A stretch of DNA of 64,000 nt, from NCBI RefSeq assembly GCF_001886715.1, contig NZ_CP018082.1:2294001-2358000 (forward strand), read 5' to 3'. The first letter of the stretch is position 1. Each line of letters opens with the position of its first letter. This stretch comes from Nocardia mangyaensis (GTDB taxonomy: Bacteria > Actinomycetota > Actinomycetes > Mycobacteriales > Mycobacteriaceae). Positions 1 through 64,000 of this stretch are shown one piece after another. Below the pieces are notes generated by a model, which did not search any database, had not been told where the DNA came from, and worked only from the letters and a program-made list of their open reading frames with translations. Position numbers and translations under genes: made by a program.

Positions 1-368
1 TCTCCACGCCCACCGGATCGACCGCGTACGCCTTCTCGGCGGGTGGACCCGTGGTCTGGCCTGAACTGGAGGCGATGCTGGTGATCCCGAGCAATGCCCA
101 TGCCCTGTTCGCCCGGCCGTTGGTGACCAGTCCGGAATCGCGGATCGCGGTGGAGACGGTGGCGCTCGGGCACGACGCGATCGTGTTCCTCGACGGCAGG
201 CGCACCCTGGCATTGCCGCACGGCGGGCGGGCTGAGGTGGTGCGCGGTGACCGGCCGGTGCGCTGGGTGCGGTTGGATTCCGCGCCCTTCGCCGATCGGA
301 TGGTGCGCAAGTTCCAGCTGCCGGTCACCGGCTGGCGGGGCAGACCTCGAACGGATGACACAGCATGA
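1..368 (+). CDS. nadK: NAD kinase, C-terminal part (5' end outside window)
   Basis: The frame is open from the window edge and ends at TGA 366-368. NAD kinase phosphorylates NAD to NADP in the cytosol. The visible part begins with the family's substrate-binding segment [16 protein letters not shown], followed by [15 protein letters not shown], both typical of the C-terminal beta-sandwich domain of PpnK-type kinases. Only about 120 residues are present because the window cuts the gene. recN starts 31 bp downstream on the same strand, the usual nadK-recN arrangement of actinobacteria, so the two are probably cotranscribed. Confidence 0.9.
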
Positions 369-399
369 GCGGGCCGCTGTTCGTGCCGGAAGGACACCG

Positions 400-2169
400 A
401 TGCTGACAGAGATCAGAATTGACGGACTCGGCGTCATCTCGACCGCCACGGCGCAGTTCCACGCGGGACTGACCGTGCTCACCGGCGAGACTGGTGCGGG
501 CAAGACCATGGTGGTCACCAGCCTGCACCTGCTCAGCGGCGCTCGCGCCGATGCGGGCCGGGTGCGGCTCGGGGCGGCCAAGGCCGTGGTGGAAGGTCGG
601 TTCGTCGTCGACGACGTCAACGAGGCGGCTCGCACGGCGGTCGGTGAGGTGCTCGAGTCCGCGGGGGCGGAGGCCGATGAGGACGGTAGTGTGATCGCGG
701 TCCGCACCGTCAACAGCGATGGGCGTTCGCGTGCCCACCTGGGTGGACGCGGGGTTCCCGCGGCGGTGCTCGGTGAGTTCACCGCCCGGCTGCTCACCGT
801 GCACGGCCAGAACGATCAGCTGCGACTGCAACGTCCCGAACAGCAGCTGTCGGCTCTGGACCAGTTCGCCGGTGACAGTGTCGCCGCGCTGCTGCGCAAG
901 TATCAGGTGCATCGCCGTTCCTGGCTCGACGCGCGCGCCGAGTTGCTCGAACGCACGGCGCGCAGCAGGGAACTGGCGCTCGAAGCGGACAGGCTCAAGC
1001 ATTCGCTCGCCGAAATCGACGGTATCGCGCCGGAACCCGGCGAGGACACACGCCTCGTCGCCGAGATCCGTCGGCTCAGCGATCTCGATTCACTGCGAGA
1101 GGCGGCCGTCGGTGCGCACGACGCGCTGTCGGGACCGGGTGACGCGGCCGTCGACGGTGGCGGTGTACTCGATCTGCTCGGCGGGGCACGGGCGCGGCTC
1201 GACGCGGCCGACGACCCGGCACTGGCCGCGCTCGCGCCGCGCCTCGGCGAGGCGATCGCGGTGGTGGTCGATGTGACCACCGAACTCAGCGGTTACCTGT
1301 CCGAACTGCCGTCGGACCCCAGCGCGCTGGACACGATGCTGAACCGTCAGGCCGAGCTGAAGTCGCTCACTCGCAAGTACGCGCCCGATATCGACGGTGT
1401 CATCGCCTGGGCCGATGAGTCGCGGGCGCGACTCGACTCTCTCGACGTGTCCGAGGACGCGCTGGCGAAGCTGGCCGGTGAGGTCGAGATCGCCGCGGGC
1501 AAGGTGCGCGAGGCCGCGCGCAAGCTCAGCGCCGCTCGCGCGAAAGTCGCGGGCAAGCTGGCCACGGCGGTGAGCACCGAGCTCGGCGGGCTGGCCATGG
1601 GCAAGGCTCGGCTCGAGGTGCAGGTGCGCCCGATTCCGGCGAGCGCGCAGGATTCCGCCCCGCTCGCGGTCGACGGCGTGGAGCTGCACGCGGGGTCGAC
1701 CGGCGTCGACGAGGTGGAGTTCCGCCTCTCGGCGCATTCTGGCGCGCAGTCGCTGCCGCTGAGCAAAAGCGCCTCCGGTGGTGAGCTCTCCCGGGTGATG
1801 CTGGCGCTGGAAGTGGTGCTGGCCGGCTCGGACCACGGCGCGACCATGGTCTTCGACGAGGTCGACGCGGGCGTCGGCGGCCGCGCGGCAGTCGAGATCG
1901 GTAAACGCCTCGCCCGCTTGGCCCGCACCCACCAGGTCATCGTCGTCACCCACCTGCCCCAGGTCGCCGCCTTCGCCGACACCCACCTGGTCGTGAACAA
2001 GTCCGACGACGGAAAAGGCAAGGTGGACAGCGGAGTCCGCACCCTCACCGACGAAGAACGAGTGGTCGAACTGGCCCGCATGCTCGCCGGCCTCGACGAC
2101 ACCGAGACCGGCCGCGCCCACGCCGAAGAACTCCTGGAAACCGCCCGCGCCGAACGAACACCGGCCTGA
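400..2169 (+). CDS. recN: DNA repair protein RecN
   Basis: SMC-like ATPase acting in double-strand-break repair by recombination, 589 residues. Walker A GETGAGKT lies at residues 29-36, the ABC signature SGGELSR near 460 and Walker B MVFDEVDAGVGG near 485, with a long helical coiled-coil region between, as in the family. The frame is open further upstream, but ATG 400 is chosen because GGAAGGA (388-394) sits 5 nt before it and MLTEIRIDGLGVI is the normal RecN N-terminus (family about 550-590 residues). It follows nadK closely. I did not identify a convincing LexA box in the 31-bp gap, so damage control here is unproven. Confidence 0.95.
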   Translation: MLTEIRIDGLGVISTATAQFHAGLTVLTGETGAGKTMVVTSLHLLSGARADAGRVRLGAAKAVVEGRFVVDDVNEAARTAVGEVLESAGAEADEDGSVIAVRTVNSDGRSRAHLGGRGVPAAVLGEFTARLLTVHGQNDQLRLQRPEQQLSALDQFAGDSVAALLRKYQVHRRSWLDARAELLERTARSRELALEADRLKHSLAEIDGIAPEPGEDTRLVAEIRRLSDLDSLREAAVGAHDALSGPGDAAVDGGGVLDLLGGARARLDAADDPALAALAPRLGEAIAVVVDVTTELSGYLSELPSDPSALDTMLNRQAELKSLTRKYAPDIDGVIAWADESRARLDSLDVSEDALAKLAGEVEIAAGKVREAARKLSAARAKVAGKLATAVSTELGGLAMGKARLEVQVRPIPASAQDSAPLAVDGVELHAGSTGVDEVEFRLSAHSGAQSLPLSKSASGGELSRVMLALEVVLAGSDHGATMVFDEVDAGVGGRAAVEIGKRLARLARTHQVIVVTHLPQVAAFADTHLVVNKSDDGKGKVDSGVRTLTDEERVVELARMLAGLDDTETGRAHAEELLETARAERTPA

Positions 2170-2383
2170 ACCACGGCAACATCGCCCATCCACCGGCAGC
2201 CGACGCCGATCGGCGAGAAGGCGACGCCGAGCGGTAAACAGCCAGCGCCCCCATCCCCAACAAACCCAGCCCCGCCCCCGCGACCTCGAGGAGCGGCGGC
2301 CGCGTAGCGGCCGGTTCGCGACCGGTCCCAGCCCCCCACCCCTGAGGGCGGGACAGCCGCGAGCAACGCCTCGGGACCGGAAT

Positions 2384-2803
2384 TCAGCGCAGGGCTTTGC
2401 GAACCCCACCGAGGAGCTGGTTGGTGAGCTGACGCAAGCCGAATTCGAGCACCGGCGCGGGCAGCGGCAGCGAAGGCTCGGATTCCATCGTGTACACCAC
2501 GCGGGTGCCACCCTCGCTGGTGTCGGCGAAGGTGATGGTGCCGACGTGCCGCTTGACCGGCGCACCCTTGACGATCTTGTATTCCATCCGCTCGCCGGGG
2601 ACCAGGGCGATGATCTCCTCGGTCACGCCCACCTTCCCGAGGCCGAGCAGGTGCTGGGCGCCGACGCCGGTGGCCGGATCGCCCTGCTTGATCAGCTTGA
2701 TGTTGATCGGCAGGTGGGGGCTGACGCTCTCGCGCTCGGTGAAGAGCCGGTAGACGATGTCACGAGGGGCGTCGAAAACCGTCTCGACGGTGCTGCGGGG
2801 CAT
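2384..2803 (-). CDS. SRPBCC (polyketide cyclase/START-like) family protein
   Basis: A 139-residue single-domain protein starting MPRSTVETVFDAPRDIVYRLF, the usual first strand and helix of the SRPBCC ligand-binding fold, and ending in a long C-terminal helix (LEFGLRQLTNQLLGGVRKAL). Such domains bind hydrophobic ligands; ligand and role are unknown here. The start is supported by AGGAGA about 7 nt upstream of ATG 2803. It lies opposite to recN and steA, next to the CPBP protease gene on the same strand (48 bp apart), and these two genes interrupt the core order recN-steA. The 214 bp between recN and this gene show no gene. Confidence 0.7.
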   Translation of the reverse strand: MPRSTVETVFDAPRDIVYRLFTERESVSPHLPINIKLIKQGDPATGVGAQHLLGLGKVGVTEEIIALVPGERMEYKIVKGAPVKRHVGTITFADTSEGGTRVVYTMESEPSLPLPAPVLEFGLRQLTNQLLGGVRKALR

Positions 2804-2851
2804 GAATGTGTCTCCTGTCCGAAATGTCTGTGACCCGCAGCATACGGGTAA

Positions 2852-3664
2852 TCAGCCCAGAAACATCGTCAGTGGGGCGTTGATCAGGCCGTGGACGACG
2901 ATGACCAGCCAGGGATTGCGGTGGCGGGCCCACAGATAGCCGAGGAACAGTCCGGTGACGCCCTGGTTGGCGACAACCGCGGCGAAGTCGAGTGGGAAGC
3001 CGAGGCCGCCCTGGATGGCGGTGTGCCAGGCGGCCCACAGCAGGGAGCTCAGTGCGATGGCGGGCCACATGCCATACCGGGATTCGAGGCGGGACTGCAG
3101 CCAGAAGCGGTAGAAGACCTCCTCGATGACGGCGTTGAGCACGAAGACGACGACGATGGTGATCGGGTCGATTGCGGATCCGCCCGACGACGGTTGCAGC
3201 ACGGTGGACATCGCGACGAAGGCGAGCACGGCGGGCAACGGACGCAGCCAGTGGCCGCGGGTGTCGACGCGCGCCCACTCCCGCAACGTTGCCCATCCGG
3301 CGATGAGCGGAATCGCGAGCAGTGCCAGCTTCAACAGCACGAACCAGCCGTCCCCCGGCAGCAGATGCACCGCGACGGCGAAGGCGACGGCCAGCGCGGC
3401 CAGGAACCAGGCCTGGCGGGTGATCCGGGCGCGGGGAACGGCGGCGAACGGGTCGGCGGGCTGTCTGCCCGGACGGATCGCCCAAGCGAGCGCGATCCCC
3501 GCTGCCGCGGGCAGGCACACGGTCAGCAGCGACCGAGTGTCGTGGTGGTCGGCGCTGTAGCGCAGCGCGGTGTTCCCGGTGACGACCAGCGCGACGATCG
3601 CGGCGGTGTACACCGCACCGCAGCCCAGGCCGATCAGCAGTCCGTGATCCCGCGAAATCTTCAT
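2852..3664 (-). CDS. CPBP (CAAX/bacteriocin-processing) family intramembrane metalloprotease
   Basis: Polytopic membrane protein of 270 residues with about seven hydrophobic segments. The conserved intramembrane protease motifs are visible: EEVFYR near residue 180 (EExxxR), WAAWHT near 210 (His), and a final HGLINAP near the C-terminus. Family members cleave membrane peptides or act in prenyl-protein or bacteriocin-immunity contexts; the substrate is unknown. GTG 3667 and ATG 3664 are consecutive codons; ATG 3664 is preferred because TATGTT ends exactly 6 nt upstream with no Shine-Dalgarno sequence, suggesting a leaderless transcript. It may form a unit with the SRPBCC gene downstream. Confidence 0.8.
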   Translation of the reverse strand: MKISRDHGLLIGLGCGAVYTAAIVALVVTGNTALRYSADHHDTRSLLTVCLPAAAGIALAWAIRPGRQPADPFAAVPRARITRQAWFLAALAVAFAVAVHLLPGDGWFVLLKLALLAIPLIAGWATLREWARVDTRGHWLRPLPAVLAFVAMSTVLQPSSGGSAIDPITIVVVFVLNAVIEEVFYRFWLQSRLESRYGMWPAIALSSLLWAAWHTAIQGGLGFPLDFAAVVANQGVTGLFLGYLWARHRNPWLVIVVHGLINAPLTMFLG

Positions 3665-3764
3665 CACCCCAACATAATCGAGCTCAGCGACGAGTCGGCT
3701 CGCCCGTATATGCCACCTGAGTGTCCGATCGCGAGGTAGTGCTGAACGGTTCTCATCGGTGATA

Positions 3765-3786
3765 GATCACTGTGACGAATGTGATC
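3765..3786. promoter_or_regulatory. Inverted repeat upstream of steA
   Basis: GATCAC and GTGATC form 6-bp arms around a 10-bp spacer, in the 177-bp gap between the divergent CPBP protease and steA genes. The spacer contains TGTGA, so it also resembles one half of a Crp-type site but lacks the second half. It could be an operator for either gene; no regulator is evident. Confidence 0.3.
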
Positions 3787-3841
3787 GGCGATTCGGCGCG
3801 CCTCCATCAAAGGTTGAGGGTTTGGCGAGATCATCGGCCCC

Positions 3842-5041
3842 ATGAGGATGCCGGGGTTGTTGACGAGGAACACGGAAACGCTGCCCGGTGTCGCCGGGAT
3901 CGCCCGGGTGGATCGCAACACCCGGCGCCTGCTGGGGCGGGTCGGGCCGGGGGACATCGTCGTGCTCGACGAGACCGATCTGGATCGCCACACCGCCGAC
4001 CGGCTGGTCGAGGCCGGTGTCATCGCGGTGATCAACACCTCGCCGTCGATCTCGGGACGCTATCCCAATCTGGGCCCGGAAGTGCTGGTGGCCAATGGGA
4101 TCGTGTTGATGGACACCGTGTCCTCCGACGCGTTCGGCAAGATCAAGGACGGCAGCAAGATCCGCATCGACGAGGGCGTCGTCTACGCGGACAAGCTGAC
4201 CAAGAAGGAGCCCGAGGTCCTGGTCGAGGGCATCGAGTTCGACGAGTCCACCATCGCCGACCGGATGATCGAGGCGCGCAACGGGCTCGCCGATCACCTC
4301 GACGCGTTCGCGGGCAACACCACCGAGTTCGTGCGCACCGAGAGCGCGCTGCTGATCGACGGTATCGGCGTGCCCGAGATCGAGCTGGAACTGCGCAACC
4401 GGCACGTGGTCGTCGTCGCCGACGGGTCGGGGCATCTCCAGGAACTGCAGCGGCTCAAGCCGTTCATCAAGGAGTACGCGCCGATCCTGATCGGGGTGGG
4501 TCGCGGCGCGGACTCCCTGCGCAAGCTCAAGTACACGCCAGACCTGATCGTCGGCGATCCGGACGAGATCAGCACCGAGACATTGCGATCCGGCGCGGAG
4601 ATGATCCTGCCCGCCGACACCGACGGCCACGCCAAGGGTCTCGAACGCATCCAGGACCTCGGCATCGGCGCCACCACCTTCCCGTCCTCGGGTTCGCCCG
4701 CCGATCTGGCGCTCATGCTGGCCGATCATCACGGCGCCTCGCTGATCGTGCTCGCCGGCGCACCGGCCTCGCTGGAGGACTTCTTCGATCGCGGCCGCCG
4801 CGACAGCAACCCGGCGACCTTCCTGACCCGGCTCAAGGTCGGGGCCAAACTGGTCGACGCGAACGCGGTGTCGACGCTGTACCGGCACCGGTCCTCGGGT
4901 GCGGCCCTGGCGCTGGTGGTGCTGGCCGCGCTGATCGCGGTCGTCGTGGTGATCCTGGCTTCGCACAATGGTCCCGAGGTGCTGGACTGGGCGATCGACT
5001 ACTGGAACCGCTTCGTACTGTGGGTGCGGGGTCTGCTGTGA
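3842..5041 (+). CDS. steA: SteA, putative cytokinetic ring/septal protein
   Basis: 399-residue orthologue of M. tuberculosis Rv1697, recognised by its N-terminus (MRMPGLLTRN, then GIARVDRNTRRLL), the segment ISGRYPNLGPEVLVANG, and the position before the mctB/steB gene. The middle has a thiamin pyrophosphokinase-like fold (GVGRGADSLRKLKYTPDLIV, IVGDPDEIS). A single transmembrane helix rich in Ala/Leu/Val lies about 30 residues from the C-terminus. In Corynebacterium SteA and SteB act together at the septum and affect peptidoglycan hydrolase activity during cell separation. Its stop overlaps the next start by 4 nt, so translation is coupled. Confidence 0.88.
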   Translation: MRMPGLLTRNTETLPGVAGIARVDRNTRRLLGRVGPGDIVVLDETDLDRHTADRLVEAGVIAVINTSPSISGRYPNLGPEVLVANGIVLMDTVSSDAFGKIKDGSKIRIDEGVVYADKLTKKEPEVLVEGIEFDESTIADRMIEARNGLADHLDAFAGNTTEFVRTESALLIDGIGVPEIELELRNRHVVVVADGSGHLQELQRLKPFIKEYAPILIGVGRGADSLRKLKYTPDLIVGDPDEISTETLRSGAEMILPADTDGHAKGLERIQDLGIGATTFPSSGSPADLALMLADHHGASLIVLAGAPASLEDFFDRGRRDSNPATFLTRLKVGAKLVDANAVSTLYRHRSSGAALALVVLAALIAVVVVILASHNGPEVLDWAIDYWNRFVLWVRGLL

Positions 5042-5979
5042 TCTCACTGCGTCAACATGCCATCTCGATCGCGGCGATCTTCCTGGCGCTGGCCGTCGGG
5101 GTGGTGCTCGGCTCGCAGACACTGGCCGCGGACATGCTGTCCGGCCTGCGCTCGGACAAGAGTGATCTGCGCGAACAGGTCGACACGCTCACCGCGCAGA
5201 ACGAGCGCCTGTCCGGTCAGCTCGACGCCGCCGACCAGTTCATCGCCGGCTCGGCGGGCCGGATCCTGGGCGGCACACTGGCCGACCGCAGCGTCGTCGT
5301 GTTCACCACCCCCGACGCCGATCCCGCCGATGTCGACGGGGTGAGCCGGGCGCTCGAGACCGCGGGCGCCGCGGTGACCGGCCGGATCAGCCTGGCCGAC
5401 GGCTTCGTCGACGCGGGGGAGGGCGACCGGATGCGTTCGGCGCTGACCAACATCGTTCCCGCGGGCGCGCAACTGCGCACCGGCGCGGTCGACCAGGGCA
5501 GCATGGCGGGCGACCTGCTCGGCCTGACCCTGCTGCTCGATCCGGCGACCGGCCAACCGCGCAGCACCCCGCAGGAACTCGCCCTCGTGCTCGAGACCCT
5601 GCGCGGCGGCGGTTTCCTCGCTTACGGCGACATTCCGGTGCGACCGGCGCAACTCGCGGTCGTCGTCACCGGTAACGGCCTCGCCTCCGACACCGGACAG
5701 GGCGCGACCATCGCTCGCTTCACCGGCGCCGTGCGCGACCGCGCCGCGGGTGCCGTGCTGGCCGGGCGCGTGGGTGCCGCCGAAGGCGAAGGCTCCATCG
5801 GAGAGGTCCGCGCCCAGGCCCCGCTGGCGGCCACGGTCAGCACGGTCGACAACATCGATCGCGAAATCGGCCGGGTGACAACCGTTCTCGCCCTCACCGA
5901 ACAACTCGCGGGGGGATCGGGCCGCTATGGCACAGGTCCCACAGCCACCTCGCTCACACTCGTAGCCATGCCACGATGA
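5038..5979 (+). CDS. mctB: SteB/MctB family envelope protein (Rv1698-like)
   Basis: GTG 5038 overlaps the steA stop, giving VISLRQHAISIAAIFLALAVG: a short N-terminal part then a transmembrane segment, followed by a coiled coil (about residues 40-65, LREQVDTLTAQNERL) and an extracytoplasmic domain to residue 313. The mycobacterial homologue was described as a copper-transport/outer-membrane channel protein (MctB), the corynebacterial one as SteB, the septal partner of SteA. The coiled coil plus coupling to steA fits the partner role; the sequence alone does not decide between these roles. A longer open frame upstream overlaps steA and is not used. Confidence 0.85.
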   Translation: MISLRQHAISIAAIFLALAVGVVLGSQTLAADMLSGLRSDKSDLREQVDTLTAQNERLSGQLDAADQFIAGSAGRILGGTLADRSVVVFTTPDADPADVDGVSRALETAGAAVTGRISLADGFVDAGEGDRMRSALTNIVPAGAQLRTGAVDQGSMAGDLLGLTLLLDPATGQPRSTPQELALVLETLRGGGFLAYGDIPVRPAQLAVVVTGNGLASDTGQGATIARFTGAVRDRAAGAVLAGRVGAAEGEGSIGEVRAQAPLAATVSTVDNIDREIGRVTTVLALTEQLAGGSGRYGTGPTATSLTLVAMPR

Positions 5980-6139
5980 TTGAGAACAGCACCACTTCTC
6001 ACCGGCGAGAGCGCGCGCCTCGCGTCCCAACGAAACGACTGATCTCGCGAGGACATCGGCAACTTGTCGGGTACGGGCCAACCCCCGTTCTGATCGACCG
6101 CCAGCGGCCGACGCGACTGTTTACGCACCTCGGTGGCGC

Positions 6140-7895
<1,756 letters not shown>

Positions 7896-7910
7896 GGAAC
7901 AAGAGGGACA

Positions 7911-8597
7911 GTGAGCGAGCCCGGTAGTCACGACTTCCAGACGGTCTCCAGCCGGGTGCTCTACAGCGGCGCGATCCTGGCCCTGCGCCAGGATCAGGTC
8001 GCGATGCCGGACGGGCGGGTCGCCGAGCGCGAGGTCATCGAGCACCACGGTGCGGTCGCGGTGCTCGCGCTCGACGACGACGGCAACGTCGTGCTGATCC
8101 GCCAGTACCGGCACCCGATCGGTACGCGACTGCTCGAGCTGCCCGCCGGGCTGCTCGACATCGACGGCGAGGACCCGCTCACCGCGGCCAAGCGGGAGCT
8201 GGCCGAGGAGACGGGGCTGGCCGCCGAGCAGTGGTCGGTGCTGGTGGATGTGGCGCTCTCGCCGGGATTCACCGACGAGGCGCTGCGGGTGTTCTTCGCG
8301 ACCGGGCTCAGCGCGACCGACCGGCCCGATCCCGAGCACGAGGAAGCCGATCTGGAACTGGTCAGGATGCCGGTCCAGCAGGCCGTGCGCGCCGCGCTGG
8401 CCGGGCAGATCGTGAACGCGACCGCGGTGGCCGGGGTGCTCGCGTACGCGGCGGCGACGGCCGGACAGGTGCCGATGCGGCCCGCCGACGCGCCGTGGCC
8501 GGGGCAACCCACCGCGTTCCTGCGGCGGAAGTCTGCCGAGGCGCGGTCGACCGACGAAGCGACCGAGCGTGGCGATGTTGCCGCAGGCGAGGGCTGA
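7911..8597 (+). CDS. Nudix hydrolase, ADP-ribose pyrophosphatase type
   Basis: 228 residues. The Nudix box runs GLLDIDGEDPLTAAK then RELAEETGL near residues 80-105, with the preceding LIRQYRHPIGTRLLELPAG and the following LSPGFTDEALRVFFA typical of ADP-ribose/ADP-sugar pyrophosphatases (Rv1700 type). It would hydrolyse ADP-ribose to AMP and ribose 5-phosphate, a nucleotide-sanitising role. GTG 7911 follows the purine-rich AGGAACAAGAGGGACA. It lies between pyrG and xerD with 15- and 12-bp gaps, as in mycobacteria, and is probably in one transcript with them. Confidence 0.9.
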   Translation: MSEPGSHDFQTVSSRVLYSGAILALRQDQVAMPDGRVAEREVIEHHGAVAVLALDDDGNVVLIRQYRHPIGTRLLELPAGLLDIDGEDPLTAAKRELAEETGLAAEQWSVLVDVALSPGFTDEALRVFFATGLSATDRPDPEHEEADLELVRMPVQQAVRAALAGQIVNATAVAGVLAYAAATAGQVPMRPADAPWPGQPTAFLRRKSAEARSTDEATERGDVAAGEG

Positions 8598-8609
8598 CAG
8601 GCGCCCGGC

Positions 8610-9554
8610 GTGCTGGCGCCCGAGATCGACGCCTATCTCGACCATCTCGCGGTCGAGCGCGGAGCCGCGCGCAACACCCTCGGCGCCTATCGCCGAGATC
8701 TGGCCCGCTACCTGAGCTTTCTCACCGGCCGCGGCCGCGCGAGCCTGACCGAGGTGACTCAGGGCGATGTCGCCGAGTTCACCATGGCACTGCGCTCCGG
8801 CAGCGCCGATCATCCGCCCCTGGCGGCGGGTTCGGTGGCCAGAGCGCTGATCGCGGTGCGCGGACTGCACAAGTTCGCGGCGGCCGAAGGCATCACCGAG
8901 ACCGATGTGGCGCATGCGGTGAAACCGCCCGCGCCCGGTCGCAGACTGCCCAAAGCGCTGCCGTACGACCAGGTGTCACGCCTGCTCGAAGCGGCCGGCG
9001 GTGGGGGAGACGGTGATCCGGCGGGCACCGACGGCGGACCGCGCGGGTTACGCGACCGCGCCCTGCTCGAACTGCTGTACTCGACCGGTGCGCGGATCTC
9101 GGAGATGGTCGGTCTCGACGTCGACGACATCGACGCCGAGCAGCGGTGCGTGGTGCTGCACGGCAAGGGTGGCAAACAGCGACTCGTCCCGATCGGACGG
9201 CCCGCGCTGGCGGCCGTCGACGCCTATCTGGTGCGCGGGCGTCCCACTCTGGCCGTGAGCGGAAAGGGTTCCGGCGGAGCGCTTTTCCTCAACCACCGGG
9301 GCGGCAGGCTGTCGCGGCAGAGCGCCTGGCAGGTCCTGCAGACCGCGGCCGAGAAGGCCGGGATCGGGGCGGCGGTGTCACCGCACACACTGCGGCACTC
9401 CTTCGCCACGCACCTGCTCGACGGCGGCGCCGACGTGCGGGTGGTGCAAGAACTCCTGGGGCACGCTTCGGTGACCACGACCCAGATCTACACCCTCGTG
9501 ACGGTGAGCACGCTGCGCGAGGTGTGGGCCACCGCGCACCCACGCGCCCGCTGA
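8610..9554 (+). CDS. xerD: Site-specific tyrosine recombinase XerD
   Basis: 314-residue chromosome-dimer resolution recombinase that acts with XerC at dif. The N-terminal SAM-like core-binding domain ([23 protein letters not shown]) is followed by the catalytic domain: Arg in STGARISEM near 161, Lys in GKGGKQR near 185, [13 protein letters not shown] near 260, [14 protein letters not shown] with the His and the nucleophile Tyr near 293. All catalytic positions are present, so the enzyme should be active. It begins 12 bp after the Nudix gene. The position between the Nudix gene and parA identifies it as the chromosomal XerD rather than a phage integrase. Confidence 0.93.
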
Positions 9555-9744
9555 ACCCCCACCGCCGGGCTGGACGCAGCGGGTATCGTGCGAACACGCC
9601 CGGCGTTGCCATGCCGTACCTCACCGGTCGGAGCGGTAGCGTCTACCCAGAGCTGGACCGTACGAAAGCGAGCCGGTCACAGAATCGGCCTCGCTACCCT
9701 CGACAGGGGTTACCGGCAGGAAAACGTATAAGGAGCAGCGGATC

Positions 9745-10638
9745 GTGACGACAGCGGAAACACCGTGGGACGGTGGACCGGACCAGGTCGCCGAGGCCGT
9801 CGAGATGGGCCCGACCGGGCGCCCGCTGCGACTGGTACCCGAGCCACCACAGGTCCAGCGGCACGGCGACGCACTCGTCGTGGCGATGTGCAATCAGAAG
9901 GGCGGGGTCGGCAAGACCACCTCGACCATCAATCTCGGTGCGGCGCTGGCCGAGTACGGCCGCAAGGTGCTGCTCGTCGACCTGGACCCGCAGGGCGCGC
10001 TCTCGGCCGGTCTCGGACTGGCGCACCACGACCTCGATCTGACCGTGCACAACCTGCTGATCGGCGGGAAGGCGACGGTCGACGACGTGCTGCAGACCAC
10101 CAAGGTCGAGGGCATGGACCTGCTACCCAGCAACATCGACCTCTCGGCCGCGGAGATCCAGCTGGTCAACGAGGTGGGCCGCGAGCAGTCGCTGGGCCGG
10201 GCCCTGTCCGGCGTGCGTGACCGCTACGACTACATCCTCATCGACTGCCAGCCCTCGCTGGGCTTGCTCACCGTCAACGCGCTGGCCTGCTCCGACGGCG
10301 TGATCATCCCGATGGAGTGCGAGTACTTCTCGCTGCGCGGCCTGGCGCTGCTCAACGACACCGTCGAGAAGGTGCGGGACCGCCTCAACCCGCGGCTGAG
10401 CCTCTACGGCATCGTGGTCACCATGTTCGATGCCCGGCTGCTGCATTCGCGTCAGGTGATGTCGCGCGTGGTCGAGGTGTTCGGTGACCTGGTCTATGAC
10501 ACCGCCATCTCGCGCACCGTGCGTTTCCCCGACGCCAGCGTCGCCGGGGAACCCATCACCACCTGGGCGCCGAAATCCGGGGGCGCGGAATCGTATCGGG
10601 CGATGGCGCGGGAAGTCATCCACCGGTCGGGCCGGTGA
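9745..10638 (+). CDS. ParA/Soj-type ATPase
   Basis: 297-residue deviant-Walker ATPase: KGGVGKTTSTINLG near residues 50-62, LLVDLDPQGALSAGLG near 75, and YDYILIDCQPSLG near 160. An N-terminal extension of about 45 residues precedes the fold. AAGGAG (9730-9735) lies about 9 nt before GTG 9745. This is the orthologue of Rv1708, encoded next to scpA/scpB, and is distinct from the oriC-linked parA of the parAB pair. It probably works in chromosome organisation together with the condensin kleisin genes downstream; its DNA-binding partner is unknown. The stop overlaps the scpA start by 4 nt. The 190-bp gap after xerD probably carries the promoter. Confidence 0.9.
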   Translation: MTTAETPWDGGPDQVAEAVEMGPTGRPLRLVPEPPQVQRHGDALVVAMCNQKGGVGKTTSTINLGAALAEYGRKVLLVDLDPQGALSAGLGLAHHDLDLTVHNLLIGGKATVDDVLQTTKVEGMDLLPSNIDLSAAEIQLVNEVGREQSLGRALSGVRDRYDYILIDCQPSLGLLTVNALACSDGVIIPMECEYFSLRGLALLNDTVEKVRDRLNPRLSLYGIVVTMFDARLLHSRQVMSRVVEVFGDLVYDTAISRTVRFPDASVAGEPITTWAPKSGGAESYRAMAREVIHRSGR

Positions 10639-11636
10639 TCGGAGCTACACCTGCGGTGCAAGCAGTATCCGAAGACCCTGACTCCGCCACCGAATCTCCG
10701 GTTCTCGGCCGCCTTGATTCTGGACCGACCAGAGGGTGCGACGAAGGAGTGCCCGGCGGGAGGGAAGAATCGAGGCCTCAGGGCCGAGAACCCGCGGCGC
10801 CAGCCGCCAAAGACACTGTTTTCCACCTGCGGCTCACGAACTTCGAGGGGCCGTTCGATCTGCTGCTGACGTTGATCAGCTCGCGCAAACTCGATGTCAC
10901 CGAAGTCGCGTTGCATCAGGTCACCGACGAATTCATCGCCTACACCAAGGCATTGACCGCCGAGCTGGCCGAGAACACCAAGCTGCGCGCGGACAAGATC
11001 CTCGACCAGACCACCGAGTTCCTGGTCGTCGCCGCGACCTTGCTCGATCTGAAGGCGGCCCGGCTGCTGCCCGCGGGCGAGATGACCGACATCGATGACC
11101 TGGAACTGCTCGACGCCCGCGACCTGCTGTTCGCGCGCCTGCTGCAATACCGCGCGTTCAAGCAGGTCGCCGAGTTGTTCGCTGAACTGGAAGCCGCCGC
11201 GCTGCGCCGGTATCCACGCTCGGTGGCGCTCGAGGAGCAGTTCGAAGGGCTGCTGCCCGAGGTGACTCTCGGCGTCGACATCGGCGCCTTCGCCGAGATC
11301 GCGGCGGCCGCGTTCCGGCCGCGCCCGGTCGCCCAGGTCGGCCTCGGACACCTGCACATGCACACCATCTCGGTCGCCGAACAGGCCGAGCTGGTGCTGG
11401 CCCTGCTCAAGGAACGCGGACCCGGCGGGTGGACCACCTTCGCCGAACTGGTGGTCGACTGCACAGTCCCGGTGGAAATCGTCGCCAGGTTCCTGGCGTT
11501 GCTGGAGCTGTACCGCGGAAAGACGATCGCCTTCGACCAGCCCGACCCGCTCGGCCCCCTGGCGGTGAGCTGGCTCGGTGAACTCGATCCCGACGCCGAA
11601 GCGGCGGCCCTGACCTTCGAGGAGGACTACGGATGA
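10635..11636 (+). CDS. scpA: Segregation and condensation protein A
   Basis: Kleisin subunit of the SMC-ScpAB condensin, 333 residues. After a low-complexity leader of about 55 residues, the N-terminal SMC-neck-binding domain starts at FHLRLTNFEGPFDLLLTLI; the C-terminal winged helix (FAELVVDCTVPVEIVARFLALLELYR) binds the SMC head. GTG 10635 overlaps the parA stop (GTGA). The long leader may be mis-started: the conserved fold only begins near 10815, but the coupled GTG is the best-placed start. scpB follows with an ATGA overlap. Confidence 0.92.
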   Translation: MIGATPAVQAVSEDPDSATESPVLGRLDSGPTRGCDEGVPGGREESRPQGREPAAPAAKDTVFHLRLTNFEGPFDLLLTLISSRKLDVTEVALHQVTDEFIAYTKALTAELAENTKLRADKILDQTTEFLVVAATLLDLKAARLLPAGEMTDIDDLELLDARDLLFARLLQYRAFKQVAELFAELEAAALRRYPRSVALEEQFEGLLPEVTLGVDIGAFAEIAAAAFRPRPVAQVGLGHLHMHTISVAEQAELVLALLKERGPGGWTTFAELVVDCTVPVEIVARFLALLELYRGKTIAFDQPDPLGPLAVSWLGELDPDAEAAALTFEEDYG

Positions 11637-12289
11637 CCGAGGCAGTGTCGGAGTTCACTCCGGAGCCGCTCGACGACCCGGAACTGCGCTCCGCGCTCGA
11701 GGCGATGTTGCTCGTCGTCGATGCTCCGGCGCCGGTAGAGCAGCTGGCGGCGGCCCTGGACGACAGCGGCGAGCGGGTGGAGGACACCCTGCGGGCGATG
11801 TCGGCCGAACTGTCCGCGCGTGGTAGCGGCATCGACCTGCGTTTCGTCGGTGACGGGTGGCGCTTCTATACTCGACAGGAGTACGCGCCCTATGTCGAGC
11901 GTGTGCTGCTCGACGGGGCCCGGACGAAACTGACCCGGGCCGCCTTGGAAACCTTGGCGGTGGTGGCCTACCGCCAGCCGGTGACCCGCACCAGGGTCAG
12001 CGCGGTCCGCGGGGTGAACGTCGACGGAGTGATGCGCACGCTGTTGGCCAGGGGCTTGATCGCGGAAGCGGGTCAGGACCCGGAAACCAATGGCACGTTG
12101 TACCGCACCACCGAGTTGTTCCTCGAACGGATCGGGCTCGCCTCACTCGGCGACCTGCCTCCGCTGGCGCCGCTGCTTCCCGGCGTCGACCTGATCGACG
12201 AGATCAGCGAGAGCCTGGACACCGATCCCCGGTTCACCAGGGGTAAGAAACCCGCCGAGTCCGACATGGACCTCGGCACCGACGATTGA
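11633..12289 (+). CDS. scpB: Segregation and condensation protein B
   Basis: 218 residues with two winged-helix domains characteristic of ScpB: LRSALEAMLLVVDAPAPVEQL in the first, and LETLAVVAYRQPVTRTRVSAVRGVNVDGVMRTLLARGLI in the second. It dimerises and binds ScpA in the condensin complex. ATG 11633 overlaps the scpA stop. The C-terminal 30 residues are acidic and variable. Part of the parA-scpA-scpB-rluB-cmk-der operon. Confidence 0.94.
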   Translation: MTEAVSEFTPEPLDDPELRSALEAMLLVVDAPAPVEQLAAALDDSGERVEDTLRAMSAELSARGSGIDLRFVGDGWRFYTRQEYAPYVERVLLDGARTKLTRAALETLAVVAYRQPVTRTRVSAVRGVNVDGVMRTLLARGLIAEAGQDPETNGTLYRTTELFLERIGLASLGDLPPLAPLLPGVDLIDEISESLDTDPRFTRGKKPAESDMDLGTDD

Positions 12290-12297
12290 CAGGACAG

Positions 12298-13662
12298 ATG
12301 AATAATTCCGCTCGCCGAGATGGCACACCGGACCGAAGAAAACGCAGCGACCAGCCCCGTAGTGGCGCGAACCGAACCGCGGCTCCCCGCGGCGGCAGTG
12401 CGCGCACCGGTCAGGCGGGTTCCCGTGGTGAGGCCTCCGGCCGCCGCGGCACCAGCGCGGGTGGCTTCCAGCGCAGTGATGACACCGGCCGTCGCGGTAC
12501 CTCTACCGGCGGATATCAGCGTGATGGCGAGTCGGCGGGCCGCCGCGGTGGTTCTGCCGGTGGCTACCAGCCGCGCGGCGGTTCCGCCGGTGGTCAGCGT
12601 GACGGTGCGCCCGCGCGCCGTGGCTCCGCGGGTGGCTACCAGCGCGAGGGCGCACCGACCGGCCGACGGGACGGTTCCGGCGGTGGTTACCCGCGTGACG
12701 ATGCCGAGCGCGGTGGTTACCCGCGCGGTGCCGGTGCGGGGCAGCGCGGTGGCGCACCGCGCGCGGGTGCGACGGCCCGGCCGGCCACCACGCAGGCGCC
12801 CGCGGCTCGCAAGAAGACCGCCAAGCCGCAACGCAAGGTGGTCGCGCCGACCATCCTGAACAACGCCAAGCCCGCGCGGCACCAGCACGCCGACGCCACC
12901 GAGGGCCCGAAGAAGCTGCCCTGGGGCGAAGGCGAACGGCTGCAGAAGGTCCTCGCCAAGGCCGGAGTGGCCTCGCGCCGCGCGGCCGAGGACATGATCG
13001 CGGCCGGTCGCGTCGAGGTCGACGGCAAGATCGTGCGCGAGCAGGGTCTGCGCGTGGATCCGGAGAACGCGGTCGTGCGCGTCGACGGCACTCGTGTCGT
13101 CGTCCGCGACGAACTCGTGCACCTGGTGCTGAACAAGCCCAAGGGTTGGCAGTCCACCATGTCCGACGATCTCGGTCGACCCTGTGTCGGCGATATCGTC
13201 GCCGAGCGCATCGCCGCCGGTCAGCGCCTGTTCCACGTGGGTCGTCTCGATGCCGACACCGAGGGTCTGCTGCTGCTCACCAATGACGGTGAGATGGCGC
13301 ATCGGCTGATGCACCCTTCCTTCGAGGTGCCCAAGACCTACCTGGCCACCGTGCACGGTGAGGTGAACTACCGGCTCGTCGCCAAGCGGTTCCGCGAGGG
13401 AGTCGAGCTCGAGGACGGCCCCGCCAAGGTCGACAAGTTCACCATGCTCGAGGCCTACGAGGGCCGCTCGCTGGTCAAGCTCGTGTTGCACGAGGGCCGC
13501 AAGCACATCGTGCGTAGGCTCCTCGACGAGGTCGGCCACCCGGTGATCCGGTTGGTGCGTACCCACCTCGGCCCGGTGGCGCTGGGTGATCAGCGTCCCG
13601 GCACGCTGCGCGTGCTCGGCCGTGACGAGATCGGCAAACTCTACGAGGCGGTGCAGCTGTGA
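12298..13662 (+). CDS. rluB: 23S rRNA pseudouridine synthase RluB-type with long Gly/Arg-rich N-terminal tail
   Basis: Residues from about 213 form the enzyme: S4 RNA-binding domain ([21 protein letters not shown]), then the RsuA/RluB catalytic domain with the Asp in [16 protein letters not shown] near 317 and [19 protein letters not shown]. It would isomerise a uridine in 23S rRNA helix 90 or a related site. The first 200 residues are disordered, rich in Gly, Arg, Ser and Tyr, with repeated GRRG and SAGGYQ units, about twice the normal protein length. ATG 12298 has AGGA 3 nt upstream; a TTG at 12286 overlapping the scpB stop is an alternative. cmk overlaps its 3' end by 4 nt. Confidence 0.9.
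12430..12745 (+). repeat. In-gene repeats encoding [10 protein letters not shown] units in rluB
   Basis: Imperfect repeats inside the coding sequence produce the units [48 protein letters not shown], then GGGYPRDD and GGYPRG. Unit length varies (about 12-20 codons). These are coding repeats in frame with the downstream enzyme, not a CRISPR or an intergenic array. Confidence 0.8.
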
Positions 13663-14405
13663 ACGGAGTGGATTTCTCGGTGGCGTTGTCCGGCGACCGG
13701 TTGACCGGTGACAGTGCGCTCGTCGTGGCCATGGACGGCCCGTCCGGCACCGGCAAGTCCAGTGTGTCGCGTCGGCTGGCGGCCCGCCTGGGCGCCCGCT
13801 ACCTCGACACCGGCGCCATGTACCGGGTCGCGACCCTGCGGGTGCTGCGCGCGGGCGTCGACCTGACCGATCCGGCGGCGATCGCCGACACGGTTGCGGC
13901 ACTGCCGCTGTCGATCGGCACCGATCCCAGCCACGAGGTGGTCGAGCTCGACGGTGACGACGTGTCCGCGGAGATCCGTGGCGATGCCGTCACCAAGGCG
14001 GTCTCGGCCGTCTCCGCGGTGGGGCCGGTGCGCGAGCAGCTCGTCGCGCTGCAGCGCGAGATCGCCGCGGTGTCCGGACGGATCGTGGTCGAAGGCCGCG
14101 ACATCGGCACCGTCGTGCTCACCGACGCCGACGCCAAGATCTATCTCACCGCGTCGGCTCAGGCGCGTGCGCAGCGACGCAACGCCCAGAACATCCGCGA
14201 GGGCCGCGGCGACGACTACCAGGCCGTTCTGGCCGACGTGCAGCGTCGCGACACCCTCGACTCCACCCGCACGGTGTCGCCGCTGCGCCCCGCCGACGAC
14301 GCGGTGCTCGTCGACACCAGCGAACTGACGCTGGACCAGACCATCGACGAGCTGTATCGCGTGGTGGCCCAGCAGCTCTCGGCCACGACAGGAGGGTCGC
14401 GATGA
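13659..14405 (+). CDS. cmk: Cytidylate kinase
   Basis: Phosphorylates CMP/dCMP to the diphosphates. 248 residues with P-loop [17 protein letters not shown] near residues 27-42, [11 protein letters not shown] (substrate and Mg binding), [11 protein letters not shown] near 145 and the lid arginines [13 protein letters not shown] 13659 overlaps the rluB stop, and the der gene overlaps its own stop (ATGA). Conserved position between rluB and der supports the call. Confidence 0.96.
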
Positions 14406-15817
14406 CCGAAGAGGTACTCGCAGGCGACGGCATCTGGACCGACGAGTCCGAGTGGGAGCTCACCGACCTCGACGGTGAGCTCGACGGCGAGGAGCACCTC
14501 GTCATGCCGACACTGGCCGTGGTCGGGCGCCCCAACGTGGGTAAGTCGACCCTGGTCAACCGCATTCTCGGGCGGCGCGAAGCCGTCGTCGAGGACGTTC
14601 CCGGCGTCACCCGTGACCGCATCTCGTACGAGGCCAACTGGTCCGGGCGCCGCTTCCTGGTGCAGGACACCGGCGGCTGGGAGCCCGACGCCAAGGGCCT
14701 GCAGCAGCATGTGGCCCGGCAGGCCGAGGTGGCGATGGCGACCGCCGACGCGATCTTGCTGGTCGTCGACGCCACCGTCGGCGCCACCGCGACCGACGAG
14801 GCCGCGGTGCGCAAGCTGCGCCGCTCCAAGATCCCGGTGATCCTGGTGGCCAACAAGGTCGACGATCAGAAGGTCGAACACGAGGCGTCGAGCCTGTGGT
14901 CGCTTGGTCTCGGGGAACCGCGGATGGTCTCGGCCGCCCACGGCCGTGGCACCGGTGACCTGCTCGACGACGTGCTCGCCTCCTTGCCCGAGACTCCGCG
15001 CGAAGGCACCGGCGGCGCCGGTCCGCGGCGGGTGGCGTTGGTCGGTAAGCCGAATGTCGGCAAGTCCAGTCTGCTCAACAAGCTCGCCGGTGACGAGCGG
15101 TCGGTGGTTCACGACGTCGCGGGCACCACCGTCGACCCGGTCGATTCACTGGTCGAACTGGGTGGCAAGACCTGGAAGTTCGTCGACACCGCCGGTCTGC
15201 GGCGCAAGGTGTCCAATGCGACCGGCACCGAGTTCTATGCCTCGCTGCGGACGAAGTCCGCGCTGGAGGCTTCCGAGGTCGCGATCATGCTGATCGATGC
15301 CTCGGTGCCGATCACCGAACAGGACTTGCGGGTGATCAGCCTGGTCGCCGACTCCGGTCGCGCGCTGGTGCTGGCGTTCAACAAGTGGGATCTGGTCGAC
15401 GAGGATCGCCGCTACATGCTCGAGCGTGAGATCGATCGCGATCTGGTGCGGGTGCCGTGGGCGCAGCGGGTCAACATCTCCGCCCACACCGGTCGCGCCG
15501 TGGCGAAGCTGGTGCCGCAGATGGAGACCGCGCTCGAGTCCTGGGACAAGCGCATCTCCACCGGCCGACTCAACACCTGGCTCAAGGAAGTCATCGCGGC
15601 CACCCCGCCGCCGATGCGTGGCGGGCGCCAGCCGCGCGTCATGTTCGCCACTCAGGCAGGTACCCGCCCGCCGACCTTCGTGCTGTTCACCACCGGCTTC
15701 CTCGAGGCCGGCTACCGCCGGTTCATCGAACGCCGCCTGCGTGAGGAGTTCGGTTTCGACGGCTCGCCGGTGCGCATCTCGGTGCGCGTACGGGAGAAGA
15801 AGGACCGCAAGAAGTAG
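14402..15817 (+). CDS. der: Ribosome biogenesis GTPase Der (EngA)
   Basis: Essential GTPase in 50S subunit assembly, 471 residues. Two tandem G domains are visible: [10 protein letters not shown] near residue 45 with [11 protein letters not shown] and NKVD, then [10 protein letters not shown] near 217 with DTAGLRRK and NKWD. A C-terminal KH-like domain follows ([26 protein letters not shown]). The first 35 residues form an acidic extension common in actinobacterial Der. It is the last gene of the operon; a hairpin terminator follows within 20 bp. Confidence 0.97.
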
Positions 15818-15833
15818 GTCGAGTGCTGTGCGT

Positions 15834-15870
15834 GGGGCCCTGGCGAACATCGCCGGGGCCCTTCGTCTTT
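15834..15870 (+). terminator. Rho-independent terminator after der
   Basis: GGGCCCTGGCGA (15835-15846) pairs with TCGCCGGGGCCC (15850-15861) with one G-T wobble, 3-nt loop ACA, followed by TTCGTCTTT. It lies in the 52-bp gap before the convergent TetR gene and may serve both strands. Confidence 0.85.
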
Positions 15871-16466
15871 CAGGCGTCGAGCACGCGGTCGAGCAGGTGG
15901 TCGACGAGATCGGGTGCGCGCGCGGCGTAGTCGTCGTTGGTCAGCATGCCCTGGGCGAGGCCGCCGAGGGTGAGCAGGATGATCTCGGCGTCGGCGAGGA
16001 CGGTCAACTCGGCGGCGGCGGCGCCGCGCAGGGCGCGCAGTTGTTCGGCCACCACGCCGACGATGTAGTTCGGGGCGCCGTGGGTGTCGCCGGATTCGAC
16101 GTCGGGCCCGGTGAGCGCTGCCGCGTGAAAGATCCCGAGGATGACGGCATCTCGGCGACTCTGCGGGTCGAGGGGGAGTAGCGCGAGCAGGATCGCGCGG
16201 ACGATGTCGCGGGGGGTCGGCGCGGTCCCGAGTGTGGCGAGTGCCTCCGTGAGCCGCGCTCCCGAAGATTCGACGACGGCGCGGTGCGTGGCGAGCAGGA
16301 ACTCCCGCTTGGTGCCGAAGTAGTACTGCACCGACCGCACCGACACCCCGGCCTCCGCGGCGACCGACTGAAATGTCGCGGCCTCCAGCCCGCCTCGAGC
16401 GATGACCCGGCGCGCGGCTCCGGTGATTGCTCTGCGCCGTTCCTCGTGATCGGCCAAACGCGGCAC
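15870..16466 (-). CDS. TetR/AcrR family transcriptional regulator
   Basis: 198 residues. N-terminal HTH: RRRAITGAARRVIARGGLEAATFQSVAAEAGVSVRSVQYYFGTKREFL, then a helical ligand domain. A longer frame starts at 16508, but GTG 16466 is chosen because GAAGGAGG lies 5 nt before it. It is divergent from the alpha/beta-hydrolase gene at 16568, with a direct repeat in the shared upstream region, so it most likely represses that hydrolase and itself. The ligand is unknown. Confidence 0.85.
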   Translation of the reverse strand: MPRLADHEERRRAITGAARRVIARGGLEAATFQSVAAEAGVSVRSVQYYFGTKREFLLATHRAVVESSGARLTEALATLGTAPTPRDIVRAILLALLPLDPQSRRDAVILGIFHAAALTGPDVESGDTHGAPNYIVGVVAEQLRALRGAAAAELTVLADAEIILLTLGGLAQGMLTNDDYAARAPDLVDHLLDRVLDA

Positions 16467-16508
16467 GGTGTCCTCCTTCTCTCCCGGCCTTCCCGCAAGG
16501 ATCTTCAT

Positions 16509-16546
16509 GGTACGCCCATATCACTGTTGTGGTACGGTAATATCAC
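16509..16546. promoter_or_regulatory. Direct repeat between TetR and hydrolase genes
   Basis: Two copies of GGTACG-nnn-ATATCAC (16509-16524 and 16531-16546) with a 22-bp period, about two helical turns. The second copy also contains the near-palindrome GGTAATATCACC. Probable binding site for the divergent TetR regulator, overlapping the promoters. Confidence 0.5.
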
Positions 16547-16567
16547 CAACGAGGAACAGGGGTGGTC

Positions 16568-17455
16568 ATGGCCAAGATCGGGCGATTCAAGAACGACAAG
16601 GCGCGGGTGGAGTACCTGCGTACCTATCGGGAGCTGGAGAAGGGGCTGCCGATTCCGTCGACCACGGTCGATGTCGCCACCTCGTTCGGCAGCACACACG
16701 TTCGTCGCTTCGGTGCTGGTGAGGGCCTGCCGATGGTGCTGATGCACTCCCTCGGCGGCAACAGTCTCGCCTGGAATCACGTCATCGAGGACCTGGCGCG
16801 TGATCGCGTCGTCTACGCCCCGGAGATGATCGGGACCCCTGGTCTGAGCGTGCAGTCCGCGCCGATCGACGAAACGCGCTTCGGTGCCTGGTTCGGAGAG
16901 GTTCTCGACGGTCTCGGCGTCGACCGGGTGCACCTGGTCGGGTACTCACAGGGCGGGTGGCAGGCACTGGCGATCGCCACCACCGAACAGCGCCGGCTGG
17001 CCAGCCTGACGGTGGTCGAGCCGACCGGGACGCTGACGAAGATCAAATGGTCCGTGCTGTGGACGATGCTCAAGACCGGTGCCCGCCCGACCGACAAGAA
17101 CCTGCGCAAGATGAACGCCTGGCTCAACCCCGGCGTCACCCTCACCGACGCGGAATTCGCCGGGGTGAAGGCAGCCCTGGCGTATGTCCCGGCGATCGGT
17201 TACCCGCGGATGTTCACCGATGAGCGGCTCGCGACGATCACCACGCCGACGCTCGGTCTGTTCGGCTCGGAGTCGATACCGATCGACCCGAAGCTCGCCT
17301 CCCAGCGCCTGCGCGACAACCTGGCCACCTGCGATACCGAGATCTTCGCCGGGGCCGGGCACGGCATCTTCCATCAGATCCCGAACGAGGTCACGGCCCG
17401 CATCCTCGACTTCACCCGCCGCTACGAACCGACCGACGCCCGCCGCGGCGATTAG
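16568..17455 (+). CDS. Alpha/beta hydrolase
   Basis: 295 residues. Nucleophile elbow GYSQGG near residue 127, oxyanion region HSLGGNSLAW near 60, catalytic His in GAGHGIFH near 264. The Ser nucleophile implies an esterase, lipase or C-C hydrolase rather than an epoxide hydrolase; the substrate is unknown. The N-terminal 20 residues (KIGRFKNDKARVEYLRTYRELEK) resemble an extra helix seen in actinobacterial relatives. ATG 16568 is preferred over GTG 16562 because of the spacing from AGGGG. Likely controlled by the divergent TetR. It meets the cupin gene tail to tail with a 4-bp overlap. Confidence 0.8.
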   Translation: MAKIGRFKNDKARVEYLRTYRELEKGLPIPSTTVDVATSFGSTHVRRFGAGEGLPMVLMHSLGGNSLAWNHVIEDLARDRVVYAPEMIGTPGLSVQSAPIDETRFGAWFGEVLDGLGVDRVHLVGYSQGGWQALAIATTEQRRLASLTVVEPTGTLTKIKWSVLWTMLKTGARPTDKNLRKMNAWLNPGVTLTDAEFAGVKAALAYVPAIGYPRMFTDERLATITTPTLGLFGSESIPIDPKLASQRLRDNLATCDTEIFAGAGHGIFHQIPNEVTARILDFTRRYEPTDARRGD

Positions 17456-18123
17456 GGAACGGCCCGGAAGTCGGCGAAGTCGAAGCCGGGGGCGACCACG
17501 CAGCTGACCAGCACTTCCTCGCCGCCGCAGGGCCGGGCGGCCTGCCAGGCTCCGGCGGGGACGAGGTACTGGACGTGCTGGCCGTCGTCGAGATCCGGGC
17601 CGAGGACCACGCGCTCGGCGGTGCCGGGGGCATCGCCGTCGCCACCGAGGGTGAGTTCGAGGGGGCCGCCACGGTGCCACAGCCAGAGCTCGTCGGAGCG
17701 CACCGCGTGCCAGATCGACTGTTCTCGCGCAGGGAGCAGGAACAGAATGCCGGTCGCCGCGGCCCGCGTGCCCGGATAGCCATCGGGTGTGAAAGTGTGC
17801 GCGCTGCGCCAGGTTTCGCGGAACCAGCCGCCCTCGGGGTGGGGTCGCAGTTCGAGGGTTTCCGCGGTCGGAGGTCGACGCAACAGCTCGGTGTGGTGCC
17901 CGGTGGGGCCGCGCCGAGCCCAGCGGACCTCGGTGCGGTCGCGCCGGTGCACGGCGCCGGAGCTGTCCACTGCCGGTGTGAGCACGAGAACCGTTGCGGT
18001 GGCGGGCAATCCGTCGGCTGCCAGGAGCGCTTCCCGATCACTGTCGACGAGAACGACGTGCTCACCGTCGGTCAGGAGCTGTTCGCCCGCGGACTGCCAG
18101 ACCTCGAACGTCGTGACGATCAT
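17452..18123 (-). CDS. Cupin domain protein (DUF985-like)
   Basis: 223 residues. From about residue 88 the sequence follows the DUF985 cupin pattern: ELRPHPEGGWFRETWRS, then AATGILFLLPAREQSIWHAV, DELWLWHRGGPLELTLGG, and the closing VAPGFDFADFRAVP. His and Glu residues at metal-site positions are present. The first 85 residues form a separate small domain (MIVTTFEVWQSAGEQLL) that I do not recognise and that contains Asp/Glu and RRDRTEVRW. Function unknown; relatives may be sugar-binding or epimerase-like cupins. Convergent with the hydrolase. Confidence 0.75.
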   Translation of the reverse strand: MIVTTFEVWQSAGEQLLTDGEHVVLVDSDREALLAADGLPATATVLVLTPAVDSSGAVHRRDRTEVRWARRGPTGHHTELLRRPPTAETLELRPHPEGGWFRETWRSAHTFTPDGYPGTRAAATGILFLLPAREQSIWHAVRSDELWLWHRGGPLELTLGGDGDAPGTAERVVLGPDLDDGQHVQYLVPAGAWQAARPCGGEEVLVSCVVAPGFDFADFRAVP

Positions 18124-18141
18124 CGGTCCATGCTAGATAAT
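18113..18141 (+). promoter_or_regulatory. Probable promoter of yggT, leaderless
   Basis: GTGACG (18113-18118), 17-bp spacer, GATAAT (18136-18141), then 6 nt to ATG 18148. No Shine-Dalgarno sequence precedes the ATG, so transcription probably starts at the start codon. Confidence 0.5.
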
Positions 18142-18147
18142 GCAGCG

Positions 18148-18423
18148 ATGAGCCTCATCGGTACCGTGGTCGGCTACGTGTTGACGGTCTTCCTGCTGTT
18201 GCTGATCGCCCGGTTGGTGCTGGATTGGGCCGATATTCTGGGCAAGACGCCGCAGTGGGCGGGCAAGGCCCGGTCGGTGGTCCACGCCGCGACGGAACCG
18301 GTGATCGCACCGGTGCGACGATTCCTCCCGCCGGTCCGGCTCGGCGGATCAGCGCTCGACCTGGCTTTCACCGTGGTCTTCATCGCGGTACTGATCCTGC
18401 GTTCGGTGGCGTTCAGCCTGTAG
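18148..18423 (+). CDS. YggT family small membrane protein
   Basis: 91 residues with two transmembrane segments (residues about 4-22 and 68-86) separated by the family segment TEPVIAPVRRFLPPVRLGGSALDLAF. YggT proteins are conserved in actinobacteria and cyanobacteria, usually beside cell-division genes, and are linked to membrane or septum organisation or osmotic tolerance. Here it is isolated from sepF/ftsZ, so it is probably a second copy or a relocated gene. The longer frame upstream is antisense to the cupin gene and is not used. Confidence 0.85.
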   Translation: MSLIGTVVGYVLTVFLLLLIARLVLDWADILGKTPQWAGKARSVVHAATEPVIAPVRRFLPPVRLGGSALDLAFTVVFIAVLILRSVAFSL

Positions 18424-18428
18424 CGGCG

Positions 18429-19565
18429 CTACTCGTCGGTGCCCTCGACCCGCCAGCGCGTCGTCACCGCGCGGACACACGCGGTGTCGGTGAGGGCGTC
18501 CACGGTGTCGGTGAGGGCCGATTCGCGAGCGCGGTGGGTGAGCACGATCAGGTGGGCGTCGAGGCCGTGGTGTTCCTGGCGGACGCGAGCGATGCTGACG
18601 CCGTGGTCGGCGAACACCGCGGCGACCTGGGCGAGGGCGCCCGCGTGGTCGGTGACCCGCAGATTGAGGTAATAGCGGGTGGGGGTGTCGCCGAGGGGGG
18701 CGACGGGGAGTTCGGCGTAGTAGGAGGCACGCGGGGCGCGGCCGCCGTGGACACGATTGCGGGCGGCGGTGACCAGGTCGCCGAGCAGGGCGGAAGCGGT
18801 GGCCGTGGTCGCGTCACGGCCGGAGAACATCAACTGCCCCGCACCCTCGGCCTCGACGGTCACCGCGCTGGTCGGCTCGCCGACCTGTGCGAGGGGATGC
18901 GCGACGGGGAGCAGCGCGGGATGCACACGCACCGAGATTCGTTCCTTGCCACCCTCTTCGGGCGTGAGCTGGCCACTGACCCTGGTGCAGACGGTGAGCG
19001 GGCGCAACCGCAAGGACAGCGCGTCGGTGGCCGCCAGGTCGTACGGCGTCACCGGGCCGGACTCCTCGACGTACACGTCACCGACCTCCACTCTGGTGTG
19101 GAAGGCCAGCGTCGCCAGAATCGCCGCCTGGGCACCTGCCTCGTGGGGCGTGCCGACCGGGAACACCCCGAGTACCTGGCGCACCCGATCACCGGACAGC
19201 GACTGGGTCAGTGGGCGCACCACCGGAACCCCGCCCGCCACCGCCGCTTCGAAGAACAGATCGCCACCGAATTCCGCGGCGGTCGCGGCCAACCGCGGCC
19301 CGTGTTCGGCGATCAGCGCCGTGTTCGCGGTGATCACCGACCGGCCCGCCCGCAGTGCGGCCAGCAGGGTGGGCGCCGACTCGGTGGTCTCGGTCGTGTC
19401 GACCACCAGCTCCGCCGAGGTCATCTCGCCGAGTACCAGCGCCGTCCCAGCCCGTTCGCGCAGGTCGGCCGCATTGTCACGGACGATTCGCGTGACCGTG
19501 GCCGCGAGTGGATTCGTGCCGTGCACCGTCGTGCCGAGGCCTGAACGAACGAGATTGCTGGTCAT
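18429..19565 (-). CDS. Homoserine dehydrogenase-like protein lacking catalytic segment, with ACT domain
   Basis: 378 residues against about 440 for a normal actinobacterial homoserine dehydrogenase. Recognisable parts are VITANTALIAEHG, FFEAAVAGGVPVVRPLTQSLSGDRV, and AAILATLAFHTRV, then a C-terminal ACT domain (RVTDHAGALAQVAAVFADHGVSI) from about residue 300. Oddities: the usual TANK lysine is Thr (TANT); the segment with NGTTNYIL and GYAEADP between residues 134 and 140 is absent; the position of the catalytic Lys (DAAxK) is Gln146 (HEAGAQ); the N-terminal GxGxxG is degraded. It is probably not an active enzyme but could still bind amino acid through ACT. It is divergent from aspartokinase (209-bp gap). 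Confidence 0.8.
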   Translation of the reverse strand: MTSNLVRSGLGTTVHGTNPLAATVTRIVRDNAADLRERAGTALVLGEMTSAELVVDTTETTESAPTLLAALRAGRSVITANTALIAEHGPRLAATAAEFGGDLFFEAAVAGGVPVVRPLTQSLSGDRVRQVLGVFPVGTPHEAGAQAAILATLAFHTRVEVGDVYVEESGPVTPYDLAATDALSLRLRPLTVCTRVSGQLTPEEGGKERISVRVHPALLPVAHPLAQVGEPTSAVTVEAEGAGQLMFSGRDATTATASALLGDLVTAARNRVHGGRAPRASYYAELPVAPLGDTPTRYYLNLRVTDHAGALAQVAAVFADHGVSIARVRQEHHGLDAHLIVLTHRARESALTDTVDALTDTACVRAVTTRWRVEGTDE

Positions 19566-19774
19566 GGGAATTCGCCTATCCGCCGAGAGCCGCCGAACCG
19601 GGAACCACGCGACTCGCGCCCCCCGCTCCAGCCAGTATCACGGCCGATTCGGCTCGGCGGCAGTCGTTTTCACCACGAAACTGAACAGTCGTGCCAGAAA
19701 TGCCGGGATACTCGAGATACTCGGAGGGGTCACGCGCGGATCACGCGTGGGCGAGCAGGGGAGAGGACGACGGA

Positions 19775-21031
19775 ATGGCCCTGGTTGTACAGAAATTCGG
19801 CGGTTCGTCAGTAGCCACCGCAGAGCGGATCCGCCGGGTCGCCGAGCGGATCGTGGAGACGAAGAAGCAGGGGCACGACGTGGTGGTGGTCTGCTCTGCC
19901 ATGGGCGACACCACCGACGAACTGCTCGAGCTGGCGGGCGAGGTGGCACCCGCCCCGCCGCCGCGCGAAATGGACATGCTGCTCACCGCGGGCGAACGCA
20001 TCTCCAACGCGCTGGTGGCCATGGCGATTCACGCACTCGGCGCCGAGGCCCGATCGCTGACCGGCTCCCAGGCCGGCGTGATCACCACCGGCGCGCACGG
20101 CAACGCCAAGATCATCGAAGTCGACCCCGGCCGGGTGCGCCGCGCCCTCGACGACGGGGAGATCGTGCTGGTCGCCGGGTTCCAGGGCGTCAGCCAGGAC
20201 AGCCGCGATGTCACCACCCTCGGTCGCGGCGGCTCCGACACCACCGCTGTCGCGTTGGCCGCGGCCCTGGGGGCCGATGTCTGTGAGATCTACACCGATG
20301 TCGACGGCGTGTTCACCGCCGACCCGCGCATCGTCGCCGATGCGCAGAAGCTCGACGAGATCTCTTACGAGGAGATGCTGGAGATGGCGGCGTGCGGCTC
20401 GAAGGTGCTGATGCTGCGCTGCGTGGAATACGCGCGCCGCTATCACGTACCCGTGCGCGTGCGCTCGTCCTACACCGACACCGCCGGTACCACCGTCTTC
20501 GGTTCGATGGCCGACATCCCCGCCGACCAGGCTGTGCTGACCGGCGTCGCGCACGACCGCAACGAGGCCAAGGTGACCGTGGTCGGCCTGCCCGACGAGC
20601 CCGGGTACGCGGCACAGGTGTTCCGTGCGGTCGCCGATGCCGAGATCGGCATCGACATGGTCGTGCAGAACACCGGCACCGGACGCACCGACATCACCTT
20701 CACCCTGCCCGCCGCCGACGGTGCCCGCGCGGTGGCGCTGCTGCGCTCGCGGCGCGCCGACATCGGATTCGCCGATGTCCGCTATGACGACCGCGTGGGC
20801 AAGGTGTCGTTGATCGGCGCGGGCATGCGCAACCAGCCCGGCGTCACCGCTGCCTTCTGCGAGGCGCTGGCCGCGGCGGGGATCAATCTCGACCTGATCG
20901 CCACCTCCGAGATCAGGATCTCGGTGCTGGTCAGCGACACCGATCTGGACGAAGCGGTCCGAATCCTGCACCGCGCCTTCGACCTCGGTGGTGCCGAGGT
21001 CGCGGTCGTGCACGGCGGTACGGGCAGGTGA
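19775..21031 (+). CDS. lysC: Aspartate kinase
   Basis: First step of the aspartate family pathway (Lys, Met, Thr, Ile, diaminopimelate). 418 residues. The kinase domain begins [19 protein letters not shown], with [30 protein letters not shown]; two ACT domains follow ([21 protein letters not shown] and [22 protein letters not shown]), the site of Lys/Thr feedback. The frame extends to 19691, but ATG 19775 gives the exact family N-terminus behind GGAGAGGACGACGG. Met245 (ATG 20507) corresponds to the internal start of the beta subunit in corynebacteria, though no clear ribosome site precedes it. Unlike the usual ask-asd operon, asd does not follow; a hydrolase gene does. Confidence 0.95.
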
Positions 21032-21060
21032 CTCGTTGACGGCAGACCTGAATGGAGAGT

Positions 21061-21080
21061 AATTTACCGATCAGTCAATT
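21061..21080. promoter_or_regulatory. 20-bp palindromic operator candidate
   Basis: AATTTACCGATCAGTCAATT matches its own reverse complement at 16 of 20 positions, with ACCGATCAGT at the centre, the size and shape of a TetR-family operator. It lies 24 bp before the hydrolase start and 30 bp after lysC. No TetR gene is adjacent, so the regulator would act in trans. Confidence 0.5.
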
Positions 21081-21104
21081 GATCACGAGCGACCGGAGGA
21101 TTCC

Positions 21105-21953
21105 TTGACCACACGGCTGACCTCGTTCTCCCGGAACGGACTCGACTTCGACGTGGTCGACACCGGCCCGATCGACGGCCCGGTGGTCGTCGCGCTGCAC
21201 GGCTTCCCGCAGACCGCGACCTCGCTGCGTGAGCTCACCGCCTTGCTCAACGCGCGCGGGTATCGCACCCTCGCGCCGAACCAGCGCGGGTACTCCCCGG
21301 GTGCGCGCCCGCGCGGCAGGCTGGCCTATCGGACGAGCGAACTCGTCGCCGACATCGCCGCGTTGATCGGCGAGCTCGGGCGGGGGCCGGTGCATCTGGT
21401 CGGTCACGACTGGGGCGCCGCGGTGGCCTGGTCGCTGGCCGCCGCGCGGCCGGAGCTGGTCCGCACGCTGGTGAGCGTGTCGGTGCCGCACCCCGGCGCG
21501 TTCCTCCGGTCGCTGGTCAGCAGCGATCAGCTCCTTCGCTCCTACTACATGGTGTTGTTCCAGCTCCCGGTGCTGCCCGAGCGTCTGTTGAGCACCCGGC
21601 CCGCCGTGTTGCACCGGGTGCTGACCAAGACCGGCATGTCCGAGGACGCGATCACCCGGGTGCGCACCGAGGTCATCGAGTCGGGTGCGCTCACCGGTGC
21701 GCTGAACTGGTATCGCGCCATGGCGCTGGGTTCACCGCGCGCGGTGACGGCGCGGGTCGCGGTGCCGGTGACCCACGTGTGGAGCACCGGCGACGGCGCG
21801 CTGTCGCGGCGTGGCGCCGAACTCGCCGAACAGTACGCCAGTGGCGACTACCGTCTCGCCGTGCTCGACGGCGCCTCGCACTGGCTGCCGGAGGAGCGTC
21901 CGGACGAACTCGCCGAGCTGATCGTCGACCGGATCGAGTCCGTGCGCCGGTGA
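21105..21953 (+). CDS. Alpha/beta hydrolase, epoxide hydrolase-like
   Basis: 282 residues. HGFPQTATSL (oxyanion loop) near 27 and nucleophile elbow GHDWGAAVA near 103, where Asp replaces Ser, as in epoxide hydrolases and haloalkane dehalogenases; LNWYRAM in the cap provides a Tyr typical of epoxide hydrolases; the His is in GASHWLPEE near 262. TTG 21105 is supported by GGAGGA 4 nt upstream. The gene stands alone behind a TetR-like palindrome, so it is probably inducible. Substrate unknown. Confidence 0.85.
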   Translation: MTTRLTSFSRNGLDFDVVDTGPIDGPVVVALHGFPQTATSLRELTALLNARGYRTLAPNQRGYSPGARPRGRLAYRTSELVADIAALIGELGRGPVHLVGHDWGAAVAWSLAAARPELVRTLVSVSVPHPGAFLRSLVSSDQLLRSYYMVLFQLPVLPERLLSTRPAVLHRVLTKTGMSEDAITRVRTEVIESGALTGALNWYRAMALGSPRAVTARVAVPVTHVWSTGDGALSRRGAELAEQYASGDYRLAVLDGASHWLPEERPDELAELIVDRIESVRR

Positions 21954-21960
21954 GCCCGCC

Positions 21961-22677
21961 TCAGCCGAGCTGGCAGGCCAACGCCCGCAACGACGCGGGG
22001 GTCGCCGGGATCAACGGTGCCCGCCGCAGCGCGCGGGCGGCCAGCTGCTCGAGGATTCGCAGGCGTACCCCCGGCCACTCGTCGTGCAGGATCGAATAGA
22101 ACGCGGTATCGCGCACCGCGCCGTCGAGGCCGCGTGAATGTGCCCGGCGCACACCGTCACTCACCGCGCCGAGCCGTTCGATCGCCGCGCGGGAGCGCTG
22201 GTTGCGGGCATCGGCGCGCAGGCTCACCCGGCGCACGCCCCAGCTGTCGAAGGCGTGGCTGAGCAGCAGGAGTTTGGCTTCGAGGTTCACCTGTCCACCG
22301 CGCACCGCAGGGGTGAGCCAGGTGTTGCCGATCTCCACGGCGTCAGGGATCGACCCGCCGGGCAGCGCGGTGACCGGCTCGGCCGACAATGGCCAGCTCA
22401 GCGGCCCCTGCCAGTAGTCGAGCCGGGTGAAGCGGGTCGCGCCGACCACGCAGTCGTCGGCGACAGTGATGATCGCGAAGGCCAGCGCGGTGCCGGCGAG
22501 CTGAGCGGCCTCGGCCTGGAAGACATAGGTGCGCGCCTCCTGGTCGCCGTGCGGGACGATGGTGAACCCGGCCGGGCTGCCGAGCGCGGCAGCCGCCGCG
22601 ACCAGGCCGGGAACATGATGGGGCGCAAGGGGTTCCAGCCGTACGATGCGGCCGTCGAGGATAACGGGTGCGGGCAT
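21961..22677 (-). CDS. GNAT family N-acetyltransferase (RimJ/RimL-like)
   Basis: 238 residues from ATG 22677, the start that gives the family N-terminus PVILDGRIVRLEPLAPHHVPGL; the frame is open 34 codons further up but without support. Conserved parts are CVVGATRFTRLDYW, VEIGNTWLTPAVRGG and VSLRADARNQRSRAAIERLGAVSDGVRR, matching RimL-type acetyl-CoA transferases that modify protein N-termini or small amines. Substrate unknown. Convergent with the hydrolase; upstream lies the 730-bp non-coding region. Confidence 0.85.
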   Translation of the reverse strand: MPAPVILDGRIVRLEPLAPHHVPGLVAAAAALGSPAGFTIVPHGDQEARTYVFQAEAAQLAGTALAFAIITVADDCVVGATRFTRLDYWQGPLSWPLSAEPVTALPGGSIPDAVEIGNTWLTPAVRGGQVNLEAKLLLLSHAFDSWGVRRVSLRADARNQRSRAAIERLGAVSDGVRRAHSRGLDGAVRDTAFYSILHDEWPGVRLRILEQLAARALRRAPLIPATPASLRALACQLG

Positions 22678-23097
22678 GATGACCGGCGTCCCTTCGTCTG
22701 AGAGGGTCACCGAATCACGAGGCGTGGATCTCACGCGGCACGTGATTGCGGCGAAGCGACACGAACGATCCAGCAGCATCGAAAAGAACTGGATGCAAGA
22801 TAGCCGAATGTGACGCGTTCACCCGCTCGAACGCTCAGGATGTCGGGGTCGAAATTTCGCCGATCCGGGTGAATCGGCCTACCGCTTCGCCGCTACGGTG
22901 AGTTCCTTCCAGACCGTCAGCTCGCCGTCGACTGCGCGTGCCCCGACTTCGTGGTGTGTGGTGCCGCCGGCCGTTTCCGGTCGTCACGGCCTCGTGTCGG
23001 TCGCCGGTGTGGGTCGCGAGGGTGTCGCGATCGTCTTCCAGGTGTGTTCTCCCACGTCAAGGGCGTAACGGTTCGATAAATGACATGCTTGTCGGGT

Positions 23098-23109
23098 ATT
23101 TGATCAAAT
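23098..23109. promoter_or_regulatory. Perfect 12-bp palindrome ATTTGATCAAAT
   Basis: ATTTGATCAAAT is fully self-complementary and lies in the AT-rich part of the non-coding region, about 90 bp before the Crp-type site. It is a candidate protein-binding site; no regulator is known. Confidence 0.4.
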
Positions 23110-23196
23110 GTCCAGTTGCGCTGGGGTTTCGCCAGTTCCGACGGGGATTCTCCGGAAGGGTGGCGCGCGTTATCGGTTCGTGTCGCACAGGTGTTC

Positions 23197-23216
23197 GATG
23201 TGATGCAGATCACATC
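23197..23216. promoter_or_regulatory. Crp/GlxR-type binding site
   Basis: GATGTGA-N6-TCACATC, with perfect 7-bp arms; the core TGTGA-N6-TCACA (23199-23214) equals the consensus of mycobacterial Crp and corynebacterial GlxR. It is 191 bp before the small membrane protein gene and 660 bp before the sugar porter, which suggests cAMP-linked control of this cluster. Confidence 0.75.
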
Positions 23217-23258
23217 AGCTGTCTTTCGGCTACCGCGGCTGGCACGCTCGTAATTGCT

Positions 23259-23273
23259 GAACGTTAACCGTTC
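23259..23273. promoter_or_regulatory. Inverted repeat GAACG-TTAAC-CGTTC
   Basis: Perfect 5-bp arms around TTAAC, 42 bp downstream of the Crp-type site. It resembles a short operator of the LacI/GntR kind and could be a sugar-responsive site for the downstream genes; this is inference only. Confidence 0.35.
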
Positions 23274-23406
23274 GTGATCATCGGGCAGGTCGGCGCGGAC
23301 CTTCCGTCACGAATGCCCCGATCGTCCGCTCCGGCGTGACGAGCACCGAAAGTTCCAGCGGGGATCGCCATCGGCCGTGTCGGGACGGTCGTCCAGAAGG
23401 GACCTC

Positions 23407-23703
23407 ATGGATATGAGCAGCATCTACTTCGAACCGAACAGCAACCTGTCAGTTACCGACCGTGATCGCCGCGTCACCGCGAACTCGGCCGCCGACTCGT
23501 CCATCGCCCCACTGGCGATGCCAGGTCTGGTCCTCGGTCTGGTCCTGGTCGGCCTCGGTGTCGCGGCGCTGTTGCGACTGGGGGACTGGGCTGGTAATTA
23601 TGGTCCGGTGCTCGTTCTGGTCGCCTACCTGATCTATGTGGCCGCGGCCCTGCGGCTCTTGCTCTGGGGCGCGGTCACCGTGCGATCGTTGCACCGCAGA
23701 TAG
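23407..23703 (+). CDS. Small two-helix membrane protein of unknown function
   Basis: 98 residues. A polar N-terminal part (about 35 residues, MDMSSIYFEPNSNLSVTDRD) is followed by two transmembrane segments: PGLVLGLVLVGLGVAALL and YGPVLVLVAYLIYVAAALRLLLW. It ends RSLHRR, so both ends are probably cytoplasmic. ATG 23407 is chosen over an upstream start because AGAAGGGA precedes it at good spacing. I do not recognise a family. It sits downstream of the Crp-type site and upstream of a strong terminator, so it is a single-gene transcript, possibly cAMP-controlled. Confidence 0.7.
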   Translation: MDMSSIYFEPNSNLSVTDRDRRVTANSAADSSIAPLAMPGLVLGLVLVGLGVAALLRLGDWAGNYGPVLVLVAYLIYVAAALRLLLWGAVTVRSLHRR

Positions 23704-23719
23704 CCGATTGCCTTTCGGC

Positions 23720-23755
23720 AAAGCCGCCGCGCACTGCGCGGCGGCTTTATTCTTT
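23720..23755 (+). terminator. Rho-independent terminator
   Basis: AAAGCCGCCGCGC (23720-23732) pairs perfectly with GCGCGGCGGCTTT (23736-23748) around an ACT loop, followed by ATTCTTT. A 13-bp uninterrupted stem; this separates the small membrane protein transcript from the sugar porter. Confidence 0.95.
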
Positions 23756-23876
23756 CGTCGCCTTTCGTCCGCGCGAGTTCCGGTAATGTCTGTCGAACGG
23801 ATTTCGGTCTTTCGACGAGCTTCCGGGCTCCTTCGGTGCAGGTATTCGACCTACTCCAGCTGGCGGAGGTGCGGAC

Positions 23877-25310
23877 ATGACCGATTCCACGGGTGCGGCG
23901 GAACGGGTTCTGGCATCCCCGGTGACCGAACCGCCACCGGATGACAATTCCCCCGAGCGGATGGCGATCCGGGCCAGGATCAAGAAATTCGTGCTCACCG
24001 TCGTCATCATCGCCGCCCTCGGCGGCGCGCTGTTCGGCTACGACACCGGCGTCATTTCCGGCGTCCTGGTCTATCTCACGCCCGATTTCGGGCTGAGCCA
24101 GACCCAGGTCGGCATTCTCACCAGTTCGCTGCTCATCGGCGCCGCGGTCGGCTCGATCGGCGGCGGCTGGATGGCCGACCGGTGGGGCAGGCGCGCGACC
24201 CTGCTGTTCGCTGGCGTGTTGTTCTTCGTCGGCGCGCTCGCGCAGGCGCTGTCCCCCGACGTGGGGATCATGATCATCACCCGATTGCTGCTCGGTGTCG
24301 CGGTCGGCACCGCCTCGCTGGTGGTCCCGATGTACGTCTCCGAGATCGCTCCGCCCACCTATCGCGGGCGGCTGGTGTCGATGAACAGCCTGATGATCGC
24401 CAGCGGCCAGCTGCTCGCCTACATCGTCAATGCCGCGCTCTCGCCGACCGGGAACTGGCGGCTGATGCTGGCGATGGCGGCGATTCCGGCGGCGGCCCTG
24501 GTGATCGGCATGTATTTCATGCCGGATTCGCCGCGGTGGTACCTGAAGAAGGGCCGTGACGACGAGGCGCGGAAGGTGCTCGAACAGTCCTATTACCCCG
24601 AGCACGTCGAGCCGACGATCACCGATATCGAGCACAGCGAAGCGGCCGATGAGGCGGTCAAGGCCAAGTTGCGTGACCAGCTCCGGAAGCCGAAAGTCCG
24701 CGCGCTGTTCTGGACCGGAGTCGGATTGGCGTTGATCCAGCAATTCGTCGGTGTCAACACCGTCATCTATTACGCGCCGTCGACCTTGAAATCGGCGGGA
24801 ATGGGCGACAGCGCGGCGGTCACCTCGTCGATCGGCATCGGCATCGGCGCGGTGGTCGGGGTGATCATCGGGATGACGCTGATCGATCGCATCGGCCGGC
24901 GGCCGCTGATGTTCGTCGGCCTGTCGGTCATGGTCGTCGCGCTGATCGGGATGGGGTTGGTCGAGCGGCTGACCCAGAACGCCACCACCGGCTACATCCT
25001 GCTGGCGTCGATGATCGTCTACGTGTGCTCGTTCCAGGTCGGCGTCGGCGTGCCGACCTGGCTGCTGCTCTCGGAGATCTTCCCCGCGCCGATCAGGGCC
25101 ACCGCGATGAGCATCTGCACCTTCCTCATCTGGATGGGCAATTTCGTCGTCTCGCTGGTGTTCCCGCCGCTGGGCGAATTGTGGGGCGCCTCGACGATGT
25201 TCTTCTTCTTCGCCGTGGTCTCGGCGTTCTCGCTGTACTTCTGCTTCCGGCGGGTGCCCGAGACCAAGGGGGTGACGCTGGATCAGATCACCGCGGCGGC
25301 GGAGAGCTGA
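23877..25310 (+). CDS. Sugar porter family MFS transporter
   Basis: 477 residues, twelve predicted transmembrane segments. Sugar-porter signatures are present: GGALFGYDTGVISG in TM1, ADRWGRR between TM2 and TM3, PDSPRWYLKKGR after TM6, ALIQQFVGVNTVIYY in TM7, DRIGRRPLM, and VPETKG after TM12. It is a proton-linked importer of a hexose, pentose or inositol type sugar; the exact substrate is not readable. GGAGG lies about 8 nt before ATG 23877. Its 3' end is 13 bp from the convergent SDR gene. Confidence 0.9.
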   Translation: MTDSTGAAERVLASPVTEPPPDDNSPERMAIRARIKKFVLTVVIIAALGGALFGYDTGVISGVLVYLTPDFGLSQTQVGILTSSLLIGAAVGSIGGGWMADRWGRRATLLFAGVLFFVGALAQALSPDVGIMIITRLLLGVAVGTASLVVPMYVSEIAPPTYRGRLVSMNSLMIASGQLLAYIVNAALSPTGNWRLMLAMAAIPAAALVIGMYFMPDSPRWYLKKGRDDEARKVLEQSYYPEHVEPTITDIEHSEAADEAVKAKLRDQLRKPKVRALFWTGVGLALIQQFVGVNTVIYYAPSTLKSAGMGDSAAVTSSIGIGIGAVVGVIIGMTLIDRIGRRPLMFVGLSVMVVALIGMGLVERLTQNATTGYILLASMIVYVCSFQVGVGVPTWLLLSEIFPAPIRATAMSICTFLIWMGNFVVSLVFPPLGELWGASTMFFFFAVVSAFSLYFCFRRVPETKGVTLDQITAAAES

Positions 25311-25323
25311 TCCAGCGGCCGGC

Positions 25324-26163
25324 TCAGTTCTGCGGCGGGTCGACGAAGATGTCGTACTCGAGTTCGCCCGAGCCGCCGTAGCCGGACAGATCGGTGATGC
25401 CCTCGGCCGCGAGCACGTCGACATCGAGGAAGGTGTTGCCGGTGGTGGTGCGGGCGTCCTTGGTCAGGATCGCCACGGCCGCGTCGGCCACGATCTCCGG
25501 TGTGCGCGCCTTGGCGATGGCGTCGTCGCCGCCGAGCAGGTTCTGCACCGCGGCGGTGGCGATCAAGGTCTGCGGCCACAGGCAGTTCGCAGCGACGCCG
25601 TGCTCGGCGTACTCGGCGGCCCAGCCCAGCGTCAACAGTGACATACCGTACTTGGCGAGCATGTAGGCCGGGTGCGAGCCGAGCCACTTGGGATCGAGGT
25701 TCAGCGGCGGCGACAGGCTCAGGATGTGCGCGTTCTCGCTCTTGCGCAGGTGCGGCAGGCAGGCGCTGGAGAGCAGGTAGGTGCCGCGCAGCTGGATCTG
25801 CTGCATCAAGTCGAAGCGCTTGATCGGCAGTTCCTCGGTGGAGGCCAGCGCGATGGCCGAGGCGTTGTTGACGCAGTAGTCGATCCCGCCGAAGCGCTCG
25901 ACCGCCTGGGCGACCGCGTCGGCCACCGAGGCCTCGTCGCGCACGTCGCCCACCACGGCCAGCGCTTGGCCGCCGGCGGCCTCGATCTCGGCGGCCGCGG
26001 TGTGGATGGTGCCCGGCAGGCGGGGGTCCGGCACGTCGGTTTTGGCCAGCAGCACGATGTTGGCGCCCTGCTTCGCGGCGGCGACGGCGATGGCCAGCCC
26101 GATGCCTCGGCTGCCACCGGACATGATCATCGTGCGCCCGGCGAGCGGGTGGGAAGAGGTCAT
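25324..26163 (-). CDS. SDR family oxidoreductase (HSDL2-like)
   Basis: 279 residues from ATG 26163, supported by AAGGAG upstream; the frame continues upstream through the promoter of the divergent gene and is not coding. Rossmann motif SGGSRGIGLAIAVAAAKQG near residue 15, NNAS near 100, Ser in ILSLSPP, and YMLAK (active site) near 168. The insert KTDVPDPRLPGTIHTAAAEIEAAGG is typical of hydroxysteroid dehydrogenase-like protein 2 and related actinobacterial enzymes, which act on lipids or terpenoid alcohols. Divergent from the PaaX-like regulator (100-bp gap), a likely control pair. Confidence 0.8.
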   Translation of the reverse strand: MTSSHPLAGRTMIMSGGSRGIGLAIAVAAAKQGANIVLLAKTDVPDPRLPGTIHTAAAEIEAAGGQALAVVGDVRDEASVADAVAQAVERFGGIDYCVNNASAIALASTEELPIKRFDLMQQIQLRGTYLLSSACLPHLRKSENAHILSLSPPLNLDPKWLGSHPAYMLAKYGMSLLTLGWAAEYAEHGVAANCLWPQTLIATAAVQNLLGGDDAIAKARTPEIVADAAVAILTKDARTTTGNTFLDVDVLAAEGITDLSGYGGSGELEYDIFVDPPQN

Positions 26164-26263
26164 GGAGGAGCTCCTTGTCATCGATGGCGCCGGAGCGGCG
26201 GGTGCCGCTGACGTTACAGATATTCGACGAGCGTGGCAATAGTGAAATATGTAGACTCGACCC

Positions 26264-26992
26264 GTGAAATCCGCTGTGACCGGCCTCGACGCGGACATCC
26301 GTCCGGTGTCGGCCCGCTCGGCGCTGATCCGCATCCTCATCGCGGCCGATTCCCCGACCATGACCGCGCGCGAGATCTGCGCGGCCACCACCGCCGTCGG
26401 CTACCCCGAGGCCACGGTCCGGGTGGCGGTCTCCCGCATGGTCGCCGCCGGTGATCTGCTGCGCGAACGCCGTGCCTATACCCTCACGCCCAGCCTGCGT
26501 GCGCGGCGCACCGAACTCGCCGCCCCACCCACTGTGGCATGGAACGGTGACTGGGAGCAGGTGCTCGTCACCGCCACCGGCCGGCCCGCGGCCGATCGCG
26601 CGGCCCTGCGCACCACGCTGCTCTCGCTGCGTCTGGCCGAACTCCGCGAGGGCGTCTGGATGCGCCCGGCCAATCTCGAACGCGGCTGGCCGAGCGGTCT
26701 CGACGACACCTACCGGTTGCGCACCCACCCCGTCGACGACGCCGTGGCGCTCACCCGCCGCCTCTGGCCGCTCGACGAGTGGGCCGCCCGCGCCCGCACC
26801 CTGCTCGACGCCATCGACAATCCCGACCCCACCGCCAAGTTCACGGCGGTCTGCGCCGGACTCGACCACCTCACCACCGACCCGGTCCTGCCCGCCGAAC
26901 TCCGGCCCGCCGGCTGGCCCACCGACCTCCTGCGCACCACGACCACCGCCTACCTCACCTGGTTCCAGGGCCTCGGGCCGCAGGTCGGATAG
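26264..26992 (+). CDS. PaaX family transcriptional regulator
   Basis: 242 residues. N-terminal winged helix: RSALIRILIAADSPTMTAREICAATTAVGYPEATVRVAVSRMVAAGDLLRER, then the PaaX central domain with WEQVLVT, LRLAELREGVWMRPANL and a C-terminal helical domain. PaaX represses phenylacetate catabolism genes and responds to an acyl-CoA ligand; other members control other aromatic or fatty acid pathways. GTG 26264 follows TAGACT by 6 nt with no Shine-Dalgarno site, suggesting a leaderless mRNA. The probable target is the divergent SDR gene. Confidence 0.8.
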   Translation: MKSAVTGLDADIRPVSARSALIRILIAADSPTMTAREICAATTAVGYPEATVRVAVSRMVAAGDLLRERRAYTLTPSLRARRTELAAPPTVAWNGDWEQVLVTATGRPAADRAALRTTLLSLRLAELREGVWMRPANLERGWPSGLDDTYRLRTHPVDDAVALTRRLWPLDEWAARARTLLDAIDNPDPTAKFTAVCAGLDHLTTDPVLPAELRPAGWPTDLLRTTTTAYLTWFQGLGPQVG

Positions 26993-27030
26993 TCGCCGGT
27001 CAGCCGGTAGGCTGGGTCAGTGAAGCAACT

Positions 27031-28173
27031 GTGAAAGACCTGACCGTCGGCGTCGTCGCGACCTCCCGCAAGGAAAACGAATACCGGTTGGCCGTCCACC
27101 CGGCCCATCTGGACCGCATCGACCCCGGACTGCGTGGGCGGATCTTCCTCGAACACGGCTACGGCGAACGCTTCGGCTACACCGACGAGATTCTGGCCCC
27201 GCTGGTCGCCGGGCATCGCACCCGCGAAGAACTGTTCGCCGAATGCGATGTGCTGCTGCTGGCCAAGCCGATGGCCGAAGACCTCGAACAGATGCGCCCC
27301 GGCACGATCGTGTGGGGCTGGCCGCACTGCGTGCAGGATGCGCGGATCACCCAGCTCGCCGTCGACCGCGAGCTCACCCTGATCGCCTGGGAGGCGATGA
27401 ATCACTGGACCAGCTCCGGCGCCTTCAGTGTGCACGTCTTCCACAAGAACAACGAACTCGCCGGATACTGCTCGGTGCTGCAAGCGCTCCAATTACGCGG
27501 TGTCACCGGGGATTACGGTCGACGCATGCGCGCCGCGGTGATCAGTTTCGGCGCCACCGCGCGGGGCGCGGTGCGCGCGCTGTCGGCGCTCGGGATCAGC
27601 GACGTGACCGTGCTGACCCAGCGCAGCGTCTCGGCGGTCGCCTCGCCGTTCGCCTCGGTCCGGATGCAGCACTTTCAGCGCGATCCGGCCGATCCCGGCC
27701 GCACCCTGGCGCTGAAGGCCCCCGAACCGGGACCGCTGGCCGAGGTGCTGGCCACCTACGACGTGATCGTGAACTGCATGTTCCAGGACACCGAGGAGCC
27801 GTTGACCTTCGTCACCAACGACGACCTCGGCTTGTTCACGCGCGGAACGCTTTTCGTCGACGTGTCCTGCGACGAGGGGATGGGCTTCGAATGGTCGCGG
27901 CCGACCTCGTTCACCGACCCGATGTTCACCGTCGGCGACGACCTGCACTACTACGGCGTCGACCACAGCCCGTCGTATCTGTGGAACTCCGCCACCTGGG
28001 AGAACTCCGAGGCGCTGCTGGAGTACCTGCCGATCGTGCTGAGTGGTCCTGAGGCCTGGGACGGTGACGAGACGATTCGTCGCGCCATCGAGATCCGCGC
28101 GGGGCGGATCCAGAATCCGCGCATCCTGTCCTTCCAGGGGCGCGTTGCCGAATACCCGTACGCGGTCGCCTAG
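27031..28173 (+). CDS. N5-(carboxyethyl)ornithine synthase-like / alanine dehydrogenase-fold enzyme
   Basis: 380 residues. The N-terminal AlaDH/PNT-type domain reads VGVVATSRKENEYRLAVHP and HGYGERFGYTDEIL; the NAD domain has a Rossmann-like segment AAVISFGATARGAVRALSALG near residue 170. The ENEYRLAVHP opening resembles N5-(carboxyethyl)ornithine synthase, which reductively condenses ornithine (or lysine) with pyruvate. A saccharopine dehydrogenase-like role is the alternative. GTG 27031 is used: it gives the family N-terminus, has no Shine-Dalgarno sequence, and overlaps a four-codon open frame (27020-27034). A hairpin terminator follows the gene. Confidence 0.65.
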   Translation: MKDLTVGVVATSRKENEYRLAVHPAHLDRIDPGLRGRIFLEHGYGERFGYTDEILAPLVAGHRTREELFAECDVLLLAKPMAEDLEQMRPGTIVWGWPHCVQDARITQLAVDRELTLIAWEAMNHWTSSGAFSVHVFHKNNELAGYCSVLQALQLRGVTGDYGRRMRAAVISFGATARGAVRALSALGISDVTVLTQRSVSAVASPFASVRMQHFQRDPADPGRTLALKAPEPGPLAEVLATYDVIVNCMFQDTEEPLTFVTNDDLGLFTRGTLFVDVSCDEGMGFEWSRPTSFTDPMFTVGDDLHYYGVDHSPSYLWNSATWENSEALLEYLPIVLSGPEAWDGDETIRRAIEIRAGRIQNPRILSFQGRVAEYPYAVA

Positions 28174-28192
28174 GCAGTCCACGCGCTGGATC

Positions 28193-28223
28193 GGGCGCGG
28201 CGTCGGGATCGGGCGCCGCGCCC
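28193..28223. terminator. Hairpin terminator between convergent genes
   Basis: GGGCGCGGCG (28193-28202) pairs with CGCCGCGCCC (28214-28223) around an 11-nt loop; no T-run follows. It lies in the 56-bp gap between the enzyme gene and the convergent XRE-TetR gene and can act in both directions. Confidence 0.7.
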
Positions 28224-28229
28224 GCGGTG

Positions 28230-29186
28230 TCAGCGAATGCCCAGCAGGCCGAGGGCGAAGTCGGCGTACTCGGTGGCGATCTGCTCGGGGGAGGCGGGGC
28301 CGTCGAGCCGGAACCACTGCGGCAGTGCGGTACACATCGTCGCGATCGCGCGGCCCGCCGCGCGGGCGTGGTCGGTCGGTAGCCGCGCCTCGGTGAGGGC
28401 GGCATCGATGTCGGCGTCGAGCAGGTACTGGATCTCGTTGCGCGAGTGAGTGATCCGGCGTCGGTTCGAGGGTTCGAGGCTGCGCATCTCACTCGCTCCG
28501 ATGAAGGCGAGTTCGCGGCGGTGGGTGTGGAACAGTGCGAGCGCTTCGACCGTGCGGATCACCCGGTCGCGGCCGGTCGCGGCGTCGCGGCGGGCCGCGC
28601 GCACGCGCTGGTGCAGTTCGTCCATGGTCAGGTCGAGCGCTCGGACCAGCAGTTCCTGCTTGTCGCGGTAGTGGTGGTAGACGCCCGGCACGCTCATGCC
28701 CGCGCGCTGGGCGACGGAACGCATGGTGGCGCCGTGATAGCCGGTCTCGACGAACGAGGCGATGGCGGCGGCGAGGACGGGGTCGATGTCGAGCGTGGGA
28801 AATTCCCGCCACGTCGGTGATGGGTCGGCCCCATGACCAGAGGCTGTCTCGCGGGACGCGGTCGCGCCAGGGGCGGTTGCCCTGGGGGCGGTGGAGCCGG
28901 TGGTGATCGCGCCGGGCTCGGTGGCGTGGGAGGTGGTCGCGTGCGGGCTGGGCGCGAGTTCCCGGGTGAGGTCCGGCTCGCCGATCAGCCAGGGCGCCGT
29001 GGTGCCGAGTTCGGCGGCCAGGGTCTTGAGGCGGGCGACGGACGCCCCGGTCCGGCCGTTCTCCACGGCGCTGAGCGTGGCGGGGCTGACGCCGATCCGT
29101 CGGGCCGTCTCCCGCAGCGACAGACCCGCCGCCGTCCGCGCTTCCCGCACCCGCGACCCCAGCTGTCGCTGTTCCGACACATCCAT
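28230..29186 (-). CDS. XRE-TetR fusion transcriptional regulator (two HTH domains)
   Basis: 318 residues. Residues about 9-63 are an XRE/Cro HTH (GSRVREARTAAGLSLRETAR, then RIGVSPATLSAVENGRTGAS). Residues 70-130 form an Ala/Thr/Pro-rich linker. From about 135 a complete TetR HTH follows (GYHGATMRSVAQRAGMSVPG, VYHHYRDKQELL) plus a TetR ligand domain. ATG 29186 is preferred over the longer frame because TATTCT lies 7 nt upstream and the XRE domain begins directly. A perfect inverted repeat lies 4 bp upstream. It is divergent from the acyl-CoA dehydrogenase operon, its likely target; the effector may be an acyl-CoA. Confidence 0.8.
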   Translation of the reverse strand: MDVSEQRQLGSRVREARTAAGLSLRETARRIGVSPATLSAVENGRTGASVARLKTLAAELGTTAPWLIGEPDLTRELAPSPHATTSHATEPGAITTGSTAPRATAPGATASRETASGHGADPSPTWREFPTLDIDPVLAAAIASFVETGYHGATMRSVAQRAGMSVPGVYHHYRDKQELLVRALDLTMDELHQRVRAARRDAATGRDRVIRTVEALALFHTHRRELAFIGASEMRSLEPSNRRRITHSRNEIQYLLDADIDAALTEARLPTDHARAAGRAIATMCTALPQWFRLDGPASPEQIATEYADFALGLLGIR

Positions 29187-29189
29187 GAT

Positions 29190-29206
29190 GTTCAGAATAG
29201 CTGAAC
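29190..29206. promoter_or_regulatory. Perfect inverted repeat, probable operator
   Basis: GTTCAG-AATAG-CTGAAC, 6-bp perfect arms. On the minus strand the spacer supplies TATTCT, a -10 box for the fusion regulator, so binding would block its own promoter. It also lies 112 bp before the acyl-CoA dehydrogenase start. Confidence 0.65.
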
Positions 29207-29317
29207 GTTTTGAGCCAGCGGAATGGTGCGGTTGACAGCGATTGTCCAGCCATGTCACTGTCGAGGCAGTTCATGGCCGAGCGATCGTTCGGCATCTGCG
29301 AGCGAGGAGTGTCCACC

Positions 29318-30526
29318 GTGGCGATCGATCTGTCCCACCCCGCCGAGGTGCGGGAGCTGGCCGAGCGCACTCGCGCGTTCATTCGCGAACAGGTGCTTCC
29401 CGTCGAGGACCAGCACGACGGGAACATCACCGCCGCCGGTGGCGAGAAGCTGCGCGTCGAACTCCAGGCGGCCGCCCGTGACGCCGGTGTGTTCGCGCCG
29501 CACGCGCCGGTGGAATACGGTGGCCACGGACTCGGCATGTCCGATCGCGCCCCGGTCTTCGAGGAGGCGGGCTACTCCCTGTTCGGCCCCACGGCGCTGA
29601 ACATCGCCGCCCCGGACGAGGGCAATGTGCACATGCTCGCCCACATCGCCGACCCGGAGCAGAAGCAGCGGTTCCTCGAACCGCTCGCCCGCGGCGAGGT
29701 GCGCTCGGCCTTCGCCATGACCGAACCGGCACCCGGAGCCGGCTCGGACCCCTCCGCGTTGACCACCCGCGCCGTGTGCGCCGAGGGCGGTTGGCGGATC
29801 AGTGGCCACAAATGGTTCATCACCGGCGCCGACGGCGCGGGATTCTTCATCATCATGGCCCGCACCTCCGGTGAGCCCGGCGAGCGTGGCGGCGCCACCA
29901 TGTTCCTCGCGCCCGCCGACAGTCCCGGCCTGCGCGTCGGCCGCCACATCGACACCACGGACAAGTCGATGATCGGCGGCCACTGCGAGGTGTTCTTCGA
30001 GGATCTGCTCGTCCCGGAGTCGGCGGTGCTCGGCGAAGTCGACCGCGGCTTCGACTACGCCCAGGTGCGCCTGGGCCCCGCCCGGATGACCCATGTGATG
30101 CGCTGGCTCGGCGCCGCCCGCCGGGGCCACGATGTCGCGGTGACGCACGTCGCGCAGCGGCGCGGATTCGGTTCGCGGCTGGGCGATCTGGGCATGGTGC
30201 AGCAGATGATCGCCGACAACGAGATCGATATCGCGGCCACCCGCGCGCTGCTGACCCGCGCCTGCTGGGAACTCGATCGGGGCGAACCCGCCTCGAACGC
30301 CACCTCGATCGCGAAAACCTATGCCGCCGAGGCGATCTTCCGCATCGTCGACCGCAGTACCCAGATGTGCGGCGGGCTCGGCGTGGCCGCCGATCTGCCG
30401 TTGGCCCGGCTGGCGCGGGAGGTACGTCCGTTCCGGATCTACGACGGGCCCTCCGAGGTGCACCGGTGGGCCATCGCCAAGCGCGCGGTGAGCGCGGCCA
30501 AGCGAGCGCAGCGAGACGCCGAATGA
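29318..30526 (+). CDS. Acyl-CoA dehydrogenase family protein
   Basis: 402 residues from GTG 29318, chosen because GAGGAG precedes it by 8 nt and VAIDLSHPAEVRELAERTRAFI is the normal N-terminus; the frame is open about 36 codons further. FAMTEPAPGAGSDPS near 135 and ISGHKWFITGADGAGFFIIMAR are the FAD/substrate motifs; EVRPFRIYDGPSEVHRW is the C-terminal signature of the ACAD10/ACAD11 and related group, where the usual Glu base and the loop GPSEVHR are seen. It oxidises or processes an acyl-CoA with FAD. It is translationally coupled to a kinase-like gene and an SDR, which suggests a 4-hydroxyacyl-CoA pathway. Confidence 0.9.
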   Translation: MAIDLSHPAEVRELAERTRAFIREQVLPVEDQHDGNITAAGGEKLRVELQAAARDAGVFAPHAPVEYGGHGLGMSDRAPVFEEAGYSLFGPTALNIAAPDEGNVHMLAHIADPEQKQRFLEPLARGEVRSAFAMTEPAPGAGSDPSALTTRAVCAEGGWRISGHKWFITGADGAGFFIIMARTSGEPGERGGATMFLAPADSPGLRVGRHIDTTDKSMIGGHCEVFFEDLLVPESAVLGEVDRGFDYAQVRLGPARMTHVMRWLGAARRGHDVAVTHVAQRRGFGSRLGDLGMVQQMIADNEIDIAATRALLTRACWELDRGEPASNATSIAKTYAAEAIFRIVDRSTQMCGGLGVAADLPLARLAREVRPFRIYDGPSEVHRWAIAKRAVSAAKRAQRDAE

Positions 30527-31545
30527 GTCTGCCCGGCATGGACATCGACGCGCTGGCACGGTTCCTGCGCGAGCAGGGTGTCGAGGTGCACGGCGACCTG
30601 CGGGTCGAGCTGATCAGCGGCGGCCGGTCCAATCTCACCTATGTCGCCGCCGACGACGGCTCGCGCTGGGTGGTGCGGCGCCCGCCCGTCGCCGGCCTCA
30701 CCCCGTCGGCGCACGACATGGCGCGCGAGTTCACCGTCACCGCCGCACTGGGAGAATCCGGTGTGCCGGTGGCGAAGACGATCGCCTTCGACGCGACGGG
30801 ATCGACCCTCGGCGCGCCGATGACCGTCGTCGAGTTCGTCGACGGGACGGTGATCCGTGACCAGGACGACCTCGCCGCCTTGAATGACGACCAGGTGGGC
30901 GCCACCGTCGACGAGCTGGTCCGGGTGCTCGCCCGTCTGCACGCGGTCGACCCGGCGGCGGTCGGGCTGGCGGAGTTCGGGCGTCCGCACGGCTTCGTCG
31001 CCCGGCAGGTGAAACTGTGGGCGTCGCAATGGGATCGGGTGAAGACCCGTGACCTGCCCGATGTGGCCACCCTGCACGCGGCGTTGACCGAGGCGGTGCC
31101 GAGGGAATCGGCGGCCTCGATCGTGCACGGTGACTTCCGCATCGACAACACGATTCTCGACACCGCCGACCCGAGCCGGGTGCGTGCGGTGGTCGACTGG
31201 GAACTGTCCACCCTCGGCGACCCGCTCACCGACGTCGCGCTCATGTGCGTCTACCGGTCCCCGGTGTTCGACCTGGTGCTCGGTTCGCGTGCCGCCTGGA
31301 CCAGTGATCGGATGCCGACCGCCGACGCCCTCGCACAGACCTACGCCACCGCAGCCGGTCGCGACCTCGGTGACTGGGGCTTCTATCTCGCGCTGGCCAA
31401 TTTCAAACTCGGCATCATCGGTGAGGGCATCACGCACCGGGCCAGGCAGGGTTCCGATGCGGGCGCGGCCGCCGAACGCGCGGCCGAGGCGACGCCGGAG
31501 TTCATGGCAGCGGGCTTGCGCGCGTTGAAGGGAGATCGGACATGA
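30523..31545 (+). CDS. Aminoglycoside phosphotransferase-fold kinase (ACAD10/11 N-terminal type)
   Basis: 340 residues. APH/choline kinase fold: LISGGRSNLTYVAADDG near 28 (nucleotide loop), RWVVRRPPVAGLTPSAHDM (Lys replaced by Arg pattern usual in this group), catalytic loop SIVHGDFRIDNTIL near 205 and DWELSTLGDPLTDVA near 225. In eukaryotic ACAD10/11 this domain is fused to an acyl-CoA dehydrogenase and phosphorylates 4-hydroxyacyl groups; in Pseudomonas the levulinate kinase LvaA is similar. Here it is a separate gene overlapping the dehydrogenase stop (ATGA), so the same two activities are encoded side by side. Confidence 0.85.
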   Translation: MSLPGMDIDALARFLREQGVEVHGDLRVELISGGRSNLTYVAADDGSRWVVRRPPVAGLTPSAHDMAREFTVTAALGESGVPVAKTIAFDATGSTLGAPMTVVEFVDGTVIRDQDDLAALNDDQVGATVDELVRVLARLHAVDPAAVGLAEFGRPHGFVARQVKLWASQWDRVKTRDLPDVATLHAALTEAVPRESAASIVHGDFRIDNTILDTADPSRVRAVVDWELSTLGDPLTDVALMCVYRSPVFDLVLGSRAAWTSDRMPTADALAQTYATAAGRDLGDWGFYLALANFKLGIIGEGITHRARQGSDAGAAAERAAEATPEFMAAGLRALKGDRT

Positions 31546-32285
31546 CCGCATCCAGGACCGCGTTGATCAGCGGTGCGTCCCGTGGGATCGGCCTCGGCAT
31601 CGCGAACCGACTCGCCCAGCGGGGATATTCGCTCACCATCACCGCCCGCGACGCGGCTCGCCTCGACGCGGTGGCGGTCGACCTGCGCGCCGCCGGTGCA
31701 CCCGAGGTGGTCACGGTCGCCGCGGACATGGCGGACGAGGACGGTGTCGGCCGGGTGCTCGGCGCGCATGCCGACCGCTTCGCATCGATGTCGGCGCTGG
31801 TCCTCAACGCCGGTGTCGGTACCGCGGGCACGTTCGCGGAGTCCTCGATGCGGCGCTTCGACAAGACCTTCGCGGTGAACGTGCGCGCCCCGGTGCAGCT
31901 GATCCAGGGCGCGCTGCCCCTGCTGCGCGGCGGGGCCGCCGCCGAACCCGAGCGCGGGGCGAAGGTGATCGCCCTTGCTTCCATCGCCGGGGTGTACGCC
32001 GAAGCCGGACTCTCGGTCTACGGTGCCGCCAAGGCGGCCTTGATCTCGCTGCTGGACACGCTCAACGCGGAAGAGTCGGCGCACGGCGTCACCGCGACAT
32101 CGATCGCGCCCGGCTATGTCGACACCGAGATGAGCGCCTGGATCCACGACCGGATTCCGCCCGATCGCATGATCGCGGTGAACGATGTGGTCGAGATGGT
32201 GGATTCGTTGCTCCGGCTGTCCGCGCGCGCGGTGGTTCCGAACATCGTGATGTCGCGCGCGGGCGCGGACGCCTATCGGGCGTGA
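31542..32285 (+). CDS. SDR family NAD(P)-dependent oxidoreductase
   Basis: 247 residues, classical SDR: ISGASRGIGLGIANRLAQRG near residue 9, NAGVG near 87, Ser in ALASIAG near 140, YGAAK near 157, then PGYVDTEMSAW. Start ATG 31542 overlaps the kinase stop. As third gene of the dehydrogenase-kinase-SDR operon it probably handles the hydroxy or keto group of the same substrate, for example in beta-oxidation of a 4-hydroxy acid. Substrate unknown. The 129-bp gap to the convergent SDR gene shows no clear terminator. Confidence 0.87.
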   Translation: MTASRTALISGASRGIGLGIANRLAQRGYSLTITARDAARLDAVAVDLRAAGAPEVVTVAADMADEDGVGRVLGAHADRFASMSALVLNAGVGTAGTFAESSMRRFDKTFAVNVRAPVQLIQGALPLLRGGAAAEPERGAKVIALASIAGVYAEAGLSVYGAAKAALISLLDTLNAEESAHGVTATSIAPGYVDTEMSAWIHDRIPPDRMIAVNDVVEMVDSLLRLSARAVVPNIVMSRAGADAYRA

Positions 32286-32414
32286 TGGCCGGCGCTTCTT
32301 CCATCCCGTTGGTCGCCGACGCCCTGCCCATCGCGACCGGCCCCTGAAGCGGACCCGCCCACTTGGTGGAACTGGCTGCGCACGTGCGGATCTGGCCGAG
32401 TCGCCGGTGCCATG

Positions 32415-33263
32415 TCAGTCGGCGCGCGGCACCCGGCCGTCGACATCGGTGAAGCCGTAGGCCTCGGCCAGATCGGCGACCTTCCACGCTTTCCCGGTAC
32501 GCGCCAGCCGATCCGGGTCCGCCGCCAACGCCACCACGGCGCGGCCGGGGAAGCGCGGGGTCTCGGCGGCGGCGAGGTCGAAGGTGCCCTCACCGGGCAG
32601 GGTGACCTGGCGACGGCCTTGCGCGTCGGCCGGAACCAGTTGCAGCAGTTCGGTGTCGACGATGCCCGGCCAGATGGAGACCGCCGTCGTGCCGGTGCCG
32701 TCGAGGTCGTGCGCGAAGTCCGCGGTGAGCCGGTCCAGCGCGGTCTTGCCGACGCCGTAGACGGCATTGTGCAGGTACCGCTGGGAGCCGGGGGAGGACA
32801 CGTTGACGATCAGTCCCGCCGACTCGATCAGCAGCGGCGCGGCCAGGACACTGGCCACATAGTGCGAGCGGACGCCCACATCGAAGGTCTCGTCCCACGC
32901 CTTGGCCGGCACCTCCCAGAACTTGCGCCCGAGCCAGCGGGCGGCGGCGGGGGAGTTGTAGACGTTGTTCACCAGCACATCGAGGCGGCCCTGCTCGTCG
33001 CGTACCCGGTCGAACAGCTTCTCGACCGCCGCGTCGTCGCGATGATCGCAGACCACTGCCACGCCGTGCCCGCCCAACTCGCTGATCTCGGCGGCGGTGT
33101 CGTGCACCGTGCCAGGGAGTCTGCCGGGCGTGGTGGTGCGCCCGGTGACGTACACCGTCGCCCCGGCCGCACCCAGTTCCTGGGCGATGCCCTTGCCGAT
33201 ACCGCGGCTGGCGCCGGTGACGACCGCGACCCGGCCGCTGAGAATCTTGGGTGTTCCGCTCAT
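32415..33263 (-). CDS. SDR family oxidoreductase (DHRS1-like)
   Basis: 282 residues. VVTGASRGIGKGIAQELGAAG near residue 13, VYVTGRTTTPGRLPGTVHDTAAEI (the insert typical of DHRS1-type enzymes), VNNVYNS near 100, Ser in VNVSSPGS near 150, YGVGKTALDRLTADFAHDL near 168. DHRS1 relatives reduce steroids and xenobiotic ketones. It is divergent from an epoxide-hydrolase-like gene with an AGAAC-AC-GTTCT palindrome in the 55-bp gap, which suggests a sterol-catabolism regulon. The link to steroids comes only from family and operator similarity. Confidence 0.82.
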   Translation of the reverse strand: MSGTPKILSGRVAVVTGASRGIGKGIAQELGAAGATVYVTGRTTTPGRLPGTVHDTAAEISELGGHGVAVVCDHRDDAAVEKLFDRVRDEQGRLDVLVNNVYNSPAAARWLGRKFWEVPAKAWDETFDVGVRSHYVASVLAAPLLIESAGLIVNVSSPGSQRYLHNAVYGVGKTALDRLTADFAHDLDGTGTTAVSIWPGIVDTELLQLVPADAQGRRQVTLPGEGTFDLAAAETPRFPGRAVVALAADPDRLARTGKAWKVADLAEAYGFTDVDGRVPRAD

Positions 33264-33288
33264 GACCTCAGGACACTACCTTGAAATA

Positions 33289-33301
33289 AGAACACGTTCT
33301 A
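33289..33301. promoter_or_regulatory. KstR-like operator
   Basis: AGAAC-AC-GTTCT followed by A. The KstR consensus is TnnAACnnGTTnnA; the site fits except for the first T (A here). It is placed between the divergent SDR and hydrolase starts so that one protein could control both. Confidence 0.55.
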
Positions 33302-33318
33302 GATTCTTGGAGGCGGCA

Positions 33319-34314
33319 GTGGAACTGACCCATCGATTCCTGGCCACGGACGGCATTCGCATGCACGTCGCCGAGCAGGGGCAGGGGTACCCGGTCGTCT
33401 TCTGTCACGGCTTCCCGCACACCTCGTTCATCTGGCACCGGCAGTTGGCGGCGGTGGCCGGAGCCGGGTTCCGGGCGATCGCGCCCGACCTGCGCGGGTA
33501 CGGGAAGACCGACGCGCCCGAGGATGTCGCGGCCTACACCAACGAGGCCGTGATCGGCGATCTGCTGGCCCTGCTCGACGACATCGGCGCCGAGAAGGCC
33601 GTCTTCGTCGGTCTCGACTTCGGCGCCCAGCTGGTGTGGGAACTGTCGTTGCGTGCACCCGAACGCGTGGAAGCCGTTGTGGTGCTGAACAATCCGTTCT
33701 CACCGCGCCCGTCCCGCGCGCCCTCGGCGTTCTGGACCAAAGCGGCACAGCGACATTTCCTGCACCTGTCCTACTTCCAGGAGCCGGGCGTGGCCGATGC
33801 CGAGCTGGCCGCGAATCCCCGCGACTTCCTGGCGCGGGTCTACTACTCGCTCTCGGGCGACTACCACTACCTCGACACCTGGCAGAACCCGCCGGGCCTG
33901 GGCTACCTCGAGGTGCTCCCACAGGCCCCGGCCCTGCCGTGGACCTGGCTCGGTGCCGACGAATTCGACACCCTGGTCGCGGATTTCGAACGCACCGGCT
34001 TCACCGGCGGCCTGAACTGGTACCGCAATCTCGACCGGAACTGGGAACTCACCGCCGAGTTCGCCGACGCCACCGTGGGAGTGCCGACCTACTTCCTCTA
34101 CGGCGAGAACGACCCCGACATGGAAGGCTTCAGCGGCCGCGATCCCCTCGCCACCCTGCGCGCCAACGTCACCGATCTGCGTGCGGTGGAGCAGGTCCCG
34201 GGCGCGGGCCACCTGGTGCACCTCGAACGCACCGAGGTCGTCGATGCCTTCCTGCTGGCGGCCCTCGGCGAGCTCGCGCCCTCGATCGCCGGAACTCAGC
34301 GCGCGCGGTCGTAG
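33319..34314 (+). CDS. Alpha/beta hydrolase, epoxide hydrolase-like
   Basis: 331 residues. FCHGFPHTSFIWHRQL (oxyanion) near 29, PDLRGYGKTDAP near 57, nucleophile elbow GLDFGAQLVW near 103 with Asp, LNWYRNLDRNW in the cap (Tyr), His in GAGHLVHLE near 298. Asp nucleophile plus cap Tyr indicate an epoxide hydrolase or relative. GTG 33319 has GGAGG 5 nt upstream. It is controlled from the shared promoter region with the SDR gene. Its last 19 bp overlap the convergent DHFR-like gene. Confidence 0.85.
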   Translation: MELTHRFLATDGIRMHVAEQGQGYPVVFCHGFPHTSFIWHRQLAAVAGAGFRAIAPDLRGYGKTDAPEDVAAYTNEAVIGDLLALLDDIGAEKAVFVGLDFGAQLVWELSLRAPERVEAVVVLNNPFSPRPSRAPSAFWTKAAQRHFLHLSYFQEPGVADAELAANPRDFLARVYYSLSGDYHYLDTWQNPPGLGYLEVLPQAPALPWTWLGADEFDTLVADFERTGFTGGLNWYRNLDRNWELTAEFADATVGVPTYFLYGENDPDMEGFSGRDPLATLRANVTDLRAVEQVPGAGHLVHLERTEVVDAFLLAALGELAPSIAGTQRARS

Positions 34315-34895
34315 ACCAGGGCGATCTCGCCCAGCTCGCCGACCTGCTGATGGGTGAGGATCCAGTGCGAGCTGGGCAGACCGTCCTCGAACAGCCGCTG
34401 CCCGCCTCCGGCGATCTCGGGGGTGATCAGCAGATACAGCCGGTCGAGCAGGTCCGCGGCGAGCAGTGCCTTGGTGATGGTCGGGCTGGTGTTGACGAGG
34501 ATGTCGCCGGTGCCGGTGGTCTTCAGTTCGGTCACCACGTCGGCGGCCGGGGCGTTCACCACGCGGGTCCGCGCCCACGGCGCCTCGGTCAGCGTGGCCG
34601 ACAGGACCACCTTCTCGGCATCGATGAGCCACTTCGCGTAGCCGCGGTCGCGCGGATCGGCGCTGTCGTCCGCGGCGACCGTCGGCCAGAAGCCGAGGAA
34701 CCCTTCGGCATTGACGCGGCCGAGTAGGGCCGTCGTCGCCTCCGCCCAGATGTGGGTGAGATGGTCGCGCGCGACCTCGGTGGTGGCGTAGGGGACGATC
34801 GCGGCCATATCGGTGGACCCACCGGGACCGTGGTAGCGGCCGTCGAGAGTGAGCACGATATTGGCGGTGACCTTGCGGGGGCTCGAAGCTGTCAT
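34296..34895 (-). CDS. Dihydrofolate reductase/RibD C-terminal-like family protein
   Basis: 199 residues from ATG 34895. KVTANIVLTLDGRYHGPGGSTDM is the usual opening of the bacterial RibD_C/DHFR-like family, followed by LLGRVNAEGFLGFWPTV, GDILVNTSPTITKALLAADLLDRLYLLITPEIAGGGQRLFEDGL. Members bind NADPH; their substrates are mostly unknown, and they are not the folate DHFR. It lies 11 bp after the ArsR-SRPBCC gene and is certainly in the same transcript. This pairing of ArsR-SRPBCC with RibD_C-like proteins is common in actinobacteria. Confidence 0.85.
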   Translation of the reverse strand: MTASSPRKVTANIVLTLDGRYHGPGGSTDMAAIVPYATTEVARDHLTHIWAEATTALLGRVNAEGFLGFWPTVAADDSADPRDRGYAKWLIDAEKVVLSATLTEAPWARTRVVNAPAADVVTELKTTGTGDILVNTSPTITKALLAADLLDRLYLLITPEIAGGGQRLFEDGLPSSHWILTHQQVGELGEIALVYDRAR

Positions 34896-34906
34896 GGTCG
34901 GGTGTC

Positions 34907-35710
34907 CTATTCTTCGATCGTGCCGACAGCGTCGGCGAGGTTGTCGAGCACTTGACGCCACCCGGTGTCGATGCCGGCGATGAAGGGCACGGCGGCCACG
35001 GTGGTCTCGGTGATGGTCAGCGCGAGGTGCAGCAGGGTTTGGTCCCGGTCCTCGGTGAGGGTCAGGTCGTAGCGGCCGGTGAACGAGACCGCGCCCGCCG
35101 CGTCCAGGACCGACAGGTCGAATACGAGGCGCCCGGGTGCTTTCGCGGCGGTGACCACGCCCTCGGAGCGATAGCGTCGCCCCTCGGCATCGCGGTAGTC
35201 GAGGACCGCCCGGCCACCCGGCTCGGGCTCGAGGCGGCAGTCGGTGATGGTCATCGACGGCGGGACCCACCACACGGCGAGTCGATCCGGGTCCACCCAC
35301 TGCTGCCAGATGACGTCCCGCGGCGCGGCCAGTACGCGCCGGAAGGAGAACGTGCGCCCATCGGCCCATCGATCACGTTCCGCTGCAAGGGATTCGATCT
35401 CGATGGCGGCCCGGTACCGTTCGACCACGTCGCGTTCGTCCTCGTGGGTCGCGATGGTCTCGGCCAGCTCCCGCAGCCGCCGTGCCAGCCCGGCGATCGG
35501 GGCCTGTTCGACCGCGTAGACGCGCCGTTGCCCCAGTGGGAACACCGTGACCAACCCGGCCCTGGTCAGTGTCTGCAGATGCTTGGTGGTCTGCGGTTGT
35601 CGCAGGCCGGTCAGCTCCGCCAGCTCGCCGACCGACCGTGGCCGCTCGGCGAGCAACTCGACGATGCGCCATCGCGCGCCGTCTCCGAGTGCTGCCGCGA
35701 TCTCCTCCAT
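34907..35710 (-). CDS. ArsR-family regulator fused to SRPBCC (AHSA1-like) domain
   Basis: 267 residues. Residues 1-85 form an ArsR winged helix: EEIAAALGDGARWRIVELL, GELAELTGLRQPQTTKHLQTL, RAGLVTVFPLGQRRVYAV. Residues about 115-267 form an AHSA1-type SRPBCC domain: FSFRRVLAAPRDVIWQQWVDPDRLAVWW, GRAVLDYRDAEGRRYRSEG, and GWRQVLDNLADAV. No metal-binding cysteines are visible, so the effector is probably a hydrophobic molecule bound by the C-terminal domain. Inverted repeats directly upstream suggest autoregulation. The downstream DHFR-like gene is the second gene of the operon. Confidence 0.87.
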   Translation of the reverse strand: MEEIAAALGDGARWRIVELLAERPRSVGELAELTGLRQPQTTKHLQTLTRAGLVTVFPLGQRRVYAVEQAPIAGLARRLRELAETIATHEDERDVVERYRAAIEIESLAAERDRWADGRTFSFRRVLAAPRDVIWQQWVDPDRLAVWWVPPSMTITDCRLEPEPGGRAVLDYRDAEGRRYRSEGVVTAAKAPGRLVFDLSVLDAAGAVSFTGRYDLTLTEDRDQTLLHLALTITETTVAAVPFIAGIDTGWRQVLDNLADAVGTIEE

Positions 35711-35720
35711 GACCCGAAGT

Positions 35721-35754
35721 ATTCTCCATGAAGAATATTCCTGTCAAGGAATAT
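35721..35754. promoter_or_regulatory. Double inverted repeat upstream of ArsR-SRPBCC gene
   Basis: ATTCT-ccatga-AGAAT (35721-35736) merges with ATATTCCT-GTCA-AGGAATAT (35735-35754; 8-bp perfect arms). Starting 11 bp upstream of the regulator's start codon, this is a probable ArsR operator with two dimer sites. Confidence 0.65.
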
Positions 35755-35983
35755 GTTGCACGGCATCCCGATCGGGTACCAGGCATGGGCCATCTGGGGG
35801 GACGAAAGGCCGCTCGACGTGGGAACTTGTGGCGCGGCGGTACTTTCGGTGGGAGTCACAGCGGTGTGGACCATGGAAAGGACGCGGCCTCTTGGAGATC
35901 GGCGCGGCACGCTCAGAGAATCGGCTGGTCGGAGTGCGTGGTGCGCCGCCCTGCGTGGCCGGGCCCGGCCGGACGGCGTTCTA

Positions 35984-38191
35984 GTGTTCGCGCGCTGGGG
36001 AGAGCTCGTCCACCGGTTCCGGTTCGGCGTGCTCGGCGTCGTCGTGGCCGCGCTCCTGGCGCTGGGCGGGTACGGACTCGGTCTGCAGAACGAACTCAGC
36101 TCGGGTGGGATGGACGATCCAGGGTCGGAGTCGGCGCTGGCGGCGCGGCTGGCGGACGCGGCCTTCGGCCGCAATCACGATCTCGATGTCGTCGTCCTCT
36201 ACACCGCGCCGCCCGGAAAGACCGTCGACGACCCGGAATTCGGTCGCCGGATCGTCGAGAATCTCAACAGTCTGCCCCGCGACCATCCCGGGGTGATCGC
36301 CGGGGTCAACGGCGCCTACTGGCCCACCGAGACGGGCCGGGCCAGCGGTCCGCTGTTCGCGACGCCGGATCGCACCCGCGCCGTCGCCGCTGTCGCCCTC
36401 GTCGGCGACAACGACACCGAGATGCTGCGCAGCAACCGCAAGGCGCAGGACGCCTTCGCCATTCCCGGCATCGATGTCCAGGTGGGTGGTCTGCAGCCGA
36501 TCGCGGGCACTCTCAACGACACCCTGGCCGACGATATCCGACGGATGGAGTTGCTGGCCTTTCCGGTGGTCGCGCTCTTGCTGTTCTTCATCTTCGGCGG
36601 TGTGGTGGCCGCGGCGCTGCCGCTGATCGTCGGCGGGCTGACGATGATCGGCGCCAGCGGGATCGTGCGCACGTTCACCTCTGTCACCGAGGTCAATTCC
36701 TTTGTGGCGCCGGTTGTCTCGATGATCGGCGCCGGTCTGGCGATCGACTACGGGCTGTTCATCGTCAGCCGATTCCGCGAGGAACTCGCCGCGGGGCACT
36801 CCACTCAGGTGGCGGTGCGGCGCACCATGATGACGGCGGGACGCACCGTGGTGTTCTCCGCGACGATGATCATCGCCAGCGCGGGCGGCATGCTGCTGTT
36901 CCCGCAGGGCTTCCTGAAATCGATCGCCTACGGTGCCATCGCGACCGTCTCACTGGCCGCGCTCACCGCGATCACCCTGCTGCCGGCGATGCTGGCGGTC
37001 CTCGGGCCGCGGGTCGACATGTGGGGGAGCGCGCGGCTGCGGAAGACCAAGACGGCGCGGGAGGTGGAGGACGGCTTCTGGGGTCGGTCCACCCAGTGGG
37101 TGATGAAGCATCCGGTGAAGGTCGGCGGTGCCCTGTGCATCGTGCTGCTGCTGTTGATCCTGCCCGCGCGCCATCTCGCGTTCGGCGGATTCAGTGAGCG
37201 ATATCTGCCGCCGGACAATGACACTCGCCTCGCTCAGGAACAGATCGACGCCGCCTTCCCCGACCGCAGGTCCGATCCGATCGAACTGCTCTTCGTCGGT
37301 GCCGACAGCGTTGCCGTCGGCACGGCCTGGAAGCAGGCCAATACCGCGCCCGGGTTGGCCGCGCCGTTCGAGTTGCCGTCGCGTTCCAGCGTGGATCCGA
37401 CCGTCTATCGCGCCAAGACCACGTTGCTGGACTCCGATGCCGCCGACGCGACGATCGAGCACCTGCGGTCGCTCGACCCGCCCGACGGGGTGCGCATGCT
37501 CGTCGGCGGCGTGCCCGCCATCCAGAAGGACTCCCTCGACGCCCTGCTGAACCGCATGCCGCTGATGATCGCCCTGGTCCTGCTGGTCACCACGCTGCTG
37601 ATGTTCCTGACCTTCGGCTCGCTGATCCTGCCGATCAAGGCCGCCCTCATGAGCGCGCTCGGCCTCGGCTCGACCCTGGGCATCCTGACCTGGATCTTCA
37701 TCGACGGGCACGGTGCCGGATTACTGAACTTCACGCCGCAACCCATCCAGGCGAACATGCTGGTGATGATCATCGCGATCATCTACGGCCTGTCCACCGA
37801 CTACGAGGTCTTCCTGCTCTCCCGCATGGTCGAAGCCAGAGCGCGGGGCGCGACCACCACCGAGGCGGTGCGCGTCGGCACCGCGCACACCGGCCGCATC
37901 ATCACCGCCGCGGCCCTGATCCTGCTGGTCGTCACCGGCGCCTTCGCCTTCTCCGACCTGGTACTCATGCAATACGTCGCCTACGGCATGATCGCCGCCC
38001 TGATCATCGACGCCACCGTCCTGCGCATGCTCCTGGTCCCCGCCGCCATGAAACTGCTCGGCGACGACTGCTGGTGGGCCCCCGCCTGGATGAAGTCCCT
38101 CCACCGCCGAATCGGCCTCGGCGAACCCGTTCTCACCGACGACCACCCGGACCCACCACCCCGCCTCGAGAAAGTAGGTGCCCTGCGATGA
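35984..38191 (+). CDS. MMPL family transporter
   Basis: About 735 residues, RND-superfamily lipid/drug exporter. TM1 FGVLGVVVAALLALGGYGLG, a periplasmic domain, then five TMs with GLAIDYGLFIVSRFREEL (proton-relay Asp-Tyr), a second periplasmic domain and a second set with IIYGLSTDYEVFLLSRMVEARARG. Relatives export mycolic or other lipids. The frame is open from 35753; GTG 35984 is chosen because VFARWGELVHRFRF is the usual MMPL opening, but it lacks a ribosome site, and ATG 35873 is a possible alternative. The 273 bp before it hold the ArsR operator and no separate gene. Confidence 0.88.
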   Translation: MFARWGELVHRFRFGVLGVVVAALLALGGYGLGLQNELSSGGMDDPGSESALAARLADAAFGRNHDLDVVVLYTAPPGKTVDDPEFGRRIVENLNSLPRDHPGVIAGVNGAYWPTETGRASGPLFATPDRTRAVAAVALVGDNDTEMLRSNRKAQDAFAIPGIDVQVGGLQPIAGTLNDTLADDIRRMELLAFPVVALLLFFIFGGVVAAALPLIVGGLTMIGASGIVRTFTSVTEVNSFVAPVVSMIGAGLAIDYGLFIVSRFREELAAGHSTQVAVRRTMMTAGRTVVFSATMIIASAGGMLLFPQGFLKSIAYGAIATVSLAALTAITLLPAMLAVLGPRVDMWGSARLRKTKTAREVEDGFWGRSTQWVMKHPVKVGGALCIVLLLLILPARHLAFGGFSERYLPPDNDTRLAQEQIDAAFPDRRSDPIELLFVGADSVAVGTAWKQANTAPGLAAPFELPSRSSVDPTVYRAKTTLLDSDAADATIEHLRSLDPPDGVRMLVGGVPAIQKDSLDALLNRMPLMIALVLLVTTLLMFLTFGSLILPIKAALMSALGLGSTLGILTWIFIDGHGAGLLNFTPQPIQANMLVMIIAIIYGLSTDYEVFLLSRMVEARARGATTTEAVRVGTAHTGRIITAAALILLVVTGAFAFSDLVLMQYVAYGMIAALIIDATVLRMLLVPAAMKLLGDDCWWAPAWMKSLHRRIGLGEPVLTDDHPDPPPRLEKVGALR

Positions 38192-38364
38192 GCGATCAGT
38201 TTCGGGTTTCGAGGCGGTCTGTACTGGTATCCGGCCTGTACCGTCGCCTTCTTCCTCTTCGTCACGCCGCATACCGTGGTTGGCGTAGCGACGGCCGAAC
38301 CGCACGGTGCGACCCGATGGCGGCTCACCTGACACGGACGCGAACGATCACGGAGAAACACCGG

Positions 38365-38634
38365 GTGAATTCACCTCTGCACCAGGCGATCATCCTCATC
38401 ACGGGCATTCAGGCGGCGGGGAAGTCGACCATCGCGCAACTACTGGCGGAGCGGTTGCCCCGGTCGGTGCATGTGCGCGGTGACCTGTTCCGGCGCATGG
38501 TGATCAACGGCCGCGACGACATGACCCCGGACCCGTCCGAGGAAGCGGTGCGGCAACTGCGCCACCGGCTGACCCTGGACCGAGGCCGCGGTGGGGTGAT
38601 CGTGGCGTCACGCGGTCAGTGCCCGTCGGTCTGA
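38365..38634 (+). pseudogene. Truncated P-loop kinase remnant
   Basis: 89 residues from GTG 38365. It starts as a small kinase of the chloramphenicol phosphotransferase/AAA_33 kind: ILITGIQAAGKSTIAQLLAERLP (Walker A) then VRGDLFRRMVINGRDDMTPDPSEEAVRQLRHRL. After RHRL the family sequence stops and a short unrelated tail follows; such proteins normally have about 170-190 residues. The lost 3' end coincides with the 3' end of the convergent 687-residue gene (19-bp overlap), so a deletion or insertion joined the two. Probably non-functional. Confidence 0.6.
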
Positions 38635-40679
38635 ACCTGTTCGTCGGCAACCGGTTCCGCGGGCAGGCGGTCGGCGCCCCAGCTGCGACGGATGTAGCCG
38701 AACACACGGTCCAGTTCCGTCCGGTCGACGGCTGCCGATTCGCCGGGCTCCAGGGGGTCGAAGTGGAAGATGTAGAGGCGGGAGGCGAACTGCTCGAACG
38801 GCAGGGATGCTTCGCCGAACCGTTCGCCGTGGCCGGCCGTGCCGACGACAACGCCGTCGCCCCAGTCCTGGCCGCTGTCGTTGTTGGGGTTGTAGAAGTA
38901 GACCCGCATCTTCGATTCGGGGTCGAGGTTGACGCGCAGCACCGTGATCGCGTGCCAGCCGACGAAGCGGGCCGCGCTGTCGGTGATCGCGATTCCGGCC
39001 GGTTGGGGGTGGATCACCGGCTGGTTGCCGTTGTAGAAGGGGTGATAGCTGGCGTAGAAGTGGCGCTGGAAATCCTCGAGGTCGGTGAGCTGACCGGTGG
39101 CCACGTCGACATTGATCCGGAAGCCGCGCCCGGACCACCAGCCGTGGAACTCCGGATTGATCCAGCGGTGTGGATCGCCGTCGCGGCCGACGCACTGGCG
39201 CCCCATCTCCGCGTAGATCCGGTCCAGGTGCGGTACCACCAGCAGCGACACCGGATCCAGATCGTGTTGCAGCGCGGTCGAGACGCCCGCGTCGCTCTCG
39301 CGCGAGGAAATCGGCCGGCCCTCGAAATGCATGACGATCTCGTCGTCACGCGCGGCCCAGACCACCGTTTGCAGCAGGTAGTCCGGGTCGTTGTAGGCCC
39401 ACATCGACAGTGCTCGCGCCGATTGGCAGGTGGGATTGTCGCCCTGCCCGATCCCGAGCGGCAGTCCGAGAACCGACAGCACCCCTGACAACAACCATGC
39501 CCGCGCGTTCGGCGCGGGCCCGAAGACCTGGGTCAGGCGCTGCTGGGAGTGCGGCGAAAGGCGCAGCGCGAGTTGGCGCCACAGCGCGGGAGCGACGGGC
39601 GGCTGATAGAGAATGCCGCGTTCGAGCATCAGGGTGAGTCCGTAGATGCACTGGGCTGTTTCGACGTGCACGGCCTGCTCGATCAGGCTGCGCACCAGTT
39701 CGTGATAGCAGAGCAGGCTGTCGCGACCGGTGCTGGACAGGCCCATCGCCTCACCGAGGAGATACTCGCCTTTTCCGAGCAGAAAGCGCAGCAGGACAGC
39801 GTGATACGGCGAAACCAAGCCGGTGTCGTGCATGGAGCGCGCGAATCCGGTCGCCTCGTACTGCAAGGCGCTGTCGTCCATCGACTCCACGCGCGTGCGG
39901 TAGATCTCGACCCCGGGGTCCTCCCGGCATCCCTCGGTGGTGCCGTAGAGACTGCTGATCAGCCGGTCGGCCCCGAGCCCGCTGGCGCCCAGATCGACGT
40001 CCGGATTCGCACGGGCGACCGCGATCTGGGTGATCATCCGTTTCACCGAATCGACCTGGATGGGCCGCTGGCGCAGGATGCGCCAGATCTCGTCGACCAG
40101 GTTCTCGAGGACCTTCTCGTACCCGATCTCGGTGACGAGGTAGTTCAGCAGCGCGCGCGAAACCTCCGCCATCCGGCCCTGCTGGACGCGTTCGGCCTCG
40201 GTGGGCGCGGTGAACAGCAGGGACAGATTGACCGCGAGCACCTGCGACAGATGATCATTGGCCTGCTCGGCGGAGATCATCGGATGCTCGAGATCGCCCT
40301 TGGCCACCGCGAGCAGGCGCAGATCGCTCACCGCCTCCAGTACCACGGTGTCGGCATTGGCGCTGCGCAGCGAGCCGGTGCTCAGCGACGGGATGAGAAT
40401 GTGCGGTCGCGCCCAGTCCGTTCCGAGGAACAGGCCCGCCGCTTCGAGGCCGGCCGCGCGGGCGCCCACCGCGGCGCAACCGCCCGGGAGCTGCAGTACC
40501 CGCCGCAGCGCCTCCAGCACTCTGGGCAGTTTGACCTGTTTCCCGAAATCACTGGCCGCCGAGAGGGACCGCGCGGCGTGATCCAGCGTGGCGACCCGCC
40601 TGTCGAGAGTCGTCGCCGCACCGCTGTCTGGGCTCAATCGCCGATCCTCTCGTGCACCATCGCTGTCACTGCTGATCAA
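38616..40679 (-). CDS. Large protein with papain-like Gln-Cys-His-Asn module, unknown function
   Basis: 687 residues, no family recognised. The N-terminal 390 residues are mostly helical and soluble. The C-terminal part has GIGQGDNPTCQSARALSMWAY (Gln412, Cys418), VGWHAITVLRV (His576) and VYFYNPNNDSG (Asn597), the order and spacing of a papain-fold peptidase or acyltransferase: oxyanion Gln, nucleophile Cys at a helix start, His and Asn on strands. No signal peptide or TM segment, so cytosolic. TTG 40679 overlaps the ATP-grasp stop (TTGA), so the two are coupled. It could hydrolyse or transfer the amide made by the ligase. Catalytic prediction is inference. Confidence 0.7.
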   Translation of the reverse strand: MISSDSDGAREDRRLSPDSGAATTLDRRVATLDHAARSLSAASDFGKQVKLPRVLEALRRVLQLPGGCAAVGARAAGLEAAGLFLGTDWARPHILIPSLSTGSLRSANADTVVLEAVSDLRLLAVAKGDLEHPMISAEQANDHLSQVLAVNLSLLFTAPTEAERVQQGRMAEVSRALLNYLVTEIGYEKVLENLVDEIWRILRQRPIQVDSVKRMITQIAVARANPDVDLGASGLGADRLISSLYGTTEGCREDPGVEIYRTRVESMDDSALQYEATGFARSMHDTGLVSPYHAVLLRFLLGKGEYLLGEAMGLSSTGRDSLLCYHELVRSLIEQAVHVETAQCIYGLTLMLERGILYQPPVAPALWRQLALRLSPHSQQRLTQVFGPAPNARAWLLSGVLSVLGLPLGIGQGDNPTCQSARALSMWAYNDPDYLLQTVVWAARDDEIVMHFEGRPISSRESDAGVSTALQHDLDPVSLLVVPHLDRIYAEMGRQCVGRDGDPHRWINPEFHGWWSGRGFRINVDVATGQLTDLEDFQRHFYASYHPFYNGNQPVIHPQPAGIAITDSAARFVGWHAITVLRVNLDPESKMRVYFYNPNNDSGQDWGDGVVVGTAGHGERFGEASLPFEQFASRLYIFHFDPLEPGESAAVDRTELDRVFGYIRRSWGADRLPAEPVADEQVQTDGH

Positions 40680-41923
40680 ATGTAGAAGTCGAGCTCTTCT
40701 TGCCGCTTCAGCAGATCCCGCAGAGTGTAGGGGTCCTCGCCGAAGAAGTAGAGCAGACCCCAGTGGTTGCCGAACGCGGTGCGTTTGGTGACCTTTTCGG
40801 CCATCGGCGCGGTCAGTTCGTGTGAGTCGAAGTAGTCGTGATCTTCGGTCTCCGGCGGCACCGACAGTTGACTGACCACGCGCCGGCGCGGATACACCCC
40901 GAAGCAGCCCGCGTGGCCGGTGGCGTCCACCACTTCCTTGGGGAAGAACGCGTCGATCTCCGCGTCGGTCGTCTTCGGATCGAAGGCCAGGACCAGGGCG
41001 TGGTACGCATTGAACCCATAGGTCCGTTCGAGCAGCTCGAACACCTTGAACCCCGGCGGCCGGTAGGCGACCTCACCGAAGTACATCTCACCGTCGCTGG
41101 TGACGAAGTACTCGGGGTGGATGAAGCCGAATTCGATGTCGAAGGTCTTGATCAGTTTCTCGACCTGGCGGGTGATCTCGGGCCGGTACTTCTCCAATTC
41201 CGGTGTCGCGGGCACGAAGACCGAGTAGCCCAGCGTCACGTACTCCGAGATGTTCAGGAAGCAGATGCGGCCGTTGTGCACCCATGCCTCGACGGCGAAC
41301 TCCCACCCGTCCAGGTGCGATTCCATCAGCACCGGGAATTCCTCGTCGGGGATCGTGTCGATCTCGTCGGGGGTTCGGATGACCCGGTGGCCGAGGCAGC
41401 CTGCCTTGTCGAACGCCTTGACGTGGATCGGATCGTTCGGATCACCGTCGAGTTTCAACAGGGTCTGGTTGACCCGCTTCAGAAAGCGGATCACGTCGTC
41501 TCGTTCGTGGGCTTCTTCGAAGATGCCCACCCGGATGCCGCCGAGTTGCGCACGTCGCTTCATCAGCGACTTGTCGCGCAGCAGCATGGATTGCCCGAGC
41601 AGGCGTGGATTGTCGAGCAGGACGGAGTTGATCGCGCCCGCCCATTCCACCGTCTCCTCGAAGATCGGTATCGCGACGTCGACGCCCTTCTCCTTCAACG
41701 TCTCCGCGATCTCCATCGAACGGTCGTTGAGTCGCTCGAAATTCCATGGAATGTAGGGAATGTCGTGTGCTGTGCAATAGTCGCTCGCCCATTCCGGGGC
41801 GACCACTATGTACCGCCGATCGAAACGGTCCACAGCTTCGACGGCATTCAAACTCCACCCGAGTAGGGCAACATATCCTTTGTCGGGGTTTCGACTTTTC
41901 GATTCGTCGGCTGAAATCGGCAA
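40676..41923 (-). CDS. ATP-grasp ligase of unknown substrate
   Basis: 415 residues. Pre-ATP domain YVALLGWSLNAVEAVDRFDR; ATP-grasp core with PIHVKAFDKAGCLGHRV (Lys169), VLMESHLDGWEFAVEAWV, metal-binding FGFIHPEYFV (Glu271) and FGEVAYRPPGF (Glu284, Arg288). The Asn usual two residues after the second Glu is Ala286. Such enzymes join a carboxylate to an amine through an acyl phosphate. TTG 41923 follows GAAGGG; no good ATG exists. It is the first gene of a two-gene operon with the papain-like protein, preceded by an inverted repeat. Substrate unknown; peptide or amino acid amide formation is likely. Confidence 0.75.
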   Translation of the reverse strand: MPISADESKSRNPDKGYVALLGWSLNAVEAVDRFDRRYIVVAPEWASDYCTAHDIPYIPWNFERLNDRSMEIAETLKEKGVDVAIPIFEETVEWAGAINSVLLDNPRLLGQSMLLRDKSLMKRRAQLGGIRVGIFEEAHERDDVIRFLKRVNQTLLKLDGDPNDPIHVKAFDKAGCLGHRVIRTPDEIDTIPDEEFPVLMESHLDGWEFAVEAWVHNGRICFLNISEYVTLGYSVFVPATPELEKYRPEITRQVEKLIKTFDIEFGFIHPEYFVTSDGEMYFGEVAYRPPGFKVFELLERTYGFNAYHALVLAFDPKTTDAEIDAFFPKEVVDATGHAGCFGVYPRRRVVSQLSVPPETEDHDYFDSHELTAPMAEKVTKRTAFGNHWGLLYFFGEDPYTLRDLLKRQEELDFYI

Positions 41924-41957
41924 ACCTCATCCCTTCTCGACTTACAACCCAGATGTC

Positions 41958-41978
41958 GGTGATCCGGAACAGATCACC
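41958..41978. promoter_or_regulatory. Inverted repeat in the ATP-grasp promoter region
   Basis: GGTGATC-N7-GATCACC, perfect 7-bp arms, 35 bp before the ATP-grasp start and within the 102-bp gap after the upstream monooxygenase gene. It suggests separate regulation of the two-gene unit. Confidence 0.5.
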
Positions 41979-42025
41979 ACAGGCTGCCATTACCGAGAAG
42001 TACCCGGGTCGGCCATCGTCAACCA

Positions 42026-43078
42026 TTACAGTGCTGTGACCGGGTGGTTCGCCGGTCGGCTCGGCGAACCCGAGGGGACGGGTTCCAGGCCGACGAGGCG
42101 GGCGAGGCGGCGGTGCGAGTCGAGCCGGGCGGTCCGGTCGAAAGTGCTGGTGTGCACGAGGATCTCGTCGGCGCCGGTCTGCTGGGTCAACCGTTCCAAT
42201 GCTGCCGCGACCTCCGGCTCGGTGCCGTGGATCTGGTCACCGAGCGCCTGCTCGAAGAACACGCGCTGGCGGTTTGTCATAGTGATGGCCTCGACCTCGG
42301 CGGACGAGACGAGCGGTGGGAACTCGCCGTGCGTGCGCGAATAGGCGCTCGACCATGCCTCGGGGAGTAGCAGGCGACGCGCCTGCTCGACCGAGTCGGC
42401 GATCATGACCGTCGCGGACACGATCACCCAGGGGCGCGGTGACCGTGCCGACGGCTGGAACTCGGCGCGGTAGCGGTCGATCGCCGCCACCATGGCCTCG
42501 TGCCCCGCGATCGGTGCGATGACCAGCGGTAAGCCGAACCGCGCCGCCCGCTGCGCACCCGAACCGGTGGCCAGCACGAAGGTGGGTAGATCGAGGCCCT
42601 CGGCTGACTTGGCGCGCACCCCGGCCCGGCCGGCATCGAGGTAGTCGAGCAGTTCGGCCAGGTTGGTGTCGAAATCCTCGGCGTCGTCGTGCCCGTGCGA
42701 CAGGGCCCGGCGTACTCCGTCGGTGAAACCGACCGACCGGCCCACACCCAGGTCGATGCGCCCGGGAAACAGCGCGCCGAGGACACCGAACTGCTCGGCG
42801 ACGACGAGCGGCTGATGATTGGGCAACATCACCCCGCCGGTCCCCACCCGGATCCGGTCGGTGGCCGCCGCGACCGCCGCCGCCAGCACGGTCGGCGCGG
42901 TTCCGGCGACGCCGGGCACGCTGTGATGCTCGGCGACCCAGAACCGGTGGAACCCCCAGCGCTGCGCGAGCGTCGCGAACTCGACCGTCTCGCGCAACGC
43001 GTCGGCATGGTCCTGCCCGCGCCGCACCCGGGAGCGGTCCAGGATCGAGAAGCGGACAGTGTCGAGTGTGGCGGTCAT
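42026..43078 (-). CDS. Luciferase-like flavin-dependent monooxygenase (LLM class)
   Basis: 350 residues from ATG 43078 (AAGGGG upstream); the open frame continues further but the family N-terminus TVRFSILDRSRVRRG starts here. AQRWGFHRFWVAEHHSVPGVAGTAPTVLAAAVAAAT and RIRVGTGGVMLPNHQPLVVAEQFGVLGALFPGRIDLGVGRS are the hallmarks of the bacterial luciferase-like group that uses FMNH2 or F420. The cofactor is not decidable by eye; in mycolic-acid bacteria F420 is possible. Divergent from a small hypothetical gene with a palindromic motif between. Confidence 0.88.
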   Translation of the reverse strand: MTATLDTVRFSILDRSRVRRGQDHADALRETVEFATLAQRWGFHRFWVAEHHSVPGVAGTAPTVLAAAVAAATDRIRVGTGGVMLPNHQPLVVAEQFGVLGALFPGRIDLGVGRSVGFTDGVRRALSHGHDDAEDFDTNLAELLDYLDAGRAGVRAKSAEGLDLPTFVLATGSGAQRAARFGLPLVIAPIAGHEAMVAAIDRYRAEFQPSARSPRPWVIVSATVMIADSVEQARRLLLPEAWSSAYSRTHGEFPPLVSSAEVEAITMTNRQRVFFEQALGDQIHGTEPEVAAALERLTQQTGADEILVHTSTFDRTARLDSHRRLARLVGLEPVPSGSPSRPANHPVTAL

Positions 43079-43139
43079 ACCCCTTGTCAACGCCTCGGGC
43101 GCGGGTGGATTCCACGTGCTGACCGGCCGCGGTGAATTG

Positions 43140-43157
43140 TTGCGATCTTCGCAAGAT
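43140..43157. promoter_or_regulatory. Overlapping inverted repeats
   Basis: TTGCGA-TCT-TCGCAA (43140-43154) overlaps ATCTT-CGC-AAGAT (43145-43157) in the 167-bp divergent gap between the monooxygenase and a hypothetical gene. Candidate operator for one or both. Confidence 0.45.
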
Positions 43158-43245
43158 TTCACGAGCACCAACCCTGAACCAACCTTGCGCCACCATAGTG
43201 TCCTGCGAACCCGACCAAACGTCGAGAACCTGCCAGGAGTGCACC

Positions 43246-43671
43246 ATGCTTCACCACGCCGGGTCCGGACAGCGCGAACGACATCTCAACGGCCGCAAAC
43301 TGGATCATCGCCACCGTGCGGTCGCCACCAGCGACGATGCCCGCCATGTCCTGCAACTGCTCAACGCCATGCACGGACAGGTCGTGCTGTATCTGCCCGC
43401 CGACGCCGACGGTCACACCCCGATCTGTTTGCGCCGCAGCGAGTTTCGTCCCGAGACCGGCGACGTGCTCGCCGGGCAGACCGCCTGGCACACCGAGTTC
43501 TGGATGGCTGACCGGTTCCATGTGGGGCTCGACGACATCGATGTCAGCGTCGATGTGCGCAGCCGTCCCGGTGACGAACCGCGGACCGCGTCCTTGGAGA
43601 CCGCCTGCGGATTCCGATTCGCGCTGCGCATCCACCGGGCCGAGGGCGAACTCGTGGAGGAGGCCTCCTAG
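43246..43671 (+). CDS. Hypothetical protein
   Basis: 141 residues from ATG 43246, preceded by AGGAG. No family recognised. Contents: DDARHVLQLLNAMHGQVVLYLPADADGHTPICLRRSEF, a central WHTEFWMADRFHVGLDDIDVSVDV and a final GFRFALRIHRAEGELVEEAS. Predicted mixed alpha/beta, soluble, rich in His and Asp. The frame extends upstream to 43132, but that part runs through the palindromic promoter and has no support. Divergent from the luciferase-like gene. Confidence 0.6.
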   Translation: MLHHAGSGQRERHLNGRKLDHRHRAVATSDDARHVLQLLNAMHGQVVLYLPADADGHTPICLRRSEFRPETGDVLAGQTAWHTEFWMADRFHVGLDDIDVSVDVRSRPGDEPRTASLETACGFRFALRIHRAEGELVEEAS

Positions 43672-43681
43672 CCGGGCAGCC

Positions 43682-43792
43682 TCACGCCACGCTGTGGACC
43701 AGCACGAGTGGCGCTTCGCGGAACGAGATCGCCAGCACCATCCCGAGCCAGCAGAAGGTCGCCGCGGTGATGACGGCCCATACGGTGGTCAT
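43682..43792 (-). pseudogene. Possible remnant of a small membrane protein gene
   Basis: Minus-strand frame of 36 residues, MTTVWAVITAATFCWLGMVL then AISFREAPLVLVHSVA. The first part resembles the start of a conserved actinobacterial integral membrane protein (AxxFCWLGMVLAISFxEAP), which is normally much longer; here it stops shortly after the motif. It is most simply a truncated gene. It could also be a genuine short membrane peptide. Confidence 0.35.
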
Positions 43793-43890
43793 CGCCCCAG
43801 GATCGCGCACCGGCGGGGTCGTTGTCTGCTCTCCGATCACAATTGAGGGCGTGCCTGCGGCGAATCCGGTTCCGTCGCGGGCCACGGCCG

Positions 43891-43913
43891 TATAGTTCAC
43901 GAACCCTGGTTCG
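43891..43913 (+). promoter_or_regulatory. Promoter with palindromic operator
   Basis: TATAGT (43891-43896), a -10 box, is followed by CGAACC-CT-GGTTCG (43900-43913), perfect 6-bp arms. A degenerate copy (CGAATCCGGTTCCG) begins at 43861. Likely repressor site for the membrane hydrolase gene at 44009. Confidence 0.5.
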
Positions 43914-44008
43914 CCTGACCTGCGGAGTTGGCCGGATTCGGGCGAACGTGCAGCACCTGGGTGCGGACGCATCCGGTGGGTCGTCGGTCGGAACACCAAG
44001 GGACGCAG

Positions 44009-45700
44009 ATGATTTCCATGCCTGGAGAATCCGGACCAGGGAAGACGGGATCGGCGCGCGTGGCGATGTCGTCGTCGAGCCGGGATCGCGGATTCAGTTT
44101 CACCGGTCTGCTCGGCGCACTGGTTCTGGTGTGGTTGTCGCTGACACCGTCGCTGCTGCCGCGCGGCCCGCTGTTCCAAGGTGTCGTCTCCGGTGCGACC
44201 GCACTGGTCGGCTACGGACTCGGGGTCGCGGTCGCCGCGCTGATCCGCTGGGCATGGCAACGCGACTTCGCGCCGGTGAACCGCTGGCTGCGCTGGGGCC
44301 TGGCGGCCGTCGCCGTGCTCGGCACGGTCGCCGTGCTGATCTGGTACGCCGGGTGGCAGAGCGAGCTGCGCACCCTGATGGGTGTGGCCGGGCTGTCGTG
44401 GTCGGCCTACCCGATCATGGCGACGATCGGCGTGCTCGTTTTCCTGGTGCTGCTCGTGATCGCCCGCGTGTGCCGGGCGGTGTCGCGGTGGGTCGGCGCG
44501 CTGCTCGGTCGGGTCCTGCCCGCTCGGGTCAGCACGCTGCTGGGCGGTGTCGTCGTGATGGTCGTGGTGATCGCCCTGCTCAACGGGGTGGTTGCGGGTG
44601 CGGCGATGTCGGTGCTCAACGCGACGTTCAAGACTGTCAACCAGGAAACCTCGGCGGACACTCCCGAACCCGCGATACCGGAACGCTCGGGTGGTCCCGG
44701 CTCGCTGGTGACGTGGGACTCGCTCGGTCGGCAGGGGCGGATCTTCGTCTCCAACGGTCCTTCCGCGCAAGAGCTGAGCGCGTTCAGCGGACGCCCGGCG
44801 CGCACGCCGATCCGCGTCTACACCGGGCTCGAATCCGCCGAGAACATCAGGGCCGAAGCCGATCTCGCGGTCGCCGAACTGCGGCGCGCGGGTGGATTCG
44901 ACCGGGCCGTGCTCGGTGTGGCGACCACCACCGGCACCGGATGGATCAACGAATCCACCGCCACCGCCGTGGAATACCTGGCCAACGGGGACAGTGCCCT
45001 GGTCAGCATGCAGTACTCGTTCCTGCCGAGCTGGCTGTCGTTCGTCGTCGACCAGGAACGCGCCCGCCAGGCCGGTCAGGCGCTGTTCGAGGCGGTACAC
45101 GCCGTGTGGGACGCCCTGCCACCGGAGCAGCGGCCGAAGCTGGTGGTGTTCGGGGAGAGCCTCGGCTCCTTCGGTGGCGAGGCCGCCTTCGCGAGCGTGC
45201 AGGACATGGCCGCGCGCACCGATGGCGCGCTGTTCGTCGGCCCCACCGCCACGAACCCGGTGTGGCGCGATGCCACTCGGCGCCGCGACCCCGGCTCCCC
45301 GGAGTGGCTGCCGATCTACCGGGACGGGTACACCGCGCGCTTCGTCGCCGGCGCACCCGACCTGACCCGTCCCGACGCCCCGTGGCCACCGGCACGGGTG
45401 GTCTATCTCCAGCACGCCTCCGACCCGATCACCTGGTGGACACCGCAGCTGCTGTTCCAGAAACCGGACTGGCTGCGCGAGGAACGCGGCCCGGACGTCT
45501 TGCCCAGCACCCGCTGGATTCCCGTCGTCACCTTCCTCCAGGTCTCCGCGGACATGGCCGTCTCGATCGACGTCCCCGACGGGCACGGCCACACCTTCCG
45601 CGCCGCCATCGCCGACGCCTGGGCGGCGATTCTGGCCCCACCCGACTGGACCCCCGCCGACACCGAACGGCTGCGCGCCATCCTGCGCGGCGAGCAGTGA
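44009..45700 (+). CDS. Membrane-anchored alpha/beta-hydrolase family protein
   Basis: 563 residues. About five N-terminal TM segments up to residue 210 (e.g. TGLLGALVLVWLSLTPSLLP, ALVGYGLGVAVAALI, TLLGGVVVMVVVIALLNGVV), then an extracytoplasmic hydrolase domain with GRIFVSNGPSAQEL, TGTGWINESTATAVEYL, and the Ser elbow VVFGESLGSFGGEAAF near 383; late YLQHASDPITWW and a His-rich DGHGHTF near the end. This is the actinobacterial two-part family (membrane N-terminus plus alpha/beta-hydrolase), possibly a lipase or esterase of the envelope. ATG 44009 follows AAGGGAC; the longer frame is not used. Confidence 0.8.
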   Translation: MISMPGESGPGKTGSARVAMSSSSRDRGFSFTGLLGALVLVWLSLTPSLLPRGPLFQGVVSGATALVGYGLGVAVAALIRWAWQRDFAPVNRWLRWGLAAVAVLGTVAVLIWYAGWQSELRTLMGVAGLSWSAYPIMATIGVLVFLVLLVIARVCRAVSRWVGALLGRVLPARVSTLLGGVVVMVVVIALLNGVVAGAAMSVLNATFKTVNQETSADTPEPAIPERSGGPGSLVTWDSLGRQGRIFVSNGPSAQELSAFSGRPARTPIRVYTGLESAENIRAEADLAVAELRRAGGFDRAVLGVATTTGTGWINESTATAVEYLANGDSALVSMQYSFLPSWLSFVVDQERARQAGQALFEAVHAVWDALPPEQRPKLVVFGESLGSFGGEAAFASVQDMAARTDGALFVGPTATNPVWRDATRRRDPGSPEWLPIYRDGYTARFVAGAPDLTRPDAPWPPARVVYLQHASDPITWWTPQLLFQKPDWLREERGPDVLPSTRWIPVVTFLQVSADMAVSIDVPDGHGHTFRAAIADAWAAILAPPDWTPADTERLRAILRGEQ

Positions 45701-45849
45701 TCGAGGAAGGGACACCCACCGCCACGCGGCCTGGGAATTGACCGCCACCGCCACACCTGCTGCTCCCGAGGTCCCAGGCCGGACACGGTGTATCGATTAC
45801 CCTTCGACGACGCGTTTCTCCCCTTGCCAGACCTGACGACGGGAATCTC

Positions 45850-46493
45850 GTGAATCTGTGGAGCTATGTCCGGGGGCGGGGCGAGGTGTTGACCTTCCTC
45901 ACCTATCAGCACGCCTCGCTGGCGTTCCAGACGGTCCTGGTCGGCACCCTCGTCGCCATCCTCGTCGCGATCGCGGTCTATCGACTGCCGCTGGGATCGG
46001 CGCTCACGCTCACCGCGAGCCGGGTCGCGCTGACCATTCCCTCGCTGGCCCTGCTGGCGCTGTTGCTGGTGCCCTTCGGCCTCGGTGTCACCCCGTCGTT
46101 CATCATGCTGGCGTTCTTCGCCGCCCTCCCGGTGATCGGTAACGCCATCGTCGGGCTGCGGTCGGTGCCCGCCTCGGTGATCGAATCCGCCCGCGGCATC
46201 GGCCTGTCGCGCTGGCGAATCCTGCTGACCGTCGAATTCCCGATCGCCTGGCCGGTGACCTCACCGGGATCAGGGTCTCCACCCAGATGATCGTCGGCGT
46301 CGCCGCCATCGTCGCCTACGTGCTCGGCCCCGGCCTCGGTTCGCTCATCTTCAACGGCCTGTCTCGCCTCGGCGGCGCCAACGCACTCGAGATGGCGCTG
46401 ACCGGCACCCTGCTCATCGTCGCGATCGCGTTGGTGTTCGACGCGCTCCTCGTCGCGCTGGGACGTCTCACGATCGCCAAAGGACTGCAATGA
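45850..46493 (+). pseudogene. Glycine betaine/choline ABC transporter permease with one-base frameshift
   Basis: The first part (45850 to about 46258) encodes a BPD-type permease from GTG 45850 (LWSYVRGRGEVLTFLTYQHASL; ALPVIGNAIVGLRSVPASVIESARGIGLSRW, the EAA loop) and then shifts frame after AWPV. The rest of the protein (LTGIRVSTQMIVGVAAIVAYVLGPGLGSLIFNGL) continues in another frame up to 46493. One base, most simply a T after GTGA at 46255-46258, restores a continuous 215-residue OpuCB-like protein. Without it the first product ends at 146 residues. Either a real mutation or a sequencing error. First gene of the four-gene ABC operon. Confidence 0.85.
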
Positions 46494-47794
46494 CCGATGT
46501 GACCAACCAGCCCGCCCCGGTCTCCCCGGAGCGCAACGTGACCGGTGCGACCATCACACTCGACGGGGTCGTCAAGCGGTACAAGGGCCAGGACGAGCCC
46601 GCCGTGGAACGGCTCGACCTCGAGATCGACGCGGGCCACATCGTCGCGTTCGTCGGCCCGTCCGGCTGCGGTAAGACCACCACGCTGAAGATGATCAACC
46701 GGCTGATCGAACCGACCGAGGGGCGGATCTTGATCGGTGGCCGCGACGTCACCCGCGAAGACCCCGACAAGCTGCGGCAGTCGATCGGCTATGTGATCCA
46801 GTCCGGCGGGCTGTTCCCGCACTGGTCGGTCGCCAAGAACATCGGCGCCATCCCCCGGGTGCTGGGCTGGGACAAGAAGAGAATCGCCGAGCGCACCGAA
46901 TACCTGCTCGATCTGGTCGGTCTCGACCCGGCCGTCTTCGCCGACCGGCTGCCCAAGGACATGTCCGGCGGCCAGCAGCAGCGCGTGGGCGTGGCCCGCG
47001 CGCTCGCCGCCGACCCGCCGGTGCTGCTGATGGACGAGCCGTTCGGCGCGGTCGACCCGATCACCCGGGTTCGCTTGCAGGACAGCCTGATCGCGATTCA
47101 GCACGAACTCGGCAAGACCATCGTCATCGTCACCCACGACTTCGAGGAGGCCACCAAACTCGGCGACAAGGTGCTCATTCTGTCCGAGGGCGGCCACGTC
47201 GAGCAGTACGCGCGCCCGGAGGAGATCCTCACCGATCCGGCGACGCCGTTCGTCGAGGAGTTCGTCGGCTCCGGCGCCAAGCTGGCGTATCTGACGGTCT
47301 CGCGCGTGCGCGATGTCGAGCACGACCCGGTGACCACCGCCCGGATCGGCGAGCCCGCGCAGAAGGTCATCGCGCGAGCGAGGGCGGCCGGGCACACCTG
47401 GGTCGTGGTCGTCGACGCCGCGGGCAGGCCGCGGTCGTGGCCGTCGCTGTCGGAGGTGGCCAGCAAGCCGGAGGTCTCGGACTACCTCGATCGGCGCCTG
47501 CCCGTCGTGGCCCAGTCCTCCACGCTCAACGACGCCCTCGACGCCATGCTCGCCGCCAGCCAGGGCGCCACCCTCGTCACCGACGGGCGCGGCGCGGTCC
47601 TCGGCTCGTTGAGCATCGGGTCGGTCACCGACGTGATCCAGACCAAGCTGGCCGAGGCGCAGGCCGTCGAGTCGTCCTACGCGACCTACGTCGACGGCTC
47701 TGATCCGACGCCGACTCCGGTTGTCGCCGCCGACGACCTCCCCGCGAAGGTCGAGCCAGGCGCGGCGGAGTCCGGAACGGCCGAACCGTCATGA
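46490..47794 (+). CDS. proV: Glycine betaine/choline/proline ABC transporter ATP-binding protein
   Basis: 434 residues. ABC ATPase: VGPSGCGKTTTLKMINRL (Walker A) near residue 62, SGGQQQRVGVARALA signature, PPVLLMDEPFGAVDP (Walker B), VTHDFEEA (switch His). C-terminal pair of CBS domains (HTWVVVVDAAGRPR; STLNDALDAMLAASQGATLVTDGRGAVLGSL), which in OpuA/OpuC act as ionic-strength or nucleotide sensors. It energises uptake of compatible solutes during osmotic stress. ATG 46490 overlaps the preceding permease frame, and its stop overlaps the next permease (ATGA). Confidence 0.92.
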   Translation: MTDVTNQPAPVSPERNVTGATITLDGVVKRYKGQDEPAVERLDLEIDAGHIVAFVGPSGCGKTTTLKMINRLIEPTEGRILIGGRDVTREDPDKLRQSIGYVIQSGGLFPHWSVAKNIGAIPRVLGWDKKRIAERTEYLLDLVGLDPAVFADRLPKDMSGGQQQRVGVARALAADPPVLLMDEPFGAVDPITRVRLQDSLIAIQHELGKTIVIVTHDFEEATKLGDKVLILSEGGHVEQYARPEEILTDPATPFVEEFVGSGAKLAYLTVSRVRDVEHDPVTTARIGEPAQKVIARARAAGHTWVVVVDAAGRPRSWPSLSEVASKPEVSDYLDRRLPVVAQSSTLNDALDAMLAASQGATLVTDGRGAVLGSLSIGSVTDVIQTKLAEAQAVESSYATYVDGSDPTPTPVVAADDLPAKVEPGAAESGTAEPS

Positions 47795-48528
47795 GCCGGC
47801 TGCGTCGGGTCCCGATCGACGTGTGGTTCGAGCCGCTCGTCATCGTGGTGATCGGCGTCGGCTACCTGCTCTGGTACCGGTCGACGACGTTCACTCCCAC
47901 CGAACAGGCCTCGCTCGGCTGGGCCAACCTGCAGACCACCATCGGCGAACACATCCGGCTGACCGTGGTCGCCACGCTGATCGTGGTGGCGGTGGCGATC
48001 CCACTCGGGATCGCGCTGACCCGGCCCGCGTTGACGCGGTTCGAGCCGATCGCGGTGAATGTGGCCAACATCGGGCAGGCCGCGCCCGCGGTCGGGCTGC
48101 TCGTGCTGTTCACCTTCTGGCTGGGCACCGGGTTCCGCACGGCGATCGTCGGTCTGGTCGTGTATGCGATCCTGCCGATCCTGCAGAACACGATCGTCGG
48201 GTTGCGTCAGGTGGACCAGCGCACGATCGAGGCCGCGCGCGGCATCGGATTCTCGGGAGCCCGGACGCTGGTGCAGGTCGAGTTGCCGCTCGCGGTGCCG
48301 GTGATCCTCAACGGCGTGCGCACCGCGCTGGTCATCCTGGTCGGCACCGCGACGTTGAGCACCTTCATCGGCGCGACCAGCCTCGGCACCCTGATCACCA
48401 CCGGTGTGACCCTGTTCCTGCCCAAGCTGCTCATCTCCGGTGCCATCCTCGTGGGGCTGCTGGCGTTGATCATCGATTGGCTCGGCCGACTCGTCGAACT
48501 GGCCGCGACCCCCCGAGGTGTCTCATGA
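47791..48528 (+). CDS. Glycine betaine/choline ABC transporter permease
   Basis: 245 residues, about six TM segments, with the permease EAA loop GLRQVDQRTIEAARGIGFSGARTLVQVELPLAVPVILNGVRTAL and the OpuC-family segment VANIGQAAPAVGLLVLFTFWLG. It pairs with the ATPase before it; the first permease of the operon is frame-shifted, so this may be the only intact permease and could form homodimers. Starts and stops overlap its neighbours by 4 nt. Confidence 0.92.
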   Translation: MSRLRRVPIDVWFEPLVIVVIGVGYLLWYRSTTFTPTEQASLGWANLQTTIGEHIRLTVVATLIVVAVAIPLGIALTRPALTRFEPIAVNVANIGQAAPAVGLLVLFTFWLGTGFRTAIVGLVVYAILPILQNTIVGLRQVDQRTIEAARGIGFSGARTLVQVELPLAVPVILNGVRTALVILVGTATLSTFIGATSLGTLITTGVTLFLPKLLISGAILVGLLALIIDWLGRLVELAATPRGVS

Positions 48529-49496
48529 GACGAGCACGGCTGATCGCACTGGCCTTCGCGACGATCGGGCTGGTCGCCGGCTGCGGATTGGTGAGCTCCT
48601 CGGGGACCTTCCACGACGCGAACCTGCCCGGCGGTGAACGACCGCTCGACGGCGCCACGCTGGTGGTCACCTCGAAGAGCTTCACCGAAGGTGTTCTGCT
48701 GGGCAAGATCACGGCGACCTACCTGGCCGCGGCGGGCGCGGAGGTCACCGATCTGACCGGTGCGCCGGGCTCGGCCTCCTCGCGCCAGGCCCAGCTCAAC
48801 GGCGACGCCGACGTGCTGTGGGAGTACACCGGCACCGGCTGGGTCAACTACCACAACCAGACCGAGACGATCGCCGACCCGCAGGAACTGTGGCAGCGCG
48901 TGCACGACATCGAGAAGCGCGACCACGACCTCGAATGGCTCGCACCGGCCAACTTCAACGACACCTACGCCTTCGCCGCGTCGAGGCCCACCGCCGAACG
49001 ACTGGGCGTGGGCTCGCTGTCGGACGCGGCGGCGCTGCCGGTGTCCGAGCGCACCTTCTGCGTCGACGACGAATTCTTCAGCCGCTCCGACGGGTTCCTG
49101 CCGATGCTGGAGAAGTACGGCATCGGGTACAACACCCCCAACGGCGTGCCTTCGGACAATGTCACCCGGATGGACGCCGGTGTCGTCTACACCGCGACGG
49201 CCAGGAGCGAACCGTGCAACTTCGGCATGGTCTACACCACCGACGGCCGGGTCAAGAACCTGAATCTCGCCGTCCTCGACGACGACCGGAAGTACTTCCT
49301 GCCCTACAGCGGCACCGCCGTCGTCCGCGGCGAGATCATCGAGGCCCATCCCGAACTGCGCGAGCTGCTCGGCACCATCTCCGAACGCCTGACCGACGAA
49401 CTGATGCAGGAACTCAACGGTCGCGTCGACATCGACGGTGAGGACCCCGCCGATGTCGCCTACGACTGGTTGGAGAGCGAGAACCTGATCGAATAA
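48525..49496 (+). CDS. proX: Glycine betaine/choline substrate-binding lipoprotein
   Basis: 323 residues. Lipobox LVAGC gives a lipoprotein anchored at Cys20. OpuAC-type domain: LVVTSKSFTEGVLLGKITATYLAAAGAEVTDLTG, SRQAQLNGDADVLWEYTGTGWVNYH, and VYTTDGRVKNLNLAVLDDDRKYFLPYSGTAVVR. Aromatic residues in the YTGTGW region fit a quaternary-ammonium cage; exact ligand unknown. ATG 48525 overlaps the permease stop. A winged-helix gene overlaps its last base. Confidence 0.9.
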   Translation: MRRARLIALAFATIGLVAGCGLVSSSGTFHDANLPGGERPLDGATLVVTSKSFTEGVLLGKITATYLAAAGAEVTDLTGAPGSASSRQAQLNGDADVLWEYTGTGWVNYHNQTETIADPQELWQRVHDIEKRDHDLEWLAPANFNDTYAFAASRPTAERLGVGSLSDAAALPVSERTFCVDDEFFSRSDGFLPMLEKYGIGYNTPNGVPSDNVTRMDAGVVYTATARSEPCNFGMVYTTDGRVKNLNLAVLDDDRKYFLPYSGTAVVRGEIIEAHPELRELLGTISERLTDELMQELNGRVDIDGEDPADVAYDWLESENLIE

Positions 49497-50590
49497 TGGG
49501 CGGTCTGCAAGCGCAGGAGCCGCAGGAACCCTTCGCCGGGCTCTGGACCCGGCTGCGCGAGTTCGCGCCCGCGCAGCTGTCGGACCCGCTGGTCGAGGGG
49601 CGGGTGCTGCGGACCCATCTCGTGCGCCGCACCGTGCATCTGCTCACCGCCGAGGACGTGCTGGCCTGGCGGGCCCGGCACGACGCGATGCTGCGCCAGC
49701 GCATAGTCGGGGCCTATCGCCGTCAACTCGACGGCATCGATCTCGACGAGCTGGCCGCGGCGGGCCGGGCGGTGGTTGCCGACGGCGAACCCCGGTCGTT
49801 GACCGAACTGGCCCGAGCGCTCGTCGATCGGTGGCCCGAGACCGATCCGCGCGCCCTGGGCGAAATGCTGACCTCGCTCATCCCGGTGGCGCAGCTGCCG
49901 CCCCGAGGGGTGTGGCGAGCCAAGGGCGGAGTGCGCAATGTGGCGGTGTCGGTGCTGCTCGGTCGCGAGATCGATCCGTTGCCCGAGGATGCCGCCGACC
50001 CGGTGGGGCAGGCGATGATTCGTCGCTATCTCGCCGCCTACGGCCCGGCCGCCACGGCCGATGTCCGCGCGTGGAGCGGTGTCGCCGGACTGCCCGCCGC
50101 GGTGGCCGCGATGAACCCGGAGCTGGTCGCCTTCCGCGACGAACGCGGCCGCGAACTGCTCGACCTCCCCGGCGCCCCGCTGCCGGACCCCGAAACCCCT
50201 GCGCCCGTGCGGTTCCTGCCCGCCTTCGACAACGCGGTCCTCGGCTACCACCATCGAGGACGGATCATCGACGACGCCGACCGCGGGCTGTCGGTGGCGG
50301 GCGCGCGTTTCGTGCTCGTCGACGGCCGGGTCGCCGCCACCTGGGTTGTCGAGGACGGCACCGTCGTGGTGACCCCGCGGCGTCCGCTCGCCCGCGTCGA
50401 GCGTGTCGAGGTCGCCGAGGAGGGCCAGCGACTGGCGCTGTTCCTCTCCGATCCGACGGCGACAGTGCGCGCGTGCGGGTCGTCGACGTGTCGCCGTGAC
50501 GGCGATCCCGAACGCCGCTCGCCCCCGAAAGCGTCACCGAGCCAGTCGAGCAACGCACCCCGAACGACTGGCGTCGCCGAGTCGGACTAG
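49496..50590 (+). CDS. Winged-helix DNA-binding domain protein (HTH_42-like), probably damaged
   Basis: 364 residues, sharing one base with the preceding stop (TAATG). It matches the AlkX/YcaQ-type winged-helix family: HLVRRTVHLLTAEDVLAWRARHDAMLRQ, ALGEMLTSLIPVAQLPPRGVWRAKGG, RRYLAAYGPAATADVRAWSG, RFLPAFDNAVLGYHHRGRII, FVLVDGRVAATWVVEDG. Members are DNA glycosylase-like or uncharacterised. Family proteins usually have 30-45 residues before GGLQAQ, absent here. The last 45 residues are unrelated low-complexity, whereas another frame continues as VRVVDVSP and stops at 50499, so a frameshift near 50465 is likely. Function doubtful. Confidence 0.65.
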   Translation: MGGLQAQEPQEPFAGLWTRLREFAPAQLSDPLVEGRVLRTHLVRRTVHLLTAEDVLAWRARHDAMLRQRIVGAYRRQLDGIDLDELAAAGRAVVADGEPRSLTELARALVDRWPETDPRALGEMLTSLIPVAQLPPRGVWRAKGGVRNVAVSVLLGREIDPLPEDAADPVGQAMIRRYLAAYGPAATADVRAWSGVAGLPAAVAAMNPELVAFRDERGRELLDLPGAPLPDPETPAPVRFLPAFDNAVLGYHHRGRIIDDADRGLSVAGARFVLVDGRVAATWVVEDGTVVVTPRRPLARVERVEVAEEGQRLALFLSDPTATVRACGSSTCRRDGDPERRSPPKASPSQSSNAPRTTGVAESD

Positions 50591-51858
50591 GGCCCGGCGC
50601 CCTTCACCTGCCGTCGGGCGCGCCGCCGGTCGAGCAGGTGGGCGGCCAGGGGCGATCCGGCGCCGTGCAAGACAATGCTGCCGAGCACCGTCAGGACCAT
50701 CACGCTCAGGACGTCGTCGCCATCGTCGGTGGGCAGCAGGTTGAAGGCCAGCAAACCGAACACGATCGATGGGGTGCCGCGCGGACCCAGCCAGCCGATG
50801 AGCAGTACTTCGGTCTTGGTGAACTCGGATCCGAGCAGTGAGAGCGCGATCGGGGCCATCCGCACCACCGTGAGCACGGCCAGACAGAACACGATCAGCT
50901 GCCAGCTCACATCGCCGGTGAGCGCGAGGAAGGCGGCGGCGCCGAAGACGAACCACATCTGGGCGGTCAGCAGGAAACCGACATCGTCGATCAACCGGTG
51001 ACCGTCGACGAAATGCGCGGACCGCCGGCGCAGGTGATGGAACACCACACCGCACAGGAACGGCGCGACGAATTCGTTGCCGCCCAGCCCGTAGGAGGCG
51101 GCGAAGGCCAGCACCGGGGCCACGACGACGATCACCCGCCCCGATTGCGTGGTCATCAGCCCGCGGCGTTCGGCCGCGTTGACACCCCGGCCGAGCAGCC
51201 ACCCGATGGTCGCCCCGACGACGATCGCCACGCCGACCGCCCAGCTCACGGCACCCAGCGCGCCGAGCGCGCTGCCCGAGGGCGCGGTTCCGGCGGCGAG
51301 AGCGATGCCGAAGAACAGCACCGGCGCCAAGAGGCCGTCCTTGTAACCGGCCTCGATATTGAGGACGTCGCGCACCTTGGCCGGCACCCGATCATCGCGC
51401 AGGGTCGCGGCGGCGGGGGAGAAGTCGGTGGGCACGACCACGCACGCGAGCACCAGCAGCAGCGCCCAGCCTGCCTTGGGGAACACCCACGCGCCGAGCA
51501 GCATGGCCGCGGCGATGCTCAACGGCGTCGCGACCAGCAGCACCCGCAGCGCGGCGCCGGGATGGCTGCCGAGCAACCTGCCCCGGACCTCCGAGGAATC
51601 GATGAACAGCAGGATCGCCAGAATGATCTCGGCGGCGTGCAGGGCAGTCGAGGCGTTGAGCGCCTCCCCGACCGTGTCGGGCCCCAACGCCCCGATCACG
51701 ATCCCGGCGGCGACCACCACCATCGGCGCCGTGATCCGATGCCGCTCGAACCACCCGGCGAGCATCGCCCAGACCACCAGTGCCGTCGATACCGCGAGAA
51801 TCGGTTCGATCACCTGGTCAGACTGCCAGAACGAGACCTCTGCGCCCCGGCGACACAC
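50587..51858 (-). CDS. Cation:proton antiporter (CPA family)
   Basis: 423 residues, about twelve TM segments. The CPA1-type sequences VVVPTDFSPAAATLRDD and VLNIEAGYKDGLLAPVLFFGIAL (normally NxExGxNDG) hold the ion-binding Asp, and LIGWLGPRGTPSIVFGLLAF is the conserved GPRG loop. It exports Na+ or K+ in exchange for protons. GTG 51858 gives the longest form; GTG 51813 (VIEPILAVSTAL) is a possible start, and neither has a clear ribosome site. It overlaps the winged-helix gene tail by 4 bp and is divergent from the large carboxylase. Confidence 0.85.
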   Translation of the reverse strand: MCRRGAEVSFWQSDQVIEPILAVSTALVVWAMLAGWFERHRITAPMVVVAAGIVIGALGPDTVGEALNASTALHAAEIILAILLFIDSSEVRGRLLGSHPGAALRVLLVATPLSIAAAMLLGAWVFPKAGWALLLVLACVVVPTDFSPAAATLRDDRVPAKVRDVLNIEAGYKDGLLAPVLFFGIALAAGTAPSGSALGALGAVSWAVGVAIVVGATIGWLLGRGVNAAERRGLMTTQSGRVIVVVAPVLAFAASYGLGGNEFVAPFLCGVVFHHLRRRSAHFVDGHRLIDDVGFLLTAQMWFVFGAAAFLALTGDVSWQLIVFCLAVLTVVRMAPIALSLLGSEFTKTEVLLIGWLGPRGTPSIVFGLLAFNLLPTDDGDDVLSVMVLTVLGSIVLHGAGSPLAAHLLDRRRARRQVKGAGP

Positions 51859-52065
51859 GACGTCGCCGTCATCGGCCGCTCACCTCGCGCGCCGGTGCGA
51901 TCGCATCACGATCGCGACGTCAGCGATAACGTTTCTCGCGATACGTGCGGGTAACCCCCGCACGCTGTACACATACGGGGCAGAGGGGTGCAGACTCGCA
52001 GTGAAGCGCAGTCGCGCCCTTGCCCGGCCGGGCCAGGTCCATTTGCAGAGGAAGGAGTCGGCGAA

Positions 52066-55000
52066 GTGTTCAGCCGCATCGCCATCGTGAATCGGGGAGA
52101 GGCCGCCATGCGCCTCATCCATGCCGTCCGTGATCTGGCGGCGGCGACCGGGCTACGGATCGAGACCGTCGCCTTGCACACCGACGTCGACCGCACCGCC
52201 ACCTTCGTGCGCGAAGCCGACATCGCCTACGACCTCGGTCCGGCCTCGGCCCGCCCGTACCTCGACCTCAAGGCGCTCGAGCAGGCGCTGGTGGCGACCA
52301 AAGCCGACGCCGCCTGGGTCGGTTGGGGATTCGTCGCGGAGGATCCCGCGTTCGCGGAACTGTGCGACCACATCGGCGTCACCTTCATCGGCCCGAGCCC
52401 CGACGCCATGCGCAAGCTGGGCGACAAGATCGGCGCCAAGCTGATCGCCGAGGAAGTCGGCGTCCCGGTCGCCCCGTGGAGCCGCGGCCCGGTCGACACC
52501 GTCGAGGACGCCATCGAGGCCGCCACCCGGATCGGCTACCCGCTGATGCTGAAGGCGACCGCCGGCGGCGGTGGCCGCGGTATCCGCGTGATCACCAACG
52601 AAGCCGAACTCGTCGACGCCTACGAGCGCACCCGGCAGGAAGCCGCCCGTGCCTTCGGCAGCGGTGTCGTCTTCCTGGAGCGCCTGGTCACCGGTGCCCG
52701 CCACGTCGAGGTCCAGGTGATCGCCGACGGTCAGGGCACCGCGTGGGCGCTGGGCGTGCGCGACTGCTCGGTGCAGCGCCGCAACCAGAAGGTCATCGAG
52801 GAATCCGCCTCGCCGGTGCTCAGCGCCGAGCAGACCGCCGACCTCAAGGCCTCGGCCGAGCGCCTGGCGATCGCGGTCGGCTACCGCGGCGCGGCGACCG
52901 TCGAGTTCCTCTACCACCCCGGCGATCAGCTGTTCGCCTTCCTCGAGGTCAACACCCGCCTGCAGGTCGAGCACCCGATCACCGAGTGCACCACCGGTTT
53001 CGACCTCGTCCACGCCCAGCTGCACGTGGCCTCCGGGGGCAAGCTCGAGGGACAGCCGCCCGCCGAGCGCGGCCACGCCATCGAAGCCCGCCTCAACGCC
53101 GAGGACCCCGATCGCGATTTCGCGCCCTCGCCCGGCCGCATCGTGCGCCTCGACCTGCCCGCCGGCCCCGGCATCCGGGTCGACACCGGTGTCAGCGAAG
53201 GCGACACCATCCCCGCCGACTTCGACTCGATGATCGCCAAGATCATCGCCTACGGCCGCGACCGTGACGAGGCGCTGGGCCGACTGCGCCGCGCCATGGC
53301 CCAGACCCGGGTCGTCATCGCGGGCGGCGCCACCAACAAGAGCTTCGTGCTCGATCTGCTCGATCAGCCCGAGATCATCGACGCCAGCGCCGACACCGGC
53401 TGGATCGACCGGGTTCGCGGCGAGGGCCGTCTGGTGACCCACCGGCACTCCACCATCGCGCTGGCCGCCGCTGCGATCGACGCCTACCAGGAAGACGAAC
53501 GCGCCGAACAGCACCGGCTGCTGTCCACCGCCTCCGGTGGCCGTCCGCAGGTGCAGCACCAGAGCGGCCGCCCGCTGGATCTGAAGCTGCGCGGAGCGAG
53601 CTACCGGGTGCGGGTGGCCAGGATCGGCGCGCATCGGTTCCGCGTCGGCATCGAGGCCGGTGGCGATCTGCGCACCGCCGATGTCGATCTGGAACGGTTC
53701 GATCGCCACACCGGCCAGATCGTCGTCAACGGCGCCCGCTACCGCCTGATCACTGACACTCACGGCCCCACCCACATTGTCGACGTCGACGGCGTGACCC
53801 ACCGGATCAGCCGCGACGAGGGCGGTGTCGTCCGTTCCCCCGCCCCCGCGCTGGTCGTCGGCACTCCACTCGAGGTCGGCGCCGAGGTCGAGGCGGGCGC
53901 ACCGGTGCTCGTGCTGGAGAGCATGAAGATGGAGACGGTGCTGCGGGCGCCGTTCCGGGCCCGGCTGAAGGAATGCGGCGTGTCGGTCGGCACCCAGGTG
54001 GAGACGGGCGCGCCGCTGCTGCGGTTGGAGCCGCTCGCCGACGACGACGCCGTCGAGACCGCGAGCACCGGCACCGTCGAACTCGATCTGCCCACCGAGC
54101 CCGCCCCGCGCCGCGCCGAGGAACGGATGGCGCGCAGCCTGCAGGACCTGCGGAGTCTGCTGCTCGGCTTCGATGTCGACCCGCACGACAACCGTCGTGT
54201 GCTCGACACCTACATGGCCGCGCGCAAGGAGTCCGTCGCCGACAACGTGCGGCCGTTGGGCGAGGAACTGGAATTGGTGCAGGTCTTCGCCGATCTCGCC
54301 GAACTGAGCCACAATCGGCCCGCCGAGGACGACGGCGGGCAGGGTCACGTGCACAGCGCGCGCGAGTACTTCCACACCTATCTGCAGAGCCTCGATGTCG
54401 AGCGGGCCGGGTTGCCCGAGTCCTACCAGGCCAAGCTCGCCGCGGCGCTGGGGCACTACGGGATCACCGAACTGGATCGCACGCCCGACCTCGAAGCCGC
54501 GGTCTTCCGGATCTTCCTCGCCCAGCAGCGTCCCGCCGACACCGTCGCGGTCGTCACCACGCTGCTGCGCGAATGGCTCGCCGAGCCGATGCCGGATCAG
54601 GTGTTGCGCGAACCCGTCGGCCTGGCCCTGGAGCGGTTGGTGGCGGCCACCCAGGTGCGGTACCCGGTGATCGCCGATCTGTCGCGTGGTCTGGTCTACG
54701 CCTGGTACGGCCAGCCGCTGCTGCGTCGCAACCGGGCCCGCGTGTACACCACCGTGCGCAAGCACCTGAGCTACTTGGACGCCAACCCGCAGGCCGCCGA
54801 TCGCGGCGAGCGTATCGCCGAGATGGTGCGCAGCACCGAACCGCTGGTCCGGTTGCTCGGTCAGCGGCTCGAGCGTGACAAGCCCGACCACACCGCCATG
54901 CTCGAGGTGTTGACCCGGCGCTACTACGGCAACAAGGGGCTCACCGGCGTACGCACCGAGCAGATCGGTGGCGCCCCGTTCGTCGTCGCCGAACGCAATG

Positions 55001-57534
55001 GTTCGACCTTGGTCTCGACCGCGGTGGGCTTCGACGCGCTCGGCACCGCCCTGGACGGGCTGGCCGAACTGGCCGGTGGCGCGGTGTCCATCGGCGCCGA
55101 CATCTACCTCAGCTGGGAGGATCAGCCCGAGGACTTCGACGCCATGGCGGCGGCCCTGCAGGATGTGCTCGGCGCACACCCACTGCCCAACCAGGTGCAC
55201 CGCCTCACCGCCACCGTCGCGGGCAGCGGCGGCTCGGTCATGCACCATCACTTCACGTTCCGTCCGTCGGTGACCGGGATGGCCGAGGAACGGCTGATCC
55301 GCGGCCTGCATCCCTACATCGCGCAGCGGATGCAGATGGAGCGGCTGCGCAAATTCGACCTCACCCGGCTGTCGTCGTCGGACGAGGAGGTCTACCTGTT
55401 CCGCGCGGTGGCCAAGGAGAACCCCTCCGACGATCGCCTCATCGCCTTCGCCCAGGTGCGCGACCTGGCGGCGTTGCGTGATCACGATGGTCGGCTGGTC
55501 GCCCTGCCCACCGCCGAGAGCGCCATCGCGACCTGCGTCGACTCGATCCGCCGTGCCCAGTCGCGGCTGCCGTCGGCCAAGCGACTCAACACCAACCGCA
55601 TCGTGATGTACATCTGGCCGCCGATGGACGTCACCCGCGCCGAGCTCGAGACCATCGGCGGACACGTGCTGCCGGCCGCAGCGGGCGCGGGGCTGGAGGA
55701 GATCCTGCTCATCGCTCGCCAGCGCGACCCCGAGACCGGCGAATTGAACAAGGTCGGGGTACGCATCTCGTTCCGGCCCAACGGCGAAACCGAGGTGACG
55801 GTCGGTGAACGGACCGACGAGGCGGTCGAGCCACTCGACGAGTACCGGCAGAAAGTGTTGCGCGCCGCGGCCCGCAACACCGTCTACCCCTACGAATTGA
55901 CCTCGCTGTTGGGTGATTTCGTCGAATACGACCTCGACGACGAGCACACGTTGGTCCCCGTCGACCGGCCGAAGGGCCGCAACAAGGCGGCGATCGTCGC
56001 GGGTGTGGTCACCACGGTGACCCCGCTGCATCCCGAGGGCGTCACCCGGGTGCTGCTGCTCGGTGATCCGACCAAGTCCCTCGGCGCGCTCTCGGAACCG
56101 GAATGCCGTCGCGTCATCGCCGCCCTGGATCTGGCGGACCGGCTCGAGGTTCCGCTCGAGTGGTACGCGCTGTCGTCGGGCGCCAGGATCTCGATGTCGT
56201 CGGGGACCGAGAACATGGACTGGGTCGCGGCCGCGCTCAAGCGCATCGTCGAGTTCACCCAGGACGGCGGTGAGATCAACATCGTGGTCGCCGGTATCAA
56301 CGTCGGCGCGCAGCCGTACTGGAACGCCGAAGCCACCATGCTCATGCACACCAAGGGCGTGCTGGTGATGACCCCGGACTCGGCGATGGTGCTCACCGGC
56401 AAGCAGTCGCTGGACTTCTCCGGCGGCGTGTCGGCCGAGGACAACTTCGGCATCGGCGGCTACGACCGGGTGATGGGGCCCAACGGTCAGGCGCAGTACT
56501 GGGCGCCGAACCTGAGCGCCGCGCGCGACGTGCTGATGGCCCACTACGAGCACACCTACGTCGCTCCCGGCGAGCAGGGGCCGCGCCGGGCCGAATCCGC
56601 CGACCCCGTCGACCGCGACATCTCCGACTTCCCGCATGTGCTGGCCGACAGCACCTTCGCCACCGTCGGTGAGATCTTCTCCGCCGCGGCGAATCCGGAT
56701 CGCAAGAAGCCCTTCGACATCCGCACGGTCATGCGGGCGCTGGCCGACCAGGACCACCCCGTCCTGGAACGCTGGGCCGGGATGGCCGACGCGGAGACCG
56801 CTGTGGTGCAGGACGCGCATCTGGGCGGAATCCCGGTGTGCCTGCTGGGTATCGAGTCGCGCAATGTGGCGCGTCGCGGCTTCCTCGGCACCGACGGGCC
56901 CGACACCTACACCGCGGGCACCCTGTTCCCGCGTTCGTCGAAGAAGGCCGCGCGGGCGATCAACGCGGCCAGCGGCAACCGGCCGCTGGTCGTGCTGGCG
57001 AATCTGTCGGGCTTCGACGGTTCCCCGGAGTCGATGCGCAAGCTGCAGCTCGAGTACGGCGCCGAGATCGGCCGGGCCATCGTCAATTTCGACGGCCCGA
57101 TCGTGTTCTGCGTGATCTCGCGCTACCACGGCGGCGCGTTCGTGGTGTTCTCCAAGGCACTGAACCCGAACATGACGGTCCTCGCCCTGGAGGGTTCGTT
57201 CGCCTCGGTCCTCGGTGGCGCGCCCGCCGCCGCGGTCGTGTTCGCCGGCGAGGTCAACTCCCGTACCGCGGCCGACCCGCGGGTGCGTGAGCTGGAGTCC
57301 CGCGCCGCGAGCGCCGTCGGCACCGACCGCGCCACCCTGGCCGCCGAGCTGGAGGAACTGCGTTCCTCGGTCCGGGCGGAGAAGCTCGGCGACGTCGCCG
57401 CCGAGTTCGACCGGGTGCACAATATCCAGCGTGCGGTGGAGGTGGGCTCGGTCGACGCCATCGTCAGTGTCGCCGACCTGCGTCCGCGCATCATCGAGGC
57501 GATCGAATCCCGCCTCGGCGGTCAGTCCGCCTAG
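52066..57534 (+). CDS. Single-chain multidomain biotin-dependent acyl-CoA carboxylase
   Basis: 1822 residues from GTG 52066 (AGGAAGGAG 8 nt upstream). Order: biotin carboxylase (IAIVNRGEAAMRLIHAV; ATAGGGGRGIRV near 163; EVNTRLQVEHPITE near 295), BCCP with biotinyl Lys621 in LVLESMKMETVL, a central region (about 700-1250), then carboxyltransferase N and C domains (VLTGKQSLDFSGG; NFGIGGYDRVMGPNGQAQYW; YHGGAFVVFSKALNPNM; EGSFASVLGGAPAAAVVFAGEV). The order BC-BCCP-central-CT is that of eukaryotic acetyl-CoA carboxylase; the usual actinobacterial enzymes have separate AccA and AccD chains. Substrate unknown. It stands alone with a hairpin terminator and faces a separate AccD. Confidence 0.9.
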   Translation: MFSRIAIVNRGEAAMRLIHAVRDLAAATGLRIETVALHTDVDRTATFVREADIAYDLGPASARPYLDLKALEQALVATKADAAWVGWGFVAEDPAFAELCDHIGVTFIGPSPDAMRKLGDKIGAKLIAEEVGVPVAPWSRGPVDTVEDAIEAATRIGYPLMLKATAGGGGRGIRVITNEAELVDAYERTRQEAARAFGSGVVFLERLVTGARHVEVQVIADGQGTAWALGVRDCSVQRRNQKVIEESASPVLSAEQTADLKASAERLAIAVGYRGAATVEFLYHPGDQLFAFLEVNTRLQVEHPITECTTGFDLVHAQLHVASGGKLEGQPPAERGHAIEARLNAEDPDRDFAPSPGRIVRLDLPAGPGIRVDTGVSEGDTIPADFDSMIAKIIAYGRDRDEALGRLRRAMAQTRVVIAGGATNKSFVLDLLDQPEIIDASADTGWIDRVRGEGRLVTHRHSTIALAAAAIDAYQEDERAEQHRLLSTASGGRPQVQHQSGRPLDLKLRGASYRVRVARIGAHRFRVGIEAGGDLRTADVDLERFDRHTGQIVVNGARYRLITDTHGPTHIVDVDGVTHRISRDEGGVVRSPAPALVVGTPLEVGAEVEAGAPVLVLESMKMETVLRAPFRARLKECGVSVGTQVETGAPLLRLEPLADDDAVETASTGTVELDLPTEPAPRRAEERMARSLQDLRSLLLGFDVDPHDNRRVLDTYMAARKESVADNVRPLGEELELVQVFADLAELSHNRPAEDDGGQGHVHSAREYFHTYLQSLDVERAGLPESYQAKLAAALGHYGITELDRTPDLEAAVFRIFLAQQRPADTVAVVTTLLREWLAEPMPDQVLREPVGLALERLVAATQVRYPVIADLSRGLVYAWYGQPLLRRNRARVYTTVRKHLSYLDANPQAADRGERIAEMVRSTEPLVRLLGQRLERDKPDHTAMLEVLTRRYYGNKGLTGVRTEQIGGAPFVVAERNGSTLVSTAVGFDALGTALDGLAELAGGAVSIGADIYLSWEDQPEDFDAMAAALQDVLGAHPLPNQVHRLTATVAGSGGSVMHHHFTFRPSVTGMAEERLIRGLHPYIAQRMQMERLRKFDLTRLSSSDEEVYLFRAVAKENPSDDRLIAFAQVRDLAALRDHDGRLVALPTAESAIATCVDSIRRAQSRLPSAKRLNTNRIVMYIWPPMDVTRAELETIGGHVLPAAAGAGLEEILLIARQRDPETGELNKVGVRISFRPNGETEVTVGERTDEAVEPLDEYRQKVLRAAARNTVYPYELTSLLGDFVEYDLDDEHTLVPVDRPKGRNKAAIVAGVVTTVTPLHPEGVTRVLLLGDPTKSLGALSEPECRRVIAALDLADRLEVPLEWYALSSGARISMSSGTENMDWVAAALKRIVEFTQDGGEINIVVAGINVGAQPYWNAEATMLMHTKGVLVMTPDSAMVLTGKQSLDFSGGVSAEDNFGIGGYDRVMGPNGQAQYWAPNLSAARDVLMAHYEHTYVAPGEQGPRRAESADPVDRDISDFPHVLADSTFATVGEIFSAAANPDRKKPFDIRTVMRALADQDHPVLERWAGMADAETAVVQDAHLGGIPVCLLGIESRNVARRGFLGTDGPDTYTAGTLFPRSSKKAARAINAASGNRPLVVLANLSGFDGSPESMRKLQLEYGAEIGRAIVNFDGPIVFCVISRYHGGAFVVFSKALNPNMTVLALEGSFASVLGGAPAAAVVFAGEVNSRTAADPRVRELESRAASAVGTDRATLAAELEELRSSVRAEKLGDVAAEFDRVHNIQRAVEVGSVDAIVSVADLRPRIIEAIESRLGGQSA

Positions 57535-57548
57535 CCGGGATCGGACAA

Positions 57549-57590
57549 GCGGGCCGGGCTCGGGGTCATCGGACCTCGGACCCGGCCCGC
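57549..57590. terminator. Hairpin terminator between convergent carboxylase genes
   Basis: GCGGGCCGGG (57549-57558) pairs with CCCGGCCCGC (57581-57590) across a 22-nt loop that contains a smaller GGTC-ATCG-GACC hairpin. No T-run. Placed in the 101-bp gap, it can end both transcripts. Confidence 0.75.
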
Positions 57591-57635
57591 CGCCGTCTCA
57601 GCGTGGCGTGGCGCCGTCACCGGTCGCCACGCCGA

Positions 57636-59189
57636 TCACATCGGATAGATCGCATGCTTGCGCGGATTGAACTCCGTGGTGACCGGCGCCTTGTCGCGCA
57701 GCAGGCGCAGCGCGTGCCGGATCTCCAGGCGGGTGCGCGACGGTTCGATGACGGCGTCGATGTAGCCGCGTTCGGCTGCGATCCACGGGGTGGCGACGGT
57801 CTCGTTGTACTGGTTGATCATGAACTCCCGCGCCGCCGCCCGATGTTCTTGCGCCACCGCGGCCAACTGCCGCTTGCCGATCAGGTCGACCGCGCTCTCC
57901 GCGCCGATCACCGCGATCCGGGCCGTCGGCCAGGCGAAACTGACGTCCGCGCCGACCTGGCGGGCCGCCATCATGCCGTAGGCGCCGCCATAGGACTTGC
58001 GCACCACCAGATTGATGATCGGCACGGTCGCCTCGATGATGGCGCGTGGCACCCGGCCGCCACGAATGATCACGCCGTTGGCCTCCTGCTCGAGGCCGGG
58101 CAGCACACCGGGGGTGTCGGCGACGAAGACCAGCGGGATGTTGAACGCGTCGCAGAGCCGGATGAAGTAGGTCGACTTGTCCGAGCAGGCCGCGTCGATC
58201 GACCCCCCCAGCACCAGTGGCTGATTGGCGATCACACCGACCGGATAGCCGTCGACCCTGGCGAATCCGGTGATCAGGTTGGGGGCGAACGCGGCACGGA
58301 TCTCGTGGAACTCCCCGTCGTCGAAGATCCGCAGCAGGATCTCGTGCATGTCGTATCCGGCGCGGTCGGAATCGGGAATGATCGAGTCGAGTTCGCGGTC
58401 GGAGGCAGTGATCTCCGGCTCGAGCCCGGGATTGACGATCGGTGGCTGTTCCACACAGCTCGTCGGCATGAAGCTGAGGTAGTCGCGAGCCCACACATAG
58501 GCGTCCTGCTCGGTCTCGGCCACGTGATGCAGGGTGCCGCGCTCGGCCTGCACCTGCGCGCCCCCGAGATCCTCGGCGCTGATGTCCTCGCCGTTGACGG
58601 CTTTGATCACCTCCGGCCCGGTGACGAACATGTAGGAATCCTTGGTACCGATCAGCACATCGGTGTTGATCGGCCCGTACACCGACCCCGCGGCGCATTT
58701 GCCGAGGATGATCGACACCTGCGGCACATACCCCGACAGCTTCTCCAGCACCCGCGAGATGTCACCGAAGGAGGCGATCGAACCCACCGCGTCCTGGATG
58801 CGCGCACCACCGGAATCGTTGATCGTCACCACCGGGCAGGCGTTGTCGAACGCTAGTTGCAAGGCCCGCATGAACTTTCGGGCCGAGGTGACGCCCACCG
58901 AGCCGCCGTAGACGGTCTGATCGTGCGCGATCACCACCACGGGCCTGCCGCCGATCAGTCCGCGCCCGGTGACCAGCCCGTCGCCGTAGAGCGCGTCGGG
59001 CTGCTCGGGCTGGCGGGCCAGTGCGCCGATCTCGATGAAGGTTCCAGGGTCGAGCAGCATGTCCATTCGCTGCCGAACGCTGGGAATTCCCTTCTTCGCC
59101 CGCTTCGCGACCCCCGCCTCGCCTGCCGGTTCCGCGGCGGCCGCCAGCGTCTTGACCAGTTTCTCGAGCTTCGCCTGGGTAGTAACCAC
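57636..59189 (-). CDS. Acyl-CoA carboxylase beta (carboxyltransferase) subunit
   Basis: 517 residues, normal AccD length. GRPVVVIAHDQTVYGGSVGVTSARKFMRALQLA, NDSGGARIQDAVGSI, KCAAGSVYGPINTDVL, VTGPEVIKAVNGEDISAEDLGG, and in the C-domain GVIANQPLVLGGSIDAACSDK, VRKSYGGAYGMMAARQVGADVSFAWPTARIAVIGAE. It would transfer CO2 from carboxybiotin on an AccA-type subunit to acetyl- or propionyl-CoA. GTG 59189 follows GGAAGG. No alpha subunit is next to it; the neighbour is a self-contained carboxylase. Confidence 0.92.
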   Translation of the reverse strand: MVTTQAKLEKLVKTLAAAAEPAGEAGVAKRAKKGIPSVRQRMDMLLDPGTFIEIGALARQPEQPDALYGDGLVTGRGLIGGRPVVVIAHDQTVYGGSVGVTSARKFMRALQLAFDNACPVVTINDSGGARIQDAVGSIASFGDISRVLEKLSGYVPQVSIILGKCAAGSVYGPINTDVLIGTKDSYMFVTGPEVIKAVNGEDISAEDLGGAQVQAERGTLHHVAETEQDAYVWARDYLSFMPTSCVEQPPIVNPGLEPEITASDRELDSIIPDSDRAGYDMHEILLRIFDDGEFHEIRAAFAPNLITGFARVDGYPVGVIANQPLVLGGSIDAACSDKSTYFIRLCDAFNIPLVFVADTPGVLPGLEQEANGVIIRGGRVPRAIIEATVPIINLVVRKSYGGAYGMMAARQVGADVSFAWPTARIAVIGAESAVDLIGKRQLAAVAQEHRAAAREFMINQYNETVATPWIAAERGYIDAVIEPSRTRLEIRHALRLLRDKAPVTTEFNPRKHAIYPM

Positions 59190-59315
59190 GCCGCAACCTT
59201 CCGACCAACCATTGTGCCGCCGACGACGTTAAGCGGTATCGACGCCAGGCAGGCCATTGCGCGGGGGACCAGGGACAGGTCACAGTCGAGGCGGGAATGG
59301 TGTTGTGTTGCCTTG

Positions 59316-59343
59316 TTGCCGATGGCCGCTGTCTGCCTAGAGT
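59316..59343 (+). promoter_or_regulatory. Probable leaderless promoter of the TerD gene
   Basis: TTGCCG (59316-59321), 16-bp spacer, TAGAGT (59338-59343), then 6 nt (GGACAG) to ATG 59350. No Shine-Dalgarno sequence at usable spacing. Confidence 0.5.
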
Positions 59344-59349
59344 GGACAG

Positions 59350-60507
59350 ATGGGTGTATCGCTTGCGCACAGGCAGACCGGCGTCATCGCGGTCGAGGAG
59401 ATTGTGGTCTCGGTGCGGCATTCCGCGGCGATCGAGCTGTCCGCGCTGCTGCTGACCGCACAGGGTTCGGTGCTCGACAGCAGCGGCGTGGTCTTCCGCG
59501 GCCATCCCGTCGGCCCCGGGGTGCGGCTCGCGCCGGGACTGGGTGGACGGGCGGATTCGCTGGTGGTCGCACTCCCGGACGTACCCACCGGGATCTCGCA
59601 CATCCGGATCGTGGTCGCCCTGGCCGACCGGTCCGCGCACCTCGAGGACCACCCGCCGGGGGAGGTGAGCGTCGACGACGCCAACGGAAACCCGCTGTAC
59701 GACTACACGATCGATCGCGCCGGTCCGGAGTCGACGGCCATCGCGGTCGATCTGGATCTGGTCGAGCGCGGCTGGCAGGTGCGTGCGGTCGGTGCGGGCT
59801 ATCGGGGCGGGTTCGACGCGCTGGTCGCCGCGCACGGCGGGACCATGGAGCGCCCCGCGCCCGCGTCGGCTCCCGCACCGCGTGCGGTCCCGATTCCGTT
59901 GCCGGACCAGCCGGTCAAGCCAAGGGAACCTCGCCCGAACTCCGCCGCGCCGAAGATCAGCTTGCGCAACGGCGACGACACGCTGGCCTTCGTGAAGATG
60001 GGCCTCGGCTGGGATCCGGTGCGCGTGCAGAGTCAGTACGGACTGCGCGAGGTCGACATCGATCTCGACGCCTCGGCGTTGCTGTTCGCCGGCGAAACCC
60101 TGGTGGACGCCGCGTTCTTCGGCGGCCTGGCGTCCAAGGACGGCTCGGTCCGGCATCTCGGCGACAACCTGACCGGCGACGGTGAGGGCGACGACGAGGT
60201 CATCACCGTCGACCTGACCAGGCTCCCGGCGCAGGTCACCACCGTCGTCTTCGTCGTCACCTCCTACGCCGGACACACCTTCGAGCTGGTCCGCAACGCA
60301 TTCTGGCGAATGGTCAACGGCGCCAACAACACCGAGCTGGTTCGATCGAACCTTCAGGTCGGCGGCCCGAACACGGGCATGGTCGTGGCCAAGTTGTATC
60401 GCGACGGCAGCGATTGGAAACTCGAATCGATCGGCGCGCCGATCCAGGCCGGTCACCCCGTCGAGGCGGCCGAACAGGTCCGACGTTTCCTCGACCTCAC
60501 CGAGTAA
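59350..60507 (+). CDS. Double TerD-domain stress protein
   Basis: 385 residues with two TerD-like domains: residues about 1-165 (first copy, divergent, no full Ca-site) and about 200-385 (ISLRNGDDTLAFVKMGLGWDP, DLDASALLFAGETLVDAAFFG, NLTGDGEGDDEVITVDLTRLP), the second carrying the acidic Ca-binding loop. A Pro-rich linker separates them (PAPASAPAPRAVPIPLPDQP). TerD proteins bind calcium and belong to the tellurite/phage-stress system. No other ter genes are near. Probably leaderless. The next gene begins 80 bp downstream. Confidence 0.85.
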   Translation: MGVSLAHRQTGVIAVEEIVVSVRHSAAIELSALLLTAQGSVLDSSGVVFRGHPVGPGVRLAPGLGGRADSLVVALPDVPTGISHIRIVVALADRSAHLEDHPPGEVSVDDANGNPLYDYTIDRAGPESTAIAVDLDLVERGWQVRAVGAGYRGGFDALVAAHGGTMERPAPASAPAPRAVPIPLPDQPVKPREPRPNSAAPKISLRNGDDTLAFVKMGLGWDPVRVQSQYGLREVDIDLDASALLFAGETLVDAAFFGGLASKDGSVRHLGDNLTGDGEGDDEVITVDLTRLPAQVTTVVFVVTSYAGHTFELVRNAFWRMVNGANNTELVRSNLQVGGPNTGMVVAKLYRDGSDWKLESIGAPIQAGHPVEAAEQVRRFLDLTE

Positions 60508-60587
60508 GGACTCGAGTCGAACTCAATCAGCCTGTGGGGCACGATGAGCAGGCACAATTGTCAGCAGTCCCATGCGAGGAGGAACAG

Positions 60588-61058
60588 ATGACCACAGGTG
60601 GCTACGACCCTCAGCTCGGTATCGCGCCCGGACTGTCGCCGGGTGGGCTCGGCAGGCGTGCCGGAGCTCGATTCATCGACTGGATCATCGCCGGATTCAT
60701 CGGCATGATCGTGTTCTGGTTGCTGAACAAGTCGACCAGCCTCCCGGAGTGGGTGTCGATCCTGCCGGGTGCCGGATTCGGGTTCCTGTACTTCCTCGGC
60801 TTCGAGGTCGCCAGCGGGTCGACGCCCGGTAAGAAATTGCTCGGCCTGCACGTCAACGGTGCGGGGGGCGCGGCGAAGCCGAGCGTCAAGGACTCCGCCA
60901 TGCGCAACGCCTACATGCTGCTCAACCTGATCCCCTGGGTCGGTGGCCTGCTGTGGTTCATCGCCGCCATCTCGATCGCGGCGACGATCAGCTCCAGCCC
61001 CACCAAGCAGGGTTGGCACGACCGGTTCGCCGACGGCACCCAGGTCGTCAGGGACTGA
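60588..61058 (+). CDS. RDD family membrane protein
   Basis: 156 residues, ATG 60588 after GAGGAGGAAC. The RDD signature is LGRRAGARFIDWIIAG near residue 22 (R...D), followed by TM segments, FEVASGSTPGKKLLGLHV, and a final KQGWHDRFADGTQVV. Three to four TM segments. RDD proteins are linked to ion or solute transport and stress; function unknown. The 3' end overlaps the convergent ctpJ by 11 bp. Confidence 0.88.
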   Translation: MTTGGYDPQLGIAPGLSPGGLGRRAGARFIDWIIAGFIGMIVFWLLNKSTSLPEWVSILPGAGFGFLYFLGFEVASGSTPGKKLLGLHVNGAGGAAKPSVKDSAMRNAYMLLNLIPWVGGLLWFIAAISIAATISSSPTKQGWHDRFADGTQVVRD

Positions 61059-63027
61059 CTTTCGGTTCAGCGTGCGCCTGCTGTGCTCGCCGCCATGCGG
61101 CCGAGCGCAGCAGGCGCAGTCCGTTCAGTCCCACGATGATGGTGGACCCTTCGTGCCCGGCCACCCCCAGCGGCAGCGGGAGGTGTCCGACGAGGTCCCA
61201 GGTGACCAGGACGGCGATGAATGCGCCAGCGATGGCCAGATTCGCCAGCACGACCCGCCGTGCCCGGCGAGACAGGGCGATGACCGCCGGGATGGTAGTC
61301 AGGTCGTCGCGGATCACGATCGCGTCGGCGGTCTGCAGCGCGAGGTCGGATCCCGCTCCGCCCATGGCGATTCCGACGTGCGCGGTGGCGAGCGCGGGTG
61401 CGTCGTTGATGCCGTCGCCGACCATGGTCACCCGCGCGCCGCCCGCTTCCAGGTCCCGGATCGCCGACACCTTCGCCTCGGGCAGCAGATTCGCGCGGAC
61501 CTCGGTGATCCCGACCTGCGCGGCGAGCTGGACCGCGGTGGTGTGGTCGTCGCCGGTGAGCAGGACCGGCGGTGCGCCGGACGAGGCGGTGAGCGCGGTG
61601 ACGGCGGTAGCCGCTTCCGGGCGGACCTGGTCGGTGATCCCCAGTACCGCGATCGGGATTCCGTCACCGAGCACGACCACCGCCGTCGCCCCCCTGGCGC
61701 GCAGCGTTTCGACGATCGCGGTCGCGTTCTCGTCGGCGGCGGGCAGGACAGCGGCGGGGGAGCCGACCCGGATGTGCCGCCCGTCGACCAGCGCGGACAC
61801 ACCCCGACCGGGCTGGGCAATGAAGTCCTCGGCGGGCGGGACATCCAGTCCGCGTCGGTGTGCGGCGCGCATGATCGCCCTGGCCAGCGGATGCTCGCTG
61901 GCGTGTTCGGCCCCGGCGGCCAGTCGCAGGATCGCCTCGTCGCTGGATTCGGTGCCGAGGCAGCGGATCTCGGTGAGTTCGGGGACCCCTCGGGTGAGCG
62001 TGCCGGTCTTGTCGAAGGCGACCCGTGTGGTCGTGCCGAGCTGTTCCATCACCACCGCGGACTTCACCAGCACGCCGTGGCGGCCCGCGGTGGCGATCGC
62101 GGCCAGCAGCGGCGGCATCGTCGCCAAGACCACCGCGCACGGCGATGCCACGATCATGAACGTCATCGCCCGCAACAGTGAATCCCGCAGTGTCTCACCG
62201 AAAGCCAGCGGAACCGTGAACACCGCCAGGGTGGCCACGACCATACCGGCGGAATAGCGCTGCTCGATCTTCTCGATGAACAGCTGCGTCTTCGCCTTGG
62301 TCCGCGAGGCCTCCTCGACCAGCCCCGCGATACGAGCGACGACCGAGTCCGCCGCGCGCCGATCGACCCGCACCCGCAGCACGCCGGTGCCGTTGAGGGT
62401 GCCGGCGAACACCTCGTCACCGGTGCACTTGTCGACCGGCATGGATTCGCCGGTGACGGTGGCCTGGTCGACTTCGCTCGCCCCGCCGAGCACCGTGCCG
62501 TCCGCTGCGATTCGCTCACCCGGGCGCACCAGGATCTCCGCGCCGACTTCGAGTCCTGCCGCCTCGACCGCTCGCTCCTCGCCGCCGGTGATCAGTGTCG
62601 CCGTGTCGGGTGCGTAGTCCAGGAGCCCGCGCACCGAGTCCTCGGTGCGCGCGGTCGCCACGGCTTCGAGCGCGCCCGACACCGCGAAGATCACGATGAG
62701 CAGCCCGCCGTCCATCACCTGCCCGATCGCGGCCGCCCCGATCGCGGCGACGACCATCAGCAGGTCGACATCCAGCGTTTTCGCCCGTAGCGCTCGCAGC
62801 CCGGCGAGTCCGGGCTCCCAACCGCCCGCGCCGTAGCAGGCCAGGTACAGCGCAGTCGCCACCCAGGACGGCGCGCCGCCGAGCTGAGCCGTCAGGCCGA
62901 GTAGAAAGAGCGCCGATGATGCCGCGGCCCAGCGCATTTCGGGAACCTCGCGCAGGCGGGTCCGACGTATCGAGATCAGCGCGGGCTCGGTGCCGGGACG
63001 CAGGGGTGTGGCGGTGGACGAGGCCAC
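61048..63027 (-). CDS. ctpJ: P1B-4-type metal ATPase, CtpJ-like
   Basis: 659 residues, no N-terminal HMA domain. Actuator TGESMPVDK near 194; TM metal site VASPCAVVLATMPPLL; phosphorylation site FDKTGTLTRG; ASEHPLARAI (SEHP loop); VGDGINDAPALA; and HEGSTIIVGLNGLRLLRSA in the last TM. SPC plus HEGxT is the P1B-4 signature of cobalt and related divalent metal exporters (CtpD/CtpJ/CoaT). GTG 63027 follows GGAGGTGA. It is divergent from nmtR, as in M. tuberculosis (Rv3743c/Rv3744), and an operator lies in the 87-bp gap. Confidence 0.93.
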   Translation of the reverse strand: MASSTATPLRPGTEPALISIRRTRLREVPEMRWAAASSALFLLGLTAQLGGAPSWVATALYLACYGAGGWEPGLAGLRALRAKTLDVDLLMVVAAIGAAAIGQVMDGGLLIVIFAVSGALEAVATARTEDSVRGLLDYAPDTATLITGGEERAVEAAGLEVGAEILVRPGERIAADGTVLGGASEVDQATVTGESMPVDKCTGDEVFAGTLNGTGVLRVRVDRRAADSVVARIAGLVEEASRTKAKTQLFIEKIEQRYSAGMVVATLAVFTVPLAFGETLRDSLLRAMTFMIVASPCAVVLATMPPLLAAIATAGRHGVLVKSAVVMEQLGTTTRVAFDKTGTLTRGVPELTEIRCLGTESSDEAILRLAAGAEHASEHPLARAIMRAAHRRGLDVPPAEDFIAQPGRGVSALVDGRHIRVGSPAAVLPAADENATAIVETLRARGATAVVVLGDGIPIAVLGITDQVRPEAATAVTALTASSGAPPVLLTGDDHTTAVQLAAQVGITEVRANLLPEAKVSAIRDLEAGGARVTMVGDGINDAPALATAHVGIAMGGAGSDLALQTADAIVIRDDLTTIPAVIALSRRARRVVLANLAIAGAFIAVLVTWDLVGHLPLPLGVAGHEGSTIIVGLNGLRLLRSAAWRRAQQAHAEPKVSP

Positions 63028-63067
63028 GAGTCACCTCCGGGATCGGGAAAGACCTGAAGATACCAGA

Positions 63068-63091
63068 ACACATGAAGACGTATTCATGTGT
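63068..63091. promoter_or_regulatory. ArsR/SmtB (NmtR-type) operator
   Basis: ACACATGAA (63068-63076), 6-bp spacer, TTCATGTGT (63083-63091): 9-bp perfect arms, matching the ATGAA-N6-TTCAT pattern of ArsR/SmtB sites. On the left TGG-TATCTT (an extended -10 for ctpJ, minus strand) and on the right TACACT (63102-63107, -10 for nmtR) flank it, so one dimer could repress both. Confidence 0.8.
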
Positions 63092-63114
63092 ACCTGAACG
63101 GTACACTCCGTCGC

Positions 63115-63483
63115 ATGGGACACGGCGTGGACGGTCGCGACCAGCCGGTCGGTCGGTTGGACGCCGATGCCGCCGCGCACGTCGCCACCACCTTGCAGGC
63201 CTTGGCCACCCCCAGCCGGCTGCTCATCCTCGCCGAACTACGCCACGGACCCCTTCCGGTCACCGAACTCGCCGACGCGGTGGGCATGGAACAGTCCGCG
63301 GTCTCCCATCAGCTACGCCTGCTCCGCAACCTGGGCCTGGTCACGGGCACCCGCTCCGGCCGCAGCGTGATCTACACCCTCTACGACAACCACGTGGCCC
63401 AACTCCTGGACGAGGCCATCTACCACAGCGAACACCTTCGCCTTGGCCTGGCCGACCGCCCGAACTCCACTGTCGGTCCATGA
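63115..63483 (+). CDS. nmtR: Nickel/cobalt-sensing ArsR-family repressor NmtR
   Basis: 122 residues. Winged helix LATPSRLLILAELRHGPLPVTELADAVGMEQSAVSHQLRLLRNLGLV. Metal ligands known from M. tuberculosis NmtR are at identical numbers: Asp91, His93, His104, His107 (YDNHV, AIYHSEH), and the N-terminal MGHG motif supplies Gly2 and His3. It should be derepressed by Ni(II) or Co(II) and control the divergent ctpJ. ATG 63115 is chosen over the upstream 63088 frame because it gives MGHG and follows TACACT by 7 nt (leaderless). Confidence 0.95.
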   Translation: MGHGVDGRDQPVGRLDADAAAHVATTLQALATPSRLLILAELRHGPLPVTELADAVGMEQSAVSHQLRLLRNLGLVTGTRSGRSVIYTLYDNHVAQLLDEAIYHSEHLRLGLADRPNSTVGP

Positions 63484-63522
63484 GTCCCAACAGCATTCGG
63501 TGAGCGGACCCCGGCCGGTGTC

Positions 63523-64000
63523 TCACTCCTGGTCGTGCATCGCTCCCACCGTCGGCGTACCGATCGTGATGGCCGCCGCGACCACGATCGCCCCCGTCGC
63601 CACCGCCACCATCGCCGGCCATCCCATCTGCTCGACCGCCCAGGCGCCGAACGCCGTCCCCAGGCTGCCGCCGACGAAGTACACCACCATGTACGCGCTG
63701 TTGAACCGGGCGGGCGCGGTGGGCTCGATCGCCAGCACGGTGCTCTGGTTGGCGACCTGGGCGGCGAACAGACCCGCATCGAAGAGGGCGAGACAGATCA
63801 GTGCGGTGGCGGTGCTGGCGAGGCCGAACCCGAGCGTGATCGCGGCGGCCGCGGCCAGTGTCAGCCCGACCAGCACAACGCGGCGGGCGCCGAGGCGATC
63901 GGTCCACGTGCCGGCCACCCGCGTCGCGACGATGCCGAGCAGTCCGGCGAGGGCGTAGAGCCCGATCCGTTCGGCCGAGTACTCGAACGGTGGAGCCGAC
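63523..64000 (-). CDS. MFS transporter, C-terminal part (5' end outside window)
   Basis: The minus-strand frame continues to the window edge: PPFEYSAERIGLYALAGLLGIVATRVAGTWTDRLGARRVVLVGLTLAAA, the cytoplasmic loop of a drug-export type MFS protein between TM8 and TM9, then DAGLFAAQVANQSTVLAIEP and NSAYMVVYFVGGSLGTAFGAWA. Four or five TM segments are present. Substrate unknown. It is convergent with nmtR (39-bp gap). Confidence 0.85.
   Translation of the reverse strand, partial: SAPPFEYSAERIGLYALAGLLGIVATRVAGTWTDRLGARRVVLVGLTLAAAAAITLGFGLASTATALICLALFDAGLFAAQVANQSTVLAIEPTAPARFNSAYMVVYFVGGSLGTAFGAWAVEQMGWPAMVAVATGAIVVAAAITIGTPTVGAMHDQE

Follow-up and report, generated by a model that had tools for sequence, protein, structure and literature searches.

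Enzymes that form an amide bond and enzymes that break it are known to occur as functional pairs. In glutathionylspermidine synthetase/amidase (Gsp), an ATP-grasp ligase and a papain-fold cysteine amidase make and break one and the same amide. The survey of amidoligase and peptidase systems by Iyer et al. 2009 reportedly covers peptide ligases whose gene neighbourhoods also hold peptidases, the latter of unrelated folds. Gsp synthetase is counted among the CHAP proteins in PMC10318531. RimK/RimB and RloC/RloA are operons in which an ATP-grasp ligase is joined by an aspartic peptidase, the two enzymes acting on one modification in the former and in one pathway in the latter (PMC12239564). The principle of a ligase paired with a hydrolase is thus already known. 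The pair described here, an ATP-grasp ligase gene followed on the minus strand by a gene for a 687-residue protein (the 687-type protein), looks like an undescribed two-enzyme system: no description of the pair or of the protease family was found in the open-access papers searched.

The window, i.e. the whole stretch of 64,000 nucleotides that was analysed, is part of the 7.3-Mb one-contig genome of a soil Nocardia close to N. mangyaensis. Both ORFs have the coordinates and strand given by the sequence-only reading (Table 1), but its 4-nt overlap is doubtful. The TTGA at 40676-40679 is common to both ORFs only if the 687-type gene starts at its first possible start codon. The nearest database protein, P0001 of Nocardia mangyaensis (673 aa, 99% identity, 98% query coverage), begins at residue 15 of the window ORF, and a ribosome-binding-like GAGAGG (40651-40646) is located 8 nt upstream of that TTG. 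In 76 of the 77 related loci measured, even the earliest start codon follows the ligase stop at a distance of 3-174 nt and there is no overlap; the sole exception (-1117) has a frame that is open far upstream. For these three reasons the two genes are probably separated by a short gap, of 38 nt with the later start.

Table 1. Features of the pair in the window (residue numbers of the second protein refer to the 687-aa ORF).
Feature	Coordinates	Strand	Basis
ATP-grasp carboxylate-amine ligase-like gene, 415 aa	40676..41923	-	ORF; PF13535 E 1.3e-5; homologues; PDB profile matches
ATP-grasp_4 (PF13535) match, residues 198-286	41066..41332	-	Profile match
687-aa protein gene, read from first TTG	38616..40679	-	ORF call
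More likely start of 687-type gene (TTG), giving 673 aa	40637-40635	-	SD-like GAGAGG; P0001 length; related loci
All-helical N-terminal region, residues 15-371	39567..40637	-	AlphaFold model secondary structure
Papain/calpain-like C-terminal domain, residues 372-672	38664..39566	-	Predicted fold
Gln412, candidate oxyanion-hole residue, six before Cys418	39444..39446	-	281/282 rows
Cys418, candidate nucleophile, first residue of helix 418-430	39426..39428	-	282/282 rows; model
His576, candidate base, in strand 572-585	38952..38954	-	282/282 rows; model
Asn597, candidate third triad residue, right after strand 591-596	38889..38891	-	281/282 rows; model

The 687-type protein had been said to fit no family, and the profile searches bear this out. 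It has no match in Pfam at E<=1 or in PHROGs at E<=0.01, NCBIfam gives two ZapD matches only (E 0.16-0.18, far below the cut-offs), and the PADLOC models give no family at E<=1 for either protein of the pair. Database members of this family nevertheless number in the thousands, 2550 matches being scored in one search. The UniRef name of one database protein, P0249, mentions a ZorC EH domain; a link to Zorya was rejected, with no Pfam match at E<=1. The large helical N-terminus that had been proposed appears in the AlphaFold model as an all-helical region, and 51 of 352 positions before the C-terminal domain (residues 20-371) are invariant in 42 rows, compared with 82 of 301 in the C-terminal domain. 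In neither protein of the pair is any segment hydrophobic enough to suggest a membrane helix, so both are likely placed in the cytosol.

The catalytic set of papain consists of Gln19, Cys25, His159 and Asn175. The same order and the same Gln-Cys spacing of six are found in the C-terminal domain, with Gln412, Cys418, His576 and Asn597 at the positions named by the sequence-only reading. Homologues lacking Cys418 had been put forward as evidence against a hydrolase; none occurs among 282 aligned rows (41 from alignment A3, 240 from database proteins and that of the window protein), which include relatives at 42-54% identity to the window protein, six database proteins entered twice and others that may repeat loci. 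The only exceptions at the four positions are one Pro for Gln412 and one Asp for Asn597, while Gly413, Pro416, His484 and His546 are likewise kept in 282/282 rows. Cys418 is the only invariant one of the six cysteines of the window protein (42 rows), a pattern beyond chance. Among the fold families compared, the predicted structure of the domain matches the overall fold of clan CA. In papain-like enzymes of this clan the core helix begins with the nucleophile Cys (PMC10318531); in the model the helix starts exactly at Cys418, and it does so as well in a model of the domain alone, where this Cys is residue 47. His576 and Asn597, both conserved, are located on and after successive strands, as in clan CA, where the third residue is Asn, Asp, Gln or Glu. 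The papain order that had been read from the letters is therefore sustained by the predicted papain-type fold and by near-total conservation. The conservation, with the order and spacing of the residues, is strong evidence for selection that keeps the 687-type protein catalytic as a cysteine enzyme.

The ATP-grasp core of the ligase, also noted earlier, was recovered in the homologues: PF13535 matches 26 of 26 aligned proteins at E<=0.01, although the score of the window ligase itself (25.3 bits) is under the 27-bit cut-off. A precomputed database table lists PF13535 for many ligase homologues. Glu271, Glu284 and Arg288, presumably metal/ATP-site residues of the ATP-grasp core, are invariant in the 26 rows and align with Glu, Glu and Arg of BL00235. 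A profile search of the PDB gives 4dim (E 0.00055), whose deposited name is phosphoribosylglycinamide synthetase, and the L-amino acid ligases 3vot (BL00235, E 0.0017) and 4wd3 (E 0.0068). Conservation of the ligase is striking, with a column identity of 73% on average across the two phyla. With the nearest NCBIfam model, PRK07206, the score is 25 and the cut-off 302. Homologues may be called 'carboxylate--amine ligase' or the like by NCBI, but these names are annotations, not tests. The GC content of the ligase gene is 0.603 versus 0.687 for the window, and is lower at all codon positions.

We consider it about an even chance that the pair is one cytosolic two-enzyme amide module, in which the ligase builds an amide and the Cys418 enzyme acts on the same amide class; we infer the common substrate, the ligase chemistry and the direction of the cysteine reaction. 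The ATP-grasp protein would activate a carboxylate as an acyl phosphate using ATP, and would then join it to an amine to give an amide or peptide bond. The papain-fold, calpain-like 687-type enzyme would attack the same amide class via a Cys418 thioester. This thioester could end in hydrolysis, i.e. level control or disassembly of the product, or in acyl transfer to another amine, and residue conservation as seen in the alignment does not favour the former over the latter. The cysteine enzyme could be a transpeptidase or acyltransferase, making the ligase product longer or cyclic, as phytochelatin synthase has a builder-type action on glutathione, but we regard this as quite unlikely. As to the substrate, likeness to calpain and the length of the helical region speak, by analogy, for proteins or peptides, and the nearest solved kin of the ligase for amino acids. 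The pair could tag and untag a protein in the manner of RimK/RimB: a host protein would receive an amino acid or small acid from the ligase, the calpain-like enzyme would remove it, and the long helical N-terminal region would be the protein-binding arm. We find this rather unlikely, as the nearest solved ligases by profile are small-molecule enzymes, one of them bearing the name phosphoribosylglycinamide synthetase and the others being L-amino acid ligases.

The pair, proposed as a unit from one locus, is conserved across genera and also across phyla. Wherever the survey looked for the ligase in a genome with the 687-type gene, it was present: 53/53 distinct genomes, from two distant bacterial groups. 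The 687-type gene occurs in 38 of 118 sampled Nocardia genomes and the ligase in exactly these 38, adjacent and co-directional by coordinates in 38/38. In the gammaproteobacterial sample (the class of Marinobacter) the numbers are five of 185 for the 687-type gene, with the ligase in the same five and adjacent in all five; both samples were drawn irrespective of the pair. Seven of 299 Pseudomonadota have the 687-type gene, each with an adjacent ligase. Both genes are present in five of five further genomes checked, four of them newly counted and the fifth being the Marinobacter genome G060, which has five 687-type genes and two ligases. All 93 loci collected by relatedness of the 687-type protein have an adjoining ligase match, split over two ORFs in L026 and cut off at a contig end in L053 and L079; these loci are its best matches and therefore not a random sample. 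The genes are divergent in L109, L112 and L116 and convergent in L138. The two proteins seem to change at related rates, as their identity matrices correlate with r 0.72 (77 loci; <=0.10 in 1000 label shuffles), a value that is also raised by relatedness alone.

Such co-occurrence could come from ancestry or joint mobility, the genes having transfers and neighbourhoods in common and no pathway. Branching in the tree of the 687-type protein is largely that of the host phyla, which means that the genomes do not count as independent; one site beside the SRP RNA is common to 18 Halomonadaceae-type loci; and solo copies of the 687-type gene exist, one in G846 and a second copy in G659, a Nocardia. 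However, adjacency outlasts inversion of the partner (divergent L116 and L109, convergent L138) and 44-58% divergence, the flanking genes vary widely, and there is no ligase-only genome among the 118 Nocardia and 185 gammaproteobacterial genomes. We judge an association without a pathway to be improbable.

The pair is a patchy accessory system, because among Actinomycetota at large only two of 246 sampled genomes, both Nocardia, have the 687-type gene, and none of 24 genomes of the same order outside Nocardia has it. In the tree of this protein, a branch separates the labelled Pseudomonadota rows from the Actinomycetota rows, with an Oceanimonas sequence at the base of the actinobacterial side; inter-phylum transfers of the gene are possible. 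Phage origin was rejected, the 687-type protein being without a match in phages or viral contigs, and so was plasmid spread, with one plasmid record only, a 1.8-Mb Halomonas replicon. A stump of a P-loop kinase gene is found just past the 687-type stop, and its similarity to relatives ends 24-42 nt before this stop. Because of the stump, the arrival of the pair in the lineage of the window may be recent. Odd composition was also considered as a sign of recent insertion in Nocardia and dismissed, GC3 being like that of the neighbours.

No third gene, and no precursor peptide of the kind that would sit beside the ligase in a graspetide/RiPP system, is common across phyla, as judged from the neighbours of 80 loci and from short frames around 52 loci (1.5 kb on each side, frames of at least 20 aa; very short peptides may be missed by BLAST). 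The largest cluster of short frames, from 18 loci, shows conservation whichever of the three frames is read and falls on the SRP RNA gene, RF00169 being confirmed in both of the two loci of this cluster that were scanned. At the window locus no Rfam element reaches the gathering threshold. The absence of an adjoining precursor or transporter that had been noted here is generally true of the pair, with single exceptions such as a Streptomyces locus (L068) that has ABC-transporter genes upstream of the pair. The actinobacterial upstream genes are mutually unrelated. Mechanosensitive-channel genes are near the pair in 12 loci (one BLAST cluster, with Pfam run on two members), a weak hint of an osmotic role in halophiles, because nine or so of these loci are one Halomonas neighbourhood. 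Solo copies of the 687-type gene adjoin a desaturase (L110), a PotFGHI-like putrescine transporter with scores under the NCBIfam cut-offs (L114), GCS2-like and AstE-like genes (L111 and L135) and an M17 aminopeptidase (L136). These neighbours, none of them seen more than twice, are suggestive of the metabolism of amides or peptides and do not agree on one pathway. A defence role was rejected on the PADLOC result for both proteins.

The family is under every cut-off in four libraries; it has the hallmarks of a working cysteine protease and one particular ligase as its companion. Through ligase/hydrolase pairs, cells regulate protein tags, redox peptides and osmolytes, and the substrate of this pair would therefore define a new pathway, with Nocardia, Mycobacteriaceae, Streptomyces, Halomonas and Marinobacter as its hosts. 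More tentatively than for the amide module as such, and with some doubt, we envisage an unnamed, self-contained, cross-phylum system of amide modification, in which a new family of calpain-fold proteases would remove or move the amino acid or other small acid added by the ligase to a protein or metabolite, some genomes having several such enzymes of different specificities. If deconjugation is indeed what they do, these enzymes would be bacterial cousins of the calpain-type proteases, and one ligase could serve several deconjugases. The small size of two genes makes for easy testing in heterologous hosts.

Compared with the known systems, Gsp is a single fused protein with a small CHAP amidase, whereas the pair here consists of two genes, separate in the window and in the related loci, with a calpain-like domain and a long helical region, and the 687-type protein has no Pfam CHAP match at E<=1. 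The peptidases of RimK/RimB and RloC/RloA are retropepsin-like aspartic enzymes, in contrast to the papain-like fold found here, and the window ligase has no match to the RimK models of Pfam and NCBIfam. L-amino acid alpha-ligases of the BacD/BL00235 type (ATP-grasp_4) are among the best solved profile relatives and have the two core Glu and the Arg in common with the window ligase, the match covering about 115 of its 415 residues. Pfam Peptidase_C2 and C1 have no match at E<=1 in the window 687-type protein, and Peptidase_C2 is absent from the Pfam matches of 11 relatives and of 10 more. The calpain protease core and staphopain (papain superfamily, clan CA) are alike to the 687-type protein in predicted fold and in the order and spacing of Gln, Cys, His and Asn; they differ from it in sequence (12-15% identity), and the 687-type protein is bacterial, probably cytosolic, and has a helical N-terminus of 370 residues.

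On the 3' side of the pair, the P-loop (AAA_33/zeta-like) kinase frame is a stump whose resemblance to its relatives ends at 38574-38592, close to where the 687-type gene (papain/calpain-like predicted cysteine enzyme family) terminates. The relatives have longer frames, mostly of about 190-220 aa or more. Judged from sequence, this site looks like the junction of the pair's arrival, or of a rearrangement. The ligase gene (window 40676-41923) has a GC content of 0.603 versus 0.687 for the window, and its encoded protein is strongly conserved. The MmpL-family gene scores 894 bits with the NCBIfam MmpL3 model, below the cut-off of 1400 bits.

In the Halomonadaceae-type loci, an SRP RNA gene lies directly upstream of the pair, and this flank is an insertion site common to these loci. 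The hosts in which MscS-type genes neighbour the pair are halophilic or marine bacteria.

Features in the window and at homologous loci (L numbers, own coordinates)
Feature	Location	Strand	Remark
Kinase stump, P-loop (AAA_33/zeta-like)	window 38359-38631	+	similarity to relatives
MmpL-family gene	window 35753-38191	+	MmpL3 model match
SRP RNA gene	L058 4406-4502; L092 4380-4476	-	Rfam match
MscS-type mechanosensitive channel genes	L060 3810-4649; L065 8099-8932		beside pair
Second 687-type copy, solo (no ligase gene beside it)	L142 8595-13881		Nocardia G659
Solo 687-type copy and PotH/PotI-like putrescine permease genes	L114 5823-9867		genome G440
M17 leucyl aminopeptidase	L136 6494-8063		two overlapping ORFs
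687-type copies with GCS2-like and AstE/AspA-like genes	L111 7413-12868; L135 8025-13841		clustered

The second 687-type copy in Nocardia G659 is 74% identical; it adjoins a 1036-aa protein with DUF7824/DUF6493 matches. The solo copy of L114 starts 3 nt past the permease genes. Immediately ahead of the L136 copy, the aminopeptidase ORFs encode 369 and 213 aa, a split that would, from the sequence, be a frameshift or sequencing error. The L111 and L135 clusters possibly represent a larger amide-metabolism cluster.
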